Below, piece after piece: positions 1 to 64,000 of a DNA stretch of 64,000 nucleotides. The position numbers and the translations under genes are program-made. The notes beneath the pieces are model-generated. The model searched no databases, was not told the origin of the DNA, and saw only the letters and a program-made list of their open reading frames with translations. Origin of the DNA: Lentilactobacillus curieae (GTDB lineage Bacteria > Bacillota > Bacilli > Lactobacillales > Lactobacillaceae); contig NZ_CP018906.1 of the NCBI RefSeq assembly GCF_000785105.2, positions 1,674,001-1,738,000 of the forward strand, in the 5' to 3' direction. Every line of letters begins with the position of its first letter. The stretch's first letter is position 1.

Positions 1-589
1 GTAACGCGATGAAAAAGATTGCTTTAGGGCTCCACATATTCAGCAATGGCTTAACGAACTGTTCCGGCGTTAAGAATAGATAAACTGTATGGATTCTTAA
101 GAATCGGCCAATAAAGATTCCAATTGAGGATAAGATTGAAAGACCCACAATAATTATGTTTTGGAAAACAAAGTGGTTTAGTCTAAATCTTGCGGCAATT
201 GCTTTCGCAACTCTGTCTAATCCCCAGAATCCCAACAGGGTACTGGAAATCGTCGATAACATTAAGAGTGTATAATTAAACCACATGGTATTATCAAGTC
301 TCAGCAAACCATTGCTTCCGTATGGTTGCAACAGTGACAGGTGAAACAGATCAGTTAATAGATATGGTGTGTTTGGATAAAACAGCAACCACACGATTAC
401 GATGATCCAAAATAAAATTGGATTTTTGGGCTTTCCTTTATCGATATGGAAGCTTAATTCGATTGGGATAAACGCTAGAAAAGTGTTTAATACCAAAAAA
501 TTGAATGGAGGATTTTTAAGGTAAGTGTAAAGAAACCCTAGCCATAAAACGGCAATGATTCTAATCACCCACTTAGTTAAATTACTCAA
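1..589 (-). CDS. DUF1361 family membrane protein (3' end outside window)
   Basis: Uninterrupted minus-strand frame reading off the left edge, about 196 codons seen. The start is TTG at 589, preceded by a strong GGAGG with six bases between; no ATG fits as well. The protein is very hydrophobic with at least five membrane segments and carries the YPNTPYLLTDL and FIGRFLR stretches that I associate with DUF1361 proteins. Function unknown. It is divergent from cdaA, so it is not part of the c-di-AMP operon. Family assignment is from memory of the motifs, not a search. Confidence 0.72.
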   Translation of the reverse strand, partial: MSNLTKWVIRIIAVLWLGFLYTYLKNPPFNFLVLNTFLAFIPIELSFHIDKGKPKNPILFWIIVIVWLLFYPNTPYLLTDLFHLSLLQPYGSNGLLRLDNTMWFNYTLLMLSTISSTLLGFWGLDRVAKAIAARFRLNHFVFQNIIIVGLSILSSIGIFIGRFLRIHTVYLFLTPEQFVKPLLNMWSPKAIFFIAL

Positions 590-727
590 ATTAATTCCTC
601 CTTATCATTAATATTAAACAATGTTTTACACGAAATTTCCATGAAAAAATTTCATTACAATTGATTTTTATATTTTACTTAAAGAACTGCTTAATTTGCA
701 GGAGATTAGGCGAATGCTGCTGGTAAA

Positions 728-736
728 TGATATAAT
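728..736 (+). promoter_or_regulatory. extended -10 promoter of cdaA operon
   Basis: TGATATAAT is a perfect extended -10 element (TGn + TATAAT) 29 bases before the cdaA start. No good -35 is visible at 17 bases, as is common with extended -10 promoters. Confidence 0.6.
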
Positions 737-765
737 AATAGAGAATATTTTTTAAGGAGAACGCA

Positions 766-1611
766 ATGGATTGGTCTACGATATTTACATTACAAAATTT
801 TTCAAAGTTAATTGATTTCGTAGTCGTTTGGATCCTGATCTACTATCTGATTTTAATGGTTCGCGGCACTAAGGCTGTTCAACTGCTTCGGGGGATCGTA
901 GTGATCGCCATCGTCAAAATCATTAGTCTATGGTTAGGGTTCCCAATGGTCTCTTGGTTAGTTGACCAGGTGCTTAGTTGGGGAGTTATTGCGATTATCG
1001 TGGTCTTCCAACCGGAAATTAGGCGGGGACTTGAGCACCTTGGGCGTGGTTCGCTGTTTGTGAAGGGAAGAAAAGAGAATAAAGCGGCTGAAAAGCTAAT
1101 TTCTGAACTTGATAAGGCAATTCAATACATGTCAAAGCGGCGGATTGGTGCGTTAATCACTATCCAGATGAATACGGGACTAGAAGAATATATCGAAACG
1201 GGTATTGATATCGATGCTGAAGTGACAGGCGAGCTATTGATTAATATATTCATTCCTAATACACCTCTGCATGATGGTGCTGTCATTATCAAGGATAATC
1301 GGGTGGCTGTAGCTGCGGCGTACTTGCCTCTGTCACAGAGTAACTTGATTCCCAAAGAATTAGGAACCCGTCACCGAGCAGCCGTCGGAATTTCCGAATT
1401 AACCGACGCAATGACAATTGTTATCTCAGAGGAAACTGGTGAAGTTTCAATTACCCAAAATAATGAGTTGCTTCGCGGGATGACTCAAGATGATTACATC
1501 AAATACTTTAGGGATCAACTTATCAAGGTAGATAATGATGAAGAACATCATGGAAACTTTTTTGCCGAAGTTTCTAAGTTTGTGGATGCCCATTTCAAAG
1601 GGGGTAAATAG
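766..1611 (+). CDS. cdaA: diadenylate cyclase CdaA (DacA)
   Basis: Membrane-bound diadenylate cyclase that condenses two ATP to c-di-AMP, the osmolyte and cell-wall second messenger of Firmicutes. 281 residues, the usual size. Three N-terminal membrane segments (about residues 10-80) are followed by the DAC domain with the DGA motif (LHDGAVII) and the RHR motif (GTRHRAA), both needed for catalysis. The ATG has AAGGAGA upstream. It lies 2 bases before cdaR and in the conserved cdaA-cdaR-glmM order, which links c-di-AMP control to peptidoglycan precursor synthesis. Confidence 0.96.
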   Translation: MDWSTIFTLQNFSKLIDFVVVWILIYYLILMVRGTKAVQLLRGIVVIAIVKIISLWLGFPMVSWLVDQVLSWGVIAIIVVFQPEIRRGLEHLGRGSLFVKGRKENKAAEKLISELDKAIQYMSKRRIGALITIQMNTGLEEYIETGIDIDAEVTGELLINIFIPNTPLHDGAVIIKDNRVAVAAAYLPLSQSNLIPKELGTRHRAAVGISELTDAMTIVISEETGEVSITQNNELLRGMTQDDYIKYFRDQLIKVDNDEEHHGNFFAEVSKFVDAHFKGGK

Positions 1612-1613
1612 TT

Positions 1614-2576
1614 ATGAAGAAACTTTTATTTAGTAACTGGACCTCTAGATTAATGGCATTGTTCTTTACGATAGTTTTGTTTGTCTTCGTTCAAGGAACC
1701 CCGAGTGGGACATCTTCGCCAAACTCAACTAGTAATAAGATTACCCAACTTTCATCGAACAAGTCTGAAACATTTTCTGTCCCATTATCCCTTACCGTTA
1801 ACAGTAACCGGTTCTTTGTTAATGGGTATCCAGAAAAGGTTAAGATTCACCTCACTGGCCCATCGGCTTTGGTGACTACCACAGCAAACACTCAGAACTT
1901 CAAAGCATTTGCCGATTTATCAAAACTATCTGTTGGTAAACATAAAGTGCGAATCCAACAGGAAGGTCTTAATAGCGAATTGAAGTATGAATTCGAACCC
2001 GAAACAATCACTGTTGATATTCAACCTAGAAAGACTGTTACTTATCCGCTTGAAGTGAAGTATTCAAAGAACAACATCGCTGCTGGATACCAGGTTGGAA
2101 ATGCTAGTGCAGATGTTAAAAATGTTAAGATTACTGGTGCTTCTGACAAAATTAATAAGATTGATCGAGTTGTTGCCCAACTTAATGTTCCTCAAAATGC
2201 CAAGACTTCGATTAACAGTCAGGCCATTATTGAAGCACTAGATAAAAAGGGCAATACGGTTAACGTGGTTATCACGCCAGCAACTGCTGACGTAAACTTA
2301 CCGATTACTCCTGGTAATAGTAAAGAGGTTCCGGTGAGTTTAAAGAGTAAGGGAATTGAAAACCAAACTGATCAATTTGATCTATCGACGACAGTCAAAC
2401 GAATCAAGGTTTTTGGAACTAAGAAACAGTTGAGTGACTTGAAACGAGTTGAAGTGGAAGTTGATACTAGTGACGTATCGGATTCTAAAACTAAACAAAT
2501 TGTTTTAGATCCAAAACTCAATGGGGTTGAAGGGTTTGATCCTGAAAAGATTCCGGTAAAGATTACAAGAAAATAA
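1614..2576 (+). CDS. cdaR: CdaA regulatory protein CdaR (YbbR domains)
   Basis: Single-pass membrane protein of 320 residues: a signal-anchor helix at about residues 12-28, then an extracellular part built of repeated YbbR-like beta domains (units near 50-135, 140-225 and 230-315). In Bacillus and Listeria the homologue binds CdaA and modulates its activity. The start ATG follows the cdaA stop after two bases, with the GGGGG of the cdaA tail as ribosome-binding site, so the two are translationally linked. Confidence 0.9.
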   Translation: MKKLLFSNWTSRLMALFFTIVLFVFVQGTPSGTSSPNSTSNKITQLSSNKSETFSVPLSLTVNSNRFFVNGYPEKVKIHLTGPSALVTTTANTQNFKAFADLSKLSVGKHKVRIQQEGLNSELKYEFEPETITVDIQPRKTVTYPLEVKYSKNNIAAGYQVGNASADVKNVKITGASDKINKIDRVVAQLNVPQNAKTSINSQAIIEALDKKGNTVNVVITPATADVNLPITPGNSKEVPVSLKSKGIENQTDQFDLSTTVKRIKVFGTKKQLSDLKRVEVEVDTSDVSDSKTKQIVLDPKLNGVEGFDPEKIPVKITRK

Positions 2577-2603
2577 TTGAAAATTTGAAATGAGGAATTA
2601 CTG

Positions 2604-3950
2604 ATGAAGTATTTTGGAACTGATGGTGTACGGGGAGTTGCCAATTCTGAGCTTACCCCCGAATTAGCATTTAAGTGTGGTCGAGCAGGTGGATATGTTC
2701 TGACTCATCATTCGAAACGTGATCAACCTCAAGTGCTTGTTGCCAGAGACACCAGAATTTCTGGACAAATGTTGGAAGAAGCGCTGATTGCAGGATTGCT
2801 ATCAGTTGGAATTGAGGTGCTTAACCTCGGAATTATCACTACACCGGGTGTTGCTTACTTGGTTAGAAACCAGGAGGCAGATGCGGGAGTTATGATTACC
2901 GCATCACACAATCCGGTTGAATATAATGGAATCAAGTTCTTTGGCTCAGACGGATACAAGTTGTCAGATGATATGGAAGAAGAAATTGAAGCCATTTTAG
3001 AAAAAGATGAAGATATTCTTCCTCGTCCTTCAGCTCAAGGATTAGGGGTTGCTGGTGATTATATGGAAGGAAGTCAAAAGTACATTCACTTCCTTGAACA
3101 GACGATTTCTGATGATTTAACTGGAATGAAAGTTTGTGTTGACTCTGCAAACGGGGCTACCAGTAAACTGGTTACAAGTTTGTACGCCGATTTAGGAATT
3201 GATTTTGAAACCATGGCTACTAACCCCAATGGTTTGAACATTAACGACGAGGTCGGATCAACGCATCCAGAACAACTACAAAAGTTTGTTGTGGAAAAGG
3301 ATGGCCAAGTGGGGCTTGCCTTTGATGGCGATGGTGATCGTTGTATTGCTGTCGATGAAAATGGTCACATTGTTGATGGTGACAAGATTATGTATATCTG
3401 TGGTAAATTCATGGCAGAGCGGGGTAGATTGAAAAAGAACACAATCGTAACCACCGTTATGAGTAATTTGGGGATGTACAAGGCAATGGAACGTAATGGC
3501 CTAACAAGTGTTAAGACAAAGGTTGGTGACCGTTACGTTGTTGAAGAAATGAACGCTAATGGTTATAATCTTGGTGGTGAACAATCAGGTCATATTGTCT
3601 TCCTTGATTTCAATACCACAGGTGATGGAATGTTGACTAGTTTACAACTTCTTACTGTAATGAAGGTAACTGGTAAAAAACTTTCAGAATTGGCGGATGA
3701 AGTTACTAAGTATCCTCAAAAATTAATCAACGTTAAAGTTCAAGACAAGAAACGGGCATTAGAAAACGAAAAGGTTAAGCAAGCAATTGCTCAAGTTGAA
3801 GATGAAATGAATGGCAATGGTCGCGTGTTAGTTCGTCCTAGTGGAACTGAACCGCTACTGCGAGTTATGACTGAGGCTCCAACCAAGGCATTGGTTGAGA
3901 AATATACTAATGAAATTGCTGACGTTGTTAAATCAGAATTAGGTATTTAA
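2604..3950 (+). CDS. glmM: phosphoglucosamine mutase GlmM
   Basis: Interconverts glucosamine-6-phosphate and glucosamine-1-phosphate for UDP-GlcNAc synthesis. 448 residues, normal for the family. Seen: the N-terminal FGTDGVRG signature, the phosphoserine loop TASHNP near residue 100, the metal-binding DGDGDR loop, and the C-terminal phosphate-binding RPSGTEP. It follows cdaR in the same operon; GlmM-CdaA contact is known in other Firmicutes and limits cyclase activity. Confidence 0.97.
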
Positions 3951-3977
3951 AAAGGGTCCCTTTGGGGATCTTTTTTA
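3949..3977 (+). terminator. Rho-independent terminator after glmM
   Basis: AAAGGGTCCC pairs with GGGGATCTTT (one mismatch) around a TTT loop and is followed by a T run. Confidence 0.7.
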
Positions 3978-4013
3978 TTTTGATGGAACAACTATACCAT
4001 TCAGTGTAAGTTA

Positions 4014-4042
4014 TTGACATTTTACGTAAACTCCTGTAAATT
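4014..4042 (+). promoter_or_regulatory. glmS promoter with palindromic spacer
   Basis: TTGACA (4014-4019), 17 bases, TAAATT (4037-4042). The spacer holds the perfect palindrome TTTACGTAAA (4021-4030), placed where a repressor could block RNA polymerase. Confidence 0.6.
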
Positions 4043-4058
4043 TAACGTGTTGTTTGAA

Positions 4059-4083
4059 TATATACGATACTATTTTGTATATA
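4059..4083 (+). repeat. inverted repeat in the glmS leader
   Basis: Perfect 7-bp arms TATATAC and GTATATA separated by 11 bases, between the predicted start of transcription and the glmS start codon. Could be an operator or an RNA hairpin. The glmS ribozyme core was looked for and not seen. Confidence 0.45.
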
Positions 4084-4114
4084 CCAATTTTAAAAATGAT
4101 TAGGAGAATATGAT

Positions 4115-5932
4115 ATGTGTGGAATTGTAGGAGTAACGGGAAACGATAATGCTGTTTCAATTCTGTTAGAAGGGTTACAAAAGCTTGAGTACCGTGGTTA
4201 TGACTCAGCAGGAATTTATGTAAATGATTTAAAGGGGAATGATTACCTAGTTAAAGAAAAGGGCAGAATCAGTGACCTTAAGGCTGCGGTTACCCCCGAT
4301 GTTCACGGTGTTGCCGGAATCGGTCACACTCGTTGGGCAACTCATGGAGTTGTTAGTGTTGCTAACGCTCACCCTCAATTTTCAGAAGACCACCGTTTTT
4401 ACTTAGTACACAACGGTGTGATTGAAAACTTTAAAGAATTAAAGTCACAATACTTAAGTGACACTACTTTTGAAAGTCAAACTGATACTGAAGTGGTTGT
4501 TCAACTTCTAGATAAATTTGTTAGAACTGAGAACCTTTCAACTAAGGATGCTTTCACCAAGACTTTGTCATTACTTGAAGGTTCATCATATGGTTTCTTA
4601 TTGGTCGATAGTGAAGACCCAGATACATTGTATGTAGCTAAGAATAAGAGCCCATTATTGATTGGTGTTGGCGATGGTTTTAACGTGGTCTGCTCAGATG
4701 CAGTTGCAATGTTGAAAGAAACTCACGACTTTTTGGAACTTCATGATGGCGAGGTTGTTACCATTAAACCTGACGAAATCTTGATTGAAGACCAAAACGG
4801 TAATAAAGTTGAACGCGATACATTCCATCTTGATATGGATGCAGAAGAGACTGACAAGGGACCTTACCCATACTACATGCTTAAGGAAGTTGATGAACAA
4901 CCAAACGTTATGCGTAAGTTGGCTTCAACTTATACTGATGAGAGTGGTAAAGATACTTTAGATCCCGAATTAGTTGACGCAATCAAGAGCGCTGATCGGA
5001 TTCACATTGTTGGTGCTGGTACTAGTTACCATGCTGGTCTAGTTGGTAAGAAGATGTTTGAAAAACTAACTCACATTCCAACTGAAGTTCACGTTGCCTC
5101 AGAATTTGCTTATGATGATCCATTGTTGACTAAAAACCCATTCTTCATTTTCCTATCACAAAGTGGAGAGACCGCTGATAGTCGTGAAGTTTTGGTTAAC
5201 GTTAATGCGCGAGGATTCAAGAGCTTAACCATCACTAATGTGGCTAACTCAACCCTTTCACGTGAAGCAAATTACACACTGTTACTTCATGCGGGTCCAG
5301 AAATTTCAGTAGCATCTACCAAAGCTTACACTGCTCAAATTGCTGTTGAAGCAATCTTAGCAAAGGCAGTTGGTATGGCTAAGGAACAAGTTACTGCCGA
5401 AGACTTTGATGTTCGTCAACAACTTGGATTAGCAGCTACTGGAATGCAAGCGATTATCGATGAAAAAGAAACGATTGAAGATTTGGCTAAAGAATACTTT
5501 GTTAATGCAACTAGAGCATTCTATATCGGCCGTGGAATTGATCAAACTGTTTCTCTTGAATCAGCTTTGAAGCTTAAAGAAATCTCTTATGTTCAAGCAG
5601 AAGGATTTGCTTCAGGTGAGCTTAAACACGGAACCATTGCGCTGATTGAAGAGGGAACTCCAGTTGTTGGAATCATCACTCAAGCTAAGACCGCCGGTTT
5701 GACTAGATCAAACTTGCAAGAGACTTTGTCACGTGGTGCTCAAACACTTACAATTGCAAGAAACGGTTTGAAGAAGGACGATGATACAATCATCATTCCT
5801 GATATCGATGAAATGATTACTCCATTATTGAGTGTTGTACCTGCTCAACTTTTGGCATACTATACTAGTTTGAATAAGGGCCTCGATGTTGATCGTCCAA
5901 GAAACTTGGCAAAGAGTGTCACTGTAGAATAG
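4115..5932 (+). CDS. glmS: glutamine-fructose-6-phosphate aminotransferase GlmS
   Basis: Makes glucosamine-6-phosphate from fructose-6-phosphate and glutamine, the first step of amino-sugar synthesis. 605 residues. N-terminal class II glutaminase domain with nucleophile Cys2 (MCGIVGV) and the HTRWATHG motif, then two SIS sugar-isomerase domains (about 285-425 and 455-595) with SQSGETADS and STKAYTAQ motifs; C-terminus ends DRPRNLAKSVTVE as usual. RBS TAGGAGA. It has its own promoter and terminator although it lies next to glmM. Confidence 0.98.
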   Translation: MCGIVGVTGNDNAVSILLEGLQKLEYRGYDSAGIYVNDLKGNDYLVKEKGRISDLKAAVTPDVHGVAGIGHTRWATHGVVSVANAHPQFSEDHRFYLVHNGVIENFKELKSQYLSDTTFESQTDTEVVVQLLDKFVRTENLSTKDAFTKTLSLLEGSSYGFLLVDSEDPDTLYVAKNKSPLLIGVGDGFNVVCSDAVAMLKETHDFLELHDGEVVTIKPDEILIEDQNGNKVERDTFHLDMDAEETDKGPYPYYMLKEVDEQPNVMRKLASTYTDESGKDTLDPELVDAIKSADRIHIVGAGTSYHAGLVGKKMFEKLTHIPTEVHVASEFAYDDPLLTKNPFFIFLSQSGETADSREVLVNVNARGFKSLTITNVANSTLSREANYTLLLHAGPEISVASTKAYTAQIAVEAILAKAVGMAKEQVTAEDFDVRQQLGLAATGMQAIIDEKETIEDLAKEYFVNATRAFYIGRGIDQTVSLESALKLKEISYVQAEGFASGELKHGTIALIEEGTPVVGIITQAKTAGLTRSNLQETLSRGAQTLTIARNGLKKDDDTIIIPDIDEMITPLLSVVPAQLLAYYTSLNKGLDVDRPRNLAKSVTVE

Positions 5933-5963
5933 TTTGAATCGATTCACTAAGATTTAAAATTTT

Positions 5964-5994
5964 AAAGGATTCTCCTGGCGGGGATCCTTTTTTT
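5964..5994 (+). terminator. terminator after glmS
   Basis: Stem of AAAGGATTCTCC against GGGGATCCTTT (some G-U pairs) followed by seven T. Confidence 0.8.
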
Positions 5995-6132
5995 GTTTGG
6001 TGTAACTTATTCCTTAAGAATCTGATAACTTTTGTTTAGGATTCGAAAAATGAGCAGTAAATTCTTTAGTTTTCCTCAAATTTCTAATAGTATTGACCTA
6101 GATAGTTTTTCCATATTTAAGGGGTGAATCTA

Positions 6133-7638
6133 GTGAAATCAGGGATAGTTAAAAACTTATCAGTGCTAAGCTGTACCATGATGTTAGCTTTTGGGGGGAT
6201 TGTTGGCTCAGGTGTTGCCGTCCATGCTGCATCTTCAGGTAATACTCAATCAGCAACCTTTATCAGTGAGTACAAGGGTGATGTTCAAAAAGCATCTAGC
6301 AAATATAAGCTCTATGGATCGGTCATGATGGCGCAAGCAGCACTTGAGAGTGCTTGGGGGCAAAGTCAACTCACTAAGCAGGCAAACAACTTCTTTGGGA
6401 TTAAAGGAGCGTTTAACGGACAATCAGTGTCAATGCCAACTACAGAGTATGACCAAAATGGTCAAATTCAAAATGTAACTGCAAACTTTAAAAAATACCC
6501 GACTGCATACGATTCTTTTGCTGATAACGGGTCAACTTTAAGAAATGGTACTAGTTGGAATCCATCTTATTATTCCGGCTCGTGGAAAGAAAATGCATCT
6601 ACATACCAAGATGCTGCCAATGCATTAACGGGAAAGTATGCAACGGCACCAAATTACGGAACTGCATTGATTTCTTTGATTCAACAATATAATTTGGATC
6701 AGGTATTCAATGAAGACGGAAGTGGCTCCAATTCTGCATCCACTCCGGGTTCATCATCATCTTCGTCAAATAGTTCGTCTACCAATAACAACGATTCTGA
6801 TACCGAGTTGTTGGAAACTACTCAGCCCAATGTTGCTGAAGATAGTAAACCACTTGCTAAGGTGAAGTACACTAAGGGAGACCCAAACCAATTAGTGCAA
6901 TTGTCAGCAACGTTTAACAAGTATTACGCATATAATCACGTTAAGGGTGCTAACAAGAACGAGAAAAAGTATAAGTTCAGATCACTTGGAATTACTAAAC
7001 CTGTTTGGGTTTACGTTGACATGAAGGGTACTAAATCTGGAAGCAATACTCAATGGTATCGAATCAGGTTTTACAAGAATGCCAAATCACAGAAGTTTTG
7101 GGTTTATGCACCAACACTTAATTTTCCACAAGCTTTTTATAGTAAGAGCAGTGGTAGTGTGACTGTCAATACAAAGTCTAAAGCTAAGATTTATAACCAC
7201 GTGTATGGAACTGATCAGTTATCTAAATCAGTGAGTAAGGCCAGCTCGTTAAACTCAAATTTTAAGTATCCCGTTGATGGTGAAGCAATTAAAGACAACG
7301 GGAGTAATGGTGAACTGTGGTATCGAATTAAATTCAATGGAAAACGTGGTTGGATTAAGTCGACCTCAATAAATTCATACACACCGAAGACAGTTTATGT
7401 TAAATTAAAGGCAACAAAGAAATTATTGTCTTCAGCAAAAAATGGATACGCATATAATCGCGTACCTACTAATAGTGGGGCAAAAAAGTCCACACTAAAA
7501 TCTTTAGGCATTACAAGTAAAACAAAGTTGACTTCAAATATGGTTGGCTATACAACAGGCTATACCGATATTTGGTACAGAATAGTAGCACCTAAAAACG
7601 GTAAGCAATATTGGGTTTTGGGGAGTATGCTTAACTGA
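6133..7638 (+). CDS. secreted GH73 N-acetylglucosaminidase with GW modules
   Basis: Cell-wall hydrolase, probably splitting septal peptidoglycan. GTG at 6133 is preferred over the in-frame GTG at 6124 because AAGGGG lies seven bases ahead of it. This gives a 501-residue protein with a clean signal peptide ending VHA-AS. The GH73 domain spans about 35-185, with catalytic Glu72 in LESAWG and the NNFFGIKG motif. A Ser/Asn-rich linker (about 195-225) leads to three GW/SH3_8-type modules (near 240-335, 340-410, 415-500) with the recurring YNHV and WYRI motifs; such modules bind lipoteichoic acid. Followed after 30 bases by a second GH73 gene. Confidence 0.88.
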   Translation: MKSGIVKNLSVLSCTMMLAFGGIVGSGVAVHAASSGNTQSATFISEYKGDVQKASSKYKLYGSVMMAQAALESAWGQSQLTKQANNFFGIKGAFNGQSVSMPTTEYDQNGQIQNVTANFKKYPTAYDSFADNGSTLRNGTSWNPSYYSGSWKENASTYQDAANALTGKYATAPNYGTALISLIQQYNLDQVFNEDGSGSNSASTPGSSSSSSNSSSTNNNDSDTELLETTQPNVAEDSKPLAKVKYTKGDPNQLVQLSATFNKYYAYNHVKGANKNEKKYKFRSLGITKPVWVYVDMKGTKSGSNTQWYRIRFYKNAKSQKFWVYAPTLNFPQAFYSKSSGSVTVNTKSKAKIYNHVYGTDQLSKSVSKASSLNSNFKYPVDGEAIKDNGSNGELWYRIKFNGKRGWIKSTSINSYTPKTVYVKLKATKKLLSSAKNGYAYNRVPTNSGAKKSTLKSLGITSKTKLTSNMVGYTTGYTDIWYRIVAPKNGKQYWVLGSMLN

Positions 7639-7668
7639 TGAGGTCAATCGGGAGGTATATGAATCATT

Positions 7669-8439
7669 ATGTGTCATAAATTTTGGGGCAAGTTTGTAGT
7701 GGCCTTTTGTGCCCTAATTTCGTTATTTTGTTTTGGCAAACTTAGTGTCAGTGCGTCTGTTCAAACAGATTTTATTAATCAAATGAAGGCTCCGATTATT
7801 AAAGTTAGTCGTGAAAACCACTTATATGCATCAGTAATGATGGCTCAAGCCATGTTAGAAAGTGATTGTGGGCAATCTGAACTTGCAACTCAAGGTAACA
7901 ACTACTTTGGAATTAAAGGTAGTTATGATGGCCAATCAGTTACAATGAATACGCAAGAAATGACAGAGAAGGGCAAGACCGTATCTACTAGTGCGGTCTT
8001 CAAAAAATATCCAACTTTATTGGAATCGATTGAAGACAACGCCCGGATACTCAGAAATGGAACGGATGATGACCCCCAACTTTATTCGGGAACTTGGACA
8101 ACTAACTCTTTGAGTGCGAGCGATGCTGCAATGGCATTGTCGTCAACGTATGCTACTGATATGGAGTATGGTGATAAGCTTAATCACCTTATTAATACGT
8201 ATCACTTGGAGAAGCTAGACACAAGTCCAAGCTCAACGAACATCAACGACAAAATTGCTGCAGAAATTAAACAGCAGATGAGTAAGCCTAAACCAGTTGC
8301 TCAAACTTCTGAAGAAACAGTCCCATCAAAAATCACCAACCGAAAAATTGAGATTGCTTCCCAACATGTGTTTCAAACGAAACACAGTAAGCAAGCAACT
8401 AGAATTAATTTGCCAATTGAGCATGCAATTCAAAAGTAG
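7669..8439 (+). CDS. second secreted GH73 N-acetylglucosaminidase, no wall modules
   Basis: 256 residues: signal peptide (about 1-29, SVSA), GH73 domain (about 32-185) with catalytic Glu64 in LESDCG and NNYFGIKG, then a short basic, low-complexity tail without GW modules. It is clearly a paralogue of the preceding gene, 30 bases downstream and probably cotranscribed. The ATG at 7669 sits 13 bases after GGGAGG, a long spacing; an ATG at 7659 is out of frame and stops after six codons, and a TGA at 7660 rules out any earlier start, so translation may be weak. Confidence 0.82.
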   Translation: MCHKFWGKFVVAFCALISLFCFGKLSVSASVQTDFINQMKAPIIKVSRENHLYASVMMAQAMLESDCGQSELATQGNNYFGIKGSYDGQSVTMNTQEMTEKGKTVSTSAVFKKYPTLLESIEDNARILRNGTDDDPQLYSGTWTTNSLSASDAAMALSSTYATDMEYGDKLNHLINTYHLEKLDTSPSSTNINDKIAAEIKQQMSKPKPVAQTSEETVPSKITNRKIEIASQHVFQTKHSKQATRINLPIEHAIQK

Positions 8440-8448
8440 GTGGAAGTT

Positions 8449-8487
8449 AAGGTTCGCATAAGTAACCAAGCGGGCCTTCTTTTTTTG
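8449..8487 (+). terminator. terminator after the GH73 pair
   Basis: AAGGTTCGC pairs with GCGGGCCTT over nine positions around a 12-base loop, then CT7. Confidence 0.75.
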
Positions 8488-8495
8488 GAAAATTT

Positions 8496-8504
8496 TGATA
8501 TAAT
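8496..8504 (+). promoter_or_regulatory. extended -10 promoter of tagH
   Basis: TGATATAAT, a perfect extended -10, 38 bases before the tagH ATG and just after the upstream terminator. Confidence 0.6.
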
Positions 8505-8542
8505 ATAGCAGTTAATATTGATTTCTCAATAGGAGAATTAAA

Positions 8543-9610
8543 ATGGTAGAAGATTATAAAGTTAAAGTAGAAAATGTAACTAAGGAGTACGATCTTTTCA
8601 AGACTCAATCAGAAAAACTTAGATCGTTCTTTTCTTTAAAAAATAAGCGCCGAGTACCACATTTCTGGTCATTGATGGGCGTTACATTGACGATCAAGCC
8701 TGGAGAAACGATGGGGTTGATCGGGGTTAATGGTTCAGGAAAGTCAACGCTTTCTAACATCATTTCTGGAATTATCCCCCAAACAACTGGTCGTGTTGAC
8801 GTCAAGGGTGATACTTCAATCGTTGCAATCCGTGCCGGGCTTAGAAATAAACTAACTGGTAGGGAAAACATTCGTCTTAAGTCGTTAATGCAAGGTATGA
8901 CCAATGAGCAAATTGATGAAATGATGCCTGACATCATCTCGTTTGCCGATATTGGTGATTTTGTTGACCAACCGGTTAAAAGCTATTCAAGTGGTATGCG
9001 TTCACGGCTAGGGTTTGCAATTGCTGTTCATATTGACCCCGATATTTTGATTATTGATGAAGCATTATCTGTTGGTGATGATACATTTTACCAAAAATGT
9101 GTGGACAAAATTACCGATTTCAAAAAAGAAGGTAAGACCATTATCTTCGTTAGTCATTCACTCAAACAAATCAGAATGCTTTGTGACCGAGTTGCTTGGA
9201 TTAACTATGGTGAACTAAAGATGGTTGGACCAACTAAAGAAGTTGCCGATAAATATCATGAGTTTACCCAATGGTTTAAAGAACTGAGCAAAAAAGAAAA
9301 GAAAGCCTTTCAAAAGGAACGTAAGAATGTTCAGAAGAACTTTAGCATCAAAAAGTATGAGCAGGAAGTTACTGAACAACATCAACAAGAAAATCCTAAT
9401 GATAAGTCTATCCCATCAAAAGTCCATAAATTATTTTATGGGTCTGTTATTTCAGAGAAGATGTCTGTATTCAATCAGATTTTGACGTGGGTAGTATTAA
9501 TCGCGTTAGTCTTTTTCTGCCTAGTTAATGTTTCTGGGTATTCTTTGGAACATGTATTTGCTAATCCGCAATTGCTGTTTAATCCTACCCATACGCTCCA
9601 CATTCCGTAA
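8543..9610 (+). CDS. tagH: teichoic acid ABC exporter ATPase TagH (TarH)
   Basis: ATP-binding half of the exporter that moves wall teichoic acid or a related polymer across the membrane. ABC domain in residues 1-235: Walker A GVNGSGKST near 63-71, signature YSSGMRSR, Walker B DILIIDEA, H-loop VSHS. A charged linker follows, then one membrane helix near 310-335 and a short external tail. At 355 residues it lacks the large extracellular domain of the Bacillus protein. The permease TagG is not adjacent and not in this window, so the partner must be elsewhere. RBS AGGAGA. Confidence 0.85.
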   Translation: MVEDYKVKVENVTKEYDLFKTQSEKLRSFFSLKNKRRVPHFWSLMGVTLTIKPGETMGLIGVNGSGKSTLSNIISGIIPQTTGRVDVKGDTSIVAIRAGLRNKLTGRENIRLKSLMQGMTNEQIDEMMPDIISFADIGDFVDQPVKSYSSGMRSRLGFAIAVHIDPDILIIDEALSVGDDTFYQKCVDKITDFKKEGKTIIFVSHSLKQIRMLCDRVAWINYGELKMVGPTKEVADKYHEFTQWFKELSKKEKKAFQKERKNVQKNFSIKKYEQEVTEQHQQENPNDKSIPSKVHKLFYGSVISEKMSVFNQILTWVVLIALVFFCLVNVSGYSLEHVFANPQLLFNPTHTLHIP

Positions 9611-9615
9611 AAAAT

Positions 9616-9655
9616 AAATACTTCAAAATTTGCAATGAATTTTGAAGTATTTTTA
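9616..9655 (+). terminator. terminator after tagH
   Basis: Perfect 15-bp inverted repeat (AAATACTTCAAAATT and its complement) with a 7-base loop and a T run. AT-rich but long. Confidence 0.75.
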
Positions 9656-9665
9656 TTGGAATGCA

Positions 9666-9694
9666 TTGACAGCGCTTACAAAAATGCGTATATT
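9666..9694 (+). promoter_or_regulatory. strong sigma-A promoter of a short transcript
   Basis: TTGACA (9666-9671), exactly 17 bases, TATATT (9689-9694). A transcript would start near 9701, just ahead of a self-contained hairpin terminator rather than a gene start. Confidence 0.65.
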
Positions 9695-9700
9695 AATTAT

Positions 9701-9778
9701 GGGTACTAAATTGATACCTTCTAAATCAATTCTCTTTCTCTCTGTAACCAGTGGACTTTATCCCGCTGGTTATTTTTT
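9701..9778 (+). ncRNA. candidate small RNA (about 78 nt) or short leader
   Basis: Between a consensus promoter and an intrinsic terminator there is no ORF. The RNA would carry a first hairpin (AATTGAT at 9709-9715 with ATCAATT at 9725-9731), a pyrimidine-rich single strand TTCTCTTTCTCTCTG (9730-9744), and a 9-bp terminator stem (AACCAGTGG 9746-9754 with CCGCTGGTT 9763-9771) followed by ATTTTTT. The next gene has a separate TATAAT at 9780-9785, so this RNA need not be its leader. An attenuated 5' UTR of that gene is the alternative. Confidence 0.45.
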
Positions 9779-9817
9779 GTATAATGGTTCTGGTCTACTA
9801 AAGAGGAGTGCAGATAT

Positions 9818-10126
9818 ATGAAAAGCAATGAGGAATTGACATTGATCGAGGAAATTACTCGTAATGATGGTACCAAGTACATAGAGATTAGTAATATGGT
9901 TCAGAATGGTAGAGCAGAGCTTGCTGCCGAACGGGGATTTATCAAGGAAGTTAGGATATTACAACTAAATATTCCTCATTCTGCCCACGTTGCTAAATAT
10001 GAACAGTATATTAATGAGAACTTTACCATGCCAGACGAGGACATGGATCACTTTGAAGAGTGGACTAAGACTGACGAAATGAACAAAGAAATCTCGGTCA
10101 TTCTAAAAGAAAATCACATTGGATGA
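9818..10126 (+). CDS. hypothetical protein, 102 aa
   Basis: Complete, soluble, acidic protein; GAGGAG nine bases ahead of the ATG. The composition is Glu/Asp-rich and the C-terminal third (PDEDMDHFEEWTK) looks helical. I do not recognise a family. It lies alone between the candidate small RNA and tRNA-Asn, with a TATAAT (9780-9785) as likely -10. Confidence 0.6.
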   Translation: MKSNEELTLIEEITRNDGTKYIEISNMVQNGRAELAAERGFIKEVRILQLNIPHSAHVAKYEQYINENFTMPDEDMDHFEEWTKTDEMNKEISVILKENHIG

Positions 10127-10156
10127 TTTTATGATTAGCACATCATTAAAATTTTG

Positions 10157-10185
10157 TTGCACAGAATTTAATTATATGGTATAAA
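10157..10185 (+). promoter_or_regulatory. promoter of tRNA-Asn
   Basis: TTGCAC (10157-10162), 17 bases, TATAAA (10180-10185) with TG at 10177-10178 (extended -10). Confidence 0.6.
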
Positions 10186-10213
10186 TATATCATGGCTTTT
10201 ACAGCTAGATTAT

Positions 10214-10285
10214 TGCTCCGTAGTTCAGTGGTAGAATAATTGACTGTTAATCAAGAGGTCGCTGGTTCGAGCCCAGCCGGAGCAG
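10214..10285 (+). tRNA. tRNA-Asn (GTT)
   Basis: Acceptor TGCTCCG/CGGAGCA, D stem GTTC/GAAT, anticodon loop CTGTTAA (anticodon GTT), T arm GCTGG-TTCGAGC-CCAGC, discriminator G as expected for Asn. CCA is not encoded. The first pair of the anticodon stem is an A-G mismatch (ATTGA against TCAAG), which is unusual. It has its own promoter and a terminator seven bases after its end. Confidence 0.85.
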
Positions 10286-10291
10286 TATTAT

Positions 10292-10325
10292 AAGGCGTTA
10301 GGATAATTCCTAACGCCTTTTTTAT
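10292..10325 (+). terminator. terminator after tRNA-Asn
   Basis: Perfect 12-bp stem AAGGCGTTAGGA around TAA or TAAT, followed by T7. Confidence 0.9.
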
Positions 10326-10349
10326 TGCTAAAATAACCATTTACTATTT

Positions 10350-10378
10350 TTCACATCGACTTGTGAATATGGTAATAT
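10350..10378 (+). promoter_or_regulatory. promoter of the amidase gene
   Basis: TTCACA (10350-10355), 17 bases, TAATAT (10373-10378) preceded by TGG (extended -10). Confidence 0.5.
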
Positions 10379-10426
10379 ACAGTTACGGTTTCGAGAGGTT
10401 AAAACGAACATTTAGGGGGATTTATT

Positions 10427-11668
10427 TTGACTAAAAACTCGATTAAAAAAAGCTTGTGTGGACTTGCTGTTGGCTGTTTATCTGCTTTATGTATTGGAAT
10501 ACAGGTAAACGCTGATTCAGCTGTAAATTCTTACATTATGGATAATAACCTACAACCAGTAAAAACTACTAGTGCCATTTGGAGTGGCTTTCCCAAAAAC
10601 AATTACACAACTGGCAAACCTAATGGGGTTGTGGTTCACGAGACTGCAAATCCAAATTCAACAATATATGGCGAAATTAGCTACATGAAGAGCAATTATC
10701 AAAATGCTTTTGTACACACATTTATTGATGCCTCACGCGTGATTAATATTGCCAATACTAATTACCTCGCTTGGGGTTGTGGGTACCCTGGAAACGGCCG
10801 ATTTATTCAATTTGAACAGGTTGAGGTTCATAGTAAGTCCGCGTTCGCTAAAGAAGTTAATAATGCAGCTAATTATACTGCTAGTATGTTGAAACAATAT
10901 AACTTGCCTCTGGACAATGCTGTTAATGACGGTAAGGGAACTGTTTGGTCTCATAAGGCAGTCTCAACATTTCTTGGTGGAACTGACCATGGCGATCCAG
11001 ACGGTTACTATGCTAGCAATGGCTCAAAGTACTTTGGAGAACCATACACGATGAACGATTTTTACTCATTGGTTAAGTACTACTATGGAGGCTCCAGTGC
11101 TGTTACCTCACAGCCAACAAGTAACACTACAGCGACGCCAAAGAATACTACGGCCACCAAGCCAGCAGTTAAGTATTACAAGGGTCAGGGAAATGAGACG
11201 GCTAAATTAAGTGCAACGTACAGCAGGTACAAGCTTTACAATCATGTTAAGGGAACTTCAAGGCAGGAAGCTAAATATAGCTTTAGTTCACAACCTGCGT
11301 TTGTCGGGAAAACAGTTTATGTTGACTCGCGTGCAGTAACATCTAAAGGATCTACCTGGTATCGAATCAGATTTGCAAAAAACACTACCAAAAAGTACTG
11401 GGTTTACTCAAAGGCACTGAGTTTTAACCCAATAAGTTTTTCTGACAGTAACAAAACGATTACCATAAAAAATGGGAAATACTCATTGAGAAATCACGTG
11501 TATAATACCAAGTACTTATCAACAGTAGCAGGAAATACTAGTAACATTTTAAACCAGTCTTTTAAGGTGAATAAGGTTGGGATTAAAACTCATTCAACTG
11601 GACAAACTACTTGGTACCGAATCAATGTTAACGGCAAGAATGTTTGGGTTTGTGAGCAAGCATTGTGA
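10427..11668 (+). CDS. secreted N-acetylmuramoyl-L-alanine amidase (Amidase_2) with GW modules
   Basis: Wall hydrolase that cuts between muramic acid and the stem peptide. The start is TTG at 10427 with AGGGGG six bases ahead. 413 residues: signal peptide (about 1-29, QVNA-DS), Amidase_2 domain about 40-220 with zinc-ligand regions VVVHETAN and TDHGDPDGYY, a Thr-rich linker, then two GW/SH3_8-type modules (about 245-335, 340-413) with YNHV/RNHV and WYRI motifs like those of the glucosaminidase at 6.1 kb. Same targeting system, different bond cut. Confidence 0.87.
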   Translation: MTKNSIKKSLCGLAVGCLSALCIGIQVNADSAVNSYIMDNNLQPVKTTSAIWSGFPKNNYTTGKPNGVVVHETANPNSTIYGEISYMKSNYQNAFVHTFIDASRVINIANTNYLAWGCGYPGNGRFIQFEQVEVHSKSAFAKEVNNAANYTASMLKQYNLPLDNAVNDGKGTVWSHKAVSTFLGGTDHGDPDGYYASNGSKYFGEPYTMNDFYSLVKYYYGGSSAVTSQPTSNTTATPKNTTATKPAVKYYKGQGNETAKLSATYSRYKLYNHVKGTSRQEAKYSFSSQPAFVGKTVYVDSRAVTSKGSTWYRIRFAKNTTKKYWVYSKALSFNPISFSDSNKTITIKNGKYSLRNHVYNTKYLSTVAGNTSNILNQSFKVNKVGIKTHSTGQTTWYRINVNGKNVWVCEQAL

Positions 11669-11683
11669 TTTTCTAGATAAACT

Positions 11684-11728
11684 AAAAAACAGTGACAATT
11701 TCAGAAATGAAAGCATCACTGTTTTTTT
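11684..11728 (+). terminator. terminator after the amidase
   Basis: AAAAAACAGTGA and TCACTGTTTTTTT form a long stem around a 20-base loop. Confidence 0.75.
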
Positions 11729-11772
11729 ATGCGCTCCTACTTATGTCCGATTCTCTTGTCTTCTGGCAATCA

Positions 11773-12081
11773 TTAAAGATTGATTTCAGAAGGAACGGCA
11801 ATCAATTGCTGTTCGCCACTGTCATACACAACAATTGATTGAGGATAGTCGGTACTGTAAGGGTACGGTGAATCAAAGGTTGCAACCAGTTCATTGTCTT
11901 GTAAGAAGTCATACGAAAGGTTGCCATCGTTGTTCACTAGGTTAAAGGTTACCAAGTTTGATAATGGAAAGATCCCTTGAAGATCGTTATCAATGATAAA
12001 CCAAACATTATCAATTGTCTGGTCTGGCATTTTGGAAACAATATTATAGCTAGCAAATCTAGCTTGCGTGCGATCAAACAT
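11773..12081 (-). CDS. DUF960-like protein, 102 aa
   Basis: Small soluble protein with good RBS (GAGGTGG, four bases before ATG). The opening (MFDRTQARFASYNIVSKMP), the central WFIIDNDLQG and the acidic second half resemble DUF960 proteins of lactic acid bacteria; function unknown. It ends 45 bases from the amidase terminator, convergent with that gene. Family call is from memory of the pattern. Confidence 0.6.
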   Translation of the reverse strand: MFDRTQARFASYNIVSKMPDQTIDNVWFIIDNDLQGIFPLSNLVTFNLVNNDGNLSYDFLQDNELVATFDSPYPYSTDYPQSIVVYDSGEQQLIAVPSEINL

Positions 12082-12154
12082 AATACCACCTCACAGTCAA
12101 ATTCTTATTAATTTCAAACTACCAAAAATACTGGTGCAATGCAAGCAGAAGTGA

Positions 12155-12976
12155 TTACTGCGTGAACTCTTGGTTATCCATAATTAACCGGTTAATGTGT
12201 TTTGAAGTTTGTTGATTTTCGGGTGGAAGACTCATATAATCCCCATAAATATTCTTCAAAATTTTATCGTAATCGGCGAATACTGGGATTGTCGTGTTTT
12301 CAAATGGGACTTCGATAATATTATCAAATTGCTCATCGGAAAAAATCTCGGCCTCGTAATCGTATTGAGATGCAAGATTTTTAAACAGCGACAGATTTTC
12401 GCTATCCTCATATTCTCGCATGATATTTTCACGTTGAATTTTAAAGTCTCGTGCAGCCGATAACTGCTGATCATTCAATGGCGAATAGAATCGTTTAATT
12501 GGGTTATCGATAAAATTATAACGTAATCTAAGATATAATCTGCTGTCTAACCGCTTGATGTTTAGATACTGTTGCCTCTGCTTCTCGGCAGAATTTGGAA
12601 TTATATCAATCGGAAAAATATCGATAAAAACTCCTTTTTTGGCATCGTTGTAGTTATTTTTTTCTTCAATGTAGGTGTTTCGATTCAGAAGTTTGCCATA
12701 ACTTAGGGCGTAATTAGGATCGGAGAAAGGGTTCTGGAAGAAGTACTTGGTATCTACAAATTGTTCTTTTGCTAATACCAAAAACTTTTCGTAGTCCTCT
12801 CTCGGCATACCAATGTCCATGTCATCATCCCATGGAATAAACCCATGATGACGAATTGCCCCCAACAGGGTTCCTCCAAGAGCCAAGTATTTTAAATTGT
12901 TTTCTACCAAAAAGTCTTTAAGAAAGTGGTAGCTGTCAAGCTCGACTTTTTGAATTAATTTTGTTAATTCGGGCAT
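12155..12976 (-). CDS. LicD family nucleotidyltransferase-fold protein
   Basis: Likely transfers a phospho-substituent (phosphocholine type or related) to a teichoic acid or polysaccharide. The core motif GGTLLGAIRHHGFIPWDDDMD at the N-terminus, with the DDD metal ligands, is diagnostic of LicD. ATG at 12976 is chosen because AAGGTG lies six bases before it; an ATG at 13009 would add 11 residues without an RBS. 273 residues. Monocistronic, divergent from a MarR gene; substrate cannot be told from sequence. Confidence 0.85.
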   Translation of the reverse strand: MPELTKLIQKVELDSYHFLKDFLVENNLKYLALGGTLLGAIRHHGFIPWDDDMDIGMPREDYEKFLVLAKEQFVDTKYFFQNPFSDPNYALSYGKLLNRNTYIEEKNNYNDAKKGVFIDIFPIDIIPNSAEKQRQQYLNIKRLDSRLYLRLRYNFIDNPIKRFYSPLNDQQLSAARDFKIQRENIMREYEDSENLSLFKNLASQYDYEAEIFSDEQFDNIIEVPFENTTIPVFADYDKILKNIYGDYMSLPPENQQTSKHINRLIMDNQEFTQ

Positions 12977-13077
12977 AGTTTTCACCTTTAAGTTGATTTT
13001 AGAATCCATTTTCGTATATATTATATATTATGTGATTAAAGATGCTGCTTTTTATTACTAAGTAGATTTGATAGGAT

Positions 13078-13124
13078 ACATGTGGTTTCTAATCATTGTA
13101 ACCATGTTCCTTTGGTAATATAAT
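13078..13124 (+). promoter_or_regulatory. MarR gene promoter with imperfect palindrome
   Basis: TTGTAA (13096-13101), 17 bases, TATAAT (13119-13124). ACATGTGGTT (13078-13087) and AACCATGT (13100-13107) form an imperfect dyad overlapping the -35, a possible autoregulatory site in the licD-marR divergent region. Confidence 0.45.
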
Positions 13125-13179
13125 AGATTAAGGGTATTAATAGTTAACTTACACAAAAATGACAGGAATGGTGATTCGA

Positions 13180-13635
13180 ATGAGCAACACAAACGACCAA
13201 CTTTTGAAGGAAGCAATTGACGTCTATTTATCGTCACTAAAATATTTAGATAGTTTTGTATCTGAGCCGGCTGTTAAATATGGTTTATCATTCGAACAAT
13301 ACTTAATTTTACACACGATTGCAGATCAAGAGAACGTTTCGCTAATGGATATTGCGGCAGAGCGTAAGGTTACTAGAAGTGCAATCTCAAGGCAAATTAA
13401 GGTATTGCTTCAGCATGACTATATTTACCAGAAGCCTGCTGAAAGTGACCGCCGGAGACTTTATTTGCACCTGACACCAGCTGGAAAAGATGTTGAACAA
13501 AAAGTGTATGAATTGACCACAAAACGTTTTGACCACTGGATTTCAAATTATGGTGAAGATAAAGCTCGGGAGATTATTGGTTTCATCAAAGATTTTTCTT
13601 CAAATGAAATGACCAACTTTCCACCAGAAGATTAA
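13180..13635 (+). CDS. MarR family transcriptional regulator
   Basis: 151 residues from ATG 13180, which has GGTGA six bases ahead; longer in-frame starts at 13159 and 13171 have poorer sites. Winged helix: SLMDIAAERKVTRSAISRQIKVLL as helix-turn-helix and the DRRRLYLHLT wing of the MarR type. No conserved N-terminal redox Cys seen. Transcribed divergently from licD; ligand and targets unknown. Confidence 0.85.
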   Translation: MSNTNDQLLKEAIDVYLSSLKYLDSFVSEPAVKYGLSFEQYLILHTIADQENVSLMDIAAERKVTRSAISRQIKVLLQHDYIYQKPAESDRRRLYLHLTPAGKDVEQKVYELTTKRFDHWISNYGEDKAREIIGFIKDFSSNEMTNFPPED

Positions 13636-13652
13636 CTAAAATTGATAATCAT

Positions 13653-13687
13653 AAAAAGCCAAGTATTGCTTCGTTACTTGGCTTTTT
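13653..13687. terminator. bidirectional terminator
   Basis: AAAAAGCCAAGTA ... TACTTGGCTTTTT between convergent genes; T runs on both strands. Confidence 0.85.
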
Positions 13688-13698
13688 GTATGTACAAA

Positions 13699-14058
13699 TT
13701 AGATACTGACGTCCTCTTCTAATTCCAGCCACAGAGTAAGTGGGGTTGGATTAAAGTCTGGCCAATTAGCAATGTGATCGTAACCGCGTTGGAGTAGTTG
13801 ACTACCGCGTTTTTTCTTCAAATCGTCAAAAACTGATAAGGCAAACGGGTTATCTTCTAAGTCGGAGATGACTGTTGGTAATTTATGCTTCCACTCCATT
13901 AGTAGATCTTGATAGATTAAAAGTTTCCGGGCATTTTTAATCGTGTAATCGACTCCGTTACTTCTTAATTCCTCAAGATAATTTTCGTATTCTTCAGCAA
14001 CAGCTTCTTGAGCAGTTCGCCATTGCTGTTCATTAAAGACCGGTTTTTTAGTACTCAT
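13699..14058 (-). CDS. hypothetical protein, 119 aa
   Basis: Complete, soluble, highly helical and acidic protein (QEAVAEEYENYLEELRSN; LLMEWKHKLP), RBS GGAGG eight bases before ATG. No family recognised. Divergent from the T-box-controlled permease and convergent with marR. Confidence 0.65.
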   Translation of the reverse strand: MSTKKPVFNEQQWRTAQEAVAEEYENYLEELRSNGVDYTIKNARKLLIYQDLLMEWKHKLPTVISDLEDNPFALSVFDDLKKKRGSQLLQRGYDHIANWPDFNPTPLTLWLELEEDVSI

Positions 14059-14143
14059 TGTTTTGCCTCCAGTGTTAAAAGCTCATAATCCAATTTAACA
14101 CTATCTATTTGGTTTTTGCAAAGCAAATGGATTAATTGAGAAC

Positions 14144-14173
14144 TTGACAAACTGGAATGTGTATATTTATAAT
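14144..14173 (+). promoter_or_regulatory. promoter of the T-box/permease transcript
   Basis: TTGACA (14144-14149), 18 bases, TATAAT (14168-14173). Confidence 0.7.
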
Positions 14174-14179
14174 GTTTGT

Positions 14180-14348
14180 CACATGGTAAACAGAGATTCG
14201 GCGTTCGCTGAGAGCCGAAGCTAAAAATGGCATTACTATCGGGGCGTCCGTTAACCGCAACTTAAAAGGCAATAATTATTGTAAAAAATGGGTGGAACCG
14301 CGTTTAAAACGCCCCTGGTACTCGACGGAGTACTAGGGGCGTTTTTTT
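14180..14348 (+). promoter_or_regulatory. T-box leader, probably glycine-specific, with short stem I
   Basis: T-box sequence GGGTGGAACCGCG at 14290-14302. The bulge TGGA (14293-14296) can pair with a UCCA tRNA end, so the discriminator must be U, as in tRNA-Gly. Stem I is small: base helix TGGTAA (14184-14189) with TTACTA (14233-14238), upper stem TTCGGC (14197-14202) with GCCGAA (14214-14219). The 3' strand of the internal loop holds GGC followed by A (14229-14232), a glycine codon in the specifier position. An AATAATTATT-type stem lies before the T-box. Terminator AAAACGCCCC (14306-14315) with GGGGCGTTTT (14336-14345). Uncharged tRNA should favour antitermination. Confidence 0.8.
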
Positions 14349-14370
14349 ATTTGATTTGGAGGATTTTATA

Positions 14371-15720
14371 ATGGAGAAAGAGAATAAGGTACTGTCAAGA
14401 TCTTTAAAGAGTCGGCATATTCAGATGATTGCAATCGGTGGGGCAATTGGAACAGGGCTATTTTTAGGCTCTTCGAGTGCAATTCACTTATCAGGTCCAT
14501 CAATTATATTGTCATACCTGATTGTCGGTGGATTCTGTTTCTTGTTAATGAGAGCAATTGGAGAGTTGCTACTATCAGATCAAACAAAACATTCTTTTTT
14601 AGACTTTGTAAAAGAATATTTAGGTGATCGCTTCGAATTCGTTACTGGTTGGACATATTGGTTCTGTTGGATAAGTTTAGCAATGGCTGATTTAACAGCC
14701 ACTGGGATTTATGTTAAATACTGGTTTCCCAATATTCCCCAATGGATTCCTCCTCTGGTGATTCTGTTAGTTCTGTTTTTGGCCAATAAAGTTAATGTAA
14801 AACTTTTTGGTGAACTAGAAACTTGGTTCTCAATGATCAAGGTCGTTGCAATTATTCTACTGGTTGCCGTTGGTTTGTTCTTAGCAATCTTTAGGTTTAA
14901 AGTAGCAGGTTCAACTGCTGGTTTTAACAACTTGTTTGATCATGGTGGCTTTTTCCCAACTGGAATCAGTGGATTTTTACTTTCGTTTCAAATGGTAGTA
15001 TTTGCTTTCGTTGGAATTGAAATGGTCGGAATGACTGCTGGAGAAACTGATAACCCAGAAGAAAATTTACCCAAGGCCATTAACAGTCTCCCAATTAGAA
15101 TTGGGTTGTTTTATGTTGGTTCAATGATTGCTGTAATGAGTGTTTACCCATGGAATCACATCAGCACTAGCGTTAGTCCTTTTGTTCAAGTGTTCTCTGG
15201 AATTGGGGTCGTGGGTGCTGCTGGAATTCTTAACTTTGTGGTTTTAACAGCAGCCATTTCAGCAACCAATAGTTGCTTATTTAGTACCAGTCGGACGATG
15301 TATGCTCTAGGAATGGGTGGAAATGCTTCGTCATTTGTTACTCGGTTGTCCAGAAACGGAGTGCCCAATTTAGCGCTGAACGTCTCAACTGCAGTATTAA
15401 TGTTAATTGTTATTTTGAATTATTTTATGCCGGATGGGGTGTTTAACCTCGTGTCTAGTGTTTCGACGATTAACTTTGTAATCGTTTGGGTTATCTTGAT
15501 TGTTGTTCACTTAGTATATCGTCACAAACATCCAAAGGGTGCAAAGACCTTCAGAATGCCGGGTTATCCAGTAGCGGACTACTTTACCTTAATATTCTTT
15601 GTTGGTGTTTTGGTGTTCTTACTGATAAACGCCTCCACAAGAATCCCGATGATCATTTCACTTGGGTCGGTATGTTTGCTATTCTTAGTGTATGAATTAA
15701 GTGTAAAGAAGCATAAGTAA
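14371..15720 (+). CDS. AAT-family amino acid permease, CycA-like (Gly/Ala/Ser type)
   Basis: Proton-coupled amino acid importer with 12 membrane helices, 449 residues. ATG 14371 follows GGAGG by eight bases; the longer TTG start at 14356 overlaps that site. Opening RHIQMIAIGGAIGTGLFLGS and the blocks MRAIGELLLS, GWTYWFCW, MADLTA, VKLFGELETWF and GIEMVGMTAGET match the CycA/AapA subgroup closely. CycA of E. coli imports glycine, D-/L-alanine and D-serine, consistent with the glycine-type T-box in front. Exact substrate inferred, not proven. Confidence 0.85.
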   Translation: MEKENKVLSRSLKSRHIQMIAIGGAIGTGLFLGSSSAIHLSGPSIILSYLIVGGFCFLLMRAIGELLLSDQTKHSFLDFVKEYLGDRFEFVTGWTYWFCWISLAMADLTATGIYVKYWFPNIPQWIPPLVILLVLFLANKVNVKLFGELETWFSMIKVVAIILLVAVGLFLAIFRFKVAGSTAGFNNLFDHGGFFPTGISGFLLSFQMVVFAFVGIEMVGMTAGETDNPEENLPKAINSLPIRIGLFYVGSMIAVMSVYPWNHISTSVSPFVQVFSGIGVVGAAGILNFVVLTAAISATNSCLFSTSRTMYALGMGGNASSFVTRLSRNGVPNLALNVSTAVLMLIVILNYFMPDGVFNLVSSVSTINFVIVWVILIVVHLVYRHKHPKGAKTFRMPGYPVADYFTLIFFVGVLVFLLINASTRIPMIISLGSVCLLFLVYELSVKKHK

Positions 15721-15737
15721 AGTCTGGGGGATTGTTG

Positions 15738-16631
15738 ATGATTGAAGTGCATGATATGAAAAGTTATCACTGGGTTGAAGTGGTTGAACCACAGCCACAA
15801 GAGTTACGCTCTGAATTGGCTGCAATCGATTTGCCTGAAAAATACTTTGACTACATGATGGATACGCGTGAGCAACCCCGTGCCACTTATGATGAGTTGA
15901 ATAAATTTGGCGCATTAGTAGTTCGTGCCTTGCCATTTAATATTTCTCAAAAATCAACGACCGTTCCAATTTTTATCGGGTTTCGTGACGGAACGCTGAT
16001 AACGGTTTGCCATGATTCCCAAGAACGTGAGGTTATCTCTGCTCCTAAAAAGGAGTCCGGACTAACCAATCATATTATGGACATTTTGAGAGGAATCGTT
16101 GACCACTATCTTCAGTTGCTTGATCAAATGAGTGAAAATGCGGAAAGACTAGAAATGCGTGGCCATCAAGTCACGAACAAACGGTTGTCTGCGATTTCCG
16201 ACTTAAAACGCAAGTTGATATATTTACGTTCTGCTTGTGCGGGCAATCTAATTGCAATTGAACAGCTTAAGGAATTGCTTGATCATGAACAGGTTGAATC
16301 TGGGCAAACTTCCAGAGACCATCAAGCAGTAACTGATTTACTGATTGAATATCGGCAATGTCAGAATAGTTTTGAGATTGTCAGTACAGTTGTTAGTGAG
16401 TTTGAAGATACCTTCGGAAATGTAATCAATAATCGATTAAATCAGACCATGCAATTTTTAACAGTCTGGTCGTTAGTGTTGGCAATTCCACCAATTGTGT
16501 CTGGCTTTTACGGTATGAATATGTTTTTGCCGTTGGCTAGTGGTAAGTGGGCGTGGGCTTACTCATTAGTTATCACGCTTGTTTTGGTGGGATTGATGAT
16601 CTGGTATTTAAAAAGAAATAAAAAATTGTAA
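15738..16631 (+). CDS. corA: CorA family magnesium transporter
   Basis: 297 residues from ATG 15738 (TGGGGGA seven bases ahead; two in-frame TTG codons upstream lack spacing). Long cytoplasmic helical funnel (about 1-235), then two C-terminal membrane helices with the YGMNM signature between them and a basic tail LKRNKKL. Starts 17 bases after the permease stop, so it may be read from the T-box promoter, though no functional link is evident. Confidence 0.9.
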   Translation: MIEVHDMKSYHWVEVVEPQPQELRSELAAIDLPEKYFDYMMDTREQPRATYDELNKFGALVVRALPFNISQKSTTVPIFIGFRDGTLITVCHDSQEREVISAPKKESGLTNHIMDILRGIVDHYLQLLDQMSENAERLEMRGHQVTNKRLSAISDLKRKLIYLRSACAGNLIAIEQLKELLDHEQVESGQTSRDHQAVTDLLIEYRQCQNSFEIVSTVVSEFEDTFGNVINNRLNQTMQFLTVWSLVLAIPPIVSGFYGMNMFLPLASGKWAWAYSLVITLVLVGLMIWYLKRNKKL

Positions 16632-16633
16632 AC

Positions 16634-16662
16634 AAAAAGCTTGGCGTTAGCCAAGCTTTTTT
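16634..16662. terminator. terminator after corA
   Basis: AAAAAGCTTGGC-GTTA-GCCAAGCTTTTTT; symmetric T/A runs let it serve the convergent minus gene too. Confidence 0.9.
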
Positions 16663-16664
16663 GT

Positions 16665-17003
16665 TTACACAACTTTATTTAAATAGTCTGCTAGTTTTAC
16701 AACAATATTATCGACACTACCATGAAGCATGTCAGTATGATTTACGTTAATCAGGTTATTGTTTTTCTTAACTTCGTTATCAAGATACTTAGAAATACTA
16801 TCATCAATTACAATAATTGAGTTTTCTTTTGCATCAGGGTTGAAGAAGTGGTCAACCGACACACTAACGTCATGGATTGCGGTTATTTTACTTTTTAAAT
16901 TTTTGCAGAAATTATCGATTAGAGCATCGTCAACAATTGGATTTCCAGTTAATGTTGGTTGAAACTTACCGTTTCGAATGTCCCCGACGATTTTTACGTC
17001 CAT
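16665..17003 (-). CDS. hypothetical protein, 112 aa
   Basis: Complete soluble protein with alternating beta-strand and helix pattern (MDVKIVGDI; NSIIVIDDSI; NIVVKLADYL). RBS GTGGTGA about ten bases before ATG. I do not recognise the family. It stands alone between corA (convergent) and a membrane protein gene read in the same direction. Confidence 0.55.
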   Translation of the reverse strand: MDVKIVGDIRNGKFQPTLTGNPIVDDALIDNFCKNLKSKITAIHDVSVSVDHFFNPDAKENSIIVIDDSISKYLDNEVKKNNNLINVNHTDMLHGSVDNIVVKLADYLNKVV

Positions 17004-17118
17004 TAGTATGTCACCACTTTCTTTATTACAGCAAAAATTGTAACATCTTCAGAAGTCTGTGAGTGGCGAAATAACAATTATTTGGAAATCTTTAATAAGC
17101 TTAATAAAAGCTCAAACT

Positions 17119-17820
17119 TTACGCAAATAATACGATGGCGCAAAGCAGTGACAAAGCAGTGGCAATATCAGCTTTTTGTTGGTACTTATTACTTTTGATC
17201 GAAAATTGCAGGAATAGGAAAAGTCCTGTCAGGACAATGAATCCGACAATCCTCATGGCAGAAGGAATAATGTTAATTGCAAAAATTATGGCGATTATTG
17301 CAATCGCTAAAGTAAATGGCCAGTGTGGTTGCCTTAAAAATAGTGGGAATGCAAATAATGCATTCATAAATATCAGCAGCGTAAGGGTTACTAAATCAAT
17401 TATGGAAATAAAGTGGTTGCTGGCAATCATTAAGGCAAAGACTACTCCTGTACCACTGATTAGTGAGTAAATAATCCAGGCACAATGAGGTTCGTCAATG
17501 AGGTCAGTAAACATGAGAGCGTGAGCTAATACCAGACCAATAATAATTAGAATGGTGTTGAATAGCTCTAAAGAGCTGACTAGCTTAATTAGCAATAAAA
17601 TGGCCACAATATCAACAACTAACACTATCAACAAGTTTGGTTTAGCAACGAACATTTGGCTAATAATGAATGAATAGAAAACAGCAAATCCAATAAGAGT
17701 CAATAAATTAATGTTTGAAACATATTGGTGAACTGGAATGCCCGCAAAAAAGAACCAGATAAGCACAGGCCCTAGTATCTTAAAGGCTTCGTACGAGATT
17801 GATTTAATGTCTAAATTCAT
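17119..17820 (-). CDS. hypothetical polytopic membrane protein, 233 aa
   Basis: Seven or so membrane helices fill nearly the whole sequence; the only polar stretches are short loops (TDLIDEPHCAW, LRQPHWPF) and the C-terminal SIKSNKYQQKAD. RBS AAGGAAG seven bases ahead of ATG. No family recognised. Divergent from metK. Confidence 0.6.
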   Translation of the reverse strand: MNLDIKSISYEAFKILGPVLIWFFFAGIPVHQYVSNINLLTLIGFAVFYSFIISQMFVAKPNLLIVLVVDIVAILLLIKLVSSLELFNTILIIIGLVLAHALMFTDLIDEPHCAWIIYSLISGTGVVFALMIASNHFISIIDLVTLTLLIFMNALFAFPLFLRQPHWPFTLAIAIIAIIFAINIIPSAMRIVGFIVLTGLFLFLQFSIKSNKYQQKADIATALSLLCAIVLFA

Positions 17821-17938
17821 TGGTTCACTTCCTTAAACTTCATACCTAAAATCATATTATTAATTGGTGTGGTGGTCAATTAAACAATCAAATCGGGGTT
17901 TTTTTACCTGAAAAATTGTGATAGGATAACATAGTTAT

Positions 17939-18008
17939 GAGTTCCCGATAGGATCCACGACAGTGGAGAAGCCTTGTAACCATAAAAAATAACGATGGGG
18001 GAAAGACG
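17939..18008 (+). promoter_or_regulatory. SMK box (SAM-III) riboswitch of metK
   Basis: Matches the SMK box of lactic acid bacteria in order and sequence: GTTCCCGATAGGA (17941-17953), an inner stem TCCAC/GTGGA (17954-17967), the GCCTTGTAACC strand (17971-17981), and the GGGGG Shine-Dalgarno (17997-18001) before the metK ATG. SAM binding is known to pair the GGGGG away and block translation. An extended -10 (TGATAGGAT, 17919-17927) lies just upstream. Confidence 0.92.
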
Positions 18009-19199
18009 ATGCAAGAAAGACATCTGTTTACATCAGAATCAGTTTCAGAAGGACATCCAGATAAGATTGCTGACCAAATCAGTGATGCAATTTTGGATGC
18101 GTTGTTAGAGAAGGACCCGAATTCACGGGTTGCTTGTGAGACCTCAGTAACAACTGGGTTGGTGTTAGTATTTGGTGAGATTTCAACCAATGCATACGTA
18201 GACATCCAGCACGTTGTTCGTGAGACAATCAAACGAATTGGATATACAGGCGGTAAGTATGGCTTTGATGGTGATACTTGTGCAGTGATGGTTGCAATTG
18301 ATGAGCAATCACCTGACATTGCCCAAGGAGTTGACGAAGCACTTGAAACGCGTGAAGGGGATAGCGATCCTCTTGACCAAATCGGTGCAGGTGACCAAGG
18401 ATTAATGTTTGGTTATGCAATCAACGAAACACCAGAGTTAATGCCACTTCCCATTTCTTTGAGTCATAAACTAATGCGCAGACAAGCCGAGTTGCGTAAG
18501 AGTGGTGAATTGTCATACCTTGGCCCAGATGCTAAGGCTGAAGTTACGGTTGAGTATGATGATAATAATAAGCCTGTAAGAGTTGATACAATCGTCTTAA
18601 GTACCCAACACGATGATGGTGTTGAACTAGATCAAATTCGTAAAGATGTTGTGGAGCACATTGTTAAACCAGTAATCCCTGCAGAATACCTTGATGACAA
18701 TACTAAGTACTTCATTAATCCGACTGGTAGATTTGTAATCGGTGGCCCTCAAGGGGATGCTGGATTAACTGGCCGTAAGATTATCGTCGATACTTACGGT
18801 GGTTATGCCCATCATGGTGGCGGTGCATTCTCAGGTAAGGATGCCACTAAAGTTGATCGTTCAGCTAGTTACGCATCACGTTATATTGCAAAGAATATTG
18901 TTGCAGCTGGCCTCGCAGAACAAATTGAAGTCCAATTAGCCTATGCTATTGGTGTGGCTGAACCCGTTTCAATTTCTGTTAATACTTTTGGAACTGCAAA
19001 AGTTCCGGAAGACCAATTGGTTTCAGCAATTAGAGAAATTTTCGATTTACGCCCTGCTGGAATAATCAAAATGCTTGACCTTAATCGGCCAATTTATGAA
19101 CAAACTGCTGCTTATGGTCACTTTGGTAGAACTGATGTTGATCTACCTTGGGAACATACTGATAAAGTTAATGCGTTAAAAGACCACTTCAAGTTATAA
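18009..19199 (+). CDS. metK: S-adenosylmethionine synthase MetK
   Basis: Makes SAM from methionine and ATP. 396 residues, standard. Seen: [18 protein letters not shown] near the N-terminus, [12 protein letters not shown], the P-loop-like GGGAFSGKD and DLPWE near the C-terminus. Translation is controlled by the SMK box whose antisense strand covers its RBS. Monocistronic, with a terminator following. Confidence 0.98.
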
Positions 19200-19212
19200 A
19201 CAGCTACTTAGC

Positions 19213-19248
19213 AAAACGCCCTTGAATGACAATTCAGGGGCGCTTTTT
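19213..19248 (+). terminator. terminator after metK
   Basis: ACGCCCTTGAAT with ATTCAGGGGCG around a short loop, then CTTTTT. Confidence 0.8.
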
Positions 19249-19277
19249 CATTTGAAACCAAAATAAGGAGAATTTAC

Positions 19278-20753
19278 ATGTCCCAGCAAACCAACAACAA
19301 AACGAACATTCCGGTAGTTACGGTAGCATTGTTCGTTGCCACGTTTATGAGTGCCATAGAAGGAACGATCGTCTCAACTGCCATGCCAACCATTGTCGGT
19401 GACCTTCATGGTGTGTCCTTGATGAACTGGGTGTTTTCAATCTTTTTACTTACTAATGCCATCTCAACCCCAATTTATGGCAAGCTAGCCGATCAAATTG
19501 GTAGAAAGCCAATGTTTTTACTTGGCTTGTTGATATTTATAATTGGGTCGGTGATGTCTGGACTTTCCCATTCTATGATTGTGCTGATTTTTTGGCGGGC
19601 AGTTCAGGGAATTGGAGCAGGCTCAATTATGCCAGTTTCCAATACGATTATTGCTGATGTTTATCCGTTGGAAAAGCGGGCACAGGTGTTAGGCCTAAAT
19701 AGTTCTGCTTGGGGAATCGCCTCAATTATTGCCCCGTTACTAGGTGGGTTTATTGTCGATAACTTAAGTTGGCACTGGATCTTCTTCATCAATTTGCCAA
19801 TTGGTTTGATTGTAATGGGAATGATTTTTATTTATCTAGACGAAGATAAAGTTACTACTAAGTCAAAAATCGATGTACGGGGAATGACGTTTCTTACAGT
19901 CACGTTATTGGCAATTATGTATGCCTTTCAAATTTTAGGCCAAACACCAGTTAACTGGTTTGAGATTGGTGGCTGTCTAGTTGTCGCAGTATTTTCTGGG
20001 GTGATGTTTATTCGAACAGAAACGGTAGTTGAAAACCCATTGATACCTCTATCGCTTTTTAAAAATCGAACGTTTGTTGCACAAAACTTAGTGGCAGCAT
20101 TGGTAAGTGGATTTTTAATTGGTTACGAGGTTTATTTGCCAGATTGGACACAAGGAATTTTAGGACTTAGAGCATCGATGGCTGGATTTGCGGTTACCCC
20201 AAGTTCTCTGATGTGGATTGTTGGTTCGTTTATTGCTGGAAAAATGATGGCTAAAATGACTCCAAAAGCAATTATCAATGCCAGTTTAGCATTCGTATTA
20301 GTTGGGGCGGTCATTATGATTTTAATTCCAGCAGAAACACCATTCGTTGCATTCCTATTGATTTCCGCAATTTGTGGGGTCGGATTTGGAATTACAATAA
20401 CGACATCTACAATTAGTGTGCAAAACACCGTTGATCACAATCAAATTGGGGTGGCAACTTCATTTAATACATTGGCGAGAACTCTTGGTCAGTCCTTGAT
20501 GATGTCAGCGTTTGGAATTGTTATGAATATGACAATGATGGGCAAGGTGGCTTCTAGTAACGGAATTACGCTTAATATGATGGATAAGCTGATCAATCCA
20601 CAAACTGTCAGCGAATTACCGGTGAAAATGTTGCCAGAATTGCGACAAATATTGTATTCATCATTACACAACGTATTTATTTTGGGACTTATTTTAATTG
20701 TCCTTGCATATGCTGCAAATTCTTATGACCGCAGCAAAAAATCAAAAAAATAA
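19278..20753 (+). CDS. MFS drug exporter, DHA2 (14-TM) family
   Basis: Proton-driven efflux pump of the EmrB/QacA type; 491 residues and 14 predicted helices. Seen: motif A GKLADQIGRKPMF, motif C-like region WGIASIIAPLLGGFIVD after helix 5, and motif D1 near the N-terminus (ATFMSAIEGTIVSTAMPTI). RBS AAGGAGA. No adjacent regulator gene; substrate unknown. Confidence 0.88.
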   Translation: MSQQTNNKTNIPVVTVALFVATFMSAIEGTIVSTAMPTIVGDLHGVSLMNWVFSIFLLTNAISTPIYGKLADQIGRKPMFLLGLLIFIIGSVMSGLSHSMIVLIFWRAVQGIGAGSIMPVSNTIIADVYPLEKRAQVLGLNSSAWGIASIIAPLLGGFIVDNLSWHWIFFINLPIGLIVMGMIFIYLDEDKVTTKSKIDVRGMTFLTVTLLAIMYAFQILGQTPVNWFEIGGCLVVAVFSGVMFIRTETVVENPLIPLSLFKNRTFVAQNLVAALVSGFLIGYEVYLPDWTQGILGLRASMAGFAVTPSSLMWIVGSFIAGKMMAKMTPKAIINASLAFVLVGAVIMILIPAETPFVAFLLISAICGVGFGITITTSTISVQNTVDHNQIGVATSFNTLARTLGQSLMMSAFGIVMNMTMMGKVASSNGITLNMMDKLINPQTVSELPVKMLPELRQILYSSLHNVFILGLILIVLAYAANSYDRSKKSKK

Positions 20754-20755
20754 AA

Positions 20756-20812
20756 GACGGTTCAAAACTCAATTCTCTTCCAACGTGGATTGAGTTTTGA
20801 ACCGGCTTTTTT
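20756..20812. terminator. terminator between MFS gene and mnmM
   Basis: CGGTTCAAAACTCAAT and its perfect complement around a 15-base loop, followed by CTTTTTT; overlaps the mnmM stop region by two bases. Confidence 0.85.
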
Positions 20813-21386
20813 ATTTTCGCTTTTCAAATGCTAAACAAATTGGTGGCGCCTGTACTTGATTAATGAACTGATACGTCATTACGTTAAATTGGTGTTGGTC
20901 AAGTTGGCTCGCAAATTGTAGAATTGCATTTTTTTCTTCAACGCCACCTTCGTGCCCGTAGTACAATACCACGATGACCAATCCGTGTGGAAATAGTAAA
21001 TCTAAACATTGTTTGATTGCGTTTAGGGATGAATCTTTGTGGGTGATAACGGTTTTGTCTCCGCCTGGCAAATAGCCTAAGTTAAAAATTGCTGCGCTGA
21101 TTGGCTCTGAGGCAGGAACAGTTTTAGCAATCGTATCATGGCTAGCCTGATGAAGAGTGTAGGTGTTCTTTGCAATCTGATTTTTTTCTAACAAGCCGTT
21201 TGTTGAAGTGAGTGCTTGCTTTTGAATATCAAACGCATCTACGTGACCAGAATCACCTACCAATTGTGCTAAAAACAGCGTATCGTGTCCATTTCCCATT
21301 GTTGCATCAATTACCCGGTCACCAGGTTTCACTGCGTTAGAGAGCAACGTATGGCTGAATGAAAGTGCAGATTGTAAAATGTTCAT
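20811..21386 (-). CDS. mnmM: tRNA-modifying methyltransferase MnmM (YtqB family)
   Basis: Class I SAM methyltransferase; the family acts on the wobble uridine of tRNA (nm5s2U to mnm5s2U). 191 residues from ATG 21386, which has AAGGTGG eight bases ahead; a GTG four codons earlier overlaps that RBS. Seen: SAM loop VIDATMGNGHDTLF, acidic DAFDIQ after strand 2, and FNLGYLPGGDK, characteristic of YtqB-like rRNA_methylase family proteins. Overlaps the upstream PAP2 stop as ATGA, so it is translationally coupled to it. Confidence 0.85.
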   Translation of the reverse strand: MNILQSALSFSHTLLSNAVKPGDRVIDATMGNGHDTLFLAQLVGDSGHVDAFDIQKQALTSTNGLLEKNQIAKNTYTLHQASHDTIAKTVPASEPISAAIFNLGYLPGGDKTVITHKDSSLNAIKQCLDLLFPHGLVIVVLYYGHEGGVEEKNAILQFASQLDQHQFNVMTYQFINQVQAPPICLAFEKRK

Positions 21387-22018
21387 AATAGATTCCACCT
21401 TTTAAAGAAAACATTCGTAATATTAATGATTAAGAGCCCTAAGCAAAAACCAGCTAAAACGTCGCTGGGGTAATGAACCCCTAAATAGATTCTTGAATAT
21501 CCAATTAGCAGAATAAAACCGCAAATTAAGCAGTCAACGATAAACTTTGTTGTCTGGTGACTAATTATTTTATTCAAAACAAAGATTAAAGATCCGCCAA
21601 CCATGATACTTACCATCGAATGACCACTCGGAAAACTAGAGGAGTTCACAACTGCCAGGTGTGGCAAGCTTGGCCTTGGTCGATTAACTAGAAACTTGAT
21701 GCCGACGTTGATCGGGTATGATAAAAGCAGTCCGTTAACCATTAAGAAGGCTGCTGAATTAAAATGTTTGGTCACTGCAAGTAACAACACTAGGATGATT
21801 GAGATAATCATCGAATCGGAAACGCCCATTAAATTTGTGATGGTTAACAGAACGTGAGTTAATTTTGGCGACATGGGTAGTCGTAGGCACGATTGAATTT
21901 GATCGTCTATCGTTTGAAAAGTTTTTGAATGGATGACAACTAGTAAAGTAAGCACAATGAAAATAATTGCTGCGAAAATAATTGTATTTGATTGGCGCTT
22001 AGAAATTGATTTGTTCAC
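21383..22018 (-). CDS. PAP2 family lipid phosphatase
   Basis: Membrane phosphatase, perhaps an undecaprenyl-diphosphate or phosphatidylglycerophosphate phosphatase. 211 residues with about six helices and all three PAP2 motifs: KFLVNRPRP, SSSFPSGHS and SRIYLGVHYPSD. Start GTG at 22018 with AAGGAA upstream. Forms a two-gene operon with mnmM (ATGA overlap). Recycling undecaprenyl phosphate would fit the wall theme of the window, but that is inference. Confidence 0.85.
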   Translation of the reverse strand: MNKSISKRQSNTIIFAAIIFIVLTLLVVIHSKTFQTIDDQIQSCLRLPMSPKLTHVLLTITNLMGVSDSMIISIILVLLLAVTKHFNSAAFLMVNGLLLSYPINVGIKFLVNRPRPSLPHLAVVNSSSFPSGHSMVSIMVGGSLIFVLNKIISHQTTKFIVDCLICGFILLIGYSRIYLGVHYPSDVLAGFCLGLLIINITNVFFKRWNLL

Positions 22019-22092
22019 GGGGGTTCCTTCTTATGCGTAGTTTATTTACATTGATAAGTATATCATTGTGATGTTGCTTTTTTCTAAATGAT

Positions 22093-22121
22093 TTGATAGC
22101 ATTAATGTCAGCAATTTTAAT
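22093..22121 (+). promoter_or_regulatory. promoter of the leuS leader
   Basis: TTGATA (22093-22098), 17 bases, TTTAAT (22116-22121). Confidence 0.55.
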
Positions 22122-22127
22122 TTTTTA

Positions 22128-22362
22128 AAATGACGAGGCGAATTAGTAATCATCTAAACCTTTTACAGAAACCAAGTGGTAAATGTGAACTTGGAAGGTT
22201 AGGTGGTGAACTCATCGCTGAATGGTTAATTGAACAAAAGTAAACTAACCCGGTAGCCACGTTAAGGCGTTTGAGTGCTCTTCGAATTGAAGAGAATATA
22301 GGTGGTACCGCGATAACTCGCCCTATGATAAGCCAAGAATTGGTTTGTTATGGGGCTTTTTT
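22128..22362 (+). promoter_or_regulatory. T-box leader of leuS (leucine)
   Basis: T-box sequence ATAGGTGGTACCGCG at 22298-22312; TGGT fits discriminator A of tRNA-Leu. Specifier CTC with the usual GAA before and A after (GAA-CTC-A, codon 22211-22213) in a full-size stem I. The terminator runs from about 22320 to 22362 (GCCCTATGATAA against TTGTTATGGGGC, then T6). Uncharged tRNA-Leu should allow read-through into leuS. Confidence 0.92.
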
Positions 22363-22397
22363 AGTTAAAAATTGCAGAAATCGAGAGGATGAGATGT

Positions 22398-24818
22398 ATG
22401 GCATATAATCACGATGTGATCGAGCGTAAATGGCAACATTACTGGAATGAAAATAAGACGTTTAAGGCGTCTGATTCAATGGATAAGGAAAAGTACTACG
22501 TACTAGACATGTTTCCTTACCCATCAGGACAAGGGCTTCACGTTGGTCATCCTGAAGGATATACCGCAACTGATATCATGGCCAGAATGAAAAGAATGCA
22601 GGGTAAAAATGTACTTCACCCAATGGGCTGGGATGCGTTTGGACTACCTGCTGAGCAATATGCTTTAAAGACTGGACATAACCCACGCGATTTTACTGCA
22701 AAGAACGTTAAGAACTTTAAACGTCAGATTAAATCGCTTGGCTTTTCATATGATTGGGACCGCGAAGTTAACACAACTGATCCAGATTACTACAAATGGA
22801 CTCAGTGGATTTTTGAACAATTGTATAAAAAGGGCTTGGCCTACGAAGATGAAATCGAAGTAAACTGGGCACCTGACTTCATGGGCGGGACGGTGGTCTC
22901 AAACGAAGAAGTTATTGATGGTAAAACTGAACGTGGTGGTTACCCAGTTTACCGTGTACCAATGCGTCAATGGGTCTTAAAAATCACCGCATATGCTGAT
23001 CGTTTGATTGATGATTTAGACGATCTTGACTGGCCTGAAAGTATCAAGGAACAACAAAGAAATTGGATTGGTCGCTCGAAAGGTGCCAGTGTGTTCTTCG
23101 GAGTTGATGGTCATCCAGATGAAAAGATTGAAGTCTTCACTACTAGACCGGATACTTTATTTGGTGCAACTTATATGGTGCTGTCACCCGAACATGACTT
23201 GGTTTCAAAAATTGTGACTGATGAACAGCGTTCAGTCGTTGAAGCATACCAAGACAAAGTGTCACGGAAGTCTGATCTTGAACGGACTGATTTGAACAAG
23301 GATAAGAGTGGGGTATTTACCGGAGCTTATGGTATTAACCCAATCAACGGTAAAAAAGTTCCAATCTGGATTGGTGATTATGTTCTTGCTTCATACGGAA
23401 CTGGTGCCATCATGGCCGTTCCAGCCCATGATGATCGTGATTATGAATTTGCTAAGAAGTTTGACTTACCAATTGTACCGGTTATCGAAGGTGGCAACGT
23501 TGATGAAGAGGCCTTCACTGGAGACGGTAAGCACATTAATTCTGATTTCTTAAACGGAATGAATAAGGAAGATGCAATTAGTGCAGCAATTGATTGGTTA
23601 AGTGATAAGGGTGTTGGTAGCGAAAAGGTTAACTACAGACTTCGTGACTGGATTTTCTCACGTCAACGTTACTGGGGTGAACCAATTCCAGTTATTCACT
23701 GGGAAGATGGCGAAACCACATTGGTCCCTGAAAACGAACTCCCACTTAGATTACCTAAGGCTAAGAACATTGAACCTTCAGGTAGCGGAGAGAGCCCACT
23801 AGCCAACCTTGATGACTGGGTAAACGTTGTCGATGAGAACGGCCGTAAGGGTAAACGTGAAACTAATACAATGCCACAATGGGCAGGTAGCTCATGGTAC
23901 TTCTTGCGCTATGTTGATCCACACAATAATGACGCATTAGCAGATTATGACAAACTTAAATATTGGTCACCCGTAGATCTTTACGTTGGTGGGGCTGAAC
24001 ATGCCGTATTGCACTTGCTTTATGCAAGATTCTGGCATAAATTCCTTTATGATATTGGTGTTGTACCAACAAAAGAACCATTCCAGAAGTTGGTCAACCA
24101 GGGAATGATTCTTGGAACCAACCACGAAAAGATGTCTAAATCAAAAGGTAACGTTATTAATCCTGACGAAATTGTTGACCAGTATGGTGCTGACACCTTG
24201 AGATTATATGAAATGTTCATGGGACCTTTGGATGCTTCAAAGCCTTGGAGTACTGAGGGAATTCACGGGGCACACCACTGGTTGGACAGGGTTTGGCGCT
24301 TGATGATAGATGATAATAACCATCTTCGTGATAGAGTTACTACATTTAATGACGGCACATTGACTAAGATATACAACCAAACAGTGAAAATTGTTAGCGA
24401 TGACTTTGAAAACATGAGATTCAATGTCGGAATTTCTCAAATGATGGTATTTGTTAATGATGCTTACAAGGCTGACGCTTTGCCAATTGAGTACTTAGAA
24501 GGATTTGTGAAATTACTTGCTCCTGTTGCTCCCCATATTTCTGAAGAATTATGGAGCTTGATGGGACATGACGATACCATTGCTTATGAAGACTGGCCAA
24601 CTTATGATGAAAGCCAGTTAGTTGAAAACACTGTTGAGATGGTGGTTCAAGTTAATGGTAAAGTTCGTGCCCACATAAAAGTAGCACGTGATGAAGATCA
24701 AGATAAGGTCAAAGAGACTGCATTAAATGATGAAAAGGTTAAGGAATTTACTGGCGATGCAACAATTCGCAAGGTAATCGTAGTTCCTAACAAGATTGTT
24801 AACATTGTAGCTAAATAA
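22398..24818 (+). CDS. leuS: leucyl-tRNA synthetase LeuS
   Basis: Charges tRNA-Leu. 806 residues from ATG 22398 (AGAGG nine bases ahead; the ATG at 22389 directly abuts that RBS). HIGH-type motif [16 protein letters not shown] near residue 40, editing domain about 225-420, KMSKS motif EKMSKSKGN, anticodon-binding domain and the C-terminal [10 protein letters not shown]. Class Ia bacterial type, controlled by the T-box leader in front. Confidence 0.98.
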
Positions 24819-24832
24819 ATTATCGGATAAAT

Positions 24833-24880
24833 AAAAATGGAGATTAGATATTAATCAAGAATATCTAATCTCCATTTTTT
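24833..24880. terminator. terminator after leuS
   Basis: About 20 bp of perfect stem (AAAAATGGAGATTAGATATT and complement), 7-base loop, T6; A-rich on the other side, so usable by the convergent gene. Confidence 0.9.
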
Positions 24881-24891
24881 GTTTGGGTATT

Positions 24892-25848
24892 TTATTGTTG
24901 CAAATCATTTGCTGTATTTGGTTGATAGTTTTTAGACCAAATAAATTCTGTCAGCTGTTTGTTTACAGCAAGATTGTTATTGTGTAGGGCAGAGTGTTGA
25001 GCTTTAGCTCCAAACACTTCATATGTTTGGTAAAAGTTAACGTGATCACGCAATAAATACCCTAGTGACAGGGCAGACGCGTTGGTGACAACGCCATCTG
25101 AATTTGAACCATCACCTAAGTTCCCGTATATGTTAAGTACTCTAGTTTGGTGAGGAAAATTATTTCGCAGACGGTATAGCAACTTAAACTCCGGATGAAT
25201 GATCTCGGGTTTTCCATCAGCTAAGATTTTATTTTTATTTGGGACATCATCCCAAAGCTGACTTAGTGGCCCAGAAGTTGGTTGATTAGCTTTTTGATTG
25301 TTAATGATGCCATCATATGGACCAGCAATTAAACAAAGCTTCTCACTAGTTGGCAAATCCTTACGGTTACCATTCATAAGGTTGTAGTAAACCGTCGCAT
25401 ATGCTCCCATAGAGTGGCCAACAAAATTCAATTTGTTAACGTGGTACTTGGACTTTAGTAATTTGCACACCTTTGTGATCCAGTGTGCGTATTGAACTTC
25501 GCCAGCCCGGTTATTATTAAATTGAACCATGATAATGGGATTGCGCATCCACTTTTTGATGGTTCCTTGAATAACAATTTTACCGTTAGATTTAACATTA
25601 ACAATCATTCGCTTCTTGGCAATCCCCCGGACTTCGGCGGATGTAACCATATCCCTTTCAGCAAGTAGGCTACTTGACCAGCCGTGAATAAACATCGTTG
25701 GGGTATTGCTGTCGACGAACCTTGAATCGGGCCGTTTGAGTTCCTGTGGGCGAGATTGCCAAAAAGAGAATCCCAATATGAGAATAATTATGATTCCGAT
25801 TGGGAAATATAGCGCTTGATATTTAAATGAGCGCAACTTTGCAAACAT
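24892..25848 (-). CDS. membrane-anchored alpha/beta hydrolase (DUF915 type)
   Basis: 318 residues: N-terminal membrane anchor (about 15-32), then an extracytoplasmic alpha/beta hydrolase with PTMFIHGW oxyanion region, nucleophile elbow GHSMGAY, acidic SDGVVTN and a late His in KAQHSALHNN. This order fits DUF915 hydrolases common in lactic acid bacteria. The ATG starts two bases after the acyltransferase stop, so the pair is an operon; it may act on an acylated surface glycan or lipid. Confidence 0.8.
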   Translation of the reverse strand: MFAKLRSFKYQALYFPIGIIIILILGFSFWQSRPQELKRPDSRFVDSNTPTMFIHGWSSSLLAERDMVTSAEVRGIAKKRMIVNVKSNGKIVIQGTIKKWMRNPIIMVQFNNNRAGEVQYAHWITKVCKLLKSKYHVNKLNFVGHSMGAYATVYYNLMNGNRKDLPTSEKLCLIAGPYDGIINNQKANQPTSGPLSQLWDDVPNKNKILADGKPEIIHPEFKLLYRLRNNFPHQTRVLNIYGNLGDGSNSDGVVTNASALSLGYLLRDHVNFYQTYEVFGAKAQHSALHNNNLAVNKQLTEFIWSKNYQPNTANDLQQ

Positions 25849-25849
25849 A

Positions 25850-26881
25850 CTATTCTCTAGCCACCTTGTTCATTTTGGATAATCTAATCCGATTTAGGAA
25901 ATACATATAAATATATGAAAGAATAAAGGAAATTACAAGGGCAAAAAAAGTTTGTACGTATGGAGATTGAATCCCAATCTGACCTAAAATATCTAAGAAA
26001 GCCTTGTGTAGGTACATGATTCCTAAGGTTTGTTGACCGATTACCTGAAGAAAATGTACCAAGAAATGTGGTGTGTATTCTGATAGGAAATAACAAAAAC
26101 TGAAAACCACGATGCTTACCATGATTGGAATAATTGTTATATAAGATACCCGTGAGAGGGGAATGTGATGGTATGAAGCGTGAATTAAACGTGATTTCAA
26201 GAAGAAGCCAAAGTTGAATTTATCAGCGTGTTGCATGAAAATCAACCAGCACGTAATCATTGCAGATGGAATGATTATCCAAAGATCTTTAACGATTTTT
26301 TGAATATTTTTAAAGTATAAATAACCGAATATAACAAAGAATGCCACGATGAGAGCAACATCAAAGTCCCATGGTGTGTATTTCCAGTTTAAGAAATGAA
26401 TGTGCTTATAGCTTGTTCCGATAATTAAGGAAATAAAACCAGCAATAATCAAATATTCCCGGTTTTTAATGTATGTAATTAGGAAAGTAACGAATACCAA
26501 AGCAAGTAGGTATACGTTAATGTACCAAAAAACACTAGTGTAATGATTTAATACTCGCCCACCATATACAAGACGGACAAAGTAAAACATCGTATATTTC
26601 CAACTTTCGTTTCTGAAGAAATGAGAGGCAATTACCAAAATCGTTCCACAGAAGAAGTAGGAAATAAGCAGTGGGAATACCCGTTTCTTGAAAAATGTCA
26701 GCCACTGGCCAGGTTTAACGGGCCTTAAGAAGAAACCACCCATTATGAAGAAGATTGGCATATGCCACCAGTATAGAAAATGATATAACGTACCATGAAC
26801 AGTAAGGGAGTGTCCTAGGACAACCGCCATAATTCCGATTGCTTTGGCCACGTCCACCCATTCGATCCGTTTTTTACTCAA
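25850..26881 (-). CDS. acyltransferase 3 family membrane protein
   Basis: O-acyltransferase of the OafA/WecH type with about ten helices, 343 residues. TTG at 26881 is chosen because GGGGTG lies six bases before it; a GTG at 26890 overlaps this site. Opening RIEWVDVAKAIGIMAVVLGHS and MPIFFIMGGFFLRP are the family hallmarks (catalytic His in LGHS). Probably acetylates a wall or surface polysaccharide. First gene of an operon with the DUF915 hydrolase. Confidence 0.85.
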   Translation of the reverse strand: MSKKRIEWVDVAKAIGIMAVVLGHSLTVHGTLYHFLYWWHMPIFFIMGGFFLRPVKPGQWLTFFKKRVFPLLISYFFCGTILVIASHFFRNESWKYTMFYFVRLVYGGRVLNHYTSVFWYINVYLLALVFVTFLITYIKNREYLIIAGFISLIIGTSYKHIHFLNWKYTPWDFDVALIVAFFVIFGYLYFKNIQKIVKDLWIIIPSAMITCWLIFMQHADKFNFGFFLKSRLIHASYHHIPLSRVSYITIIPIMVSIVVFSFCYFLSEYTPHFLVHFLQVIGQQTLGIMYLHKAFLDILGQIGIQSPYVQTFFALVISFILSYIYMYFLNRIRLSKMNKVARE

Positions 26882-26929
26882 TTTATTCACCCCAAGATTT
26901 TTTATATTGCTAAAATAACCAATAATAAC

Positions 26930-26959
26930 ATTCTAGTGCATTTATTAATTTTAATACAA
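26930..26959 (-). promoter_or_regulatory. promoter of the acyltransferase operon
   Basis: Read on the minus strand: TTGTAT (26959-26954), 18 bases, TAGAAT (26935-26930). Confidence 0.45.
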
Positions 26960-27026
26960 TACTTTTTCTTTACAGTCAGATTAAACTTTTTTTGATAAAG
27001 TTTTGTAAAGACCTTAAAATGAAAGA

Positions 27027-27070
27027 TTGATATTAATTTGATTCTTGATAAAATAGTACGAGTGTACTAT
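27027..27070 (+). promoter_or_regulatory. murJ-like gene promoter with operator-like dyad
   Basis: TTGATA (27027-27032), 16 bases, TAAAAT (27049-27054) with TG at 27046-27047. A perfect 7-bp dyad ATAGTAC-GAGT-GTACTAT (27053-27070) covers the end of the -10 and the transcription start, a typical repressor position. Confidence 0.55.
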
Positions 27071-27093
27071 ATCGATGAAAGTGGGACGTTGTG

Positions 27094-28743
27094 ATGAATG
27101 AGATTGATAATTCGCAAGGGGATGCCTCTAGGGATAAAATGCTATCCGGTTCTGCATGGATGACTGCAGGAAGTATTTTCTCTAGAATTTTAGGAGCAAT
27201 TTATATTATTCCTTGGCGCCAATGGTTTGGCGATTATTTCTACCGTGGAAATGCACTTTATGGGTTTGGATATAATATTTACAGTTTTGTCCTGATTGTA
27301 GCGATTGCGGGTATCCCTTCTGCAATTGCTAAACAAGTTTCCCATTATAATGCCATGAATGAGTACGGGGTTGGGATTAGAATTTATAAACGCGGATTGG
27401 TTTTATCAGCTGCGTTAGGGATAATTTCCGCCTCAATTCTGTATTTTGGAGCGCCGTTGTTGGATGGGGGCAACGCTAACGTAATTCCCGTTTTGCACTC
27501 CCTTGCTTGGGCGGTGTTGATTATTCCAACCATGAGTTTGACCCGTGGATATTTCCAGGGGTATCAAGAGATGGCACCATCAGCAATTTCTCAATTTGTT
27601 GAACAATTAGCAAGAGTTATTTATATGTTGGCAACTGCCTACATAATTATGGAAGTTCTTCACGGTAACTGGGTAACTGCTGTTTCACAATCAACATTTG
27701 CTGCGTTTATTGGAGCGGCATTTGGAACATTAACTCTAGGCTTTTATTACTTTAAACGCCGCGCCCATTTCAGAGGTTTGGTTGCTAACAGTAATAATCA
27801 AATTCGGGTTGAGCCCAAGCAATTATATCAAGAGATAATTGCTCAATCCGTTCCGTTTATCATCTTGGGTGCCGGAATTACAATTTTTCAGTTGATTGAT
27901 CAGTATACTTTTTTCCCAATTATGAGAAATATTTCTGGCTTTTCTGAAACAGAGATCAGCGATTTGTTCGCAATGTTTGCGGCCAACTCAAACAAACTGA
28001 TAATGATTTCAATCTCTTTGGCTTCAGCATTGGCAGTGACTGCAGTACCACTTTTGTCAGAGGCACTAACCAATGGGAATAAAACTCAAATCAAATCTCA
28101 GAATACAAATGTGTTATCAATGTTTATGTTCACAATGATTCCTGCTGCTTTAGGAATGGCTGCGATTGCGGGGCCGCTTAACCGTGCTTTTTACGGAGCT
28201 CAGTATCGATCTTTAGCAGCCAATGTTTTAACGGTCTCATCAATCGTTTCTATTTTAATGGGCTTGTTTGTTGTCACGTCTGCTGTAATGCAGGGACTGT
28301 CAGAGAACAAACGAGCAGTTAAGTACTTCTTCATTGGAACTGCTGTTAAATTAATTGTTCAGTGGCCTCTGATTCACTTCTTAGGTGTTTTTGGACCGCT
28401 AATTTCAACTGCGATTGGATTATTGGTTGCTAACTATCTCATTTTAAGATACTTAAAAGGTCACTTTGGGTATGATACTAAAGCACTTAACGCTACTTTT
28501 GTACACGTAGGTGTCGGCTCGCTCTTGATGTATGTGGTTGCTGTAATCATGGTGTATATTGGCAATATGTTGATTTCAATTTTTGCCAATCCTTATGGCA
28601 CGATTGCAAGTGCAATTGTGGCCGTTATTTCAGCAGTAGTCGGTGGATTCATTTACTTGTATATTACATTGAAAACCCGAACTGCGGATGTGATTCTTGG
28701 GGCACGTAGCGATAGTTTGAGAGCTAAATTAAGAATAAGGTAG
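27094..28743 (+). CDS. murJ: MurJ-like lipid flippase (YtgP/SpoVB family)
   Basis: Polysaccharide transporter of the MOP superfamily, 549 residues with 14 helices. Family members flip lipid II (MurJ/YtgP) or other undecaprenyl-linked precursors. Seen: SGSAWMTAGSIFSRILGAIYIIPW opening, GIPSAIAKQVS, TRGYFQGYQEMAPSAISQ and FVEQLARV, which match YtgP well. The start is ATG 27094 or GTG 27091; the RBS is poor (AGTGGGA). Monocistronic with its own promoter and terminator. Confidence 0.82.
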   Translation: MNEIDNSQGDASRDKMLSGSAWMTAGSIFSRILGAIYIIPWRQWFGDYFYRGNALYGFGYNIYSFVLIVAIAGIPSAIAKQVSHYNAMNEYGVGIRIYKRGLVLSAALGIISASILYFGAPLLDGGNANVIPVLHSLAWAVLIIPTMSLTRGYFQGYQEMAPSAISQFVEQLARVIYMLATAYIIMEVLHGNWVTAVSQSTFAAFIGAAFGTLTLGFYYFKRRAHFRGLVANSNNQIRVEPKQLYQEIIAQSVPFIILGAGITIFQLIDQYTFFPIMRNISGFSETEISDLFAMFAANSNKLIMISISLASALAVTAVPLLSEALTNGNKTQIKSQNTNVLSMFMFTMIPAALGMAAIAGPLNRAFYGAQYRSLAANVLTVSSIVSILMGLFVVTSAVMQGLSENKRAVKYFFIGTAVKLIVQWPLIHFLGVFGPLISTAIGLLVANYLILRYLKGHFGYDTKALNATFVHVGVGSLLMYVVAVIMVYIGNMLISIFANPYGTIASAIVAVISAVVGGFIYLYITLKTRTADVILGARSDSLRAKLRIR

Positions 28744-28745
28744 TC

Positions 28746-28778
28746 AAAAGGCCATGATGCAGTGCATCATGGCCTTTT
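28746..28778. terminator. terminator between murJ-like gene and nnrD
   Basis: AAAAGGCCATGATG-CAGTG-CATCATGGCCTTTT, perfect and symmetric; serves both convergent genes. Confidence 0.9.
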
Positions 28779-28779
28779 A

Positions 28780-29607
28780 TTAATGCTCATTTTTTTTCAT
28801 AAACTCTGGAATTGCTTGAGAAATTTGGTGTGGCAGCACTACGTACTGTGTTTTAGCTAGTTGTTCGGCAATGGCACTGTGTGTGTACACTGCCGCTTTA
28901 ACAACATCAGCCTGATTACCAAACTGACAAATAAAACCACCGACTAATCCAGCGAGGGTGTCACCCATACCACCTGTGGCTTGGGCGGGAGTGCCTACTG
29001 TGTTTTCAGCAACTTCCTGGTGAGGGCTACAAACCTCTGTGCGACTTGATTTAACGACTGCGATTACGTTAAGCCGTTCAGCAGCAGCTTGGTTCAACTC
29101 TGGGGACTGATTCTTGATCTCTATGCCAGAAACCCGTTGCCATTCCATTTGGTGAGGGGTCAACACGTTAGTCGAATTGGTTGGAAGTGATAATTTTTGT
29201 TCAGCCACAATGGTTAACGCTGAACCATCAATCACTAAAGTTTGACCAGTTTTTACTTGGTTGAATAATTCCTTTAGAACTGAAACGCTGCGGGGCTCGG
29301 TGCCTAAGCCAGGTCCAATTACGACTACGTTTGCTTGGCTTACAAGTTTCATAACGGCATCTAAATCATCAATGTCTTGGAACATTGCTTCTGGAGTGTG
29401 ACTATGTAGACTACTTTGGTTACTCTTGTCAGTAACTGCAGTTACCAATCCGGCTCCAGAATAAACTGCAGCCATTGTTGCCATCATAATTGCCCCACCA
29501 AAGTTCTGATTTCCACCAATCAAAACGATTCGTCCAAAGGTTCCCTTGTAACTATTTGCTGGTCTTTTTTTTATTATCTTTAGAATATCATTTGTAATTT
29601 TTTGCAT
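28780..29607 (-). CDS. nnrD: ADP-dependent NAD(P)H-hydrate dehydratase NnrD
   Basis: Repairs hydrated NAD(P)H. 275 residues, a stand-alone YjeF C-terminal (ribokinase-like) domain without the N-terminal epimerase. Seen: GNQNFGGAIMMATMAAVYSGAGLV, NVLTPHQMEW and the C-terminal active-site loop TGGMGDTLAG with the catalytic Asp. GGAGG eight bases before the ATG. Divergent from pepV. Confidence 0.9.
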   Translation of the reverse strand: MQKITNDILKIIKKRPANSYKGTFGRIVLIGGNQNFGGAIMMATMAAVYSGAGLVTAVTDKSNQSSLHSHTPEAMFQDIDDLDAVMKLVSQANVVVIGPGLGTEPRSVSVLKELFNQVKTGQTLVIDGSALTIVAEQKLSLPTNSTNVLTPHQMEWQRVSGIEIKNQSPELNQAAAERLNVIAVVKSSRTEVCSPHQEVAENTVGTPAQATGGMGDTLAGLVGGFICQFGNQADVVKAAVYTHSAIAEQLAKTQYVVLPHQISQAIPEFMKKNEH

Positions 29608-29714
29608 AGGCTTGCCTCCTATGTAAAGTATAGCATTTACCAGTTACATAGATTAAACGATGCCATGATGATATGATAGAATATTATAAAAGATGATAGA
29701 AAGAGAGATTTAAC

Positions 29715-31109
29715 ATGACAATTGATTGGAAGTCATTAGCAAACAACTATCAAGAAGATTACTTAGCTGACTTAAGTGAATTGATTAGCATCGCTAGTGT
29801 CCGCGATGATGATAACGCTACAGATGAATACCCACTTGGTGAAGGCCCAACCAAGGCAATGGAGAAATTTTTGTCATTTGGTGAAAGGGATGGATTCAAA
29901 ACAGTTAAACTGGATAACACTGTTGGCTATATCGAATACGGTGAGGGTGATAAGACACTTGCCATCCAATCTCACGCGGACGTTATGCCAGCTGGGGACG
30001 GTTGGAAAACTGAGCCGTTCGAAATGACCATTATTGATGGTTTGGCATACGGTCGGGGAACCTCCGATGATAAGGGACCCGGATTGGCAGCCTATTACGG
30101 TCTCTGGATGTTAAAGGACCAGGGTGTTACCCCTAAGCTGAAGATTCGCTTGATTATCGGGACTGATGAAGAAAGTGACTGGACAGGGATGAAGCATTAC
30201 TTTGATGTTGAACCCCAACCAACATTTGGTTTTTCACCAGATGCTGAATTTCCACTGATTAACGGTGAAAAGGGAAACGCTACTTACGAAATCAAATTTG
30301 GTAGCAAAAATGGTGAAGAATTCCGTTTGAAGAATTTCGATTCTGGTTTGAGAACTAACATGGTTCCAGGAAAAGCGGAAGCGCTGGTTGAAACGGATGA
30401 CAATCAAAAATTTGTGGATGCGTTCACAGATTACCTAGATAAGAATCCGGTCGCGGGTGACGTTAAAGCTATTGGTGATGGTGTTTCCGTCCACGTTACA
30501 GGTAAGCAGGCCCACGCGATGGAGCCTAATAACGGAATTAATGCCGGGACCTACTTGGCTAACTTCCTAAGCCAGTTTAGTTTTAGTGGGGATGCCGAAA
30601 AATTCTTGAAACTAGCAGGGGTGACTTTGCATGATGATTCTCGAGCTCACAACATTGCAGCCAACTATACGGATGATGTAATGGGTGACTTGACCATGAA
30701 TGTCGGTATTCTTAAGTTTAGTGAGACCGATGGTGGTTTAATTAATACTAATTTTAGATATCCTAAAGGTAGTTCAGATGAGATTATCTTGAATAATCTC
30801 AAAAAAGTTGCTGACGATGTAGATGAACTTTCACACATGGTACCGCACTATGTAGCCAAGGATGACCCAATTGTCTCGACGTTGCTAGGAGTTTACGAAC
30901 GGCAAACCGGTGAGACTAACGTTGAACCAGAAGTTGTTGGTGGTGGAACTTATGCTCGCCTTATGGATCGTGGAGTTGCTTTTGGAGCACTCTTCCCAGG
31001 GACAGAAGATACCATGCATCAAGCAAATGAATTTCAGCCCGTTAGCGACCTGATCAAAGCCATGGCTATTTATGGTGAATCAATCTACGAACTTTCTCAA
31101 GAGGGCTAG
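29715..31109 (+). CDS. pepV: dipeptidase PepV (M20 family)
   Basis: Cytosolic di-zinc dipeptidase, a typical lactic acid bacterial enzyme that frees amino acids from imported peptides. 464 residues. Metal and catalytic residues: HADVMPAGDGW, GRGTSDDKGP, GTDEESDW; lid domain about 180-380, and C-terminal TMHQANE. RBS AAAGAGAG. Followed after 14 bases by a usp gene. Confidence 0.95.
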   Translation: MTIDWKSLANNYQEDYLADLSELISIASVRDDDNATDEYPLGEGPTKAMEKFLSFGERDGFKTVKLDNTVGYIEYGEGDKTLAIQSHADVMPAGDGWKTEPFEMTIIDGLAYGRGTSDDKGPGLAAYYGLWMLKDQGVTPKLKIRLIIGTDEESDWTGMKHYFDVEPQPTFGFSPDAEFPLINGEKGNATYEIKFGSKNGEEFRLKNFDSGLRTNMVPGKAEALVETDDNQKFVDAFTDYLDKNPVAGDVKAIGDGVSVHVTGKQAHAMEPNNGINAGTYLANFLSQFSFSGDAEKFLKLAGVTLHDDSRAHNIAANYTDDVMGDLTMNVGILKFSETDGGLINTNFRYPKGSSDEIILNNLKKVADDVDELSHMVPHYVAKDDPIVSTLLGVYERQTGETNVEPEVVGGGTYARLMDRGVAFGALFPGTEDTMHQANEFQPVSDLIKAMAIYGESIYELSQEG

Positions 31110-31123
31110 AATCGGGGTGGAAA

Positions 31124-31597
31124 ATGTTCGATTTTAATTATTCAAATGTAGTTGTTGGAGTTGATGGTTCCAAAGCATCCGATAGGGCGTTTAAAAAGGC
31201 CATGATTATTGCTGAACATAATCAAGCCCGCTTGGCAGTGATTGCAGTGATCAATGATCGAGATGTGCTTGGAGTTAATAAAGGGGCATCGATTGGTTTT
31301 GGTGCAGTCAACCCAACTGCCGTTGAAAATCTTAAAGTTCAAATTCAGTCAATGGTTAGTAACTATGTTGAAATTGCAAAAGACCGCGGCTTAAATGCTG
31401 TAGGGGCAATTGATTATGGAGATCCTCGCGAAATATTGACTTCCACAGCCTTGTCTGATTACCATGCAGACGCTTTAGTTGTAGGAGCAACTGGTGCCGG
31501 AATTGTCAGTCGATTGACAATGGGATCAACGGCTGCTTACGTTGTTACTCATTCACCCGTTGATGTTTTTGTGGTCCGAACCGATCAAAAATTATAA
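31124..31597 (+). CDS. universal stress protein UspA family
   Basis: 157 residues, single Usp domain with the ATP-binding GATGAGIVSRLTMGSTAAYVV signature near the C-terminus and VGVDGSKASDRAF near the start. RBS GGGGTGG. Cotranscribed with pepV, 14 bases apart. Confidence 0.9.
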   Translation: MFDFNYSNVVVGVDGSKASDRAFKKAMIIAEHNQARLAVIAVINDRDVLGVNKGASIGFGAVNPTAVENLKVQIQSMVSNYVEIAKDRGLNAVGAIDYGDPREILTSTALSDYHADALVVGATGAGIVSRLTMGSTAAYVVTHSPVDVFVVRTDQKL

Positions 31598-31627
31598 AAG
31601 TATTTAACTGATTTTCAAAGTTAATAT

Positions 31628-31674
31628 AAAACAGTCGTGCTATTTCTTAAATAGAAATTGCACGACTGTTTTTA
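31628..31674. terminator. terminator after pepV-usp
   Basis: AAAACAGTCGTGC, ATTTCT/AGAAAT inner pairs, GCACGACTGTTTTT; long, nearly perfect stem. Confidence 0.9.
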
Positions 31675-31700
31675 TGTGTAAATATTTAAGCAATTTGAGC

Positions 31701-32357
31701 TTACATTGCTTGTTCTTCTGCTGGCTTTCTAATCTCAGCCAGTTTTTCATCAATTTGACCCAATACAATATCAATATTTCCAGGAATCGATAAATCGTAT
31801 TTTTGCAAGTCAATTTTCATCTTTGGGCTGACGTCATATTCGTCAAACCATTTTTTGTACGCAGTCCACATCTTGAAATAATACTTTTCAAGGTCTGGAT
31901 TGTCGTCAAATTGCTCATAGTCCCGACCACGTTTTTTGATTCTGTACTTGATAGTATCAAAATCACTATCTGCGTACACTAGTAGGTCTGGTGCTTTTTT
32001 GGGCATTTGCTTTAGCTCGTTCATCATGTTGTCGAGCAGAGTAAGGTAAACAGACAGTTCTGTGTCCGTAATGTTACCTTCAGCGTTATTCTCTTTTGTA
32101 AACAAAGCATCTTCATAGATGGAACGATCAAGAACGTTGTTGTCATCGCTTAGTGCTTGTTTGATCATTGAGAAACGCTTGTTGAGGAAGTAAATTTGCA
32201 ACAGAAAACCGTATTGTTTCTGATCTGAATAGTAAAGTGGGAGAACCGGGTTGTCACCAACTGGTTCAAAAAATGCTTTAGTACCCAGATGCTCTGCAAT
32301 TTTCCCCGTAAGTGTCGTCTTACCGACACCAATCATTCCTGCTGTGATTATCACCAT
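31701..32357 (-). CDS. deoxynucleoside kinase (dAK/dGK family)
   Basis: Phosphorylates deoxyadenosine/deoxyguanosine for salvage. 218 residues from ATG 32357, with GAGGGG six bases ahead; the frame stays open 69 codons further upstream, but that part overlaps the divergent HAD gene and promoter region and looks non-coding. P-loop GMIGVGKTT, FEPVGDNPVL, DRSIYED with the DRS motif, and the lid KRGRDYEQ. Lactobacilli depend on such kinases for dNTP salvage. Confidence 0.9.
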   Translation of the reverse strand: MVIITAGMIGVGKTTLTGKIAEHLGTKAFFEPVGDNPVLPLYYSDQKQYGFLLQIYFLNKRFSMIKQALSDDNNVLDRSIYEDALFTKENNAEGNITDTELSVYLTLLDNMMNELKQMPKKAPDLLVYADSDFDTIKYRIKKRGRDYEQFDDNPDLEKYYFKMWTAYKKWFDEYDVSPKMKIDLQKYDLSIPGNIDIVLGQIDEKLAEIRKPAEEQAM

Positions 32358-32508
32358 ATTAGCCCCTCTTTTTTCATAATTACAATATATAGTGTACCAT
32401 AAATTTCCGACCACAATATATCCAATTGTGCTGAATTCAGAATTAGGAAAAACTGATAGAAGTAGTGTACAATAAATGTATTGGATTACTAAATTGGAGG
32501 GGATTGTA

Positions 32509-33279
32509 TTGTATAAAGGTGTAGTATTTTTTGATTTGGATGGAACGTTGTTTGATGATGACAAAAATGTCTCTCAACAGAACATTGATGCGATTCAAGA
32601 ATTGAAGCGTAATGATATTTTGCCAATTATTTCTACTGGTAGAAATATTTTTGAAATTGATTACGTGCTAAACGCAACCAAAATCGATTCAATCGTTAGT
32701 GCCAATGGGAGCTTTGTTCAGTATGAAGGTAAGAAGCTAGATGCTGAAATAGTTCCAAGAGAAGTGATTGAAGACTTACTTGAATTTGCAAGACGCCAGG
32801 GGGATGTCGTGGCGTTCTACAATGACCGTGAGTTCGCACTGACAGCGGATAATGATTTAACAGTTGAGAATTATAAGTTGCTACGATTGGAAACTCAGGT
32901 AGATCCAAAGTGGTACTTAAAACATGATGTCAACTTCATGTGTGTTTTCAATTATGATAAGGACAAACGCTATCAAGATAAATTTGAAGGCGAACTATCA
33001 TTAGTTAGAAATAATCCACGTTGTATGGATACAATGAACTGGGGTGTTTCCAAACAAACTGGGATTCAGACTTTGATGGAAAAAGCTGGTTTGCAAGGAG
33101 TTCCGTCGTATGCGTTTGGTGATCAGTTAAATGATCTTCAGATGTTTGCTGAAGTTGATCACCCAGTTTCAATGGGGAACGGCCATGAAAAGGCTAAGGC
33201 AGCTGCTGAATATATTACTGACACTAATATGGATGGCGGGATTGTTAAGGGCTTACGCCACTATGGATTGATTAAATAA
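32509..33279 (+). CDS. Cof-type HAD-IIB phosphatase
   Basis: Haloacid-dehalogenase phosphatase, 256 residues. The start is TTG 32509, with GGAGGGG six bases ahead; the ATG at 32476 would put the RBS inside the coding region. Motif I DLDGTLFDDD, motif II ISTGR, and motif IV GDQLNDLQMF; type IIB cap. Substrate (sugar phosphate, flavin or other) cannot be told. Divergent from the deoxynucleoside kinase. Confidence 0.88.
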   Translation: MYKGVVFFDLDGTLFDDDKNVSQQNIDAIQELKRNDILPIISTGRNIFEIDYVLNATKIDSIVSANGSFVQYEGKKLDAEIVPREVIEDLLEFARRQGDVVAFYNDREFALTADNDLTVENYKLLRLETQVDPKWYLKHDVNFMCVFNYDKDKRYQDKFEGELSLVRNNPRCMDTMNWGVSKQTGIQTLMEKAGLQGVPSYAFGDQLNDLQMFAEVDHPVSMGNGHEKAKAAAEYITDTNMDGGIVKGLRHYGLIK

Positions 33280-33293
33280 ATAAGCTTAAAACA

Positions 33294-33328
33294 AAAAGCC
33301 ACTAAGCGATTTCGCTTAGTGGCTTTTT
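33294..33328. terminator. bidirectional terminator
   Basis: AAAAAGCCACTAAGCG-ATTT-CGCTTAGTGGCTTTTT, perfect stem between convergent genes. Confidence 0.92.
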
Positions 33329-33336
33329 GAATACTC

Positions 33337-34008
33337 TTAATCCATTTGGTTCTTAATATTTGCTAGTGTCATTTCACTAGTATCATTAAACTTCACGTCA
33401 GCTGCACTTAAAACTTGTGGGTCACCAATTCCGATTGATGTTTCGTTGGCGGCGTTGATTGATTCAACTCCAGCAGCTGCATCCTCAACACCGATACATT
33501 GTTCTGGGTTAAGGTTGATTAGTTCAGCGCCTTTTAAGTAGATCTCAGGGTCTGGTTTACCCTTTGAAAGACTCTTTGGATCAACAATCTCTGGGAAGTA
33601 ATCAGCTAATTGTAACTTACTTAGCACTTTGGGGGCGTTCTTTGAAGCAGATGCCAATGAGATCAAGTAGCCATTTGATTTTAAATCATCAAGAAATTCT
33701 TTGATGCCAGGTAGAATGTTATCTGGTGTCATTTGGTCAACTAATTTCAAGTAGTTAGTGTTCTTTTCGGTAGCTAGGTCGACCTTTTCGTCATCAGTGT
33801 ACTTGTCACTAACGTTACCAGCCTTAAGAATCATTTCTAAGGAATCCATGCGACTGATTCCCTTGAGGCCGTCTTCCAGCTCCTTAGACCAAGGTGCACC
33901 GACTTTGTCAGCAACTTGATGCCATGCTTGACTGTGGAATACGGAAGTATCAGTAATTACACCATCTAAATCAAATACAAATCCTTTAATATCACTAAAT
34001 TTTGCCAT
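33337..34008 (-). CDS. pgmB: beta-phosphoglucomutase PgmB
   Basis: Turns the beta-glucose-1-phosphate released by inverting GH65 phosphorylases into glucose-6-phosphate. 223 residues, HAD family: FDLDGVITDTS with nucleophile and acid/base Asp, GISRMDSLE cap motif, SASKNAPKVL, and GVEDAAAGVESI. Placed 15 bases after the GH65 gene in the same operon, which is strong support for both assignments. Confidence 0.93.
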   Translation of the reverse strand: MAKFSDIKGFVFDLDGVITDTSVFHSQAWHQVADKVGAPWSKELEDGLKGISRMDSLEMILKAGNVSDKYTDDEKVDLATEKNTNYLKLVDQMTPDNILPGIKEFLDDLKSNGYLISLASASKNAPKVLSKLQLADYFPEIVDPKSLSKGKPDPEIYLKGAELINLNPEQCIGVEDAAAGVESINAANETSIGIGDPQVLSAADVKFNDTSEMTLANIKNQMD

Positions 34009-34023
34009 TATAAATCTCTCCTA

Positions 34024-36738
34024 TTAACGGTAATTAATTTTTTGAGCCTTATTCTTGGTTAATGAATAGTTTTTACCTTTGACTGAAACATTAGTATCTG
34101 CATCCGCCTTAACTTCTACATTATTGTGATCAATGGTAAACGTGTATGTGACCCCTTGGAAGAGGTGTTTGAATGACAACTTTGTCCAAAGCTTTGGTAG
34201 GTGAGGGTTTATTGAAATGTTTTCACCATCGGTTGAGACACCACCATAGTTACGAGTTTCAATTTGCAAGGTAGCTCCCATAACTCCCAAGTGGATTCCT
34301 TCCGCCGTGGTTCCTCCTTGAATATCGTAATAATCAGAGAAGAGGGCGGTAGAGAATAGTTGCCATGATTGATCCATGTTACCGTCTAATTCGTCAAGGA
34401 CTGAATAAACGATTCTTGAAAGGGTTGAACCGTGAGTAGTTCTATCAAGGTAGTATCGCAAATTCTTTGTGAAGTAATTGTCTGGTAATTGATAACCAAG
34501 CTGGTTGATTACACGTTCGATTTCGCTTGCGGGTAATTCGTAGTAAGCCATCAAGGTATCTGCTTGTTTAGCAACTTGGTATGCATCTGGAGATTTACCT
34601 TCACCCTTTAATAGACGGTCGATTCTAGAAATATCACCGTATTTCTTGCGGTATGACTCAAAGTTTAGTTTTGAAAGCTTGAAGTATCCTTCAAATTGAC
34701 CGATAATTCCTTCTTCGCTGATGTCTAGGCGAAGTTTATGAGCAATATCATTCATTTTGGCTTGATCAGCATCAGAGAAGTCTGCCTTGGCAAAGATTGG
34801 TTTAACGGTGTCTTCATGGTTATTGATAAGATCGTTAACTTTTTCAAATAACCAAGAAACCATGATGTTAGTGTATGCGTTATTGGTTAATCCACGCTCA
34901 TCAGAGTTAGGGTACTCCTCATGAAATTCATCTGGTCCCATGACTTCTTTAATATCATAACGGTCGGCAGTTTTGTTATAACTGGCCATACTGATCCAGA
35001 ATTTGGTGATTGAAAGGAGCATCTCCAATCCATAGTCCTTCATAAATTTCAAGTCACCGGAAATATGAACGTAAGTGATTACGTCGTAGGCTACTGAAAT
35101 TGAAACGTGACGTTGAAGGCGGCTATTATCTGGATCCCACTTACCGCTAACTGGGTTCAAATGAACAAACTGTGACTGTTCATCACCATACATCCCTGAT
35201 TGCCAAGGATACATTGCTCCATCCTTGTCCTCGCTCTTTGCGTAATCTCTGGCAGGATTCAGGCGGTTGTATCGATACATTAGGCATTGACGGGCAATCT
35301 TTGGGAAATGAAGTGCATAGAATGGCAAGTCAAAGGTGACGTCCCAAAAAATATGTCCCCGATAAGCTTCACCGTGAAGTCCACGAGCACCGGTTGATGC
35401 ATCCAAATCTCCAGTTGCAAGTGCTGAGCCTGATACCATTAAGTGAAAAATGTTGACCCGAGTCAACCGTTGAGAGGTGATATCGTGTTCAATTTGGATG
35501 TCTGAAGTGTGCCAAACGTGATCGTAGAACTTCTGACTGTCCTTTAAAGTGTCGGCGAAAGATGAAGCATCCAGATCCTTACGAGCCTTTACGTCTAATT
35601 CATCATCTGGTTGTTCACTAGTAAAGACAGAGATGTTTTTCTCAAATGTATAAGTTTTATTTGGATCAACATCCAAATTTAATGTTTGACTAATAACTTG
35701 GTTTTCAGTTGCAGTATCAATGATGCTCTTTGTGTCGCAGTCGATACTTGTCAGCTTAGAATTGATGACAAACTCAACCTTTGAGGTCTTCGTGCGACCA
35801 CGCATTGAAATTTGATCATCATGCGCTGACATTCCGACAATGTCCAAGTGTTGTTGATTGAAGTCGTTGTATCGCTCAACATTGCGGTTTTGAACACTAC
35901 CGTCAATCTTTGTATATATTTGAAGGCTACCAGAAAAGTTGATTGGTTTAACTTCATACTTTATTGCAAAGCGATGGTAGTTAGTCATGTTGGCAACTTT
36001 TTGAGCACGGATTTCAAGCACGTGACCAGTCGACAGTTGAACGTGAAGTGTAGTCGTAAGGACCCCAGTCTTCAAATCGAGGCTTCGGTAGATATCCTGA
36101 ATATCCTCAGGCTTGATTTTAAAGGGTTCCTGTTGGTCAACGCCAAATGTAATGAATTGGCTATTAGGTAGATTAACTAAATCTTCATTGATGACATCGT
36201 GATCATTTATCTTAGTTGTTAACTGGTTAAAGAAGCCAGCGATGTACATTCCAGGATAATTGTCTTGATCTGCATTGGATTCGACGAATGCTCCCCGCAG
36301 CCCGAAGTAACCATTTCCGATTGTCAACATTGCTTCTTGACCATAATTTCTCTTACCGCTGTATTCACCGTAATAATCAAGGTGCCATTTAAGATACTCT
36401 GACTTATCCTTAACGGCTTTTTCTAGGCCGATTTCGTTTACAGTCTGCATGTTTACGACTGGCACGTTAAGCATGTTCGTAATTGCTAAACCGATATCAA
36501 TTTTTTGATGGTTGATTCCGATGATCGTGTCAGAAAAATCATAGTTCAATGAATTCTCGATAATTCCTGCGTCAATGGGTAACCCTGTTAATGCGGATTT
36601 AATACTTTCCAAGTTCTCACCAATGGAGAGTTCTGGATTGTATGTAATGATGAATTTTCTGAAGGGTGGCTGATTCGAATTCTCTGAGTAGTTGATTTCG
36701 AGCACACCTTCGCGTGCTTTTATGGCGAATGTTCTCAT
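34024..36738 (-). CDS. GH65 glycoside phosphorylase (maltose/kojibiose/trehalose type)
   Basis: Splits an alpha-linked glucose disaccharide with phosphate to give beta-glucose-1-phosphate. 904 residues: about 115-120 extra N-terminal residues, then the usual GH65 order (N-terminal beta domain from YYGEYSGKRNYGQEAMLTIGN on, (alpha/alpha)6 catalytic barrel, C-terminal beta domains). Sugar-site blocks GARGLHGEAYRGHIFWDV and general acid Glu in VMGPDEFHEEYPN are clear. RBS AAGGGGG. Maltose is the commonest substrate in lactobacilli, but I would not choose among maltose, kojibiose, nigerose and trehalose; no sugar transporter is adjacent. Confidence 0.85.
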   Translation of the reverse strand: MRTFAIKAREGVLEINYSENSNQPPFRKFIITYNPELSIGENLESIKSALTGLPIDAGIIENSLNYDFSDTIIGINHQKIDIGLAITNMLNVPVVNMQTVNEIGLEKAVKDKSEYLKWHLDYYGEYSGKRNYGQEAMLTIGNGYFGLRGAFVESNADQDNYPGMYIAGFFNQLTTKINDHDVINEDLVNLPNSQFITFGVDQQEPFKIKPEDIQDIYRSLDLKTGVLTTTLHVQLSTGHVLEIRAQKVANMTNYHRFAIKYEVKPINFSGSLQIYTKIDGSVQNRNVERYNDFNQQHLDIVGMSAHDDQISMRGRTKTSKVEFVINSKLTSIDCDTKSIIDTATENQVISQTLNLDVDPNKTYTFEKNISVFTSEQPDDELDVKARKDLDASSFADTLKDSQKFYDHVWHTSDIQIEHDITSQRLTRVNIFHLMVSGSALATGDLDASTGARGLHGEAYRGHIFWDVTFDLPFYALHFPKIARQCLMYRYNRLNPARDYAKSEDKDGAMYPWQSGMYGDEQSQFVHLNPVSGKWDPDNSRLQRHVSISVAYDVITYVHISGDLKFMKDYGLEMLLSITKFWISMASYNKTADRYDIKEVMGPDEFHEEYPNSDERGLTNNAYTNIMVSWLFEKVNDLINNHEDTVKPIFAKADFSDADQAKMNDIAHKLRLDISEEGIIGQFEGYFKLSKLNFESYRKKYGDISRIDRLLKGEGKSPDAYQVAKQADTLMAYYELPASEIERVINQLGYQLPDNYFTKNLRYYLDRTTHGSTLSRIVYSVLDELDGNMDQSWQLFSTALFSDYYDIQGGTTAEGIHLGVMGATLQIETRNYGGVSTDGENISINPHLPKLWTKLSFKHLFQGVTYTFTIDHNNVEVKADADTNVSVKGKNYSLTKNKAQKINYR

Positions 36739-36774
36739 TTATTTTCCCCCTTAAAAATTGTTTGTTACATTTTT

Positions 36775-36810
36775 ATCTTAGTTCAAACCCTGTTAAAACT
36801 CAATTTACAG
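36775..36810 (-). promoter_or_regulatory. promoter of GH65-pgmB operon with dyad at -35
   Basis: On the minus strand: TTGAGT (36803-36798), 17 bases, TAAGAT (36780-36775). CTGTTAAA and TTTACAG (36790-36810) make an imperfect dyad over the -35. No clear catabolite-response element seen. Confidence 0.45.
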
Positions 36811-36827
36811 CGCCTTTTATTAGCGTA

Positions 36828-36856
36828 TAAAAAAAGCACCGCAAAAAAGCGGCGCT
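36828..36856 (-). terminator. terminator after mscL
   Basis: AGCGCCGC-T6-GCGGTGCT followed by T7, read on the minus strand. Confidence 0.88.
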
Positions 36857-36858
36857 AA

Positions 36859-37257
36859 TTAATTAATTTTGGTATCGTCTTGATTATCTTTTTTTAATAG
36901 GTCTCTAATTTCTGACAACAGCACAACTTGTTGGTCAGGACCAGCAGATGAGTCTTGTTTGTTCTTTGTTAACTTGTTGATCAGCTTGATTAACAAGAAT
37001 ACAACAAACGCCACAATAACAAAGTTGATTAACGAGTTGATAAATGCCCCGTACTTGAATGTTGCATCCCCAACCTTGAAAGTTAGGCTTGATAAATCAA
37101 GTTTACCAACGAAGATTCCAATTAATGGATTGATCAAATTGTTGTTTAACGAAGTGACAATGGCAGTAAAAGCACCACCAATAATGACACCAACAGCCAT
37201 ATCAACAACGTTTCCCCGTGTGATAAAGTCTTTAAATTCTTTAAACATTACTAACAT
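36859..37257 (-). CDS. mscL: large-conductance mechanosensitive channel MscL
   Basis: Osmotic release valve, 132 residues. Amphipathic N-terminus [26 protein letters not shown] leading into TM1, loop, TM2 (about 72-95), and a charged C-terminal helix ending [22 protein letters not shown]; a second ATG three codons in is possible. Confidence 0.95.
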
Positions 37258-37388
37258 TCACTTCCCTTCGAACCTTTATTAACTATCATTATACATATTG
37301 GCCGTAGGGTTAGACAACTTTTGGGGGTATAAAATTCCTAAAATCGTGTGATAGAATTAATTAACTAAGATAATGGGCAGGATAATTC

Positions 37389-37580
37389 ATGAGAAACATA
37401 TATTTGGTAGCATCAATCATCGTCACAATGTTTTTAATTGCATACTTGGTGGCGCTACTGGTAGTGGTTGGCGGTAACGCTGGAAAGTTTATTTTGTTTA
37501 CGGTTATTGGCGTAATTGTCTACCAGTTAATTTTCACACCACTAGTTGTGTTGTACCAACGTAGTAAAAAAGATGATTGA
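37389..37580 (+). CDS. small membrane protein, 63 aa
   Basis: Two membrane helices (about 5-25 and 33-55) and a basic tail YQRSKKDD. RBS AGGAT before ATG 37389. Only 13 bases separate its stop from the S53 protease start, so it is probably cotranscribed with it. No family recognised. Confidence 0.6.
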   Translation: MRNIYLVASIIVTMFLIAYLVALLVVVGGNAGKFILFTVIGVIVYQLIFTPLVVLYQRSKKDD

Positions 37581-37593
37581 TCAAGGAGTAAAA

Positions 37594-39426
37594 ATGAGAT
37601 TTAGAGTAAAAAAGTTGAATTGGGTTCACTTACTAATTTTGGGAATTGTGTTTTCGGGAATCATTAATTTTGTGCATACGGATAAAGTGGCGGCAAAGAA
37701 AGTCTCGACCGAAACTATTAGTGTAGTTTTAAAGCCACACAATCAAAGTGAATTGACGAAGTTTATCTATTCGACAAGCAACCCTAACTCCAAGAATTAT
37801 CACAAGTACATAAGCTCATCACAGTTCGCTGACCGGTATGGCGCCCGAACGAAGACAATTAAACTGGTCAAGGCTTACTTTAAAAAGTACCACTTAAAAA
37901 CCAAGGTAAATCGGGGGAATTTAGTTATTTCGGTAACCGGAACTCGTCGCCAGTTGGAAAATGCATTTCACGTTTGGTTTACTAAGTCATCCTGGAATGG
38001 AAGCAGTTATCGTAAAGTAGTTGGAACACCCAGAATCTCAAAAAAACTTTCCAGGGAGGTAATGGCAGTTTCTGGACTTTCAAAGTATTATGCGGTCAAC
38101 GCCCGCCATACTCAACTTCAGCCGACATCCTATGAAACTCGTGCACAAAGTGACCAGTCAAGTGACGGCCATACTCCAAGTAAGTTTATTAATCGCTACG
38201 GAATTCGTTCGTTGTACGCTGGAGGTAACTCTGGTCGCAGCAAAACAATTGGTATCATTTCGTTTGCAAACTACCATTATGCGGATGCCTATCATTTTTG
38301 GAATAAAATGGGAATTAAAGCTAAGGCAAATCGTCTAAGTGTTAATCGAACTAAGGGTACTAGTGGCAATTGGGCTAATGCCGAAGAAACCACTATGGAC
38401 GTTGAACAAGCTGGAGCAATCGCACCTGATGCCAATATTCGTAGCTATATCAGTCAGCCGGATGTTACAGGGATGATTACATCAGTTACCAACGCACTGG
38501 CCGAAAACCGTGCTGATGTTTTATCAATTAGTTGGGGTCAAAGTGAAGTTAAATTAGCCCAGGAAATTAAATTAGGGATTACTCCTAAAAGATTTAACCA
38601 AGTGATGAACTTGTTATTTGAGCAAGCTGCAGCACAGGGGATTACTGTAACGACTGCTAGTGGTGATAATGGGGCTTACGATGGAATCCTTGAGGGTAAC
38701 CGCCAAGGACTAGCAGTTGATTCACCGGCTAGTTCACCATACGTAGTAGCCGTTGGCGGGACTACGCTACCAAATTCGTACTTGGTGAACCATAAAAAAG
38801 TTGTTGTTCAAGCTGAACGTGCGTGGGGAACCGACTTTTTGTATCCTAATTACAGTCATCAACAGTATTATTCTCAATCAGAAAAGCTTGCTAACTACTT
38901 TACTGGTGGAGGTGGCGGGTTTAGCAAAATCAATGGAACGCCAAAGTACCAGCAAGGTGTAAGTGGAGTTAATACTTTTTCTGCAATAAAAATGTGGTCT
39001 TTTGCTAACAACAAGGTGACGAGAATAGGTGACCAACGGTTAGCAGGTAAGAGTCATGGTAGAAATTTACCTGACGTGTCAGCAAATGCTGATCCAGCAA
39101 CTGGTTACAGCATGTATGTATCCGGATCTAAAGACGGATCTGATGGCTCTTGGTATGTGGTTGGTGGAACGAGTTTGGTTGCTCCACAAATGGCCGCCAG
39201 TCTTGTCTTAACAGGAGATGAAGTTGGTGGTAGGCTTGGCTTCATCAACCCAACTCTTTACCGCGTGGCGCAAAAAGCAAATTCGCCGTTCAAAGTTTTA
39301 GATAGTGCAAAGAACAATAATAATCTTTATTACACTGGCCAACCGGGAAAGTTGTACAACCAAGCTACAGGTTTGGGAACCGTTAATTTTGGTAGGTTAG
39401 CTGATGTAATAAAATCAAACTATTAG
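37594..39426 (+). CDS. secreted S53 family peptidase (sedolisin/kumamolisin type)
   Basis: Acid-active serine-carboxyl protease. 610 residues from ATG 37594 (AAGGAG ahead; the upstream ATG at 37546 lies inside the previous gene). N-terminal signal/anchor (about 10-32), pro-kumamolisin activation domain (about 40-175, NSKNYHKYISSSQFADRYG), then the catalytic domain with the E-x-x-x-D pair Glu265/Asp269 (AEETTMD), oxyanion Asp358 (SGDNGAYDG) and nucleophile Ser527 (GGTSLVAPQ), and a C-terminal GLGTVNF calcium-site region. Acidified growth medium would suit such an enzyme. Followed by a CPBP protease gene. Confidence 0.88.
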   Translation: MRFRVKKLNWVHLLILGIVFSGIINFVHTDKVAAKKVSTETISVVLKPHNQSELTKFIYSTSNPNSKNYHKYISSSQFADRYGARTKTIKLVKAYFKKYHLKTKVNRGNLVISVTGTRRQLENAFHVWFTKSSWNGSSYRKVVGTPRISKKLSREVMAVSGLSKYYAVNARHTQLQPTSYETRAQSDQSSDGHTPSKFINRYGIRSLYAGGNSGRSKTIGIISFANYHYADAYHFWNKMGIKAKANRLSVNRTKGTSGNWANAEETTMDVEQAGAIAPDANIRSYISQPDVTGMITSVTNALAENRADVLSISWGQSEVKLAQEIKLGITPKRFNQVMNLLFEQAAAQGITVTTASGDNGAYDGILEGNRQGLAVDSPASSPYVVAVGGTTLPNSYLVNHKKVVVQAERAWGTDFLYPNYSHQQYYSQSEKLANYFTGGGGGFSKINGTPKYQQGVSGVNTFSAIKMWSFANNKVTRIGDQRLAGKSHGRNLPDVSANADPATGYSMYVSGSKDGSDGSWYVVGGTSLVAPQMAASLVLTGDEVGGRLGFINPTLYRVAQKANSPFKVLDSAKNNNNLYYTGQPGKLYNQATGLGTVNFGRLADVIKSNY

Positions 39427-39437
39427 TGGAGGTAAAC

Positions 39438-40145
39438 ATGAACTCAAATGAGCACAAGCTCCAGGCCGGAGATTACTTCGAAAGAATTGGGATTTTTATA
39501 TTACTAGTGGTGTTGGTGCTATTCGTGCAAATTCCGCTTGGGTTAATTGCTAAAGCACCTAAAGTCGATGCTTTAGCAATCGGTACAGGAATCGTCTATT
39601 TAGTTTTATTTATCGGATTCATTGGCTTAGCATACTATTTTTACCAACGGTACGGCCAAGTTAAACTAAAATCGTTGAGGTGGAACGACGTTAAGTTGAT
39701 TTTGCTTGGATTTGTTGTAATGATGGTAATCGAAATTGGGCTAGGAATTCTCAACCAAAAAGTTTACGGTGTCCAACAGACATCTAATAACCAGTTGGTG
39801 GGTGAACTTTTGGGTTCCAACAAGCTATCGTTGATTTTGCTGTCAATCTCGTCGGTATTTTTATCACCAATCTTGGAAGAACTTGTCTTTCGGGGATTCG
39901 TGATTAGTGCCTTTTTTAAACAAAGCGCAAGGGTGTTGCCCGTAATTGTGAGTGCAGTTTTATTTGCAATTCCCCATATGGAGGATACTAACGTAATTAG
40001 CTTTTTAACTTATGCTTCAATGGGGGCTGTTTTGGCTTATGTTTATAACAGTACCAAAAATATTAAGGTATCAATCGGACTGCATTTTTTAAACAACCTG
40101 TACGCAATGGCGGGAATGTTGTTTTTAATGTTTGGTAATCATTAA
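39438..40145 (+). CDS. CPBP family intramembrane metalloprotease
   Basis: 235 residues, about seven helices; ATG 39438 has GGAGG five bases ahead. The CPBP/Abi motifs are present: EELVFRGFV (EExxxR), FAIPHMED and the last His in GLHFLNN. Related enzymes serve in bacteriocin immunity or protein maturation. Twelve bases after the S53 stop, so the small membrane protein, S53 protease and CPBP protease form one unit. Confidence 0.87.
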   Translation: MNSNEHKLQAGDYFERIGIFILLVVLVLFVQIPLGLIAKAPKVDALAIGTGIVYLVLFIGFIGLAYYFYQRYGQVKLKSLRWNDVKLILLGFVVMMVIEIGLGILNQKVYGVQQTSNNQLVGELLGSNKLSLILLSISSVFLSPILEELVFRGFVISAFFKQSARVLPVIVSAVLFAIPHMEDTNVISFLTYASMGAVLAYVYNSTKNIKVSIGLHFLNNLYAMAGMLFLMFGNH

Positions 40146-40148
40146 CAT

Positions 40149-40190
40149 CGAACGTGTTGGCTATTGTAGCTAGCCGTTCGTTTTTTTGTT
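40149..40190 (+). terminator. terminator after CPBP gene
   Basis: CGAACG ... CGTTCG outer stem with GGCTA/TAGCC inner pairs, then T7. Confidence 0.75.
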
Positions 40191-40255
40191 TGACTAGAAA
40201 CATTGATTCGGGCAGTATTTAGTTAATACATAACAAAAACTAGGATGGTGACAAC

Positions 40256-41362
40256 ATGGGGTTATCAAAGAATTTATTTAATGATTTATCGGCTGGAAAT
40301 AAGGGTCAACGGAATTTAATTACTGACGTCCCCGGTGTAAAAGTGGGCCAAGTGACAGTTGATGATGGGAAAGTTCACTCTGGAGTAACTGCAATTATTC
40401 CCGTAACGGGGAACCTTTTTCGAGAAAAGCTCCCCGCTGGAACTTGTGTCCTCAATGGTTTTGGAAAGAGTGTTGGCCTAGTACAAATCGACGAATTGGG
40501 GACGTTAGAGACCCCAATCGTTTTGACAAATACATTTGCAGTTGGAACAGCTGTAAACTCACTGACCCGAAGAATGTTAGCAGAAAACCCAGAAATTGGC
40601 GACAGCACTAGTACCGTTAATCCGGTGGTAGCGGAATGTAATGATGGCGATGTTTCTGATATTCGGGCCATGCGCCTTACTGAATCTGACGTTGAGCAAG
40701 CATTTGCCAATGTTGGCGAAGAGTTTGAAGAAGGTGCAGTTGGTGCAGGTCGAGGGATGATGTGTTACGACTTGAAGGGCGGGATTGGTTCATCATCACG
40801 AATTGTTGAAGTTGATGAAGAGCACTCTTATACAGTTGGAACATTAACTATGACTAATTACGGATATCTTCAAGATTTTATCGTCAATGGATTGCCAATT
40901 GGTAAGCCGCTTTCTGAAATGATAAAAGCGGATAAAGAAAAAGAAGAAAAGGGATCAATCATTACCATCATTGCCACTGATGCCCCGCTTAATTCTCGCC
41001 AACTGAAACGGCTAGCCAAACGGGCAACTGTGGGGATCAATCGTTCAGGAGGATATATCGGTAACGGTAGTGGGGAAATTGTATTTGCTTTTTCAACTCA
41101 AAATAGAGTTAGTCACTTTGCCAAAAGCGACCTCGATACCGTAACCCGTTTTAATGACAATCACATCGACAAGTTCTTCAGAGCAGTGGCTGCTAGTGTT
41201 GATGAGTCAATTTTAAGTTCGATGGTTCACGCTGAATCAGTTGTGGATCGTAAGGGAAGAAATCGCTTAGGCTTAGTCGATGCTTGTCATAAACTGTCAG
41301 CCGAACAGCCAGAGTATGCGGAAATGGTAAAAGACGCACTTGATCTATTGGGGGTAGAGTAA
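40256..41362 (+). CDS. P1 family aminopeptidase (DmpA-like)
   Basis: N-terminal-nucleophile peptidase that self-cleaves before a Ser to expose the catalytic residue. 368 residues; the predicted cleavage is Gly271-Ser272 in GNGSGEI. Seen: ITDVPGVKVGQVTV opening, NGFGKSVGLVQIDELG, and TPIVLTNTFAVGTAV. Members release N-terminal residues, including D-amino acids and beta-amino acids. RBS GATGGTGA. Overlaps the next gene by one base (TAATG). Confidence 0.87.
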   Translation: MGLSKNLFNDLSAGNKGQRNLITDVPGVKVGQVTVDDGKVHSGVTAIIPVTGNLFREKLPAGTCVLNGFGKSVGLVQIDELGTLETPIVLTNTFAVGTAVNSLTRRMLAENPEIGDSTSTVNPVVAECNDGDVSDIRAMRLTESDVEQAFANVGEEFEEGAVGAGRGMMCYDLKGGIGSSSRIVEVDEEHSYTVGTLTMTNYGYLQDFIVNGLPIGKPLSEMIKADKEKEEKGSIITIIATDAPLNSRQLKRLAKRATVGINRSGGYIGNGSGEIVFAFSTQNRVSHFAKSDLDTVTRFNDNHIDKFFRAVAASVDESILSSMVHAESVVDRKGRNRLGLVDACHKLSAEQPEYAEMVKDALDLLGVE

Positions 41363-41907
41363 TGGTTGAATTATTGAATGCTCCTAACATTGATCAATAT
41401 GCATGGGGAGCAATCAACGGTTGTGAAGCTGCTAGCTTATTAGAGGGATTACACTGTCTTGGTAAACTAACTAACGTAAATTATGGCGAGTTTTTAAAAC
41501 AAATGCCAATTGATGAAGGTGGTAATCCAAATTATGGGTTTGGCGGTTCACCCTATAAAAATCAGGCTGGTAAGTTTGAGGCGATATTTGTTAAACCCTT
41601 AGCGGATTGGGCTGCTAACTACACCACGTACGAAGATTTAAGTGATTCTGGTGTTGAACCGATTTACCAATCCGTTGAGGCCGGTAATCCTGTGGTGACT
41701 TATGTCACGGTTCACTTTGAAAAGCCGGAAATTGAAACTTACCCGTTTGGTGACGTTGCTATTAATAACCATGCGGTTTTGGTGGATGGGGTGAATGCAA
41801 CTCAAGTGCACCTTAGTGACCCGATTGATGGCAAATACTATCTTGATAAAAGTAAATTTGAAAAAATTTATTTATCCAGAAATATGGCCTTGGCTTTACT
41901 AAAATGA
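41362..41907 (+). CDS. C39-like papain-fold peptidase family protein
   Basis: 181 residues, no signal peptide. Candidate catalytic Cys in WGAINGCEAASL, His in NNHAVLVDG, Asp/Asn in VHLSDP: the C-H-D order of peptidase C39-like family proteins. Start overlaps the P1 peptidase stop (TAATG), so the two are translationally coupled. Cytoplasmic, so perhaps a peptide hydrolase rather than a bacteriocin-leader peptidase. Confidence 0.72.
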   Translation: MVELLNAPNIDQYAWGAINGCEAASLLEGLHCLGKLTNVNYGEFLKQMPIDEGGNPNYGFGGSPYKNQAGKFEAIFVKPLADWAANYTTYEDLSDSGVEPIYQSVEAGNPVVTYVTVHFEKPEIETYPFGDVAINNHAVLVDGVNATQVHLSDPIDGKYYLDKSKFEKIYLSRNMALALLK

Positions 41908-42001
41908 AAAACAAATTAAAAACAGAATGCAACTCTCTAATATTTATGCTAAATTAGAATGTAATACAGGTTATTAATTTAAATTTGGGGAGTGAAGTTT
42001 T

Positions 42002-43627
42002 ATGGGTTTATCTCATAGAGTGACAATGGCATCAGTTTTCGCAACGGTGTCTTTAATTTTAGTTGGCTGTGGTAATTCTGCTACCAGCTCAAAGAAGCAG
42101 TCAATCACGACATCAACTGATACCGAGTTGTCGACGATTGATTTGTCAAAAACCACGTCAATTTCAGCATTTAACGTTTTGAATAACGTTGATGAAGGGC
42201 TATTTAGACTTGGTAAGAACAGTGAAGTTCAACCTGGAATTGCCACTGATAGTAAAGTGTCAAATGATGGTAAGACTTACACGTTCAATCTTAGAAAGAA
42301 TGCTAAGTGGAGTAACGGTGATCCGGTTACTGCTCAGGACTTTGTATATTCCTGGCGCAGAACTCTTGACCCTAAAACTGCTTCTCAATACGGATATTTA
42401 TTCTCAGGAATTAAGAACGCCGATAAGATTCAAAACAAAAAAGCCGCTCCTTCAACTCTCGGGGTTAAAGCTGAAGGCAAGTATAAGTTAGTGGTTAATT
42501 TGGAACAAAAAATTCCTTACTTCAAGTTGCTATTAGGATTCCCTGTATTTTTCCCACAAGATTCTAAAGCCGTTGCTAAGTATGTTAGCAAGTATGGAAC
42601 TACCGCTAAGACTATGGTTTATAACGGACCGTTTACTCTTAGTGGTTGGAATGGTACTAATTTAAGTTGGACACTCAAAAAGAATAAAGATTACTGGGAC
42701 AAAGGCAAGGTCAAGTTAAACAGCATTAAGTTTAACGTAGTCAAAGATCCATCTACTGGCCTAAATCTTTATAACCAAAAGAAGCTTGATATGGCTCAAC
42801 TTTCTGCTACTCAAGCAAAACAAATGGGTAACAAGCCAAACATGGTTTCTAGAAAGCAATCATCATCGTACTATATTGCCTTTAACCAAAAGATTAAGGC
42901 ATTTAAGAACAAGAAAATCAGACAAGCTATTTCAATGGCAATCAATCGCGACACTTTAGCTAACAAAGTTGTCGGTGGTGGTGCTGTAGAAACTGATAGT
43001 TTTGTTTCAAAGGGACTAGCTGTTTCACCTAAATCAAAGACCGACTTTACTAAAGATGTAACTGCGCCAGCTTCAATGAAATATAATCAGGCAGAAGCTC
43101 GGAAACTATTTAAACAAGGTATGAAAGAAGTTGGCAAAAAACAACTTAAATTTACTTTGTTAAACGTGGATACTTACGATCAGAAGCAACTTAGTGAGTA
43201 CTTGCAAAGTGCAATTGAAAAAACATTGCCACAGGTCAAGGTTTCTTTGAATAACATTCCTGGCCAAACCGTCCTTAGTCGTCAAGCTGACCAAGATTTC
43301 CAAGTAACTGTTGCTAATTGGTTTGCTGACTTCTCAGACCCCGTAACCTTCTTGAACATTTTGACCTCAAAGAACCCAAGTAATATTTCTAAGTGGTCAA
43401 ATAAGCAATACGATTCATTGATTGATAAAACCAATGGCGTCGATGGTAGTAAACCAGAAGCCCGTTGGCAAGACATGGTCGATGCCCAAAACTTGGCACT
43501 CAAAGAACAAGCAATTGTGCCGCTTTATCAATCAGGTGAAAAATGGCTAATCAATAGTAACATCAAGGGTATTGTGTACAATACTGCCGGTGCTAACTAC
43601 AACTACAAAGAAGCTTACGTTAAATAG
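42002..43627 (+). CDS. peptide ABC transporter substrate-binding lipoprotein (OppA/DppE type)
   Basis: 541 residues with lipobox LVGC (lipid Cys23) and the SBP_bac_5 fold: LSTIDLSKTTSISAF start, LRKNAKWSNGDPVTAQDFVYSWRR, and AISMAINR. Captures oligopeptides; its place next to muropeptide enzymes suggests murein peptides. No permease or ATPase genes are adjacent, so it must use a transporter encoded elsewhere. RBS GGGGAGTGA. Extended -10 TGCTAAATT at 41947-41955. Confidence 0.9.
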   Translation: MGLSHRVTMASVFATVSLILVGCGNSATSSKKQSITTSTDTELSTIDLSKTTSISAFNVLNNVDEGLFRLGKNSEVQPGIATDSKVSNDGKTYTFNLRKNAKWSNGDPVTAQDFVYSWRRTLDPKTASQYGYLFSGIKNADKIQNKKAAPSTLGVKAEGKYKLVVNLEQKIPYFKLLLGFPVFFPQDSKAVAKYVSKYGTTAKTMVYNGPFTLSGWNGTNLSWTLKKNKDYWDKGKVKLNSIKFNVVKDPSTGLNLYNQKKLDMAQLSATQAKQMGNKPNMVSRKQSSSYYIAFNQKIKAFKNKKIRQAISMAINRDTLANKVVGGGAVETDSFVSKGLAVSPKSKTDFTKDVTAPASMKYNQAEARKLFKQGMKEVGKKQLKFTLLNVDTYDQKQLSEYLQSAIEKTLPQVKVSLNNIPGQTVLSRQADQDFQVTVANWFADFSDPVTFLNILTSKNPSNISKWSNKQYDSLIDKTNGVDGSKPEARWQDMVDAQNLALKEQAIVPLYQSGEKWLINSNIKGIVYNTAGANYNYKEAYVK

Positions 43628-43636
43628 GAGGCCGTT

Positions 43637-44707
43637 TTGAGTTTAGTGATTGAAAGTATAACTACTCAGGTCGTTGACGTTCCACTAAAGCGCCCATTTG
43701 TAACTGCTCTAAGAAAGGTCACTACTGCGGAAACTGTCATTTTAAAGATGAGGGATTCTCAAGGTAGAGTTGGTCACGGAGAGGCTGCACCTAATGCGGT
43801 AGTGAGTGGTGATACGACTAAAAGCATTGTGAGCGCGATTGAAGATGTGATTGCCCCAAAAATTATTGGCATGTCTTTAGATCAACCCGATGTAATCAAG
43901 TCCGCCATAGATGATTCAATGATTCATAATTCTAGTCCCAAAGCTGCTGTGAATATCGCCCTGAATGATTTGATTGCTCAGAGGTATCAGGTGCCTTTGT
44001 ATGTGTTGCTAGGTGGTTCAGATAATGAAGTAATTACTGACTACACTGTTAGTGTTGGTGATACCAATGATATGATTAATCAGGCAAAACAGTTGGTTGA
44101 AGATGGATTTGACACATTAAAACTCAAAGTTGGTGCTGATAGCGAAAAAGCGGATTTTGATAAAGTTGCCGCCATCAGAAATGCTGTGGGGAGCAAAGTT
44201 AAAATCCGGCTAGATGCTAATCAGGGGTGGCACCCCAAACAGGCAGTTGCTGCTATTCACAGAATGGAACGGGCAGGTCTCGACATTGAGTTGGTAGAGC
44301 AACCGGTTAGGGCAAATGATTTTGCCGGGATGAAATTCGTTACCCAAAACGTTGACACCCTAATATTGGCTGATGAAAGTATTTTCTCAGTTGAAGATGC
44401 TTTGAGATTAATTCAGATGCACGGTTGTGACTTGATCAATCTTAAACTGATGAAGGCCGGTGGAATCGATAACGCACTAAAAATCAATACGCTTGCCGAA
44501 GCAGCAGGAATTAAATGTATGGTAGGTAGTATGATTGAGTCGTCAGTTTCGGTCGCCGCTGCCGCTCATCTTGCAGCTGCAAAGGAAAACATTCAGTATG
44601 TTGACTTGGATGCTGCACTGATGTTTTCTGAAAACCCGGTTTCTGGTGGTTACGTTAATGATGAAAATCGGATCGAATTATTAAATAAGCCAGGACTAGG
44701 ATTTTAG
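43637..44707 (+). CDS. ykfB: L-Ala-D/L-Glu epimerase (YkfB type, enolase superfamily)
   Basis: Epimerises L-Ala-D-Glu from murein to L-Ala-L-Glu so that normal peptidases can use it. 356 residues. TTG 43637 with AGGAGG ahead. Enolase-superfamily residues: KLKVG (catalytic Lys), RLDANQGW, ELVEQPV, LADES and the second Lys in NLKLMKAGG. Lies nine bases after the OppA stop. Other dipeptide specificities exist in the family, but the following NlpC/P60 gene supports the murein role. Confidence 0.87.
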   Translation: MSLVIESITTQVVDVPLKRPFVTALRKVTTAETVILKMRDSQGRVGHGEAAPNAVVSGDTTKSIVSAIEDVIAPKIIGMSLDQPDVIKSAIDDSMIHNSSPKAAVNIALNDLIAQRYQVPLYVLLGGSDNEVITDYTVSVGDTNDMINQAKQLVEDGFDTLKLKVGADSEKADFDKVAAIRNAVGSKVKIRLDANQGWHPKQAVAAIHRMERAGLDIELVEQPVRANDFAGMKFVTQNVDTLILADESIFSVEDALRLIQMHGCDLINLKLMKAGGIDNALKINTLAEAAGIKCMVGSMIESSVSVAAAAHLAAAKENIQYVDLDAALMFSENPVSGGYVNDENRIELLNKPGLGF

Positions 44708-44720
44708 TTTTATAGGAAAA

Positions 44721-44753
44721 GGCGGAGTATGGTTTATCCATGCTCCGTTTTTT
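44721..44753 (+). terminator. terminator between ykfB and the NlpC/P60 gene
   Basis: CGGAGTATGG-TTTAT-CCATGCTCCG (one G-U) followed by T6. A TATAAT at 44780-44785 likely restarts transcription. Confidence 0.82.
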
Positions 44754-44831
44754 GTGACAGTATTCGGTAGTTAATTACTTATAATTAGCAAAAACGTGTT
44801 AATATATTGGAAGAAAAGGAGGGGTGGCAGA

Positions 44832-45716
44832 TTGAAAACTATGAGAATTAACGTGCCTGTGGCAACAATCTGGACATCAAAGACATCTTTTAGACCGGTA
44901 GATGAACCCGCATTGAAGGGGGATACTAAAACCTGGGCTGAACAGATGTCCGATGAGGAAACAATCGATTTAGGAGATAGTGATCGAGTTGTCACCCAAG
45001 CGTTATTCAACGATGAGGTTATTGTTGATAGAGAAGAGGGTGACTGGTCTAAGGTTGTCATTCCAACCCAAAGTGACGATTCAGATAAGCGTGGTTATCC
45101 TGGATGGGTACCCAGTGCATTAATTAGTGAAACTCAGAGTAGTACTACTACTGCCCAGGTGAGAATTGCTACTAAATTTGCGGACTTGTATGATGCAAAT
45201 AAGCAAAAAATCATGGAATTAAGTCAGGGAACGTTTCTTGAAGAAACTAATCGTGATGGTGAGTGGATTGAGGTAAATACACCATTAGGCTCAGCTTTTA
45301 TTAAGGTAGAAGCCACTGTAATTCCAGTATCTGCTGACAACACAGGGCAAATTATGGTTGAACTTGCCAATCAATTTTTAGGTCTACGCTACATTTGGGC
45401 TGGAATTTCGTCTTATGGGTTTGACTGCTCGGGCTTAGTTTATAGTTTGCATAGGTTGCTAGGGATTTTAATTCCTAGAGATGCCGATGATCAGCAAGCA
45501 AACGGTACCCCAATTTCACCAGAAAATGTACTGCCAGGAGATTTAGTATTTTTTGCTTACGATCACGGAACTGGGTACGTACACCACGTTGGTATGTATA
45601 TTGGTAACGGCAAGATGATTGAGTCTCGGACTTTGGGGAAGACTGTTGATATCGCTGAATTAACTGAACCCAAATTTGCTGAAGAGTTTGCTGGGTTTAG
45701 AAGGTATTGGCATTAA
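44832..45716 (+). CDS. ykfC: cytoplasmic NlpC/P60 gamma-D-Glu-diamino acid endopeptidase (YkfC type)
   Basis: 294 residues, no signal peptide. TTG 44832 is chosen for GGGGTGG about five bases ahead; an ATG three codons on is possible. Two bacterial SH3 domains (about 5-90 and 100-165) precede the NlpC/P60 domain with Cys199 in YGFDCSGLVY, His in VHHVGMYIG, as in YkfC, which cuts gamma-D-Glu-diamino acid bonds of tripeptides with a free L-Ala. Overlaps the next gene by one base (TAATG). Confidence 0.88.
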   Translation: MKTMRINVPVATIWTSKTSFRPVDEPALKGDTKTWAEQMSDEETIDLGDSDRVVTQALFNDEVIVDREEGDWSKVVIPTQSDDSDKRGYPGWVPSALISETQSSTTTAQVRIATKFADLYDANKQKIMELSQGTFLEETNRDGEWIEVNTPLGSAFIKVEATVIPVSADNTGQIMVELANQFLGLRYIWAGISSYGFDCSGLVYSLHRLLGILIPRDADDQQANGTPISPENVLPGDLVFFAYDHGTGYVHHVGMYIGNGKMIESRTLGKTVDIAELTEPKFAEEFAGFRRYWH

Positions 45717-46471
45717 TGGTAAAGGAAATTTCAGCAATCAAGGAGTTGATTGCGAACTTTCAAGGCAATGCAGCGATTGTCATTAAGCATAATGGGCAGT
45801 TAGTTCTTAGTGTCAATGAAAATGAGCGGATGAAATCAGCTTCTTTAATTAAGTTGGCGGTACTCAATGCAGTTTTTGATAATCATCTTGATTTGTCGGA
45901 AATCGTTGCCATAGATACAGCTGACTTGGTTGGCGGTTCGGGTGTGCTGTCGTTGATAAAACCACAATCACTTTCACTGGGGCAACTCATGAATTTGATG
46001 ATCAGTGTTTCTGATAATTCAGCCACCAACGTAATAGTCCATCGGCTAGGCGGTTTGGGTGTAGTTAACTTATGGCTAACTGATAACGGCTATCAATTGA
46101 CGCAGATGAACCGTTACATGATGGATTCAGAGGCTACACAGGTAGGTAACGAAAACCTTATCAGTGCTGGTGAAGCAATTCGATTGTTTAATTCAGCCTT
46201 TAAAAGAGGGAAGACAACTCAGAATTGGTTTTTGAACCAGCAGTTTCGTTATAAGTTACCTGGTACTTTTGATGAGTTAGGCATTGATATTCAGGTGGCA
46301 AATAAAACTGGTGAAGGTCCTAGAGTTGACCATGATATTGCTAGATTTAGCGTTGGTACCGACACTGCTGTTGTTGCACTGCTGACTAGTGAGTTTAGTG
46401 ATCGGACTACTGCCTTGCAGCTATTTAATCATGTTGGTCAACTTGTTGCAGATGCAATGTTAAATAAATGA
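45716..46471 (+). CDS. cytoplasmic class A beta-lactamase-fold serine hydrolase
   Basis: 251 residues from ATG 45716, translationally coupled to ykfC (TAATG, AGAAGG ahead). All three penicillin-recognising motifs are present and in order: S43-L-I-K46, S99-D-N, K197-T-G. There is no signal peptide or membrane helix, so it acts in the cytoplasm, where beta-lactams and lipid II peptides are not met. Coupling to a muropeptide endopeptidase suggests a peptidase on murein fragments, such as a carboxypeptidase; that role is inference. Confidence 0.82.
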   Translation: MVKEISAIKELIANFQGNAAIVIKHNGQLVLSVNENERMKSASLIKLAVLNAVFDNHLDLSEIVAIDTADLVGGSGVLSLIKPQSLSLGQLMNLMISVSDNSATNVIVHRLGGLGVVNLWLTDNGYQLTQMNRYMMDSEATQVGNENLISAGEAIRLFNSAFKRGKTTQNWFLNQQFRYKLPGTFDELGIDIQVANKTGEGPRVDHDIARFSVGTDTAVVALLTSEFSDRTTALQLFNHVGQLVADAMLNK

Positions 46472-46500
46472 TTAATTTTATGTTGAAAAACGTTTAAGTA

Positions 46501-46531
46501 AAGCCAATTCTTATAAGAATTGGCTTTTTTG
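46501..46531 (+). terminator. terminator after the beta-lactamase-fold gene
   Basis: AAGCCAATTCTTA/TAAGAATTGGCTT perfect stem, then T. Confidence 0.85.
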
Positions 46532-46573
46532 ATGGTAAACTTTAGTCGCAAATAAATATTTGGGGAGCTCACT

Positions 46574-47560
46574 ATGAAAACACAAATTCAGTCAAAAATT
46601 AAATATGGCTTGCTACTAATAGCTGCATTGTTCGGCTTTATCTTTATTGGGATGACGAATGCTAATGCTGATGGAAACGTTCAAACTAAAGCACTTTCTA
46701 AACCTTATGTAGTTTATGGATCAGGACTAGCTTCTGAAGATAAAAATCAAATTGACAGTACCCTAGGAGTTAAATCAAACTACCAATCATTGACTGTCAA
46801 TGGATCTGATTATGCAACTTACATTAACTCTGCCGGTACCAGTGATGCTAGTATGATTAGTTGTGTTTCCCTAGCGCCTGCAGACCCCGGAACCGGAGTT
46901 AAGGTAAATATTGAGCCCTATAATGGTCAAAACAACATCACTCAAGTAACTTCGCAACAGTATGCAATGGTTGCAACGATGGCTGGAGTAAGTGATGTGA
47001 TTATTACTGTGACTGCCGATAAGTCAGTGTCTGGCGAATCTGCCTTAACAGGGGTTTATAAAGCATTAGCAAATGACGGAATCACTCTGAACCAACAAAA
47101 CACTCAAGCTGCAAATGGAGTTCTTGATGCAACACAGCCTGCAATCAATCAAAATAGTGATGATAAGAGCTATCCCGGTAAGTTGATGGCGGCAATTGGG
47201 CAAGTATCTTCTGACTTAGCTAAACAGCGTCAAAAGGAAGATCAGCTAGCAACCAAGGACGATATTCAGCAAATGTTACAAGATGCACTTGAGAATCAAG
47301 GAATCTCTGATAATACACCACAAACAACAATCAATAACATTGTGATTGCTTTAAGTAATGTTCAAAAGGCGCCAATTTCGCAATCTAATACGTACATTGA
47401 AAATGCCAAAGGGATGGCTAATGACTTAGCAAACTCGATTGGTGACAAGATGGCTGGATTAAAAGATTTCGCCAATAGCGATGATGCCAAGAAGGCAGAG
47501 GGATTTTTAGCAAAACTGTGGCAAGCAATTGTAGATTTCTTTAGTAATTTATTTGGATAA
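46574..47560 (+). CDS. secreted DUF1002 protein (YpuA-like)
   Basis: 328 residues with signal peptide (about 1-34, NANA-DG). Body has the DUF1002 pattern: YVVYGSGLASEDKNQIDSTLGV, VTSQQYAMVATMAGVSDVIITVTADKSVSGESALTGVYKA. A Gln-rich charged stretch (RQKEDQLATKDDIQQML) and an amphipathic C-terminal helix LAKLWQAIVDFFSNLFG follow. Function unknown. RBS GGGGAG. Confidence 0.85.
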   Translation: MKTQIQSKIKYGLLLIAALFGFIFIGMTNANADGNVQTKALSKPYVVYGSGLASEDKNQIDSTLGVKSNYQSLTVNGSDYATYINSAGTSDASMISCVSLAPADPGTGVKVNIEPYNGQNNITQVTSQQYAMVATMAGVSDVIITVTADKSVSGESALTGVYKALANDGITLNQQNTQAANGVLDATQPAINQNSDDKSYPGKLMAAIGQVSSDLAKQRQKEDQLATKDDIQQMLQDALENQGISDNTPQTTINNIVIALSNVQKAPISQSNTYIENAKGMANDLANSIGDKMAGLKDFANSDDAKKAEGFLAKLWQAIVDFFSNLFG

Positions 47561-47571
47561 AAATTAAAAAC

Positions 47572-47608
47572 GCAACGATTTCAATTTCTTGAAATCGTTG
47601 CATTTTTT
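47572..47608 (+). terminator. terminator after DUF1002 gene
   Basis: GCAACGATTTCAA-TTTC-TTGAAATCGTTGC, perfect, then ATTTTTT. Confidence 0.92.
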
Positions 47609-47722
47609 GATTTAATTTGTTTTTATATCAACCATTTTTGTCCGTTACAATTGGGATACGGAACTTACTTAGGTGCTTTTTTGGGAAAACCCGGGTGACA
47701 TAATTAAACAATTCAATAGGGA

Positions 47723-48217
47723 CTAGTGTACGTTTAATTGTCTATCTTGAACCTGGTGCTTTTTCAGAATAATTAGCCTAGCAAAAGGTTGAGCTATGCA
47801 AGCCTCTACTAAAAATGAAATTGTAAAGTTACGGGGCCATTTGTAGAAGAAGTGTTCAATTGGAAACCATGAAATCGTTTTGGTTCCAATCCAGACACCA
47901 ACTACAGACAAAACAATGGACATCATCATCACGTTTACTAAAGTATTGATAATCATGTGTGCGCTAAAACTGTCCTCTTCAGAAATTAAGATGCCCGTTA
48001 CCTTTGAAGCTAATGAGTTAGTCAGCAAAACTAGCAAAACAACAACAACCCACATAAAAGGTAATATCCCCAAAGTTTGTTTCCATGTTTCAAAGCTAAA
48101 GCCCATTTCAAAGCAAGAAATAAGCGGTGCAATAATATTGACGGAAAGAACTGAAACAATAAATATGAACAAACTAAATTCTTTCCTATTGCGTGGTAAC
48201 TTCATGTAAAAATCCAA
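47723..48217 (-). CDS. DUF2798-like membrane protein
   Basis: About 164 residues with four membrane helices arranged as two similar halves; KLPRNRKEFSLFIF at the start and RNFTISFLVEACIAQPFAR near the end fit DUF2798 proteins. The start is uncertain: ATG 48226 touches AAGGA, so TTG 48217 (nine bases after it) is preferred; ATG 48205 is a third option. Function unknown. Its leader holds a long hairpin. Confidence 0.62.
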   Translation of the reverse strand: MDFYMKLPRNRKEFSLFIFIVSVLSVNIIAPLISCFEMGFSFETWKQTLGILPFMWVVVVLLVLLTNSLASKVTGILISEEDSFSAHMIINTLVNVMMMSIVLSVVGVWIGTKTISWFPIEHFFYKWPRNFTISFLVEACIAQPFARLIILKKHQVQDRQLNVH

Positions 48218-48243
48218 ATCAATCATTCCTTTTCTGCATCTTT

Positions 48244-48286
48244 GCGTAAAAAAAGCGCAAAGACACCTTTAGTGTGTGCTTTACGC
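48244..48286 (-). promoter_or_regulatory. long hairpin with T run in the DUF2798 leader
   Basis: Outer arms GCGTAAA/TTTACGC enclose GCGCA/TGTGC and ACAC/GTGT pairs. Read on the minus strand the 3' half is followed by T7, like a terminator or attenuator ending about 20 bases before the gene. Between it and the tRNA terminator (48287-48478) I see only AT-rich DNA. Confidence 0.45.
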
Positions 48287-48478
48287 TGAACAATTATACG
48301 TAGTAAAATACTGAAATAGTTTATCATTGCATTTCCAAAAAAGTCAATTTATTTTTTGCATTACGAATAAAAATAATTGCTTATAACTCATAATTGAACA
48401 GCAAAGTCAGATTTTATGGGGATAACTACTAAGTGCCTAATAATTGTCATCTTTGTGGCAATTTTCTGTAATTCCATG

Positions 48479-48518
48479 AAAAAAACACCGATTTAACTCT
48501 AAATGAGCTAAACCGGTG
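48479..48518 (-). terminator. terminator after tRNA-Leu
   Basis: CACCGGTTTA against TAAATCGGTG, 10 bp, followed by T7 on the minus strand. Confidence 0.85.
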
Positions 48519-48545
48519 CCTTTAAAAACTCTCTGAAACTATTTA

Positions 48546-48629
48546 TGCCCCGAGCAGGATTCGAACCTGTACTTGATTTCTCAAACAGCGACCTGAACGC
48601 TGCGCGTCTGCCAGTTCCGCCATCGGGGC
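48546..48629 (-). tRNA. tRNA-Leu (CAG)
   Basis: 84-nt class II tRNA: acceptor GCCCCGA/TCGGGGC with discriminator A, anticodon arm CAGCG-TTCAGGT-CGCTG (anticodon CAG), long variable arm, T arm CAGGTTCGAATCCTG. CCA not encoded. It lies 21 bases downstream of the DUF2238 gene stop and may be read from that transcript. Confidence 0.95.
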
Positions 48630-48650
48630 AACAACAGGCTTAATTTTACA

Positions 48651-49349
48651 CTAAAAACGCAACATTGAAAAGTACCGGTTTCGTTTTGACTTAAAAATTA
48701 AATAGTCGCTTGTGTTTGGGTTTTGTCTCATCATTAGATAACCAATCAATGCCATGATCAGTGCTCCAATCACATCAGCCAACAAATCACCCATAGTATC
48801 CATTAATGCAGCTCGACCAACAAGCATTTTACCGGCCGCTTCATACCGTTGCAGGTTAAGACCAGCCAATGAGTCAGCGGTAAATTCGTAGAACTCCCAG
48901 AATACTCCACAGGTAATTCCAAAGGTGAAGGCAAACAGGCTCATCAAACCAGGATGAATTCTGGAGCTAGACCGCACATTGACTAAACTATTAAAAATTG
49001 GATACCCAAGTCCAGCGAGCATCATGCCGGCGAGAACATGTTCATACTTGTCCCAATGCGGAACACCGTACATCTGTAAGCCAGATCCTAGGAAAATCGA
49101 AAGAAACAAAAAAATAAAATAAAAAATCAATTCAATCTGTGGAAAATAAAATTGACCAATTTTTTCAATTATAAACGGGAGAGCGACCAAAATGATTCCT
49201 GCAGCAACTTCAATCAACAACAATTTTTGTCCCGTAAATTTAGGTTTACCTTGATATAGCAAATATCCGAAATATCCTATGTATCCAAGCATTGCAATAA
49301 CATTGATAATTGCTAGCCAAGAACTGAAACGCAATTTAGAAATTTTCAT
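48651..49349 (-). CDS. DUF2238 (YjdF-like) membrane protein
   Basis: 232 residues with six or seven helices. VPHWDKYEHVLAGMM, CGVFWEFYEFTADS and LMDTMGDLLADVIGA carry the conserved acidic and His positions I associate with DUF2238/YjdF. Function unknown. Divergent from the OhrR-like regulator, with about 110 bases between the starts. Confidence 0.72.
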   Translation of the reverse strand: MKISKLRFSSWLAIINVIAMLGYIGYFGYLLYQGKPKFTGQKLLLIEVAAGIILVALPFIIEKIGQFYFPQIELIFYFIFLFLSIFLGSGLQMYGVPHWDKYEHVLAGMMLAGLGYPIFNSLVNVRSSSRIHPGLMSLFAFTFGITCGVFWEFYEFTADSLAGLNLQRYEAAGKMLVGRAALMDTMGDLLADVIGALIMALIGYLMMRQNPNTSDYLIFKSKRNRYFSMLRF

Positions 49350-49398
49350 AAATTTCCCCCATATTTAGTTGTGTAAAGTTAAATTGTTTCCCATTTCA

Positions 49399-49415
49399 TT
49401 TGGTTTTTAACCAAA
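49399..49415. promoter_or_regulatory. palindrome upstream of ohrR-like gene
   Basis: TTTGGTT-TTT-AACCAAA, perfect 7-bp arms, 18 bases before a TATAAT (49434-49439). Suits an autoregulatory operator in the divergent region. Confidence 0.5.
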
Positions 49416-49460
49416 AGTAATTTACAATATCATTATAATACAATGAACGGGGTTGAAACC

Positions 49461-49904
49461 ATGTCAAATGTAAAACCAGTCTTGTTGGAAGACCAATTAT
49501 GTTTCCAACTATATACCGCAAACAAAAAATTCAACCATTTCTATCAGATTGCTTTAAAACCTTATAAGTTAACTTACCCACAGTACATTGCAATGTTAAC
49601 CCTTTGGGAGTATGCACCACTGTCAGTTAAGGAATTAGGTAATTACCTCCACCTTGATAGTGGAACGTTAACTCCACTTTTAAAGCGACTTGAAAATAAC
49701 GGTTGGATTACTCGTGAACGTAGTGAAAGCGACGAGAGATCTGTGACCGTTAACTTGACGGATATGGCCAATGTTAAAAGAGACGATGTTTACAAACACG
49801 TTTCTGGCTGTATCGACACGTTAGGTCTAACAGAAACAGAAAAAAATGAATGTTTTGATAATGTTGCTTCTGTTGAAAAAAAACTTGATAAGTTTGAAGG
49901 GTAG
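49461..49904 (+). CDS. MarR/OhrR family redox regulator
   Basis: 147 residues from ATG 49461 (GGGG eight bases ahead; ATG 49443 has no RBS). Begins with LLEDQLCFQLYTANKKFNHFY, placing a single Cys near residue 15 exactly as the peroxide-sensing Cys of OhrR, followed by the LTYPQYIAMLTLWE and DERSVTVNLT wing of the subgroup. OhrR represses organic hydroperoxide resistance genes, but no ohr gene is adjacent here. Confidence 0.85.
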   Translation: MSNVKPVLLEDQLCFQLYTANKKFNHFYQIALKPYKLTYPQYIAMLTLWEYAPLSVKELGNYLHLDSGTLTPLLKRLENNGWITRERSESDERSVTVNLTDMANVKRDDVYKHVSGCIDTLGLTETEKNECFDNVASVEKKLDKFEG

Positions 49905-49916
49905 TGGGCAAAGCGT

Positions 49917-49939
49917 TACAGGAATCTATGATTCCGTCT
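49917..49939 (+). repeat. isolated core copy of the 51.3-kb repeat
   Basis: Contains AGGAATCTATGATTCCGTC, 19 bases identical to the hairpin core repeated at 51301-51660. The outer arms GCACTGC/GCAGTGC are absent here. It lies just after the OhrR stop codon. Confidence 0.6.
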
Positions 49940-49981
49940 CAATTTTTACAAACTGTTAAGCTGTCTAATAACTATCTGGTT

Positions 49982-50029
49982 AAAAAAATGCCATGGTAAT
50001 TTCAAAATGAAATTATCACGGCTTTTTTG
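49982..50029. terminator. terminator between ohrR-like gene and glsB
   Basis: GCCATGGTAATTTC and GAAATTATCACGGC with T runs at both ends; convergent genes share it. Confidence 0.8.
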
Positions 50030-50275
50030 TTAATCTTTTTTTCCGATGAAGAATGAAACCACTAGTACCAAGACTACCGCACCAATAATTGATGGTACGA
50101 TTGCCATTTCAGCCACTTGTGGACCCCAATCACCGAGAATTGCTTCTCCTAATGAAGAACCAATCAGACCTGCAATAATGTTGGTGATGCAACCCATGGA
50201 CTTGCCACGGCCAGTAATTGCACCAGCAATCGCTCCAATTACAGCACCAACGATTAATACCCATATCCAGTGCAT
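50030..50275 (-). CDS. GlsB/YeaQ/YmgE family stress membrane protein
   Basis: 81 residues, three glycine-rich membrane helices (WVLIVGAVIGAIAGAITGRG, CITNIIAGLIGSSLGEAILG) in the transglycosylase-associated protein family, often induced by general stress. GGAGG ahead of ATG; that RBS lies within the end of the 43-residue ORF it overlaps (TAATG). Last gene of a three-gene operon. Confidence 0.88.
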   Translation of the reverse strand: MHWIWVLIVGAVIGAIAGAITGRGKSMGCITNIIAGLIGSSLGEAILGDWGPQVAEMAIVPSIIGAVVLVLVVSFFIGKKD

Positions 50276-50406
50276 TAATGTCCCTCCTTGTTTGTCGGTC
50301 CATTTTTGCTATTTCGATACTGTTTGAGTAGGGAAACTAGTGAAAGGATTAGTTGACCGAGACCAATCAATAAAGAAATCTTCGACCACAAACTATTTTT
50401 TTTCAT
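50275..50406 (-). CDS. small membrane protein, 43 aa
   Basis: Short ORF with GGAGG eight bases before ATG 50406. Basic N-terminus (MKKNSLWSK), one hydrophobic helix (about 10-27), polar tail. Its stop overlaps the GlsB start as TAATG, and it follows the CsbD-like gene by 43 bases. The strong RBS and coupling argue that it is translated. No family recognised. Confidence 0.65.
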   Translation of the reverse strand: MKKNSLWSKISLLIGLGQLILSLVSLLKQYRNSKNGPTNKEGH

Positions 50407-50449
50407 TTGTTAGGCCTCCTAACAGTATAACGGTAAGTATTGTTTTTTA

Positions 50450-50635
50450 TTATTTGCCGAAAATGCCCTTAATTTTGTCCATGATGCCTTCTGCACCACC
50501 ACCAAGCATATCTTTTGCTTTGTCGTAGTAGTCACCAAGGTCATCCTTGTGATCTTCTAGGAATTGTTTAGCGTCGTCCATTTTACCGTCGCCAACTAAT
50601 CCCTTTAACTTGTCCATGATTTCGTCTTTGTTCAT
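50450..50635 (-). CDS. small acidic helical protein, CsbD-like
   Basis: 61 residues from ATG 50635 (AAGGA seven bases ahead); 12 residues upstream in frame look non-coding. Charged helical repeats (DEIMDKLKGLVGDGKMDDAK; YYDKAKDMLGGGAEG) recall CsbD/YjbJ stress proteins but the match is loose. First gene of the small operon with the 43-residue protein and GlsB. Confidence 0.6.
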   Translation of the reverse strand: MNKDEIMDKLKGLVGDGKMDDAKQFLEDHKDDLGDYYDKAKDMLGGGAEGIMDKIKGIFGK

Positions 50636-50853
50636 ACCAAATTCCTTCCATAAAGATATCTTTAAGAGCATAAATTCATGCTCTAGTGATTATTGTAGCA
50701 AAGCAGTGCATGTTTATTAAATAAAATGACTCGAGATTAAAAATGTAACCGTTTTAAAGTTTTAAAAACATTATATTTGCATTTATAAAGTCAAAATATC
50801 ATTATAAAAGTGTAAAGGTTTTGGATGTTTTTATATCTAAGGAGGTTGTTAAA

Positions 50854-51300
50854 ATGTTTAAAAATATTGCAGTAACTTTAGATGGAAGTGACAATTCAAA
50901 GGATGCACTGGCACAGGCGGTAGATATTGCGAAGTCGTCAGATGCTAAGTTGACTTTGGTTTCTGTAGTGAATGAAACTAGTTATTATTACATGGGAAAT
51001 ACATCTACCGTAGGGACTTCAATGATTCCAACGGATTTTAGAAGCACACAAAGAAAAGCTGCTCAAGATGTACTTGATAATGCTAAGGCTTATTGTGATC
51101 AACATGGTATTGATGTGGAAGTTAAGGTAGAAGAGGGAATCCCTAAGAGAGTGATTGTTGAGTCCTATGGTAAGGAAAAGGGATACGATTTGCTTGTGAT
51201 GGGTAAATCCGGAGTAGATGCTTTGAGTAGGGTGATTGTGGGGTCGACAACAGCCTATGTGGTTAGAAATTCAGACACTACTGTGATGGTAGTGGGATAG
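50854..51300 (+). CDS. universal stress protein UspA family, second copy
   Basis: 148 residues from ATG 50854 (GGAGG six bases ahead; the frame extends 11 codons upstream without RBS). Usp domain with VTLDGSDNSKDAL near the start and GKSGVDALSRVIVGSTTAYVV at the end. The stop codon at 51298-51300 is followed at once by the repeat array, with no terminator before 51701, so the array is probably its 3' UTR. Confidence 0.9.
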   Translation: MFKNIAVTLDGSDNSKDALAQAVDIAKSSDAKLTLVSVVNETSYYYMGNTSTVGTSMIPTDFRSTQRKAAQDVLDNAKAYCDQHGIDVEVKVEEGIPKRVIVESYGKEKGYDLLVMGKSGVDALSRVIVGSTTAYVVRNSDTTVMVVG

Positions 51301-51660
51301 GGAGCACTGCAGGAATCTATGATTCCGTCGCAGTGCCCCCACAACGATGACACATACTGAGCGTTGCGAGTAGCGACGGTCAGTCGTGACAGAGACTGTG
51401 ATGAGCCTGCAGGAATCTATGATTCCGTCGCAGTGCCCCCACAACGATGACACATACTGAGCGTTGCGAGTAGCGACGGTCAGTCGTGACAGAGACTGTG
51501 ATGAGCACTGCAGGAATCTATGATTCCGTCGCAGTGCCCCCACAAGGATGGGAGCACTACATGAATCTTCGATTCAGTCGTAGTGCCCCGACAAGAGCAT
51601 CAGTATGTGAATTCTGCGAACAGCAGGATTCACTCCTGATGCTTACTGTCACACATAGCA
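51301..51660 (+). repeat. tandem array of structured hairpin repeats
   Basis: Unit about 100 bp. Core AGGAATCTATGATTCC starts at 51311, 51411 and 51512 (spacing 100 and 101); the first two units are nearly identical, copy 2 lacking one base of the left arm. Hairpin A: arms GCACTGC 51304-51310 and GCAGTGC 51330-51336 around GGAATC-TAT-GATTCC. Hairpin B: ACTGA 51356-51360 with TCAGT 51380-51384, inner CGTTGC/GCGACG. A fourth, diverged unit has arms GCACTAC 51554-51560 and GTAGTGC 51580-51586 around TGAATC/GATTCA, compensating changes, then a larger hairpin GCATCAG 51597-51603 with CTGATGC 51636-51642 and inner GTGAAT/ATTCAC. G+C is higher than in flanking DNA. Confidence 0.88.
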
Positions 51661-51700
51661 CTGTCCTGCAGCAACTATTGGTGATCATTACTAAAACCAA

Positions 51701-51737
51701 AAAAGATCTACGATGGAAGTCATCGTAGATCTTTTCT
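51701..51737. terminator. bidirectional terminator after the repeat array
   Basis: AAAAGATCTACGATG-GAAGT-CATCGTAGATCTTTT, 15-bp perfect stem with T/A runs on both sides. Confidence 0.9.
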
Positions 51738-51768
51738 TGTGTGGTTCCCACGGGTTAACAAGCCTTTT

Positions 51769-52014
51769 CTAAACCTTATCTGAAACCTTGTAAGGTTTAG
51801 TTAAGGTATCATTTTCATTGTCGTGTGAAATCTTGTCGTCTTCGAGGAAGATATCGAATGTTTCATTATCTGGTCCATGGACAACCAAGACGTTCTTATT
51901 TTGTTCTTCCTTTTCCTTGTATATTTGTGCTGTTTTCACGGCCTCGTTGTGGTCGTGAAATTTGCCAATTGAATCTCCTGGATTAAAAAATACGATTTCG
52001 TCCATGCATACCAT
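51769..52014 (-). CDS. hypothetical acidic protein, 81 aa
   Basis: Soluble, rich in Asp/Glu/Lys/Asn; pattern of strand-helix-strand (EIVFFNPGDS; AVKTAQIYKEKEE; VLVVHGPDNETFDIFLEDD). RBS AAGGGAAGGG; ATG 52014 or ATG 52005 may be used. No family recognised. Monocistronic, convergent with usp and its repeat array. Confidence 0.6.
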   Translation of the reverse strand: MVCMDEIVFFNPGDSIGKFHDHNEAVKTAQIYKEKEEQNKNVLVVHGPDNETFDIFLEDDKISHDNENDTLTKPYKVSDKV

Positions 52015-52204
52015 TCCCTTCCCATTTATCTTAATTTAAGTATAATCTAGTTAATTAAGAAAAGAAAACATCACGTCTAAAAAGATTGGTAAGCCTATGA
52101 CTTGTTAAGAAAACGTTATGGTACTGGTAGGAAGACGCCTTATCTGCTAAAATAATATCGTTATGTTTTTGGATTTAATGTAAAGAGAAAAAGGGGAAAG
52201 ACTT

Positions 52205-54085
52205 ATGTGTGGATTTGTTGGTTTTGTAAACCAAAAGGATGTCCCAACCGACACGATTAACAATATGGCCGATCGGATTAAACACCGTGGCCCTGATGAC
52301 GAAGCATACTTTAGTGATGAAAATGTTTCAATGGGATTCAGACGTCTCTCAATCATTGATTTAGCCCATGGCGGTCAACCAATGAAAAACGGTGACGGCT
52401 CAAAAGTCCTCACTTTTAACGGTGAAATTTACAACTACAAAGATATTAGAAAAGAACTTCAAGACCTTGGATATGAATTTAAAACTGATGTGGACTCAGA
52501 AGTTTTGATTCATGGTTATGATGCTTGGGGTCCTGATTTGTTACAAAAACTACGTGGAATGTTTGCTTTCGTAATTTACGATAGCAAGACTAACGAAGTA
52601 TTTGGTGCCAGGGATCATTTTGGTATTAAGCCACTTTATTACTATGATGATGGCAAGGCATTTTTATGGGCTTCAGAAATCAAGGCATTTTTGGAACACC
52701 CAAACTTTAATAAGCAATTGAATGTCGATTTATTGCCTATCCATTTGAGTTTTGAATTTATTCCATCAAGAGAAACCATGTTCAAAAATGTTTATAAACT
52801 ACTTCCTGGCCAATACTTCCTTCATAAAGATGGTAAGACTGAAACTCACCGTTACTTTAAATTTAATTATGATCACATTGACAATACTCAAACAGTTGAG
52901 GAAGACTCAAAGAAGATTGAGAAACTTGTAGACGATTCAGTTAAGGCACATATGATTGCCGATGTTGAAGTTGGTAGTTTCTTGTCTAGTGGAATTGATT
53001 CAAGCTATGTGTTGAATGAGGCTGCTAAATTAAAGCCGATCCAATCATTCTCGATTGGTTTCCATCATTCTAAATACAGTGAATTGGGCTGGTCAACGGA
53101 GTTTGCTAAGGCAATCAAACAAAAGAATACGCCAATTTACATGGATGGTGACGATTACTTCGATATCCTACCAACTATGATGTATTACATGGATGAACCC
53201 CTTTCAAACCCAGCAGCTGTTCAGTTGTACTACTTGACTAAACGCACATCAGAAAGCGTTAAAGTTGCTCTTTCTGGTGAAGGTGCCGATGAATTCTTTG
53301 GAGGATACAACACTTATCTTGAAGCAATTCCTTTCGAAAGATATCAAAAGTTTGTCCCCGGATTTGTTCGTAAGGGATTAGCATCGGTTGCTCGTAAGTT
53401 GCCTAGATTTCATGGCAAGCGTTTCTTGATTCGTGGGGCACAACCACTTAGTGAACGTTATTACCGAGTTAACTACGTTTACAACTACGATGACAGAAAT
53501 CGGGTATTGAAAGATCCAAGCATCAACACTGATTCAGGTGCATATACCAAGCACATCTTTGATGATGTTAAGGGTAAAGACGAAATGACCCAAATGCAGT
53601 ACTTTGATATCAACACTTGGTTACCATACGATATCCTTCATAAAGCTGACCGAATGAGTATGGCAAACTCCCTAGAGGTTCGGGTTCCGTTGGTTGATAA
53701 GGAAGTTGCAGCATTTGCATCAACTATGCCAGTTAATACTAGAATCACACCTGAGGAAACAAAAATTTCTCTTAGAACTGCGGCAGAACGCCACATGCCT
53801 AAGGAAAACGCCTTGAAAGAAAAGCTTGGCTTCCCATCACCAATTGCTAGCTGGATCAATGATCCTAAGTATCATGAAAGAATTGTTTCAGCTTTCCATT
53901 CAGATACTGCCCAAAAGTATTTTAACGTTGCAGAACTGGACAGATTATTGGAAGAGCATGCGGGTGGTAAATCAAACATGCAAAAGCTCTTCACAGTTTA
54001 CACATTTATTCTTTGGTATCAAATCTACTTCCCAGAAGACACGAGTGAAAAGACTGTTGAACTCGTAAGAAGAACGCAGATTTAA
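52205..54085 (+). CDS. asnB: glutamine-dependent asparagine synthase family protein (AsnB/AsnH)
   Basis: 626 residues. Class II glutaminase domain with Cys2 (MCGFVGFV), RLSIIDL, NGEIYN; then the ATP-pyrophosphatase domain with SSGIDSS where most asparagine synthases have SGG. First gene of an operon with L-Lys-type murE, a D-aspartate ligase and aspartate racemase. In Lactococcus AsnH amidates the D-Asp of the cross-bridge, so this protein more likely amidates peptidoglycan than makes free asparagine; that is inference from context. RBS AAGGGG; extended -10 TGCTAAAAT at 52145-52153. Confidence 0.88.
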   Translation: MCGFVGFVNQKDVPTDTINNMADRIKHRGPDDEAYFSDENVSMGFRRLSIIDLAHGGQPMKNGDGSKVLTFNGEIYNYKDIRKELQDLGYEFKTDVDSEVLIHGYDAWGPDLLQKLRGMFAFVIYDSKTNEVFGARDHFGIKPLYYYDDGKAFLWASEIKAFLEHPNFNKQLNVDLLPIHLSFEFIPSRETMFKNVYKLLPGQYFLHKDGKTETHRYFKFNYDHIDNTQTVEEDSKKIEKLVDDSVKAHMIADVEVGSFLSSGIDSSYVLNEAAKLKPIQSFSIGFHHSKYSELGWSTEFAKAIKQKNTPIYMDGDDYFDILPTMMYYMDEPLSNPAAVQLYYLTKRTSESVKVALSGEGADEFFGGYNTYLEAIPFERYQKFVPGFVRKGLASVARKLPRFHGKRFLIRGAQPLSERYYRVNYVYNYDDRNRVLKDPSINTDSGAYTKHIFDDVKGKDEMTQMQYFDINTWLPYDILHKADRMSMANSLEVRVPLVDKEVAAFASTMPVNTRITPEETKISLRTAAERHMPKENALKEKLGFPSPIASWINDPKYHERIVSAFHSDTAQKYFNVAELDRLLEEHAGGKSNMQKLFTVYTFILWYQIYFPEDTSEKTVELVRRTQI

Positions 54086-54110
54086 TAACTTTTAACGGAG
54101 GGTACAGCAG

Positions 54111-55643
54111 TTGGCAAACATGACAAATGGTGAAATATTTAAATTACTCTCTGAACATGATTTGCTCGTAAAGACTTCACACAACTTAGACTTAAATGCT
54201 GACTATGCTGGAATCACATATGATTCTCGTGCAGTTCAAGACGGTTTCTTATTTTTCTGTAAGGGAAATTTCAAGCCGGAATACCTAAGCAGTGCGAAGG
54301 ATAAAGGGGCAACTACCTATGTTTCTGAGGTTGAATATGCCGATGTTGAACTACCCGCAATTATCGTGAATAATGTCCAAAAAACAATGTCGCTCTTAAG
54401 TGCGGCATTTTTTGGCTTTCCACAAAATAAACTCACGACCATTGCATACACAGGTACTAAGGGGAAAACAACGTCTGCTTACTTCACAAAAAATATCCTT
54501 GATCATCAATACAAGGTTGGCTTATTTTCGACGATTGATACAATCGTTGGCACTGGTGCTGACGATGAATTTAAATCTAGCTTAACTACACCAGAATCTC
54601 TTGACTTGTTTACTAATATGAATCGGGTTGTTAATAACAAGTTAGATCATTTAGTGATGGAGGTTTCATCGCAAGCTTATAAAAAGAATCGGGTATACGG
54701 CTTAAAGTATGATGTGGGAATTTTTCTAAATATCTCTCCAGATCATATTGGAAGAAACGAGCATCCAACTTTTGCAGATTACCTACACTGTAAAGAACAG
54801 TTGTTGGTTAATTCTAACTCGGTAGTTATTAATGCAGATGGTTCCCATCTGCTTGATACATATATGACTGCAAAGGCCACTACCGAGCCAGAAAACATTT
54901 ATTTATTTGCAAAGGCAGAAAGTGAAAATTCTAAAGAATATCCAATTGACTTTGAATATAGGTCTTTAGCTGACTCATTGGAATCCAACCGAATTTCTCT
55001 CAAGGCAATAAGTGAAAAGGGACAACAGCTTGGAATTGACGGTGACTACGAAATTGGGTTACCAGGTGATTACAACGAGTCAAACGCAGTTGCCTCGGCA
55101 ATTGCTTCAGCATTAGTTGGCGCTCAGCAAGACAACATCAAGGCAGGATTGGCTAGAATTGTTATTCCAGGCAGAATGGAACATTTTAACACGCAAAGTC
55201 ACGGAACTGTTTATGTTGATTACGCTCATAACTATGCCAGCATGGATTCTGTTCTTTCGTTTTTGAAATCACAAAATCCGCATGGAAAGGTTATTGTAGT
55301 TACAGGTAGTGCTGGTGATAAGGGAATCGATCGTCGTCCCGGACTGGGAAAGGCAATTGGCCAATCAGCTGATATTGCTATTCTGACGGCAGATGATCCA
55401 GGATATGAACAGCCTAAGGATATTGCTGATACGATTGCTGACAACATCAATAATGATTCTGTTCAAGTAAAGTACATTGAAAATCGTGAAACTGCAATTA
55501 AACAAGCAATTGAATCTAGCCAATCAGGTGACGTTGTTTTGATTGCTGGTAAGGGTAGAGACCCTTACCAAAAGGTGAACGGTGTGGATACCCCTTATGC
55601 TGGGGATGCACAAATCGTTGCTGAATATACTAAGGGGGTATAA
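54111..55643 (+). CDS. murE: UDP-MurNAc-tripeptide synthetase MurE, L-lysine type
   Basis: Adds the third stem-peptide residue in the cytoplasm. 510 residues; TTG 54111 with CGGAGGG eight bases ahead (ATG 54120 is too far). P-loop YTGTKGKTT, carbamylated-Lys region, C-terminal domain with DYAHNYASM. The specificity motif is DDPG rather than DNPR of diaminopimelate enzymes, so L-Lys is expected. Sits between asnB and the D-Asp ligase. Confidence 0.92.
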   Translation: MANMTNGEIFKLLSEHDLLVKTSHNLDLNADYAGITYDSRAVQDGFLFFCKGNFKPEYLSSAKDKGATTYVSEVEYADVELPAIIVNNVQKTMSLLSAAFFGFPQNKLTTIAYTGTKGKTTSAYFTKNILDHQYKVGLFSTIDTIVGTGADDEFKSSLTTPESLDLFTNMNRVVNNKLDHLVMEVSSQAYKKNRVYGLKYDVGIFLNISPDHIGRNEHPTFADYLHCKEQLLVNSNSVVINADGSHLLDTYMTAKATTEPENIYLFAKAESENSKEYPIDFEYRSLADSLESNRISLKAISEKGQQLGIDGDYEIGLPGDYNESNAVASAIASALVGAQQDNIKAGLARIVIPGRMEHFNTQSHGTVYVDYAHNYASMDSVLSFLKSQNPHGKVIVVTGSAGDKGIDRRPGLGKAIGQSADIAILTADDPGYEQPKDIADTIADNINNDSVQVKYIENRETAIKQAIESSQSGDVVLIAGKGRDPYQKVNGVDTPYAGDAQIVAEYTKGV

Positions 55644-55645
55644 GG

Positions 55646-56896
55646 ATGCAAGAAAATCAAACCAAGTTCACGCCAGTTTTGTTAGGTAGTGACTTCAATG
55701 CATACGGAATGGCAAGAAGTTTGTATGAAATTTATGGTCAACCTGTAAAAGCATTTGCTCAAGCACAGTTAGCACCAACTAGATTTGCTAAGATTGTTGA
55801 TTTGGAGTTGATTGATGGCTTTTCAGAAGACCCAGTATGGATCAACGAAATGATGAAAATCAAGGAACGTTATGCTGATCATGAAGAACCAGTTATTTTA
55901 ATTGGCTGTGGTGACGGTTATGCCGAATTGATTTCTAAGCACAAGTCAGAGTTAGAAGACGTATTCGTCTGCCCATACATTGACTATGACCTAATCAAAC
56001 AGTTAAACGATAAAGAGAACTTTTATAAGATGTGTGACAAGTATGACTTGCCATACCCAAAAACTAAAATTATCACCAAAGCCGAATATGAATCTGGAGA
56101 GAAAGTTGCTCAACCCTTCGATTATCCAGTTGCACTGAAGCCGGCCAACAGTGTTGAATGGTTAGACATTCACTTTGAGGGTCGGAAAAAGGCATTTATT
56201 ATTAAGTCAGAAGCAGAGTTTTACGATATAGTTGGTAAAATTTATGATAATGGCTATACTTCTGACTTGATTTTACAAGACTTTATTCCAGGCGATGACA
56301 GCAATATGCGGGTTCTAAACGTATATGTAGACAAGAATCATAAAGTTAAATTTATGTGTTTAGGTCACCCATTATTAGAGGATCCAGCACCATCAGCAAT
56401 TGGTAATTATGTTGCCATCATTCCTGAGTTTAATCAGGATATTTACAATAAGGTAAAGGACTTCCTAGAAAAAATCGAATTCACAGGATATGCTAACTTT
56501 GATTTGAAGTACGATACCCGTGATAATTCTTACAAATTGTTTGAAATCAATTTAAGAACTGGCCGGAGTAGTTTCTTCGTTACTTTGAATGGCTATAAAT
56601 TAGCTGATTGGGTTGTTCAAGACTACGCATTTGACTCATTGAAGGACAAAGACACTTTCTTTGCCAACCAAGATTCTAGCAGGTACTTCCTTTGGTTAGG
56701 AGTAACTCCAAAAATTTTCAAGAAATATGCCAAGGAAAATGATGTTAAGGAACATGCCGTCCAGTTATTAAAAGAAGGTCGTTATGGGGACACCTTCTGG
56801 TACGATCGTGATAAGAGTCCGAAGCGATTTGCACTGTATAAGTGGATGATGCATAATTACGCAAAGAACTTTAAGAAGTATTTCACTGCTAAATAG
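55646..56896 (+). CDS. D-aspartate ligase, ATP-grasp (Asl type)
   Basis: Attaches D-Asp to the epsilon-amino group of L-Lys in the UDP-MurNAc-pentapeptide, building a D-Asp cross-bridge. 416 residues, ATP-grasp fold: DYPVALKPANSVEW, LILQDFIPGDDSNMRVLN, FEINLRTGRSS with the metal-binding Glu/Asn. Begins two bases after murE. The next gene is an aspartate racemase, the same pairing as in Enterococcus faecium. Confidence 0.88.
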   Translation: MQENQTKFTPVLLGSDFNAYGMARSLYEIYGQPVKAFAQAQLAPTRFAKIVDLELIDGFSEDPVWINEMMKIKERYADHEEPVILIGCGDGYAELISKHKSELEDVFVCPYIDYDLIKQLNDKENFYKMCDKYDLPYPKTKIITKAEYESGEKVAQPFDYPVALKPANSVEWLDIHFEGRKKAFIIKSEAEFYDIVGKIYDNGYTSDLILQDFIPGDDSNMRVLNVYVDKNHKVKFMCLGHPLLEDPAPSAIGNYVAIIPEFNQDIYNKVKDFLEKIEFTGYANFDLKYDTRDNSYKLFEINLRTGRSSFFVTLNGYKLADWVVQDYAFDSLKDKDTFFANQDSSRYFLWLGVTPKIFKKYAKENDVKEHAVQLLKEGRYGDTFWYDRDKSPKRFALYKWMMHNYAKNFKKYFTAK

Positions 56897-56914
56897 CAAA
56901 TAGGGGATGCAATT

Positions 56915-57628
56915 ATGAATCACTTTTTCTCAATTATTGGCGGAATGGGGACGGAGGCCACAGAAACTTTCATTCATATTTTGAATGATAAGACTGATGC
57001 CCAGAAAGATCAGGATTACCTTAACTATATTTTGGTTAACCATGCGACAATTCCTGACCGGACGGATTATATCTTGGACCATAGCAAGCCTAATCCATTT
57101 ATTCCGTTGAAGGATGACATCTTGACTCAAGCGAAATTAGAGCCTGATTTTTTCTCCATCCCATGTAATACCGCCCATTATTTTTATGATGATCTTCAAG
57201 CATTGACCGACATTCCAATTTTGCACATGCCTAGACTGACAGTTCAGCAAATCAAAACTAATTTTCCTAAGGCTAAACGAATCGGCTTAATCGCAACCCG
57301 CGGTACTCTGCATGACGGAATTTATGATAAAGAGATTCTTGATGCTGGCTATGAGCTGGTTAAGCCAACTGAAAAAATTGCCGATGAGACAATGGAACTA
57401 ATTTACGACAATATCAAACAAAAAAACCATGTCGATCCAGAACTCTATCACAGAATTTTAGGCGAAATGGTTGATGAACTTCACAGTGATGTTGTCATTT
57501 TAGGCTGTACCGAATTGTCAGTTGCAGAAGAGCGGGCCAGTGACCACAATTACCCTGTGATCGATGCTCAGACAGTTTTAGCTGATAAAACAATTGAATA
57601 CGCAAGAAAAAGCCAGCCTAAAAGTTAA
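56915..57628 (+). CDS. racD: aspartate racemase
   Basis: Supplies D-aspartate. 237 residues, PLP-independent Asp/Glu racemase family with the two catalytic Cys in FSIPCNTAHYF and VVILGCTELS, and IGGMGTEATETF at the start. Eighteen bases after the ligase in the same operon. Its last 11 bases overlap the 3' end of the convergent membrane protein gene. Confidence 0.92.
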   Translation: MNHFFSIIGGMGTEATETFIHILNDKTDAQKDQDYLNYILVNHATIPDRTDYILDHSKPNPFIPLKDDILTQAKLEPDFFSIPCNTAHYFYDDLQALTDIPILHMPRLTVQQIKTNFPKAKRIGLIATRGTLHDGIYDKEILDAGYELVKPTEKIADETMELIYDNIKQKNHVDPELYHRILGEMVDELHSDVVILGCTELSVAEERASDHNYPVIDAQTVLADKTIEYARKSQPKS

Positions 57629-57956
57629 CGGCTGACTGTAATAAGATTGCGATGACGGCGACCACGACAAAAGTGGCCGTCGTTTTTATTTTTAAAATTC
57701 CATCCTGCTTACGACCGATTATAGTCTCTGAAAGGGCGATGGCAATCAGAGTTAAAATTGCAGAAATGATAATGAATACGGGGTGGCGTTCGAAGGAGCG
57801 AATATCAATCACGACCTGCGAAATCATAATTCCCCAGTAGAATAATCTCGAGTACATCATTGACTGGATTACTCTCTTTTTTGTTGTTCTGGTGATTGCA
57901 AATAGAACGGCAAATATCAGTCCTACCCAACAAATATAGTTAATGGCGATCCACAA
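57618..57956 (-). CDS. YisL/DUF1516-like membrane protein, 112 aa
   Basis: Four membrane helices with short basic loops (TRTTKKRVIQSMMYSRLFYW, DIRSFERHP, GRKQDG), the pattern of DUF1516/UPF0344 proteins. RBS GGGAGGG. Converges on racD with an 11-base overlap. Function unknown; the family call is tentative. Confidence 0.6.
   Translation of the reverse strand: MWIAINYICWVGLIFAVLFAITRTTKKRVIQSMMYSRLFYWGIMISQVVIDIRSFERHPVFIIISAILTLIAIALSETIIGRKQDGILKIKTTATFVVVAVIAILLQSAVNF
57652..57690 (+). terminator. terminator of the cross-bridge operon
   Basis: GACGG-CGA-CCAC pairs with GTGG-CCGTC, then GTTTTTA. It lies inside the convergent coding region. Confidence 0.6.
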
Positions 57957-58069
57957 TTGGCCATCCCTCCCTTACGAATATAGTATTGGTTATTTTTGAA
58001 TAAAATGCAATTAACAAGCAATCTACAATAGAAAAGTTAGTGGACTGGTGCTATACTATAAAGAGTGTT

Positions 58070-58140
58070 GCGGGTATAGTTTAGTGGTAAAATCCAAGCT
58101 TCCCAAGCTTGTGTCGCGGGTCCGATTCCCGTTACCCGCT
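58070..58140 (+). tRNA. tRNA-Gly (CCC)
   Basis: Acceptor GCGGGTA/TACCCGC, discriminator T (U73, as in Gly), anticodon arm CAAGC-TTCCCAA-GCTTG (anticodon CCC), T arm CGGG-TCCGATT-CCCG. CCA not encoded. Extended -10 TGCTATACT at 58049-58057. Confidence 0.93.
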
Positions 58141-58195
58141 TGTGTCTGAAATTAATGTATTGACAGACATGGGTTTCATTGGTTATCATTTGAAT

Positions 58196-58402
58196 GTTAT
58201 TTACAATTCAACAATAAGAGAAGAGTAACTAGGTATCATACTTCAAGCAAGTTCGGGGCGATGGGAGCCGGGCAGTATCACTAGTGAAGCGCGCTCTTTA
58301 GAATTTTTTAGTTTAATAATTGAGCGGATTTTTAAAATCAACTAGAGTGGTACCGCGGGTTTACTCGTCTCTTGCAACTATGTTTTGCAAGGGACTTTTT
58401 TT
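58196..58402 (+). promoter_or_regulatory. T-box leader of argS (arginine)
   Basis: T-box sequence AGAGTGGTACCGCGG at 58344-58358. Promoter TTGACA (58160-58165), 18 bases, TATCAT (58184-58189). CGC (58290-58292, or the next CGC) after GAAG, just before the 3' strand of the stem I base, is an arginine specifier. Terminator GTCTCTTGCAA/TTGCAAGGGAC with T7 at 58367-58402. Confidence 0.9.
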
Positions 58403-58426
58403 ATACAAAATTTTGGAGGTAGTCTA

Positions 58427-60118
58427 ATGGATTATAAAGCGCAAGTTACAAACTCACTTTTGGAAGCATTGAACGATGAATTAACATCAGCAGATGTTTA
58501 TCAAAAATTGGAAACACCTAAGGATTTATCAATGGGTGACCTAGCATTCCCTGCATTTACTTTAGCCAAAGTAATGCACAAGGCACCAAATATGATTGCT
58601 GAAGAGTTGGTTTCAAAGATCAATACTGCATCATATGAAAAGGTAGAGGCCAAAGGTGCTTACATCAACTTCTTCTTGGATAAAGGTCACATGAGTAACG
58701 AAGTAATCACTAACGTTCTTGAAGAAGGAGCTGCATATGGTCAAAATGATTTAGGTAAGGGTGGTAATGTCCCAATCGATATGTCATCACCTAACATCGC
58801 CAAGCCAATTTCAATGGGTCACTTGCGTTCTACAGTTATTGGTAACTCAATTGCTAAAATCTTGGTTAAAAATGGTTACCATCCAATCAAAGACAATCAC
58901 TTGGGTGACTGGGGTACTCAGTTTGGTAAATTGATCGTTGCCTATAAAAAATGGGGTAACGAAGACGACGTAAAGGCTGATCCTATTAACAACTTGGTTA
59001 AGTACTACGTTAAATTCCATCAAGAAGACAAAGAACATCCAGAACTTGATGACGAAGCTCGTGAATGGTTCAAAAAGCTTGAGGATGGCGATGAAGAGGC
59101 AACTTTCTTATGGCAATGGTTCCGTGATGAATCGCTGAAGGCCTTCAACAAGATCTATGACAAATTAGGCGTTACCTTTGACACATACAATGGTGAAGCA
59201 TTTTATAACGATAAGATGCAAGCCGGAATTGACATTTTGAAAGAAAAAGGTCTTCTTGAAGAATCACAAGGTGCTCAAGTTGTTAAGCTTGATAAATATG
59301 ACTTGAACCCTGCTTTGATTTTGAAGAGTGATGGTGCCACTTTGTACATCACTCGTGATATTGCTACTGCTATTTACCGTGACCAAACATACAAGCCAGC
59401 ACTTAATCTTTACGTTGTTGGATCTGAACAAACATACTATTTCCAACAATTAAAAGCTGTTTTACTTGAAATGGGATTGAAGTCAGCTGAAAACTTACAT
59501 CATATTCCATTTGGTTTAATCACTGTTAATGGTAAGAAGTTGTCAACTCGTTCAGGAAGAATTATCTTACTTGACGAAGTTCTTGATGATGCAATTGAAC
59601 TTGCCAAAAAGCAAATTGAAACTAAGAATCCAGACTTACCTAACAAGGAAGAAGTTGCTAAAGAAGTTGGTGTTGGTGCCATTATCTTTGGTGATTTAAA
59701 GAATGAAAGAACTAATAATATTGATTTTGTTCTTGAAGATCAATTGAGATTTGAAGGAGAAACTGGGCCTTACGTTCAATATTCTCATGCTCGTGCAGAA
59801 AGTATTCTAAAGAAAGCCGGCAACATTGACCTTCACGCTGCTGATAAGTCAATCACCGACGAAAATGCTTGGGATACAATTAGAACTCTTCAAGACTTCC
59901 CAGAAGTTGTAAAGAGTGCATGCGCTGACTTTGAACCTTCAGAAATTGCTAAGTACTCATTGAGATTGGCAAAAGCGTTCAACAAGTACTATGCACACTC
60001 AACAATTTTGGGTGACGATGAAGGCTTAGCATCAAGGCTTTCATTAGTTAAGGCAGTTTCCATTGTGCTTAAGGAATCACTAAACTTATTAGGGGTTAAG
60101 GCACCAGACGAAATGTAA
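58427..60118 (+). CDS. argS: arginyl-tRNA synthetase ArgS
   Basis: Charges tRNA-Arg. 563 residues from ATG 58427 (GGAGG seven bases ahead; the open frame upstream runs through the T-box terminator). N-terminal Add-1 domain, HIGH-type motif PISMGHLRST, catalytic core, and DALR anticodon-binding domain at the C-terminus. Under T-box control; followed by a terminator. Confidence 0.97.
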   Translation: MDYKAQVTNSLLEALNDELTSADVYQKLETPKDLSMGDLAFPAFTLAKVMHKAPNMIAEELVSKINTASYEKVEAKGAYINFFLDKGHMSNEVITNVLEEGAAYGQNDLGKGGNVPIDMSSPNIAKPISMGHLRSTVIGNSIAKILVKNGYHPIKDNHLGDWGTQFGKLIVAYKKWGNEDDVKADPINNLVKYYVKFHQEDKEHPELDDEAREWFKKLEDGDEEATFLWQWFRDESLKAFNKIYDKLGVTFDTYNGEAFYNDKMQAGIDILKEKGLLEESQGAQVVKLDKYDLNPALILKSDGATLYITRDIATAIYRDQTYKPALNLYVVGSEQTYYFQQLKAVLLEMGLKSAENLHHIPFGLITVNGKKLSTRSGRIILLDEVLDDAIELAKKQIETKNPDLPNKEEVAKEVGVGAIIFGDLKNERTNNIDFVLEDQLRFEGETGPYVQYSHARAESILKKAGNIDLHAADKSITDENAWDTIRTLQDFPEVVKSACADFEPSEIAKYSLRLAKAFNKYYAHSTILGDDEGLASRLSLVKAVSIVLKESLNLLGVKAPDEM

Positions 60119-60149
60119 TTCGGAACTTTTCCGTAACTAACTATATAAA

Positions 60150-60191
60150 TAAGCTCCGTGATATTGATCAGTGATATCAGGGAGCTTTTTA
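60150..60191 (+). terminator. terminator after argS
   Basis: AAGCTCC with TGATAT inner pairs against TGATATCA-GGGAGCTT, then T run. Confidence 0.85.
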
Positions 60192-60305
60192 TTTGCTAAA
60201 AGTTATTTTAAATTTGTTAAAGGGTAATTTAAGTTTTCTATGGCTTACCGGCCAATTAAGCTGGTTGTGATACAATATCCTGGTAATTATAAAAGGAGAT
60301 TTTGT

Positions 60306-62411
60306 ATGAATAACAATTCTTCAGGCTTTTTTCATAAGTTAAAAGCTAAGTTAGGCCCTGCACATAAAAAGTGGCGGCGGGTCAACAAAAAGTTCCATAT
60401 TCTAAAATGGCTGACTGTAATGGTACTTGCTTTCGGCCTTTGTCTAAGTGGATATTTAACGTATGTTGCCAAGACTGCTCATGTCCAAAATCTGGAATCA
60501 TCTTTATCAAAGACTACAGAAATATTTGATGTAAGTAATCAAAAAGCTGGCGAGTTGTACGCTCAAAAAGGAACCTACGTTAAGTTAAACAAGATTTCTA
60601 GTAATATTCCAAAAGCAGTTCTTTCAACTGAGGATCGCAACTTTTACCATGAACATGGTTTTTCTGTGAAGGGAATTGCCCGGGCATTCCTGTTATTGCT
60701 AAAGAATAAATTGCTGCATAGAGATTATATCAGTGGTGGTGGTAGCACCCTGACCCAACAATTGGTCAAGAATGCTTACTTATCTCAGGAGCAGAGCTTT
60801 AGTAGAAAACTAAAGGAATTATTTCTATCTATTCAAGTTGAAAATGTGTACAGCAAGAACGAAATTTTGACTATGTATTTAAACAACGCATACTTCGGTA
60901 ACGGTGTCTGGGGCGTTCAAGATGCATCTCAAAAGTACTTTGGTGAAAATGCGTCCCAACTCTCAGTCCCAGACGCAGCTGTGCTGGCGGGAATGTTAAC
61001 GTCTCCAAGCGCATACAATCCAATCGATCACCCAAAAGCGGCCCGCGAACGCCGAAATATGGTTTTGCAATTGATGGTTGAAAACAAAAAAATCACCCAA
61101 TCACAAGCAAATTACTACAAATCAACCCCAATTACCGTCAATGACACCTATGTTCGTAAGGATGGATACAAATATCCATATTATTTCGATGCGGTAATTA
61201 ACGAGGCAATTAGTAAGTATGGGTTGACTGAATCCCAAATTATGAATAAAGGATACCGAATTTATACTAATTTGAATCAAAATCAGCAGGCATCAATGCA
61301 ACAGAATTTTGATAACAATACATTGTTCCCAGCAAATGCTGCTGATGGCACTGAGGTTCAGGCCGCTTCGATTGCGGTTTCACCAACTACTGGTGGAGTT
61401 AATGCTGTCGTTGGTGGACGTGGTCAACACGTATTCCGAGGATTTAACCGAGCCAACCAGATCAAGCGGCAACCTGGTTCGACAATGAAGCCACTTGCTG
61501 TCTATACTCCGGCACTCCAGTCAGGCTATAAGTTTGATTCTAACTTGGTAGATAAAAAGAAATCATACGGATTAAATCACTACACTCCAAAGAACTACAA
61601 CAACCAATATCTTGGTAGTGTACCAATGTATCAGGCATTGGCTCAGTCGATGAATGCACCAGCTGTCTGGTTATTGAATCAAATTGGTGTTGATAAGGGT
61701 TACGATTCCGTCAAAAACTTCAATATTCCGGTGTCTAAGAGCGATAAGAACCTTGCCCTAGCACTTGGAGGATTATCTTCTGGAGTATCGCCACAGCAAA
61801 TGGCAGGGGCGTATACAGCATTTGCAAACGGCGGGAAGGTAATGAAGCCTTTCTACATTAGAAAAATCGTTGACTCTACTGGAAAAGTAGTTGTTGATAA
61901 TACTGAAAAACAGAGTGGTCGACAAATCATGTCGTCACGAGTAGCTAAACAAATGACAAGCATGATGCTCGGCGTATTCAACAGTGGTACTGGTACTGAT
62001 GCCAAACCATATGGTTACTCTGTAGCTGGTAAAACTGGTAGTACTGAGGCTGATAATACCGGGTCTTCTGATGCAACCAAGGATAAATGGATCATCGGCT
62101 ACACTCCTGATTTAGTTGTTGCAACCTGGGAAGGCTTCGATAGTACCAACTCTGCTCACCATTTAGAGAATCTGAGTGGGACTGGTGTAGGGGCATTATT
62201 TAGAAATGAAATGCAGACAATGCTGCCATATACTAAGAACACTAGCTTTGATACTGAAGATGCAGAAACAATGGCTAAGGGAAACAATCAAGGATCTGGT
62301 GATTCAATTTGGAGCACTATTCAAGATAAAGCTAATGAAGTCGGTAGTCAGTTTGAAGAAAAAGCTAAAGATTTCATCGACGATGCCAAAAGCTGGTTGG
62401 GTGGAAACTAA
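60306..62411 (+). CDS. class A penicillin-binding protein (PBP1A type)
   Basis: Bifunctional glycosyltransferase/transpeptidase that polymerises and cross-links peptidoglycan. 701 residues from ATG 60306 (AAAGGAGA ahead; the frame extends 22 codons upstream over the promoter TGATACAAT). Basic cytoplasmic tail, one membrane helix (about 38-58), GT51 domain with catalytic Glu109 (STEDRNFY) and GGGSTLTQQ, transpeptidase with Ser392 (PGSTMKP), SMN and KTG. The tail is an acidic amphipathic helix. Substrate includes the D-Asp-bridged precursor made by the operon at 52-57 kb. Confidence 0.93.
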   Translation: MNNNSSGFFHKLKAKLGPAHKKWRRVNKKFHILKWLTVMVLAFGLCLSGYLTYVAKTAHVQNLESSLSKTTEIFDVSNQKAGELYAQKGTYVKLNKISSNIPKAVLSTEDRNFYHEHGFSVKGIARAFLLLLKNKLLHRDYISGGGSTLTQQLVKNAYLSQEQSFSRKLKELFLSIQVENVYSKNEILTMYLNNAYFGNGVWGVQDASQKYFGENASQLSVPDAAVLAGMLTSPSAYNPIDHPKAARERRNMVLQLMVENKKITQSQANYYKSTPITVNDTYVRKDGYKYPYYFDAVINEAISKYGLTESQIMNKGYRIYTNLNQNQQASMQQNFDNNTLFPANAADGTEVQAASIAVSPTTGGVNAVVGGRGQHVFRGFNRANQIKRQPGSTMKPLAVYTPALQSGYKFDSNLVDKKKSYGLNHYTPKNYNNQYLGSVPMYQALAQSMNAPAVWLLNQIGVDKGYDSVKNFNIPVSKSDKNLALALGGLSSGVSPQQMAGAYTAFANGGKVMKPFYIRKIVDSTGKVVVDNTEKQSGRQIMSSRVAKQMTSMMLGVFNSGTGTDAKPYGYSVAGKTGSTEADNTGSSDATKDKWIIGYTPDLVVATWEGFDSTNSAHHLENLSGTGVGALFRNEMQTMLPYTKNTSFDTEDAETMAKGNNQGSGDSIWSTIQDKANEVGSQFEEKAKDFIDDAKSWLGGN

Positions 62412-62476
62412 AAATTAGCTAAACGAGCCGTTATGTATGTTAGACTAGTATTAACTAATAATTAAGGTGGATTTTT

Positions 62477-62821
62477 ATGACTGATGATATTAAAAGTGCA
62501 GCAATTGCACTTTCTGAACAAGTAAAAGAAGCAGAAGAATTTAAGCAATTAGGCAAAGCTTACACTGACCTCAAAGCTGATAAGGACACTTTTGAATTAT
62601 TTGAAAAGTTTCAAAATCTTCAAATGGGATTACAACAAAAGCAAGCCAGTGGCCAGCAACCAACTGACGATGAACTAAGTGAAGCCCAATCAATGGCACA
62701 AAAAATGAGTTCAAATAAAACCATTACAGATTTGATGGACAAAGAACGCAACCTTAACAACTTGCTCAATGACATCAATCAAGTGGTTACTCAACCAATC
62801 GTTGACTTATATCACGACTAA
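62477..62821 (+). CDS. YlbF/YheA family protein
   Basis: 114 residues, all-helical, with SEQVKEAEEFKQLGKAYTDLKADKDTFELFEKFQNLQ typical of the YlbF/YmcA family; it resembles YheA, which precedes yhaO-yhaN-yhaM in Bacillus, as here. Role unclear; relatives form complexes acting on RNA processing. RBS AAGGTGG. Confidence 0.85.
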   Translation: MTDDIKSAAIALSEQVKEAEEFKQLGKAYTDLKADKDTFELFEKFQNLQMGLQQKQASGQQPTDDELSEAQSMAQKMSSNKTITDLMDKERNLNNLLNDINQVVTQPIVDLYHD

Positions 62822-62824
62822 ACG

Positions 62825-62871
62825 AAAAGCGCCAAAGTTAGTGTTAATTTAGCTAATTTCGGTGCTTTTTT
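62825..62871 (+). terminator. terminator between ylbF-like gene and yhaO
   Basis: AAAAGCGCC-A-AAGTTAG with CTAATTT-C-GGTGCTTTT, one mismatch, then T run. yhaO may use a TATAAAAT at about 62877. Confidence 0.65.
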
Positions 62872-62903
62872 GTACATATAAAATTTTATAAGAGGGATTA
62901 TCG

Positions 62904-64000
62904 ATGAAATTTATTCATGCCGCGGACGTGCATCTAGACAGTCCGTTTTCTGGCTTACTACAAAAGGGTAATTTACCAAATACGTTAGCTACTGCAATTA
63001 CAAAATCTACCTTCAGCTCATTCAAAAAAATTGTTAATGACGCAATTGAAGAATCAGTGGATTTTGTGATTTTGGCAGGGGACCTTTTCGATCGGAACGA
63101 TCGGAGTATCGCTGCTGACGCATTTATTAATGATCAGTTCAATCAATTAAAGGATCATCAGATTCCCGTTTACTTGATTTTTGGAAACCATGATTTCTTT
63201 AATTTTGATAACGACCATTTAGACTATCCAGAAAATGTTCATGTGTTCAAAAATGATGTTAGCACTGAAACATTGACCTTAAATGACGGTAAAACCGTCG
63301 TACTTTCTGGATTTAGCTTTAAGACCCAGTGGATTCATGACAGTTATGCGGATAAATTTCCAGCCAAGTCCGGAACTGACTGGGCAATTGGGATTATGCA
63401 CGGGAGCGCTGATTCAGTTGATTCTCCAGAAGCGAACTACGCTCCGTTCAGCATTAGTCAACTTGAAAATAAGAATTATGACTATTGGGCACTTGGTCAC
63501 ATCCATAAACGACAATCGCTCAATGCTGACAAAACAATCAACTATGCTGGAAATACTCAGGGGAGAAGTATCAATGAAGCAGGCGATAAGGGATATTTAT
63601 TAGTAAGTGAACAAAACGGCAAGCTAATCCCCGAGTTTAAAAAAACCGCAGTAATTGACTGGAAACTTGTCACGATGCCTGTTGATGAATTAAAACCTGC
63701 TGAATTGGTTGACCGAGTTTTAGCGAAACTAGCCGATTTGAACTTGCCTACTACAACGCTGGTAAGGCTAGTTCTTCAGTCAACTAAGCCAAGTTCGGTT
63801 ATTGGTGACGCGGTTAAAGAAGGGGACTTGTTAGAGCAGTTACAAACCTCTAATTCTAGAGTTTATGCAGATATTAATGCCTACATAGTTTCTGTTAAGT
63901 ATCAAGTAACTGAAACAAAAATTACCAGTCCAGTTGACCAAGAATTTTTTGAGCAAGCAGCTGATAGCGTTTTAAAAGAAACACAAGTTGAAAAATATCA
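62904..64000 (+). CDS. yhaO: DNA repair exonuclease YhaO (3' end outside window)
   Basis: Calcineurin-like metallophosphoesterase of the SbcD/Mre11 type, open to the right edge, about 365 residues seen. Metal-binding motifs in order: ADVHLDSPF, GDLFDRND, FGNHDFF, MHGS, GHIHKRQ. RBS AGAGGGA before ATG 62904. Expected partner yhaN (SbcC-like ATPase) should follow outside the window. Confidence 0.92.
   Translation, partial: MKFIHAADVHLDSPFSGLLQKGNLPNTLATAITKSTFSSFKKIVNDAIEESVDFVILAGDLFDRNDRSIAADAFINDQFNQLKDHQIPVYLIFGNHDFFNFDNDHLDYPENVHVFKNDVSTETLTLNDGKTVVLSGFSFKTQWIHDSYADKFPAKSGTDWAIGIMHGSADSVDSPEANYAPFSISQLENKNYDYWALGHIHKRQSLNADKTINYAGNTQGRSINEAGDKGYLLVSEQNGKLIPEFKKTAVIDWKLVTMPVDELKPAELVDRVLAKLADLNLPTTTLVRLVLQSTKPSSVIGDAVKEGDLLEQLQTSNSRVYADINAYIVSVKYQVTETKITSPVDQEFFEQAADSVLKETQVEKY

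Follow-up and report, generated by a model that had tools for sequence, protein, structure and literature searches.

A probably mobile, STAR-related hairpin repeat at the stop codon of usp in Lentilactobacillus curieae

The window analysed here, a stretch of 64,000 nucleotides from Lentilactobacillus curieae, holds a hairpin array (51300–51650) on the 3' side of the usp gene. This array comprises four copies of a first hairpin (H1) and three copies of a second one (H2), in the order H1-H2, H1-H2, H1 plus an H2 remnant, and H1-H2. The features of the locus are given below, where bit scores are those of R1, a covariance model of H1 made from 35 copies of L. curieae, Lentilactobacillus sp. Marseille-Q4993 and one Streptococcus.

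50854–51300, + strand: usp coding sequence, 148 aa by translation (Pfam PF00582 Usp, E=6e-31), with the stop codon TAG at 51298–51300
51300–51339, + strand: H1 copy 1, which overlaps usp by one base, the stop codon's final G also serving as the initial G of the hairpin (R1 76.2 bits)
51340–51400, + strand: H2 copy 1, subtype B, which does not exactly fit the 7-bp H2 form (fold and sequence)
51400–51439, + strand: H1 copy 2, with a 5' arm two bases shorter (R1 52.6 bits)
51440–51500, + strand: H2 copy 2, subtype B, with the same sequence as copy 1 (sequence)
51500–51540, + strand: H1 copy 3 (R1 66.5 bits)
51541–51549, + strand: H2 remnant of 9 nt (read from the sequence)
51550–51589, + strand: H1 copy 4, with the arms GCACTAC/GTAGTGC and TGAATC/GATTCA (R1 68.1 bits)
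51590–51650, + strand: H2 copy 3, subtype C, which fits GACA-AG-AGCATCA...TGATGCT-TAC-TGTC (motif pattern)
51696–51740, no strand assigned: terminator-like inverted repeat 3' of the array, with 20-nt arms that are 90% complementary and lie 5 nt apart

A 48-nt family starts in the window at 51302, 51402, 51503, and 51552 (spacing of 100, 101, and 49), and its copies are 100, 90, 98, and 75% identical to the first one. The segments 51307–51406 and 51407–51506 are identical successive 100-nt units, TRF reports a period of 100 with 2.5 copies and 97% matches, and the predicted fold of 51301–51750 reaches -204.4 kcal/mol (z = -12.6), with 0 of 100 shuffles equally stable. The tandem hairpin array that a sequence-only reading had placed after usp is therefore confirmed by the repeat search, TRF, and the fold. 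That reading had the array begin directly after the usp stop codon, which it does abut, but its true start lies one base earlier, as the G of TAG (51300) is also the first G of the basal GGG. The first two units, to which both hairpins had been ascribed, do contain H1 and H2, but the 5' arm of the second is short of two bases and its lower stem is damaged; the third has no H2 and retains the 9-nt remnant alone. The fourth unit is more than the drifted copy of the first it was taken for, its H1 and H2 representing a subtype whose two hairpins also co-occur elsewhere in the genome. The terminator reported near the array end corresponds to the inverted repeat at 51696–51740.

Element-adjacent terminators fall into repeated types: those of the L. 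curieae loci L006 and L011 and the one in the window at 51696–51740 have CTACGATG/CATCGTAG stems in common, and others (L009, L010, L016, and L019–L021) share GTTATAATTTCA stems. The window also holds a short tandem repeat at 60191–60240 (period 21, 2.4 copies) and, near usp at 50030–50275 on the minus strand, a gene for a small transglycosylase-associated membrane protein (PF04226), which may belong to a group of stress genes.

H1 opens with GGG and a bulged A, followed by a 7-bp stem, an internal loop that sets an A against GTC, a distal stem with at least 6 pairs, a loop, and a closing CCC. All four window copies fit this form (52.6–76.2 bits with R1, which was built partly from L. curieae copies). 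An H1-like hairpin at position 157591 of the L. curieae genome (L098:1492–1539), matched on either strand, is an almost perfect palindrome that lacks the GTC internal loop. In most groups, H2 follows the form NNCA-AG-7 bp-distal stem-7 bp-TAC-TGNN, which the last window copy fits, unlike the two of subtype B. A strict first version of this form was found in 72 of 203 copies (1/43 in L. curieae). A relaxed version, which allows one mispair, requires AC in the 3' internal loop and was chosen after the strict hits had been seen, is present in 124/203 copies versus 57/4060 shuffles and 1/199 control stretches. By group, it is held by 14/43 copies from L. curieae, 8/19 from other Lentilactobacillus, 28/41 from other Lactobacillaceae, 41/47 from Streptococcus and others, and 33/53 from Staphylococcus.

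The arms of H1 change together. In alignment A1, two-sided changes are found at 11 of 16 pairs (6.2 in shuffles, 1/500 of which came as high) and 94.5% of the cells pair, figures that are inflated because A1 was gathered by a script requiring pairing and seven apparent chance hits were dropped by eye. Arm changes like those of A1 are also seen in copies collected by BLAST from sequence alone and by motif regular expressions. Across all genera, the 75 different arm pairs have on average 5.76 of 7 positions paired, compared to 4.10 with permuted partners, and 0/2000 permutations reach this value. The evidence for the selection on structure proposed for the array is provided by the whole family, the four units of the window, from which it had been deduced, being too few as proof.

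This element is dispersed in the L. curieae genome, where R1 gives at least 45 matches at E<0.001 and at least 53 at E<0.1 (150 of the 1129 candidates being scored), and BLAST of the array gives 26 matches, including the array itself and a weak terminator match. More than one H1 is present in 11 of 29 L. curieae lead loci. The number of genome-wide H1 matches does not support the usp-specific RNA or 3' UTR that had been proposed; the REP/MITE-like option offered beside it fares better, the element being a structured, covarying, dispersed repeat. The search of Lactobacillaceae with a covariance model, which the same reading had suggested, was run with R1, and 19/397 genomes match, including 3/24 of the genus Lentilactobacillus. 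Matches were also obtained in 58/395 genomes of the order, 48 of them from genus g43 (Streptococcus), and in 52/398 genomes of the class, belonging to 3 of 146 genera (own genus 1, g43 24, and g108 27, the latter taken as Staphylococcus from its STAR features), all these taxon-wide counts being lower bounds due to strict filters and the scoring of 15 candidates per genome. The two-hairpin element is accordingly patchy in Lactobacillaceae and frequent in Streptococcus, and matches in distant genera have E values down to 1e-13. Plasmid and phage records gave no match at 1e-5. In two loci of one genome (L252 and L254, G1021), the whole H1-H2 unit is repeated in tandem with a period of ~131 bp and up to 7 H1 matches.

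Rfam holds no match above gathering, either for the array (best E 0.82) or for 10 further loci (0 matches). To this extent the absence of a known family stands, but a relative is known, since the start signature of the S. aureus STAR elements lies in H1. According to the passages cited of Purves 2012 (PMC3532100), STAR loci of S. aureus begin with the start signature GTGGGACAGAAATGAT; these passages leave unexplained what STAR elements do, where they come from, and how they spread, and call for a search beyond staphylococci. In a hairpin of H1 type, GTGGGACAGAAATGAT forms the 5' arm. The pattern GTGGGACAGAAATGATN{5,35}TTTCGTCGTCCCAC has 17 matches in 3/84 g108 genomes (12, 4, and 1), and the reversed-pattern control has 0. 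A STAR motif lies up to 500 nt downstream of 12 of these 17 hairpins, and the remaining g108 hairpins include H1 directly followed by H2 (GGCAAGGTTGACT...AGTCAACTACTGCC), which together place the STAR units between H1 and H2. The 14-bp STAR motif T(G/A/T)TGTTG(G/T)GGCCC(C/A), searched as TNTGTTGNGGCCC, has 0 occurrences in the window and 0 in 62 L. curieae loci, so that the array is related to STAR loci without being a STAR element. The exact start signature GTGGGACAGAAATGAT is likewise absent from the window and the 62 loci; full-length L. curieae copies carry GTGGGACAGAAAGC in its place, with a homologous position and hairpin in common. No earlier report linking these repeats to STAR was found in the open-access literature searched. 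A paper on the ftnA 3' UTR (PMC9093591) was discarded as evidence, the match in the passage concerned being a primer.

The position of the element with respect to genes is best seen by comparison with relatives. In the congeners G013 and G380, the usp orthologs lack the element and stop at the identical codon position, using TAA, and the gap is 60–62 bp versus 475 bp in L. curieae. For eight further stop-fused L. curieae loci, orthologs were sought in three relatives: six loci have one that is element-free with an identical end codon, the ortholog of L024 runs three codons further, and L047 has no ortholog in these three. In four of the six element-free ortholog sets, a TAG or TGA of L. curieae is replaced by TAA in one relative or more, and the stop codon is unchanged in L040 (TAG) and L051 (TAA). 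The stops of 40 long window ORFs are TAA in 25 cases, TAG in 11, and TGA in 4. As element-free relatives end at the same codon, the element has been gained right at the natural stop codon; these comparisons demonstrate that it came in at existing stops, in many cases behind their TA, with the protein unchanged. Insertion at stop codons that is exact to the base is unusual for a repeat, and it offers a route by which the 3' UTRs of unrelated genes of lactic acid bacteria gain one structured tail.

Stop fusion was defined as an element start at offset 0 to +2, counting same-strand ORFs that end within 150 nt. It applies to 9/21 elements in L. curieae (9/19 without L049 and L050, each of which lies behind another hairpin and was counted as a lead element), 4/10 in Lentilactobacillus relatives, and 8/30 in other Lactobacillaceae. 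In Streptococcus and others it reaches 12/27, the streptococcal cases not being independent because they include orthologous sites (one gene in ~10 loci), and in Staphylococcus 1/18, the lead hairpin alone of each array having been entered. By arm class, stop fusion is found in 2/75 lead elements with TGGGACA-like arms and 32/98 with other arms, with the limits that the classes were set by regular expressions (which misplace at least L065) and that the streptococcal cases are non-independent. The adjacency to the usp stop codon, formerly read as a sign of a usp RNA, is instead a general trait of one element class.

TGGGACA-type copies are often preceded by an A-run (21/30 cases in Streptococcus and 5/10 in L. 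curieae), and end in the inverse motif followed by T-rich sequence. Full-length copies show imperfect terminal inverted repeats TGGGACAGAA...TTTTGTCCCA, and on 7 of 9 L. curieae TGGGACA-type copies the right end conforms to the TTTTGTCCCAGCCTC type, as determined by regular expression. Terminal inverted repeats are also found on the streptococcal copies; in the window array the arms have diverged and no repeat can be recognised on the right-hand side. Streptococcal copies measure 174–176 bp from GAG to CTC, with a median identity of 96% among 17 copies from three genomes. At one streptococcal site, 30 orthologous loci comprise 12 with a forward copy, 1 with an inverted copy, and 17 without an H1 match (one of them with a degenerate resemblance). 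The inverted copy (L206, in G723), compared with L194–L205, is the 175-bp element flanked by the same sequences. No target site duplication was seen by eye in the flanks, the right boundary in the window being uncertain. Insertion inside a terminator stem is not supported by the flanks of 18 non-redundant streptococcal copies, which have a mean complementarity of 5.5 versus 5.8 in permuted flanks (p = 0.81).

The ends of the IS1272/IS1182 elements, TGGGACATAAAT...TGTCCCA, resemble those of the repeat, which itself carries no transposase. IS1272, in the passages cited of Wan 2017 (PMC5678879) and Furi 2016 (PMC4923244), replaces terminator stem-loops in both orientations without target duplication, at sites just downstream of genes. 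Stem-loop replacement in both orientations fits the site preference of the element and its inverted copy. One genome (G1167) encodes an IS1182 transposase of 548 aa (452 bits, cut-off 270), a length also reported for IS1272. Related IS copies in G1167 have TGGGACATAAATCCC at their start and TTAATGTCCCA at their end, and an exact 12-base match, TGGGACATAAAT, is found at IS ends. In the congener G264 (L302), a partial IS1182-type gene of 545 aa (279 bits versus a cut-off of 270, positions 129–486 matched) probably encodes a shortened transposase, and the IS ends are GAGGCTGGGACATAAGTCCC and its inverse. A stop codon suspected at this IS end was dismissed, the upstream frame holding other stops. 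With up to one mismatch, TGGGACAKAAAT occurs 8 times in 13 IS loci versus 0.6 expected, six of these at likely ends and four of the six belonging to one IS. The TGGGACA core is common to the ends of the element and of the IS1182 family, as seen in few independent IS types. The IS1182-type transposase domain PF13751 has 0 matches in the L. curieae genome, and is present in 4/10 element-rich and 1/7 element-poor genomes, which makes the association by presence weak.

Taken together, we consider it rather likely that the array is a STAR-related, non-autonomous mobile repeat of a two-hairpin superfamily, the step involving IS1182 included. Mobility is supported by the dispersal, patchy distribution, empty sites, and conserved grammar with covarying arms, as well as by insertion at natural stops, the imperfect terminal inverted repeats, and the inverted streptococcal copy. 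The link to IS1182 is inferred from sequence resemblance. An IS1182-family (IS1272-like) transposase would recognise the element ends in trans and, with no duplication of the target, join them in or close to the stem-loops of terminators, and the array would then grow by slippage or unequal recombination. It would be transcribed as the usp 3' UTR, its pairing being kept because the hairpins, as DNA or RNA, would be needed for propagation and not for usp. Several observations stand against this mobile-repeat reading. The L. curieae genome has neither PF13751 nor a Y1 transposase, and the association with PF13751 is weak. The window array has diverged arms and lacks a recognisable right-hand repeat, and the flank complementarity in streptococci does not exceed that of permuted flanks. 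Moreover, stop fusion belongs to the arm-diverged class rather than to the copies with IS-like ends, replacement of the IS1182 type does not by itself explain it, and TGGGACA/TGTCCCA is also found in ordinary terminators, so convergence is possible for some of the resemblance.

These objections give some room to a mobile repeat moved by another enzyme, with IS1182-like ends that would be coincidental sequences of terminator type. The lack of PF13751 in the L. curieae genome, a stop-codon fusion that is no described habit of IS1182, and the TGGGACA hairpins of ordinary terminators all agree with it, but the exact 12-base match at the G1167 IS ends and the excess of TGGGACAKAAAT in IS loci (four occurrences being copies of one IS) make it rather unlikely.

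Still less probable is a structured 3' UTR or processed RNA that is cotranscribed with usp, controls the stability or translation of usp, and has its hairpins kept by selection on the host transcript. Hairpins adjacent to stop codons can act on translation, as known from work on REP sequences in E. coli, and the array, which starts in the usp stop codon, precedes a terminator, has a fold with z = -12.6 and belongs to a family with covarying arms. However, the usp orthologs of G013 and G380 have no array, the same element is found behind many unrelated genes, and no Rfam family matches. A usp-specific RNA is consequently rejected as the main reading, since the element is scattered over the genome and two congeners have none behind usp, although the array may still have a secondary function in the 3' UTR of usp. 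Finally, REP-type palindromes moved by a Y1 tyrosine transposase (RAYT) are very unlikely: hairpins that are short and imperfect, have an invariant internal loop and occur close to the 3' ends of genes, in dimers or clusters, are reminiscent of REPs (Di Nocera 2013, PMC3733652), but Y1_Tnp is missing from the L. curieae genome and from 8/14 element-bearing genomes, no GTAG tag was seen at the hairpin foot, and the five phyla in which the cited passages of that paper place CGTC-tagged REPs do not include Firmicutes.

Returning to the mobile-repeat reading, its extension to the whole superfamily (Lactobacillaceae, Streptococcus, and Staphylococcus, STAR included) is offered tentatively, as somewhat short of probable: its members would be passengers of hairpin-recognising IS1182-type transposases and exist in two forms, one with IS-like ends near terminators and a derived one with free-running arms, in or directly after stop codons. 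If this is true, the derived form rewrites the 3' ends of transcripts while leaving the proteins unaltered. The IS1182 family would then be a testable candidate mobiliser for STAR-related elements.

As a kind of finding, a dispersed structured repeat is ordinary, but this one ties STAR to a wider family, with stop-codon precision and a candidate mobiliser. Like BOX, RUP, and SPRITE, the element is small, interspersed, and structured, modular or terminator-like, and located downstream of genes, and RUP and BOX are thought to be mobilised by IS transposases (Croucher 2011, PMC3049150). As described in the cited text of that paper, these repeats are set apart by lacking the H1/H2 grammar, and SPRITE has 28% GC and one 18-bp duplex; the identification of the streptococcal copies as SPRITE is ruled out by the composition and structure described there (PMC3049150). 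REPs of the GTAG and CGTC superfamilies are also short palindromes clustered near gene ends, but CGTC REPs hold their tag at the palindrome end, whereas the GTC of this element is internal (PMC3733652, passages cited). STAR, as far as described in the cited passages of PMC3532100, shares with it an intergenic location, tandem variability, and a different placement in each species. It differs in a start signature unlike the window arms and in having its units, in the S. aureus-like loci, between H1 and H2, whereas the repeating unit of the window array is H1-H2 as a whole. The H1 model thus supplies relatives of STAR beyond staphylococci, and puts the STAR units inside a wider two-hairpin element.
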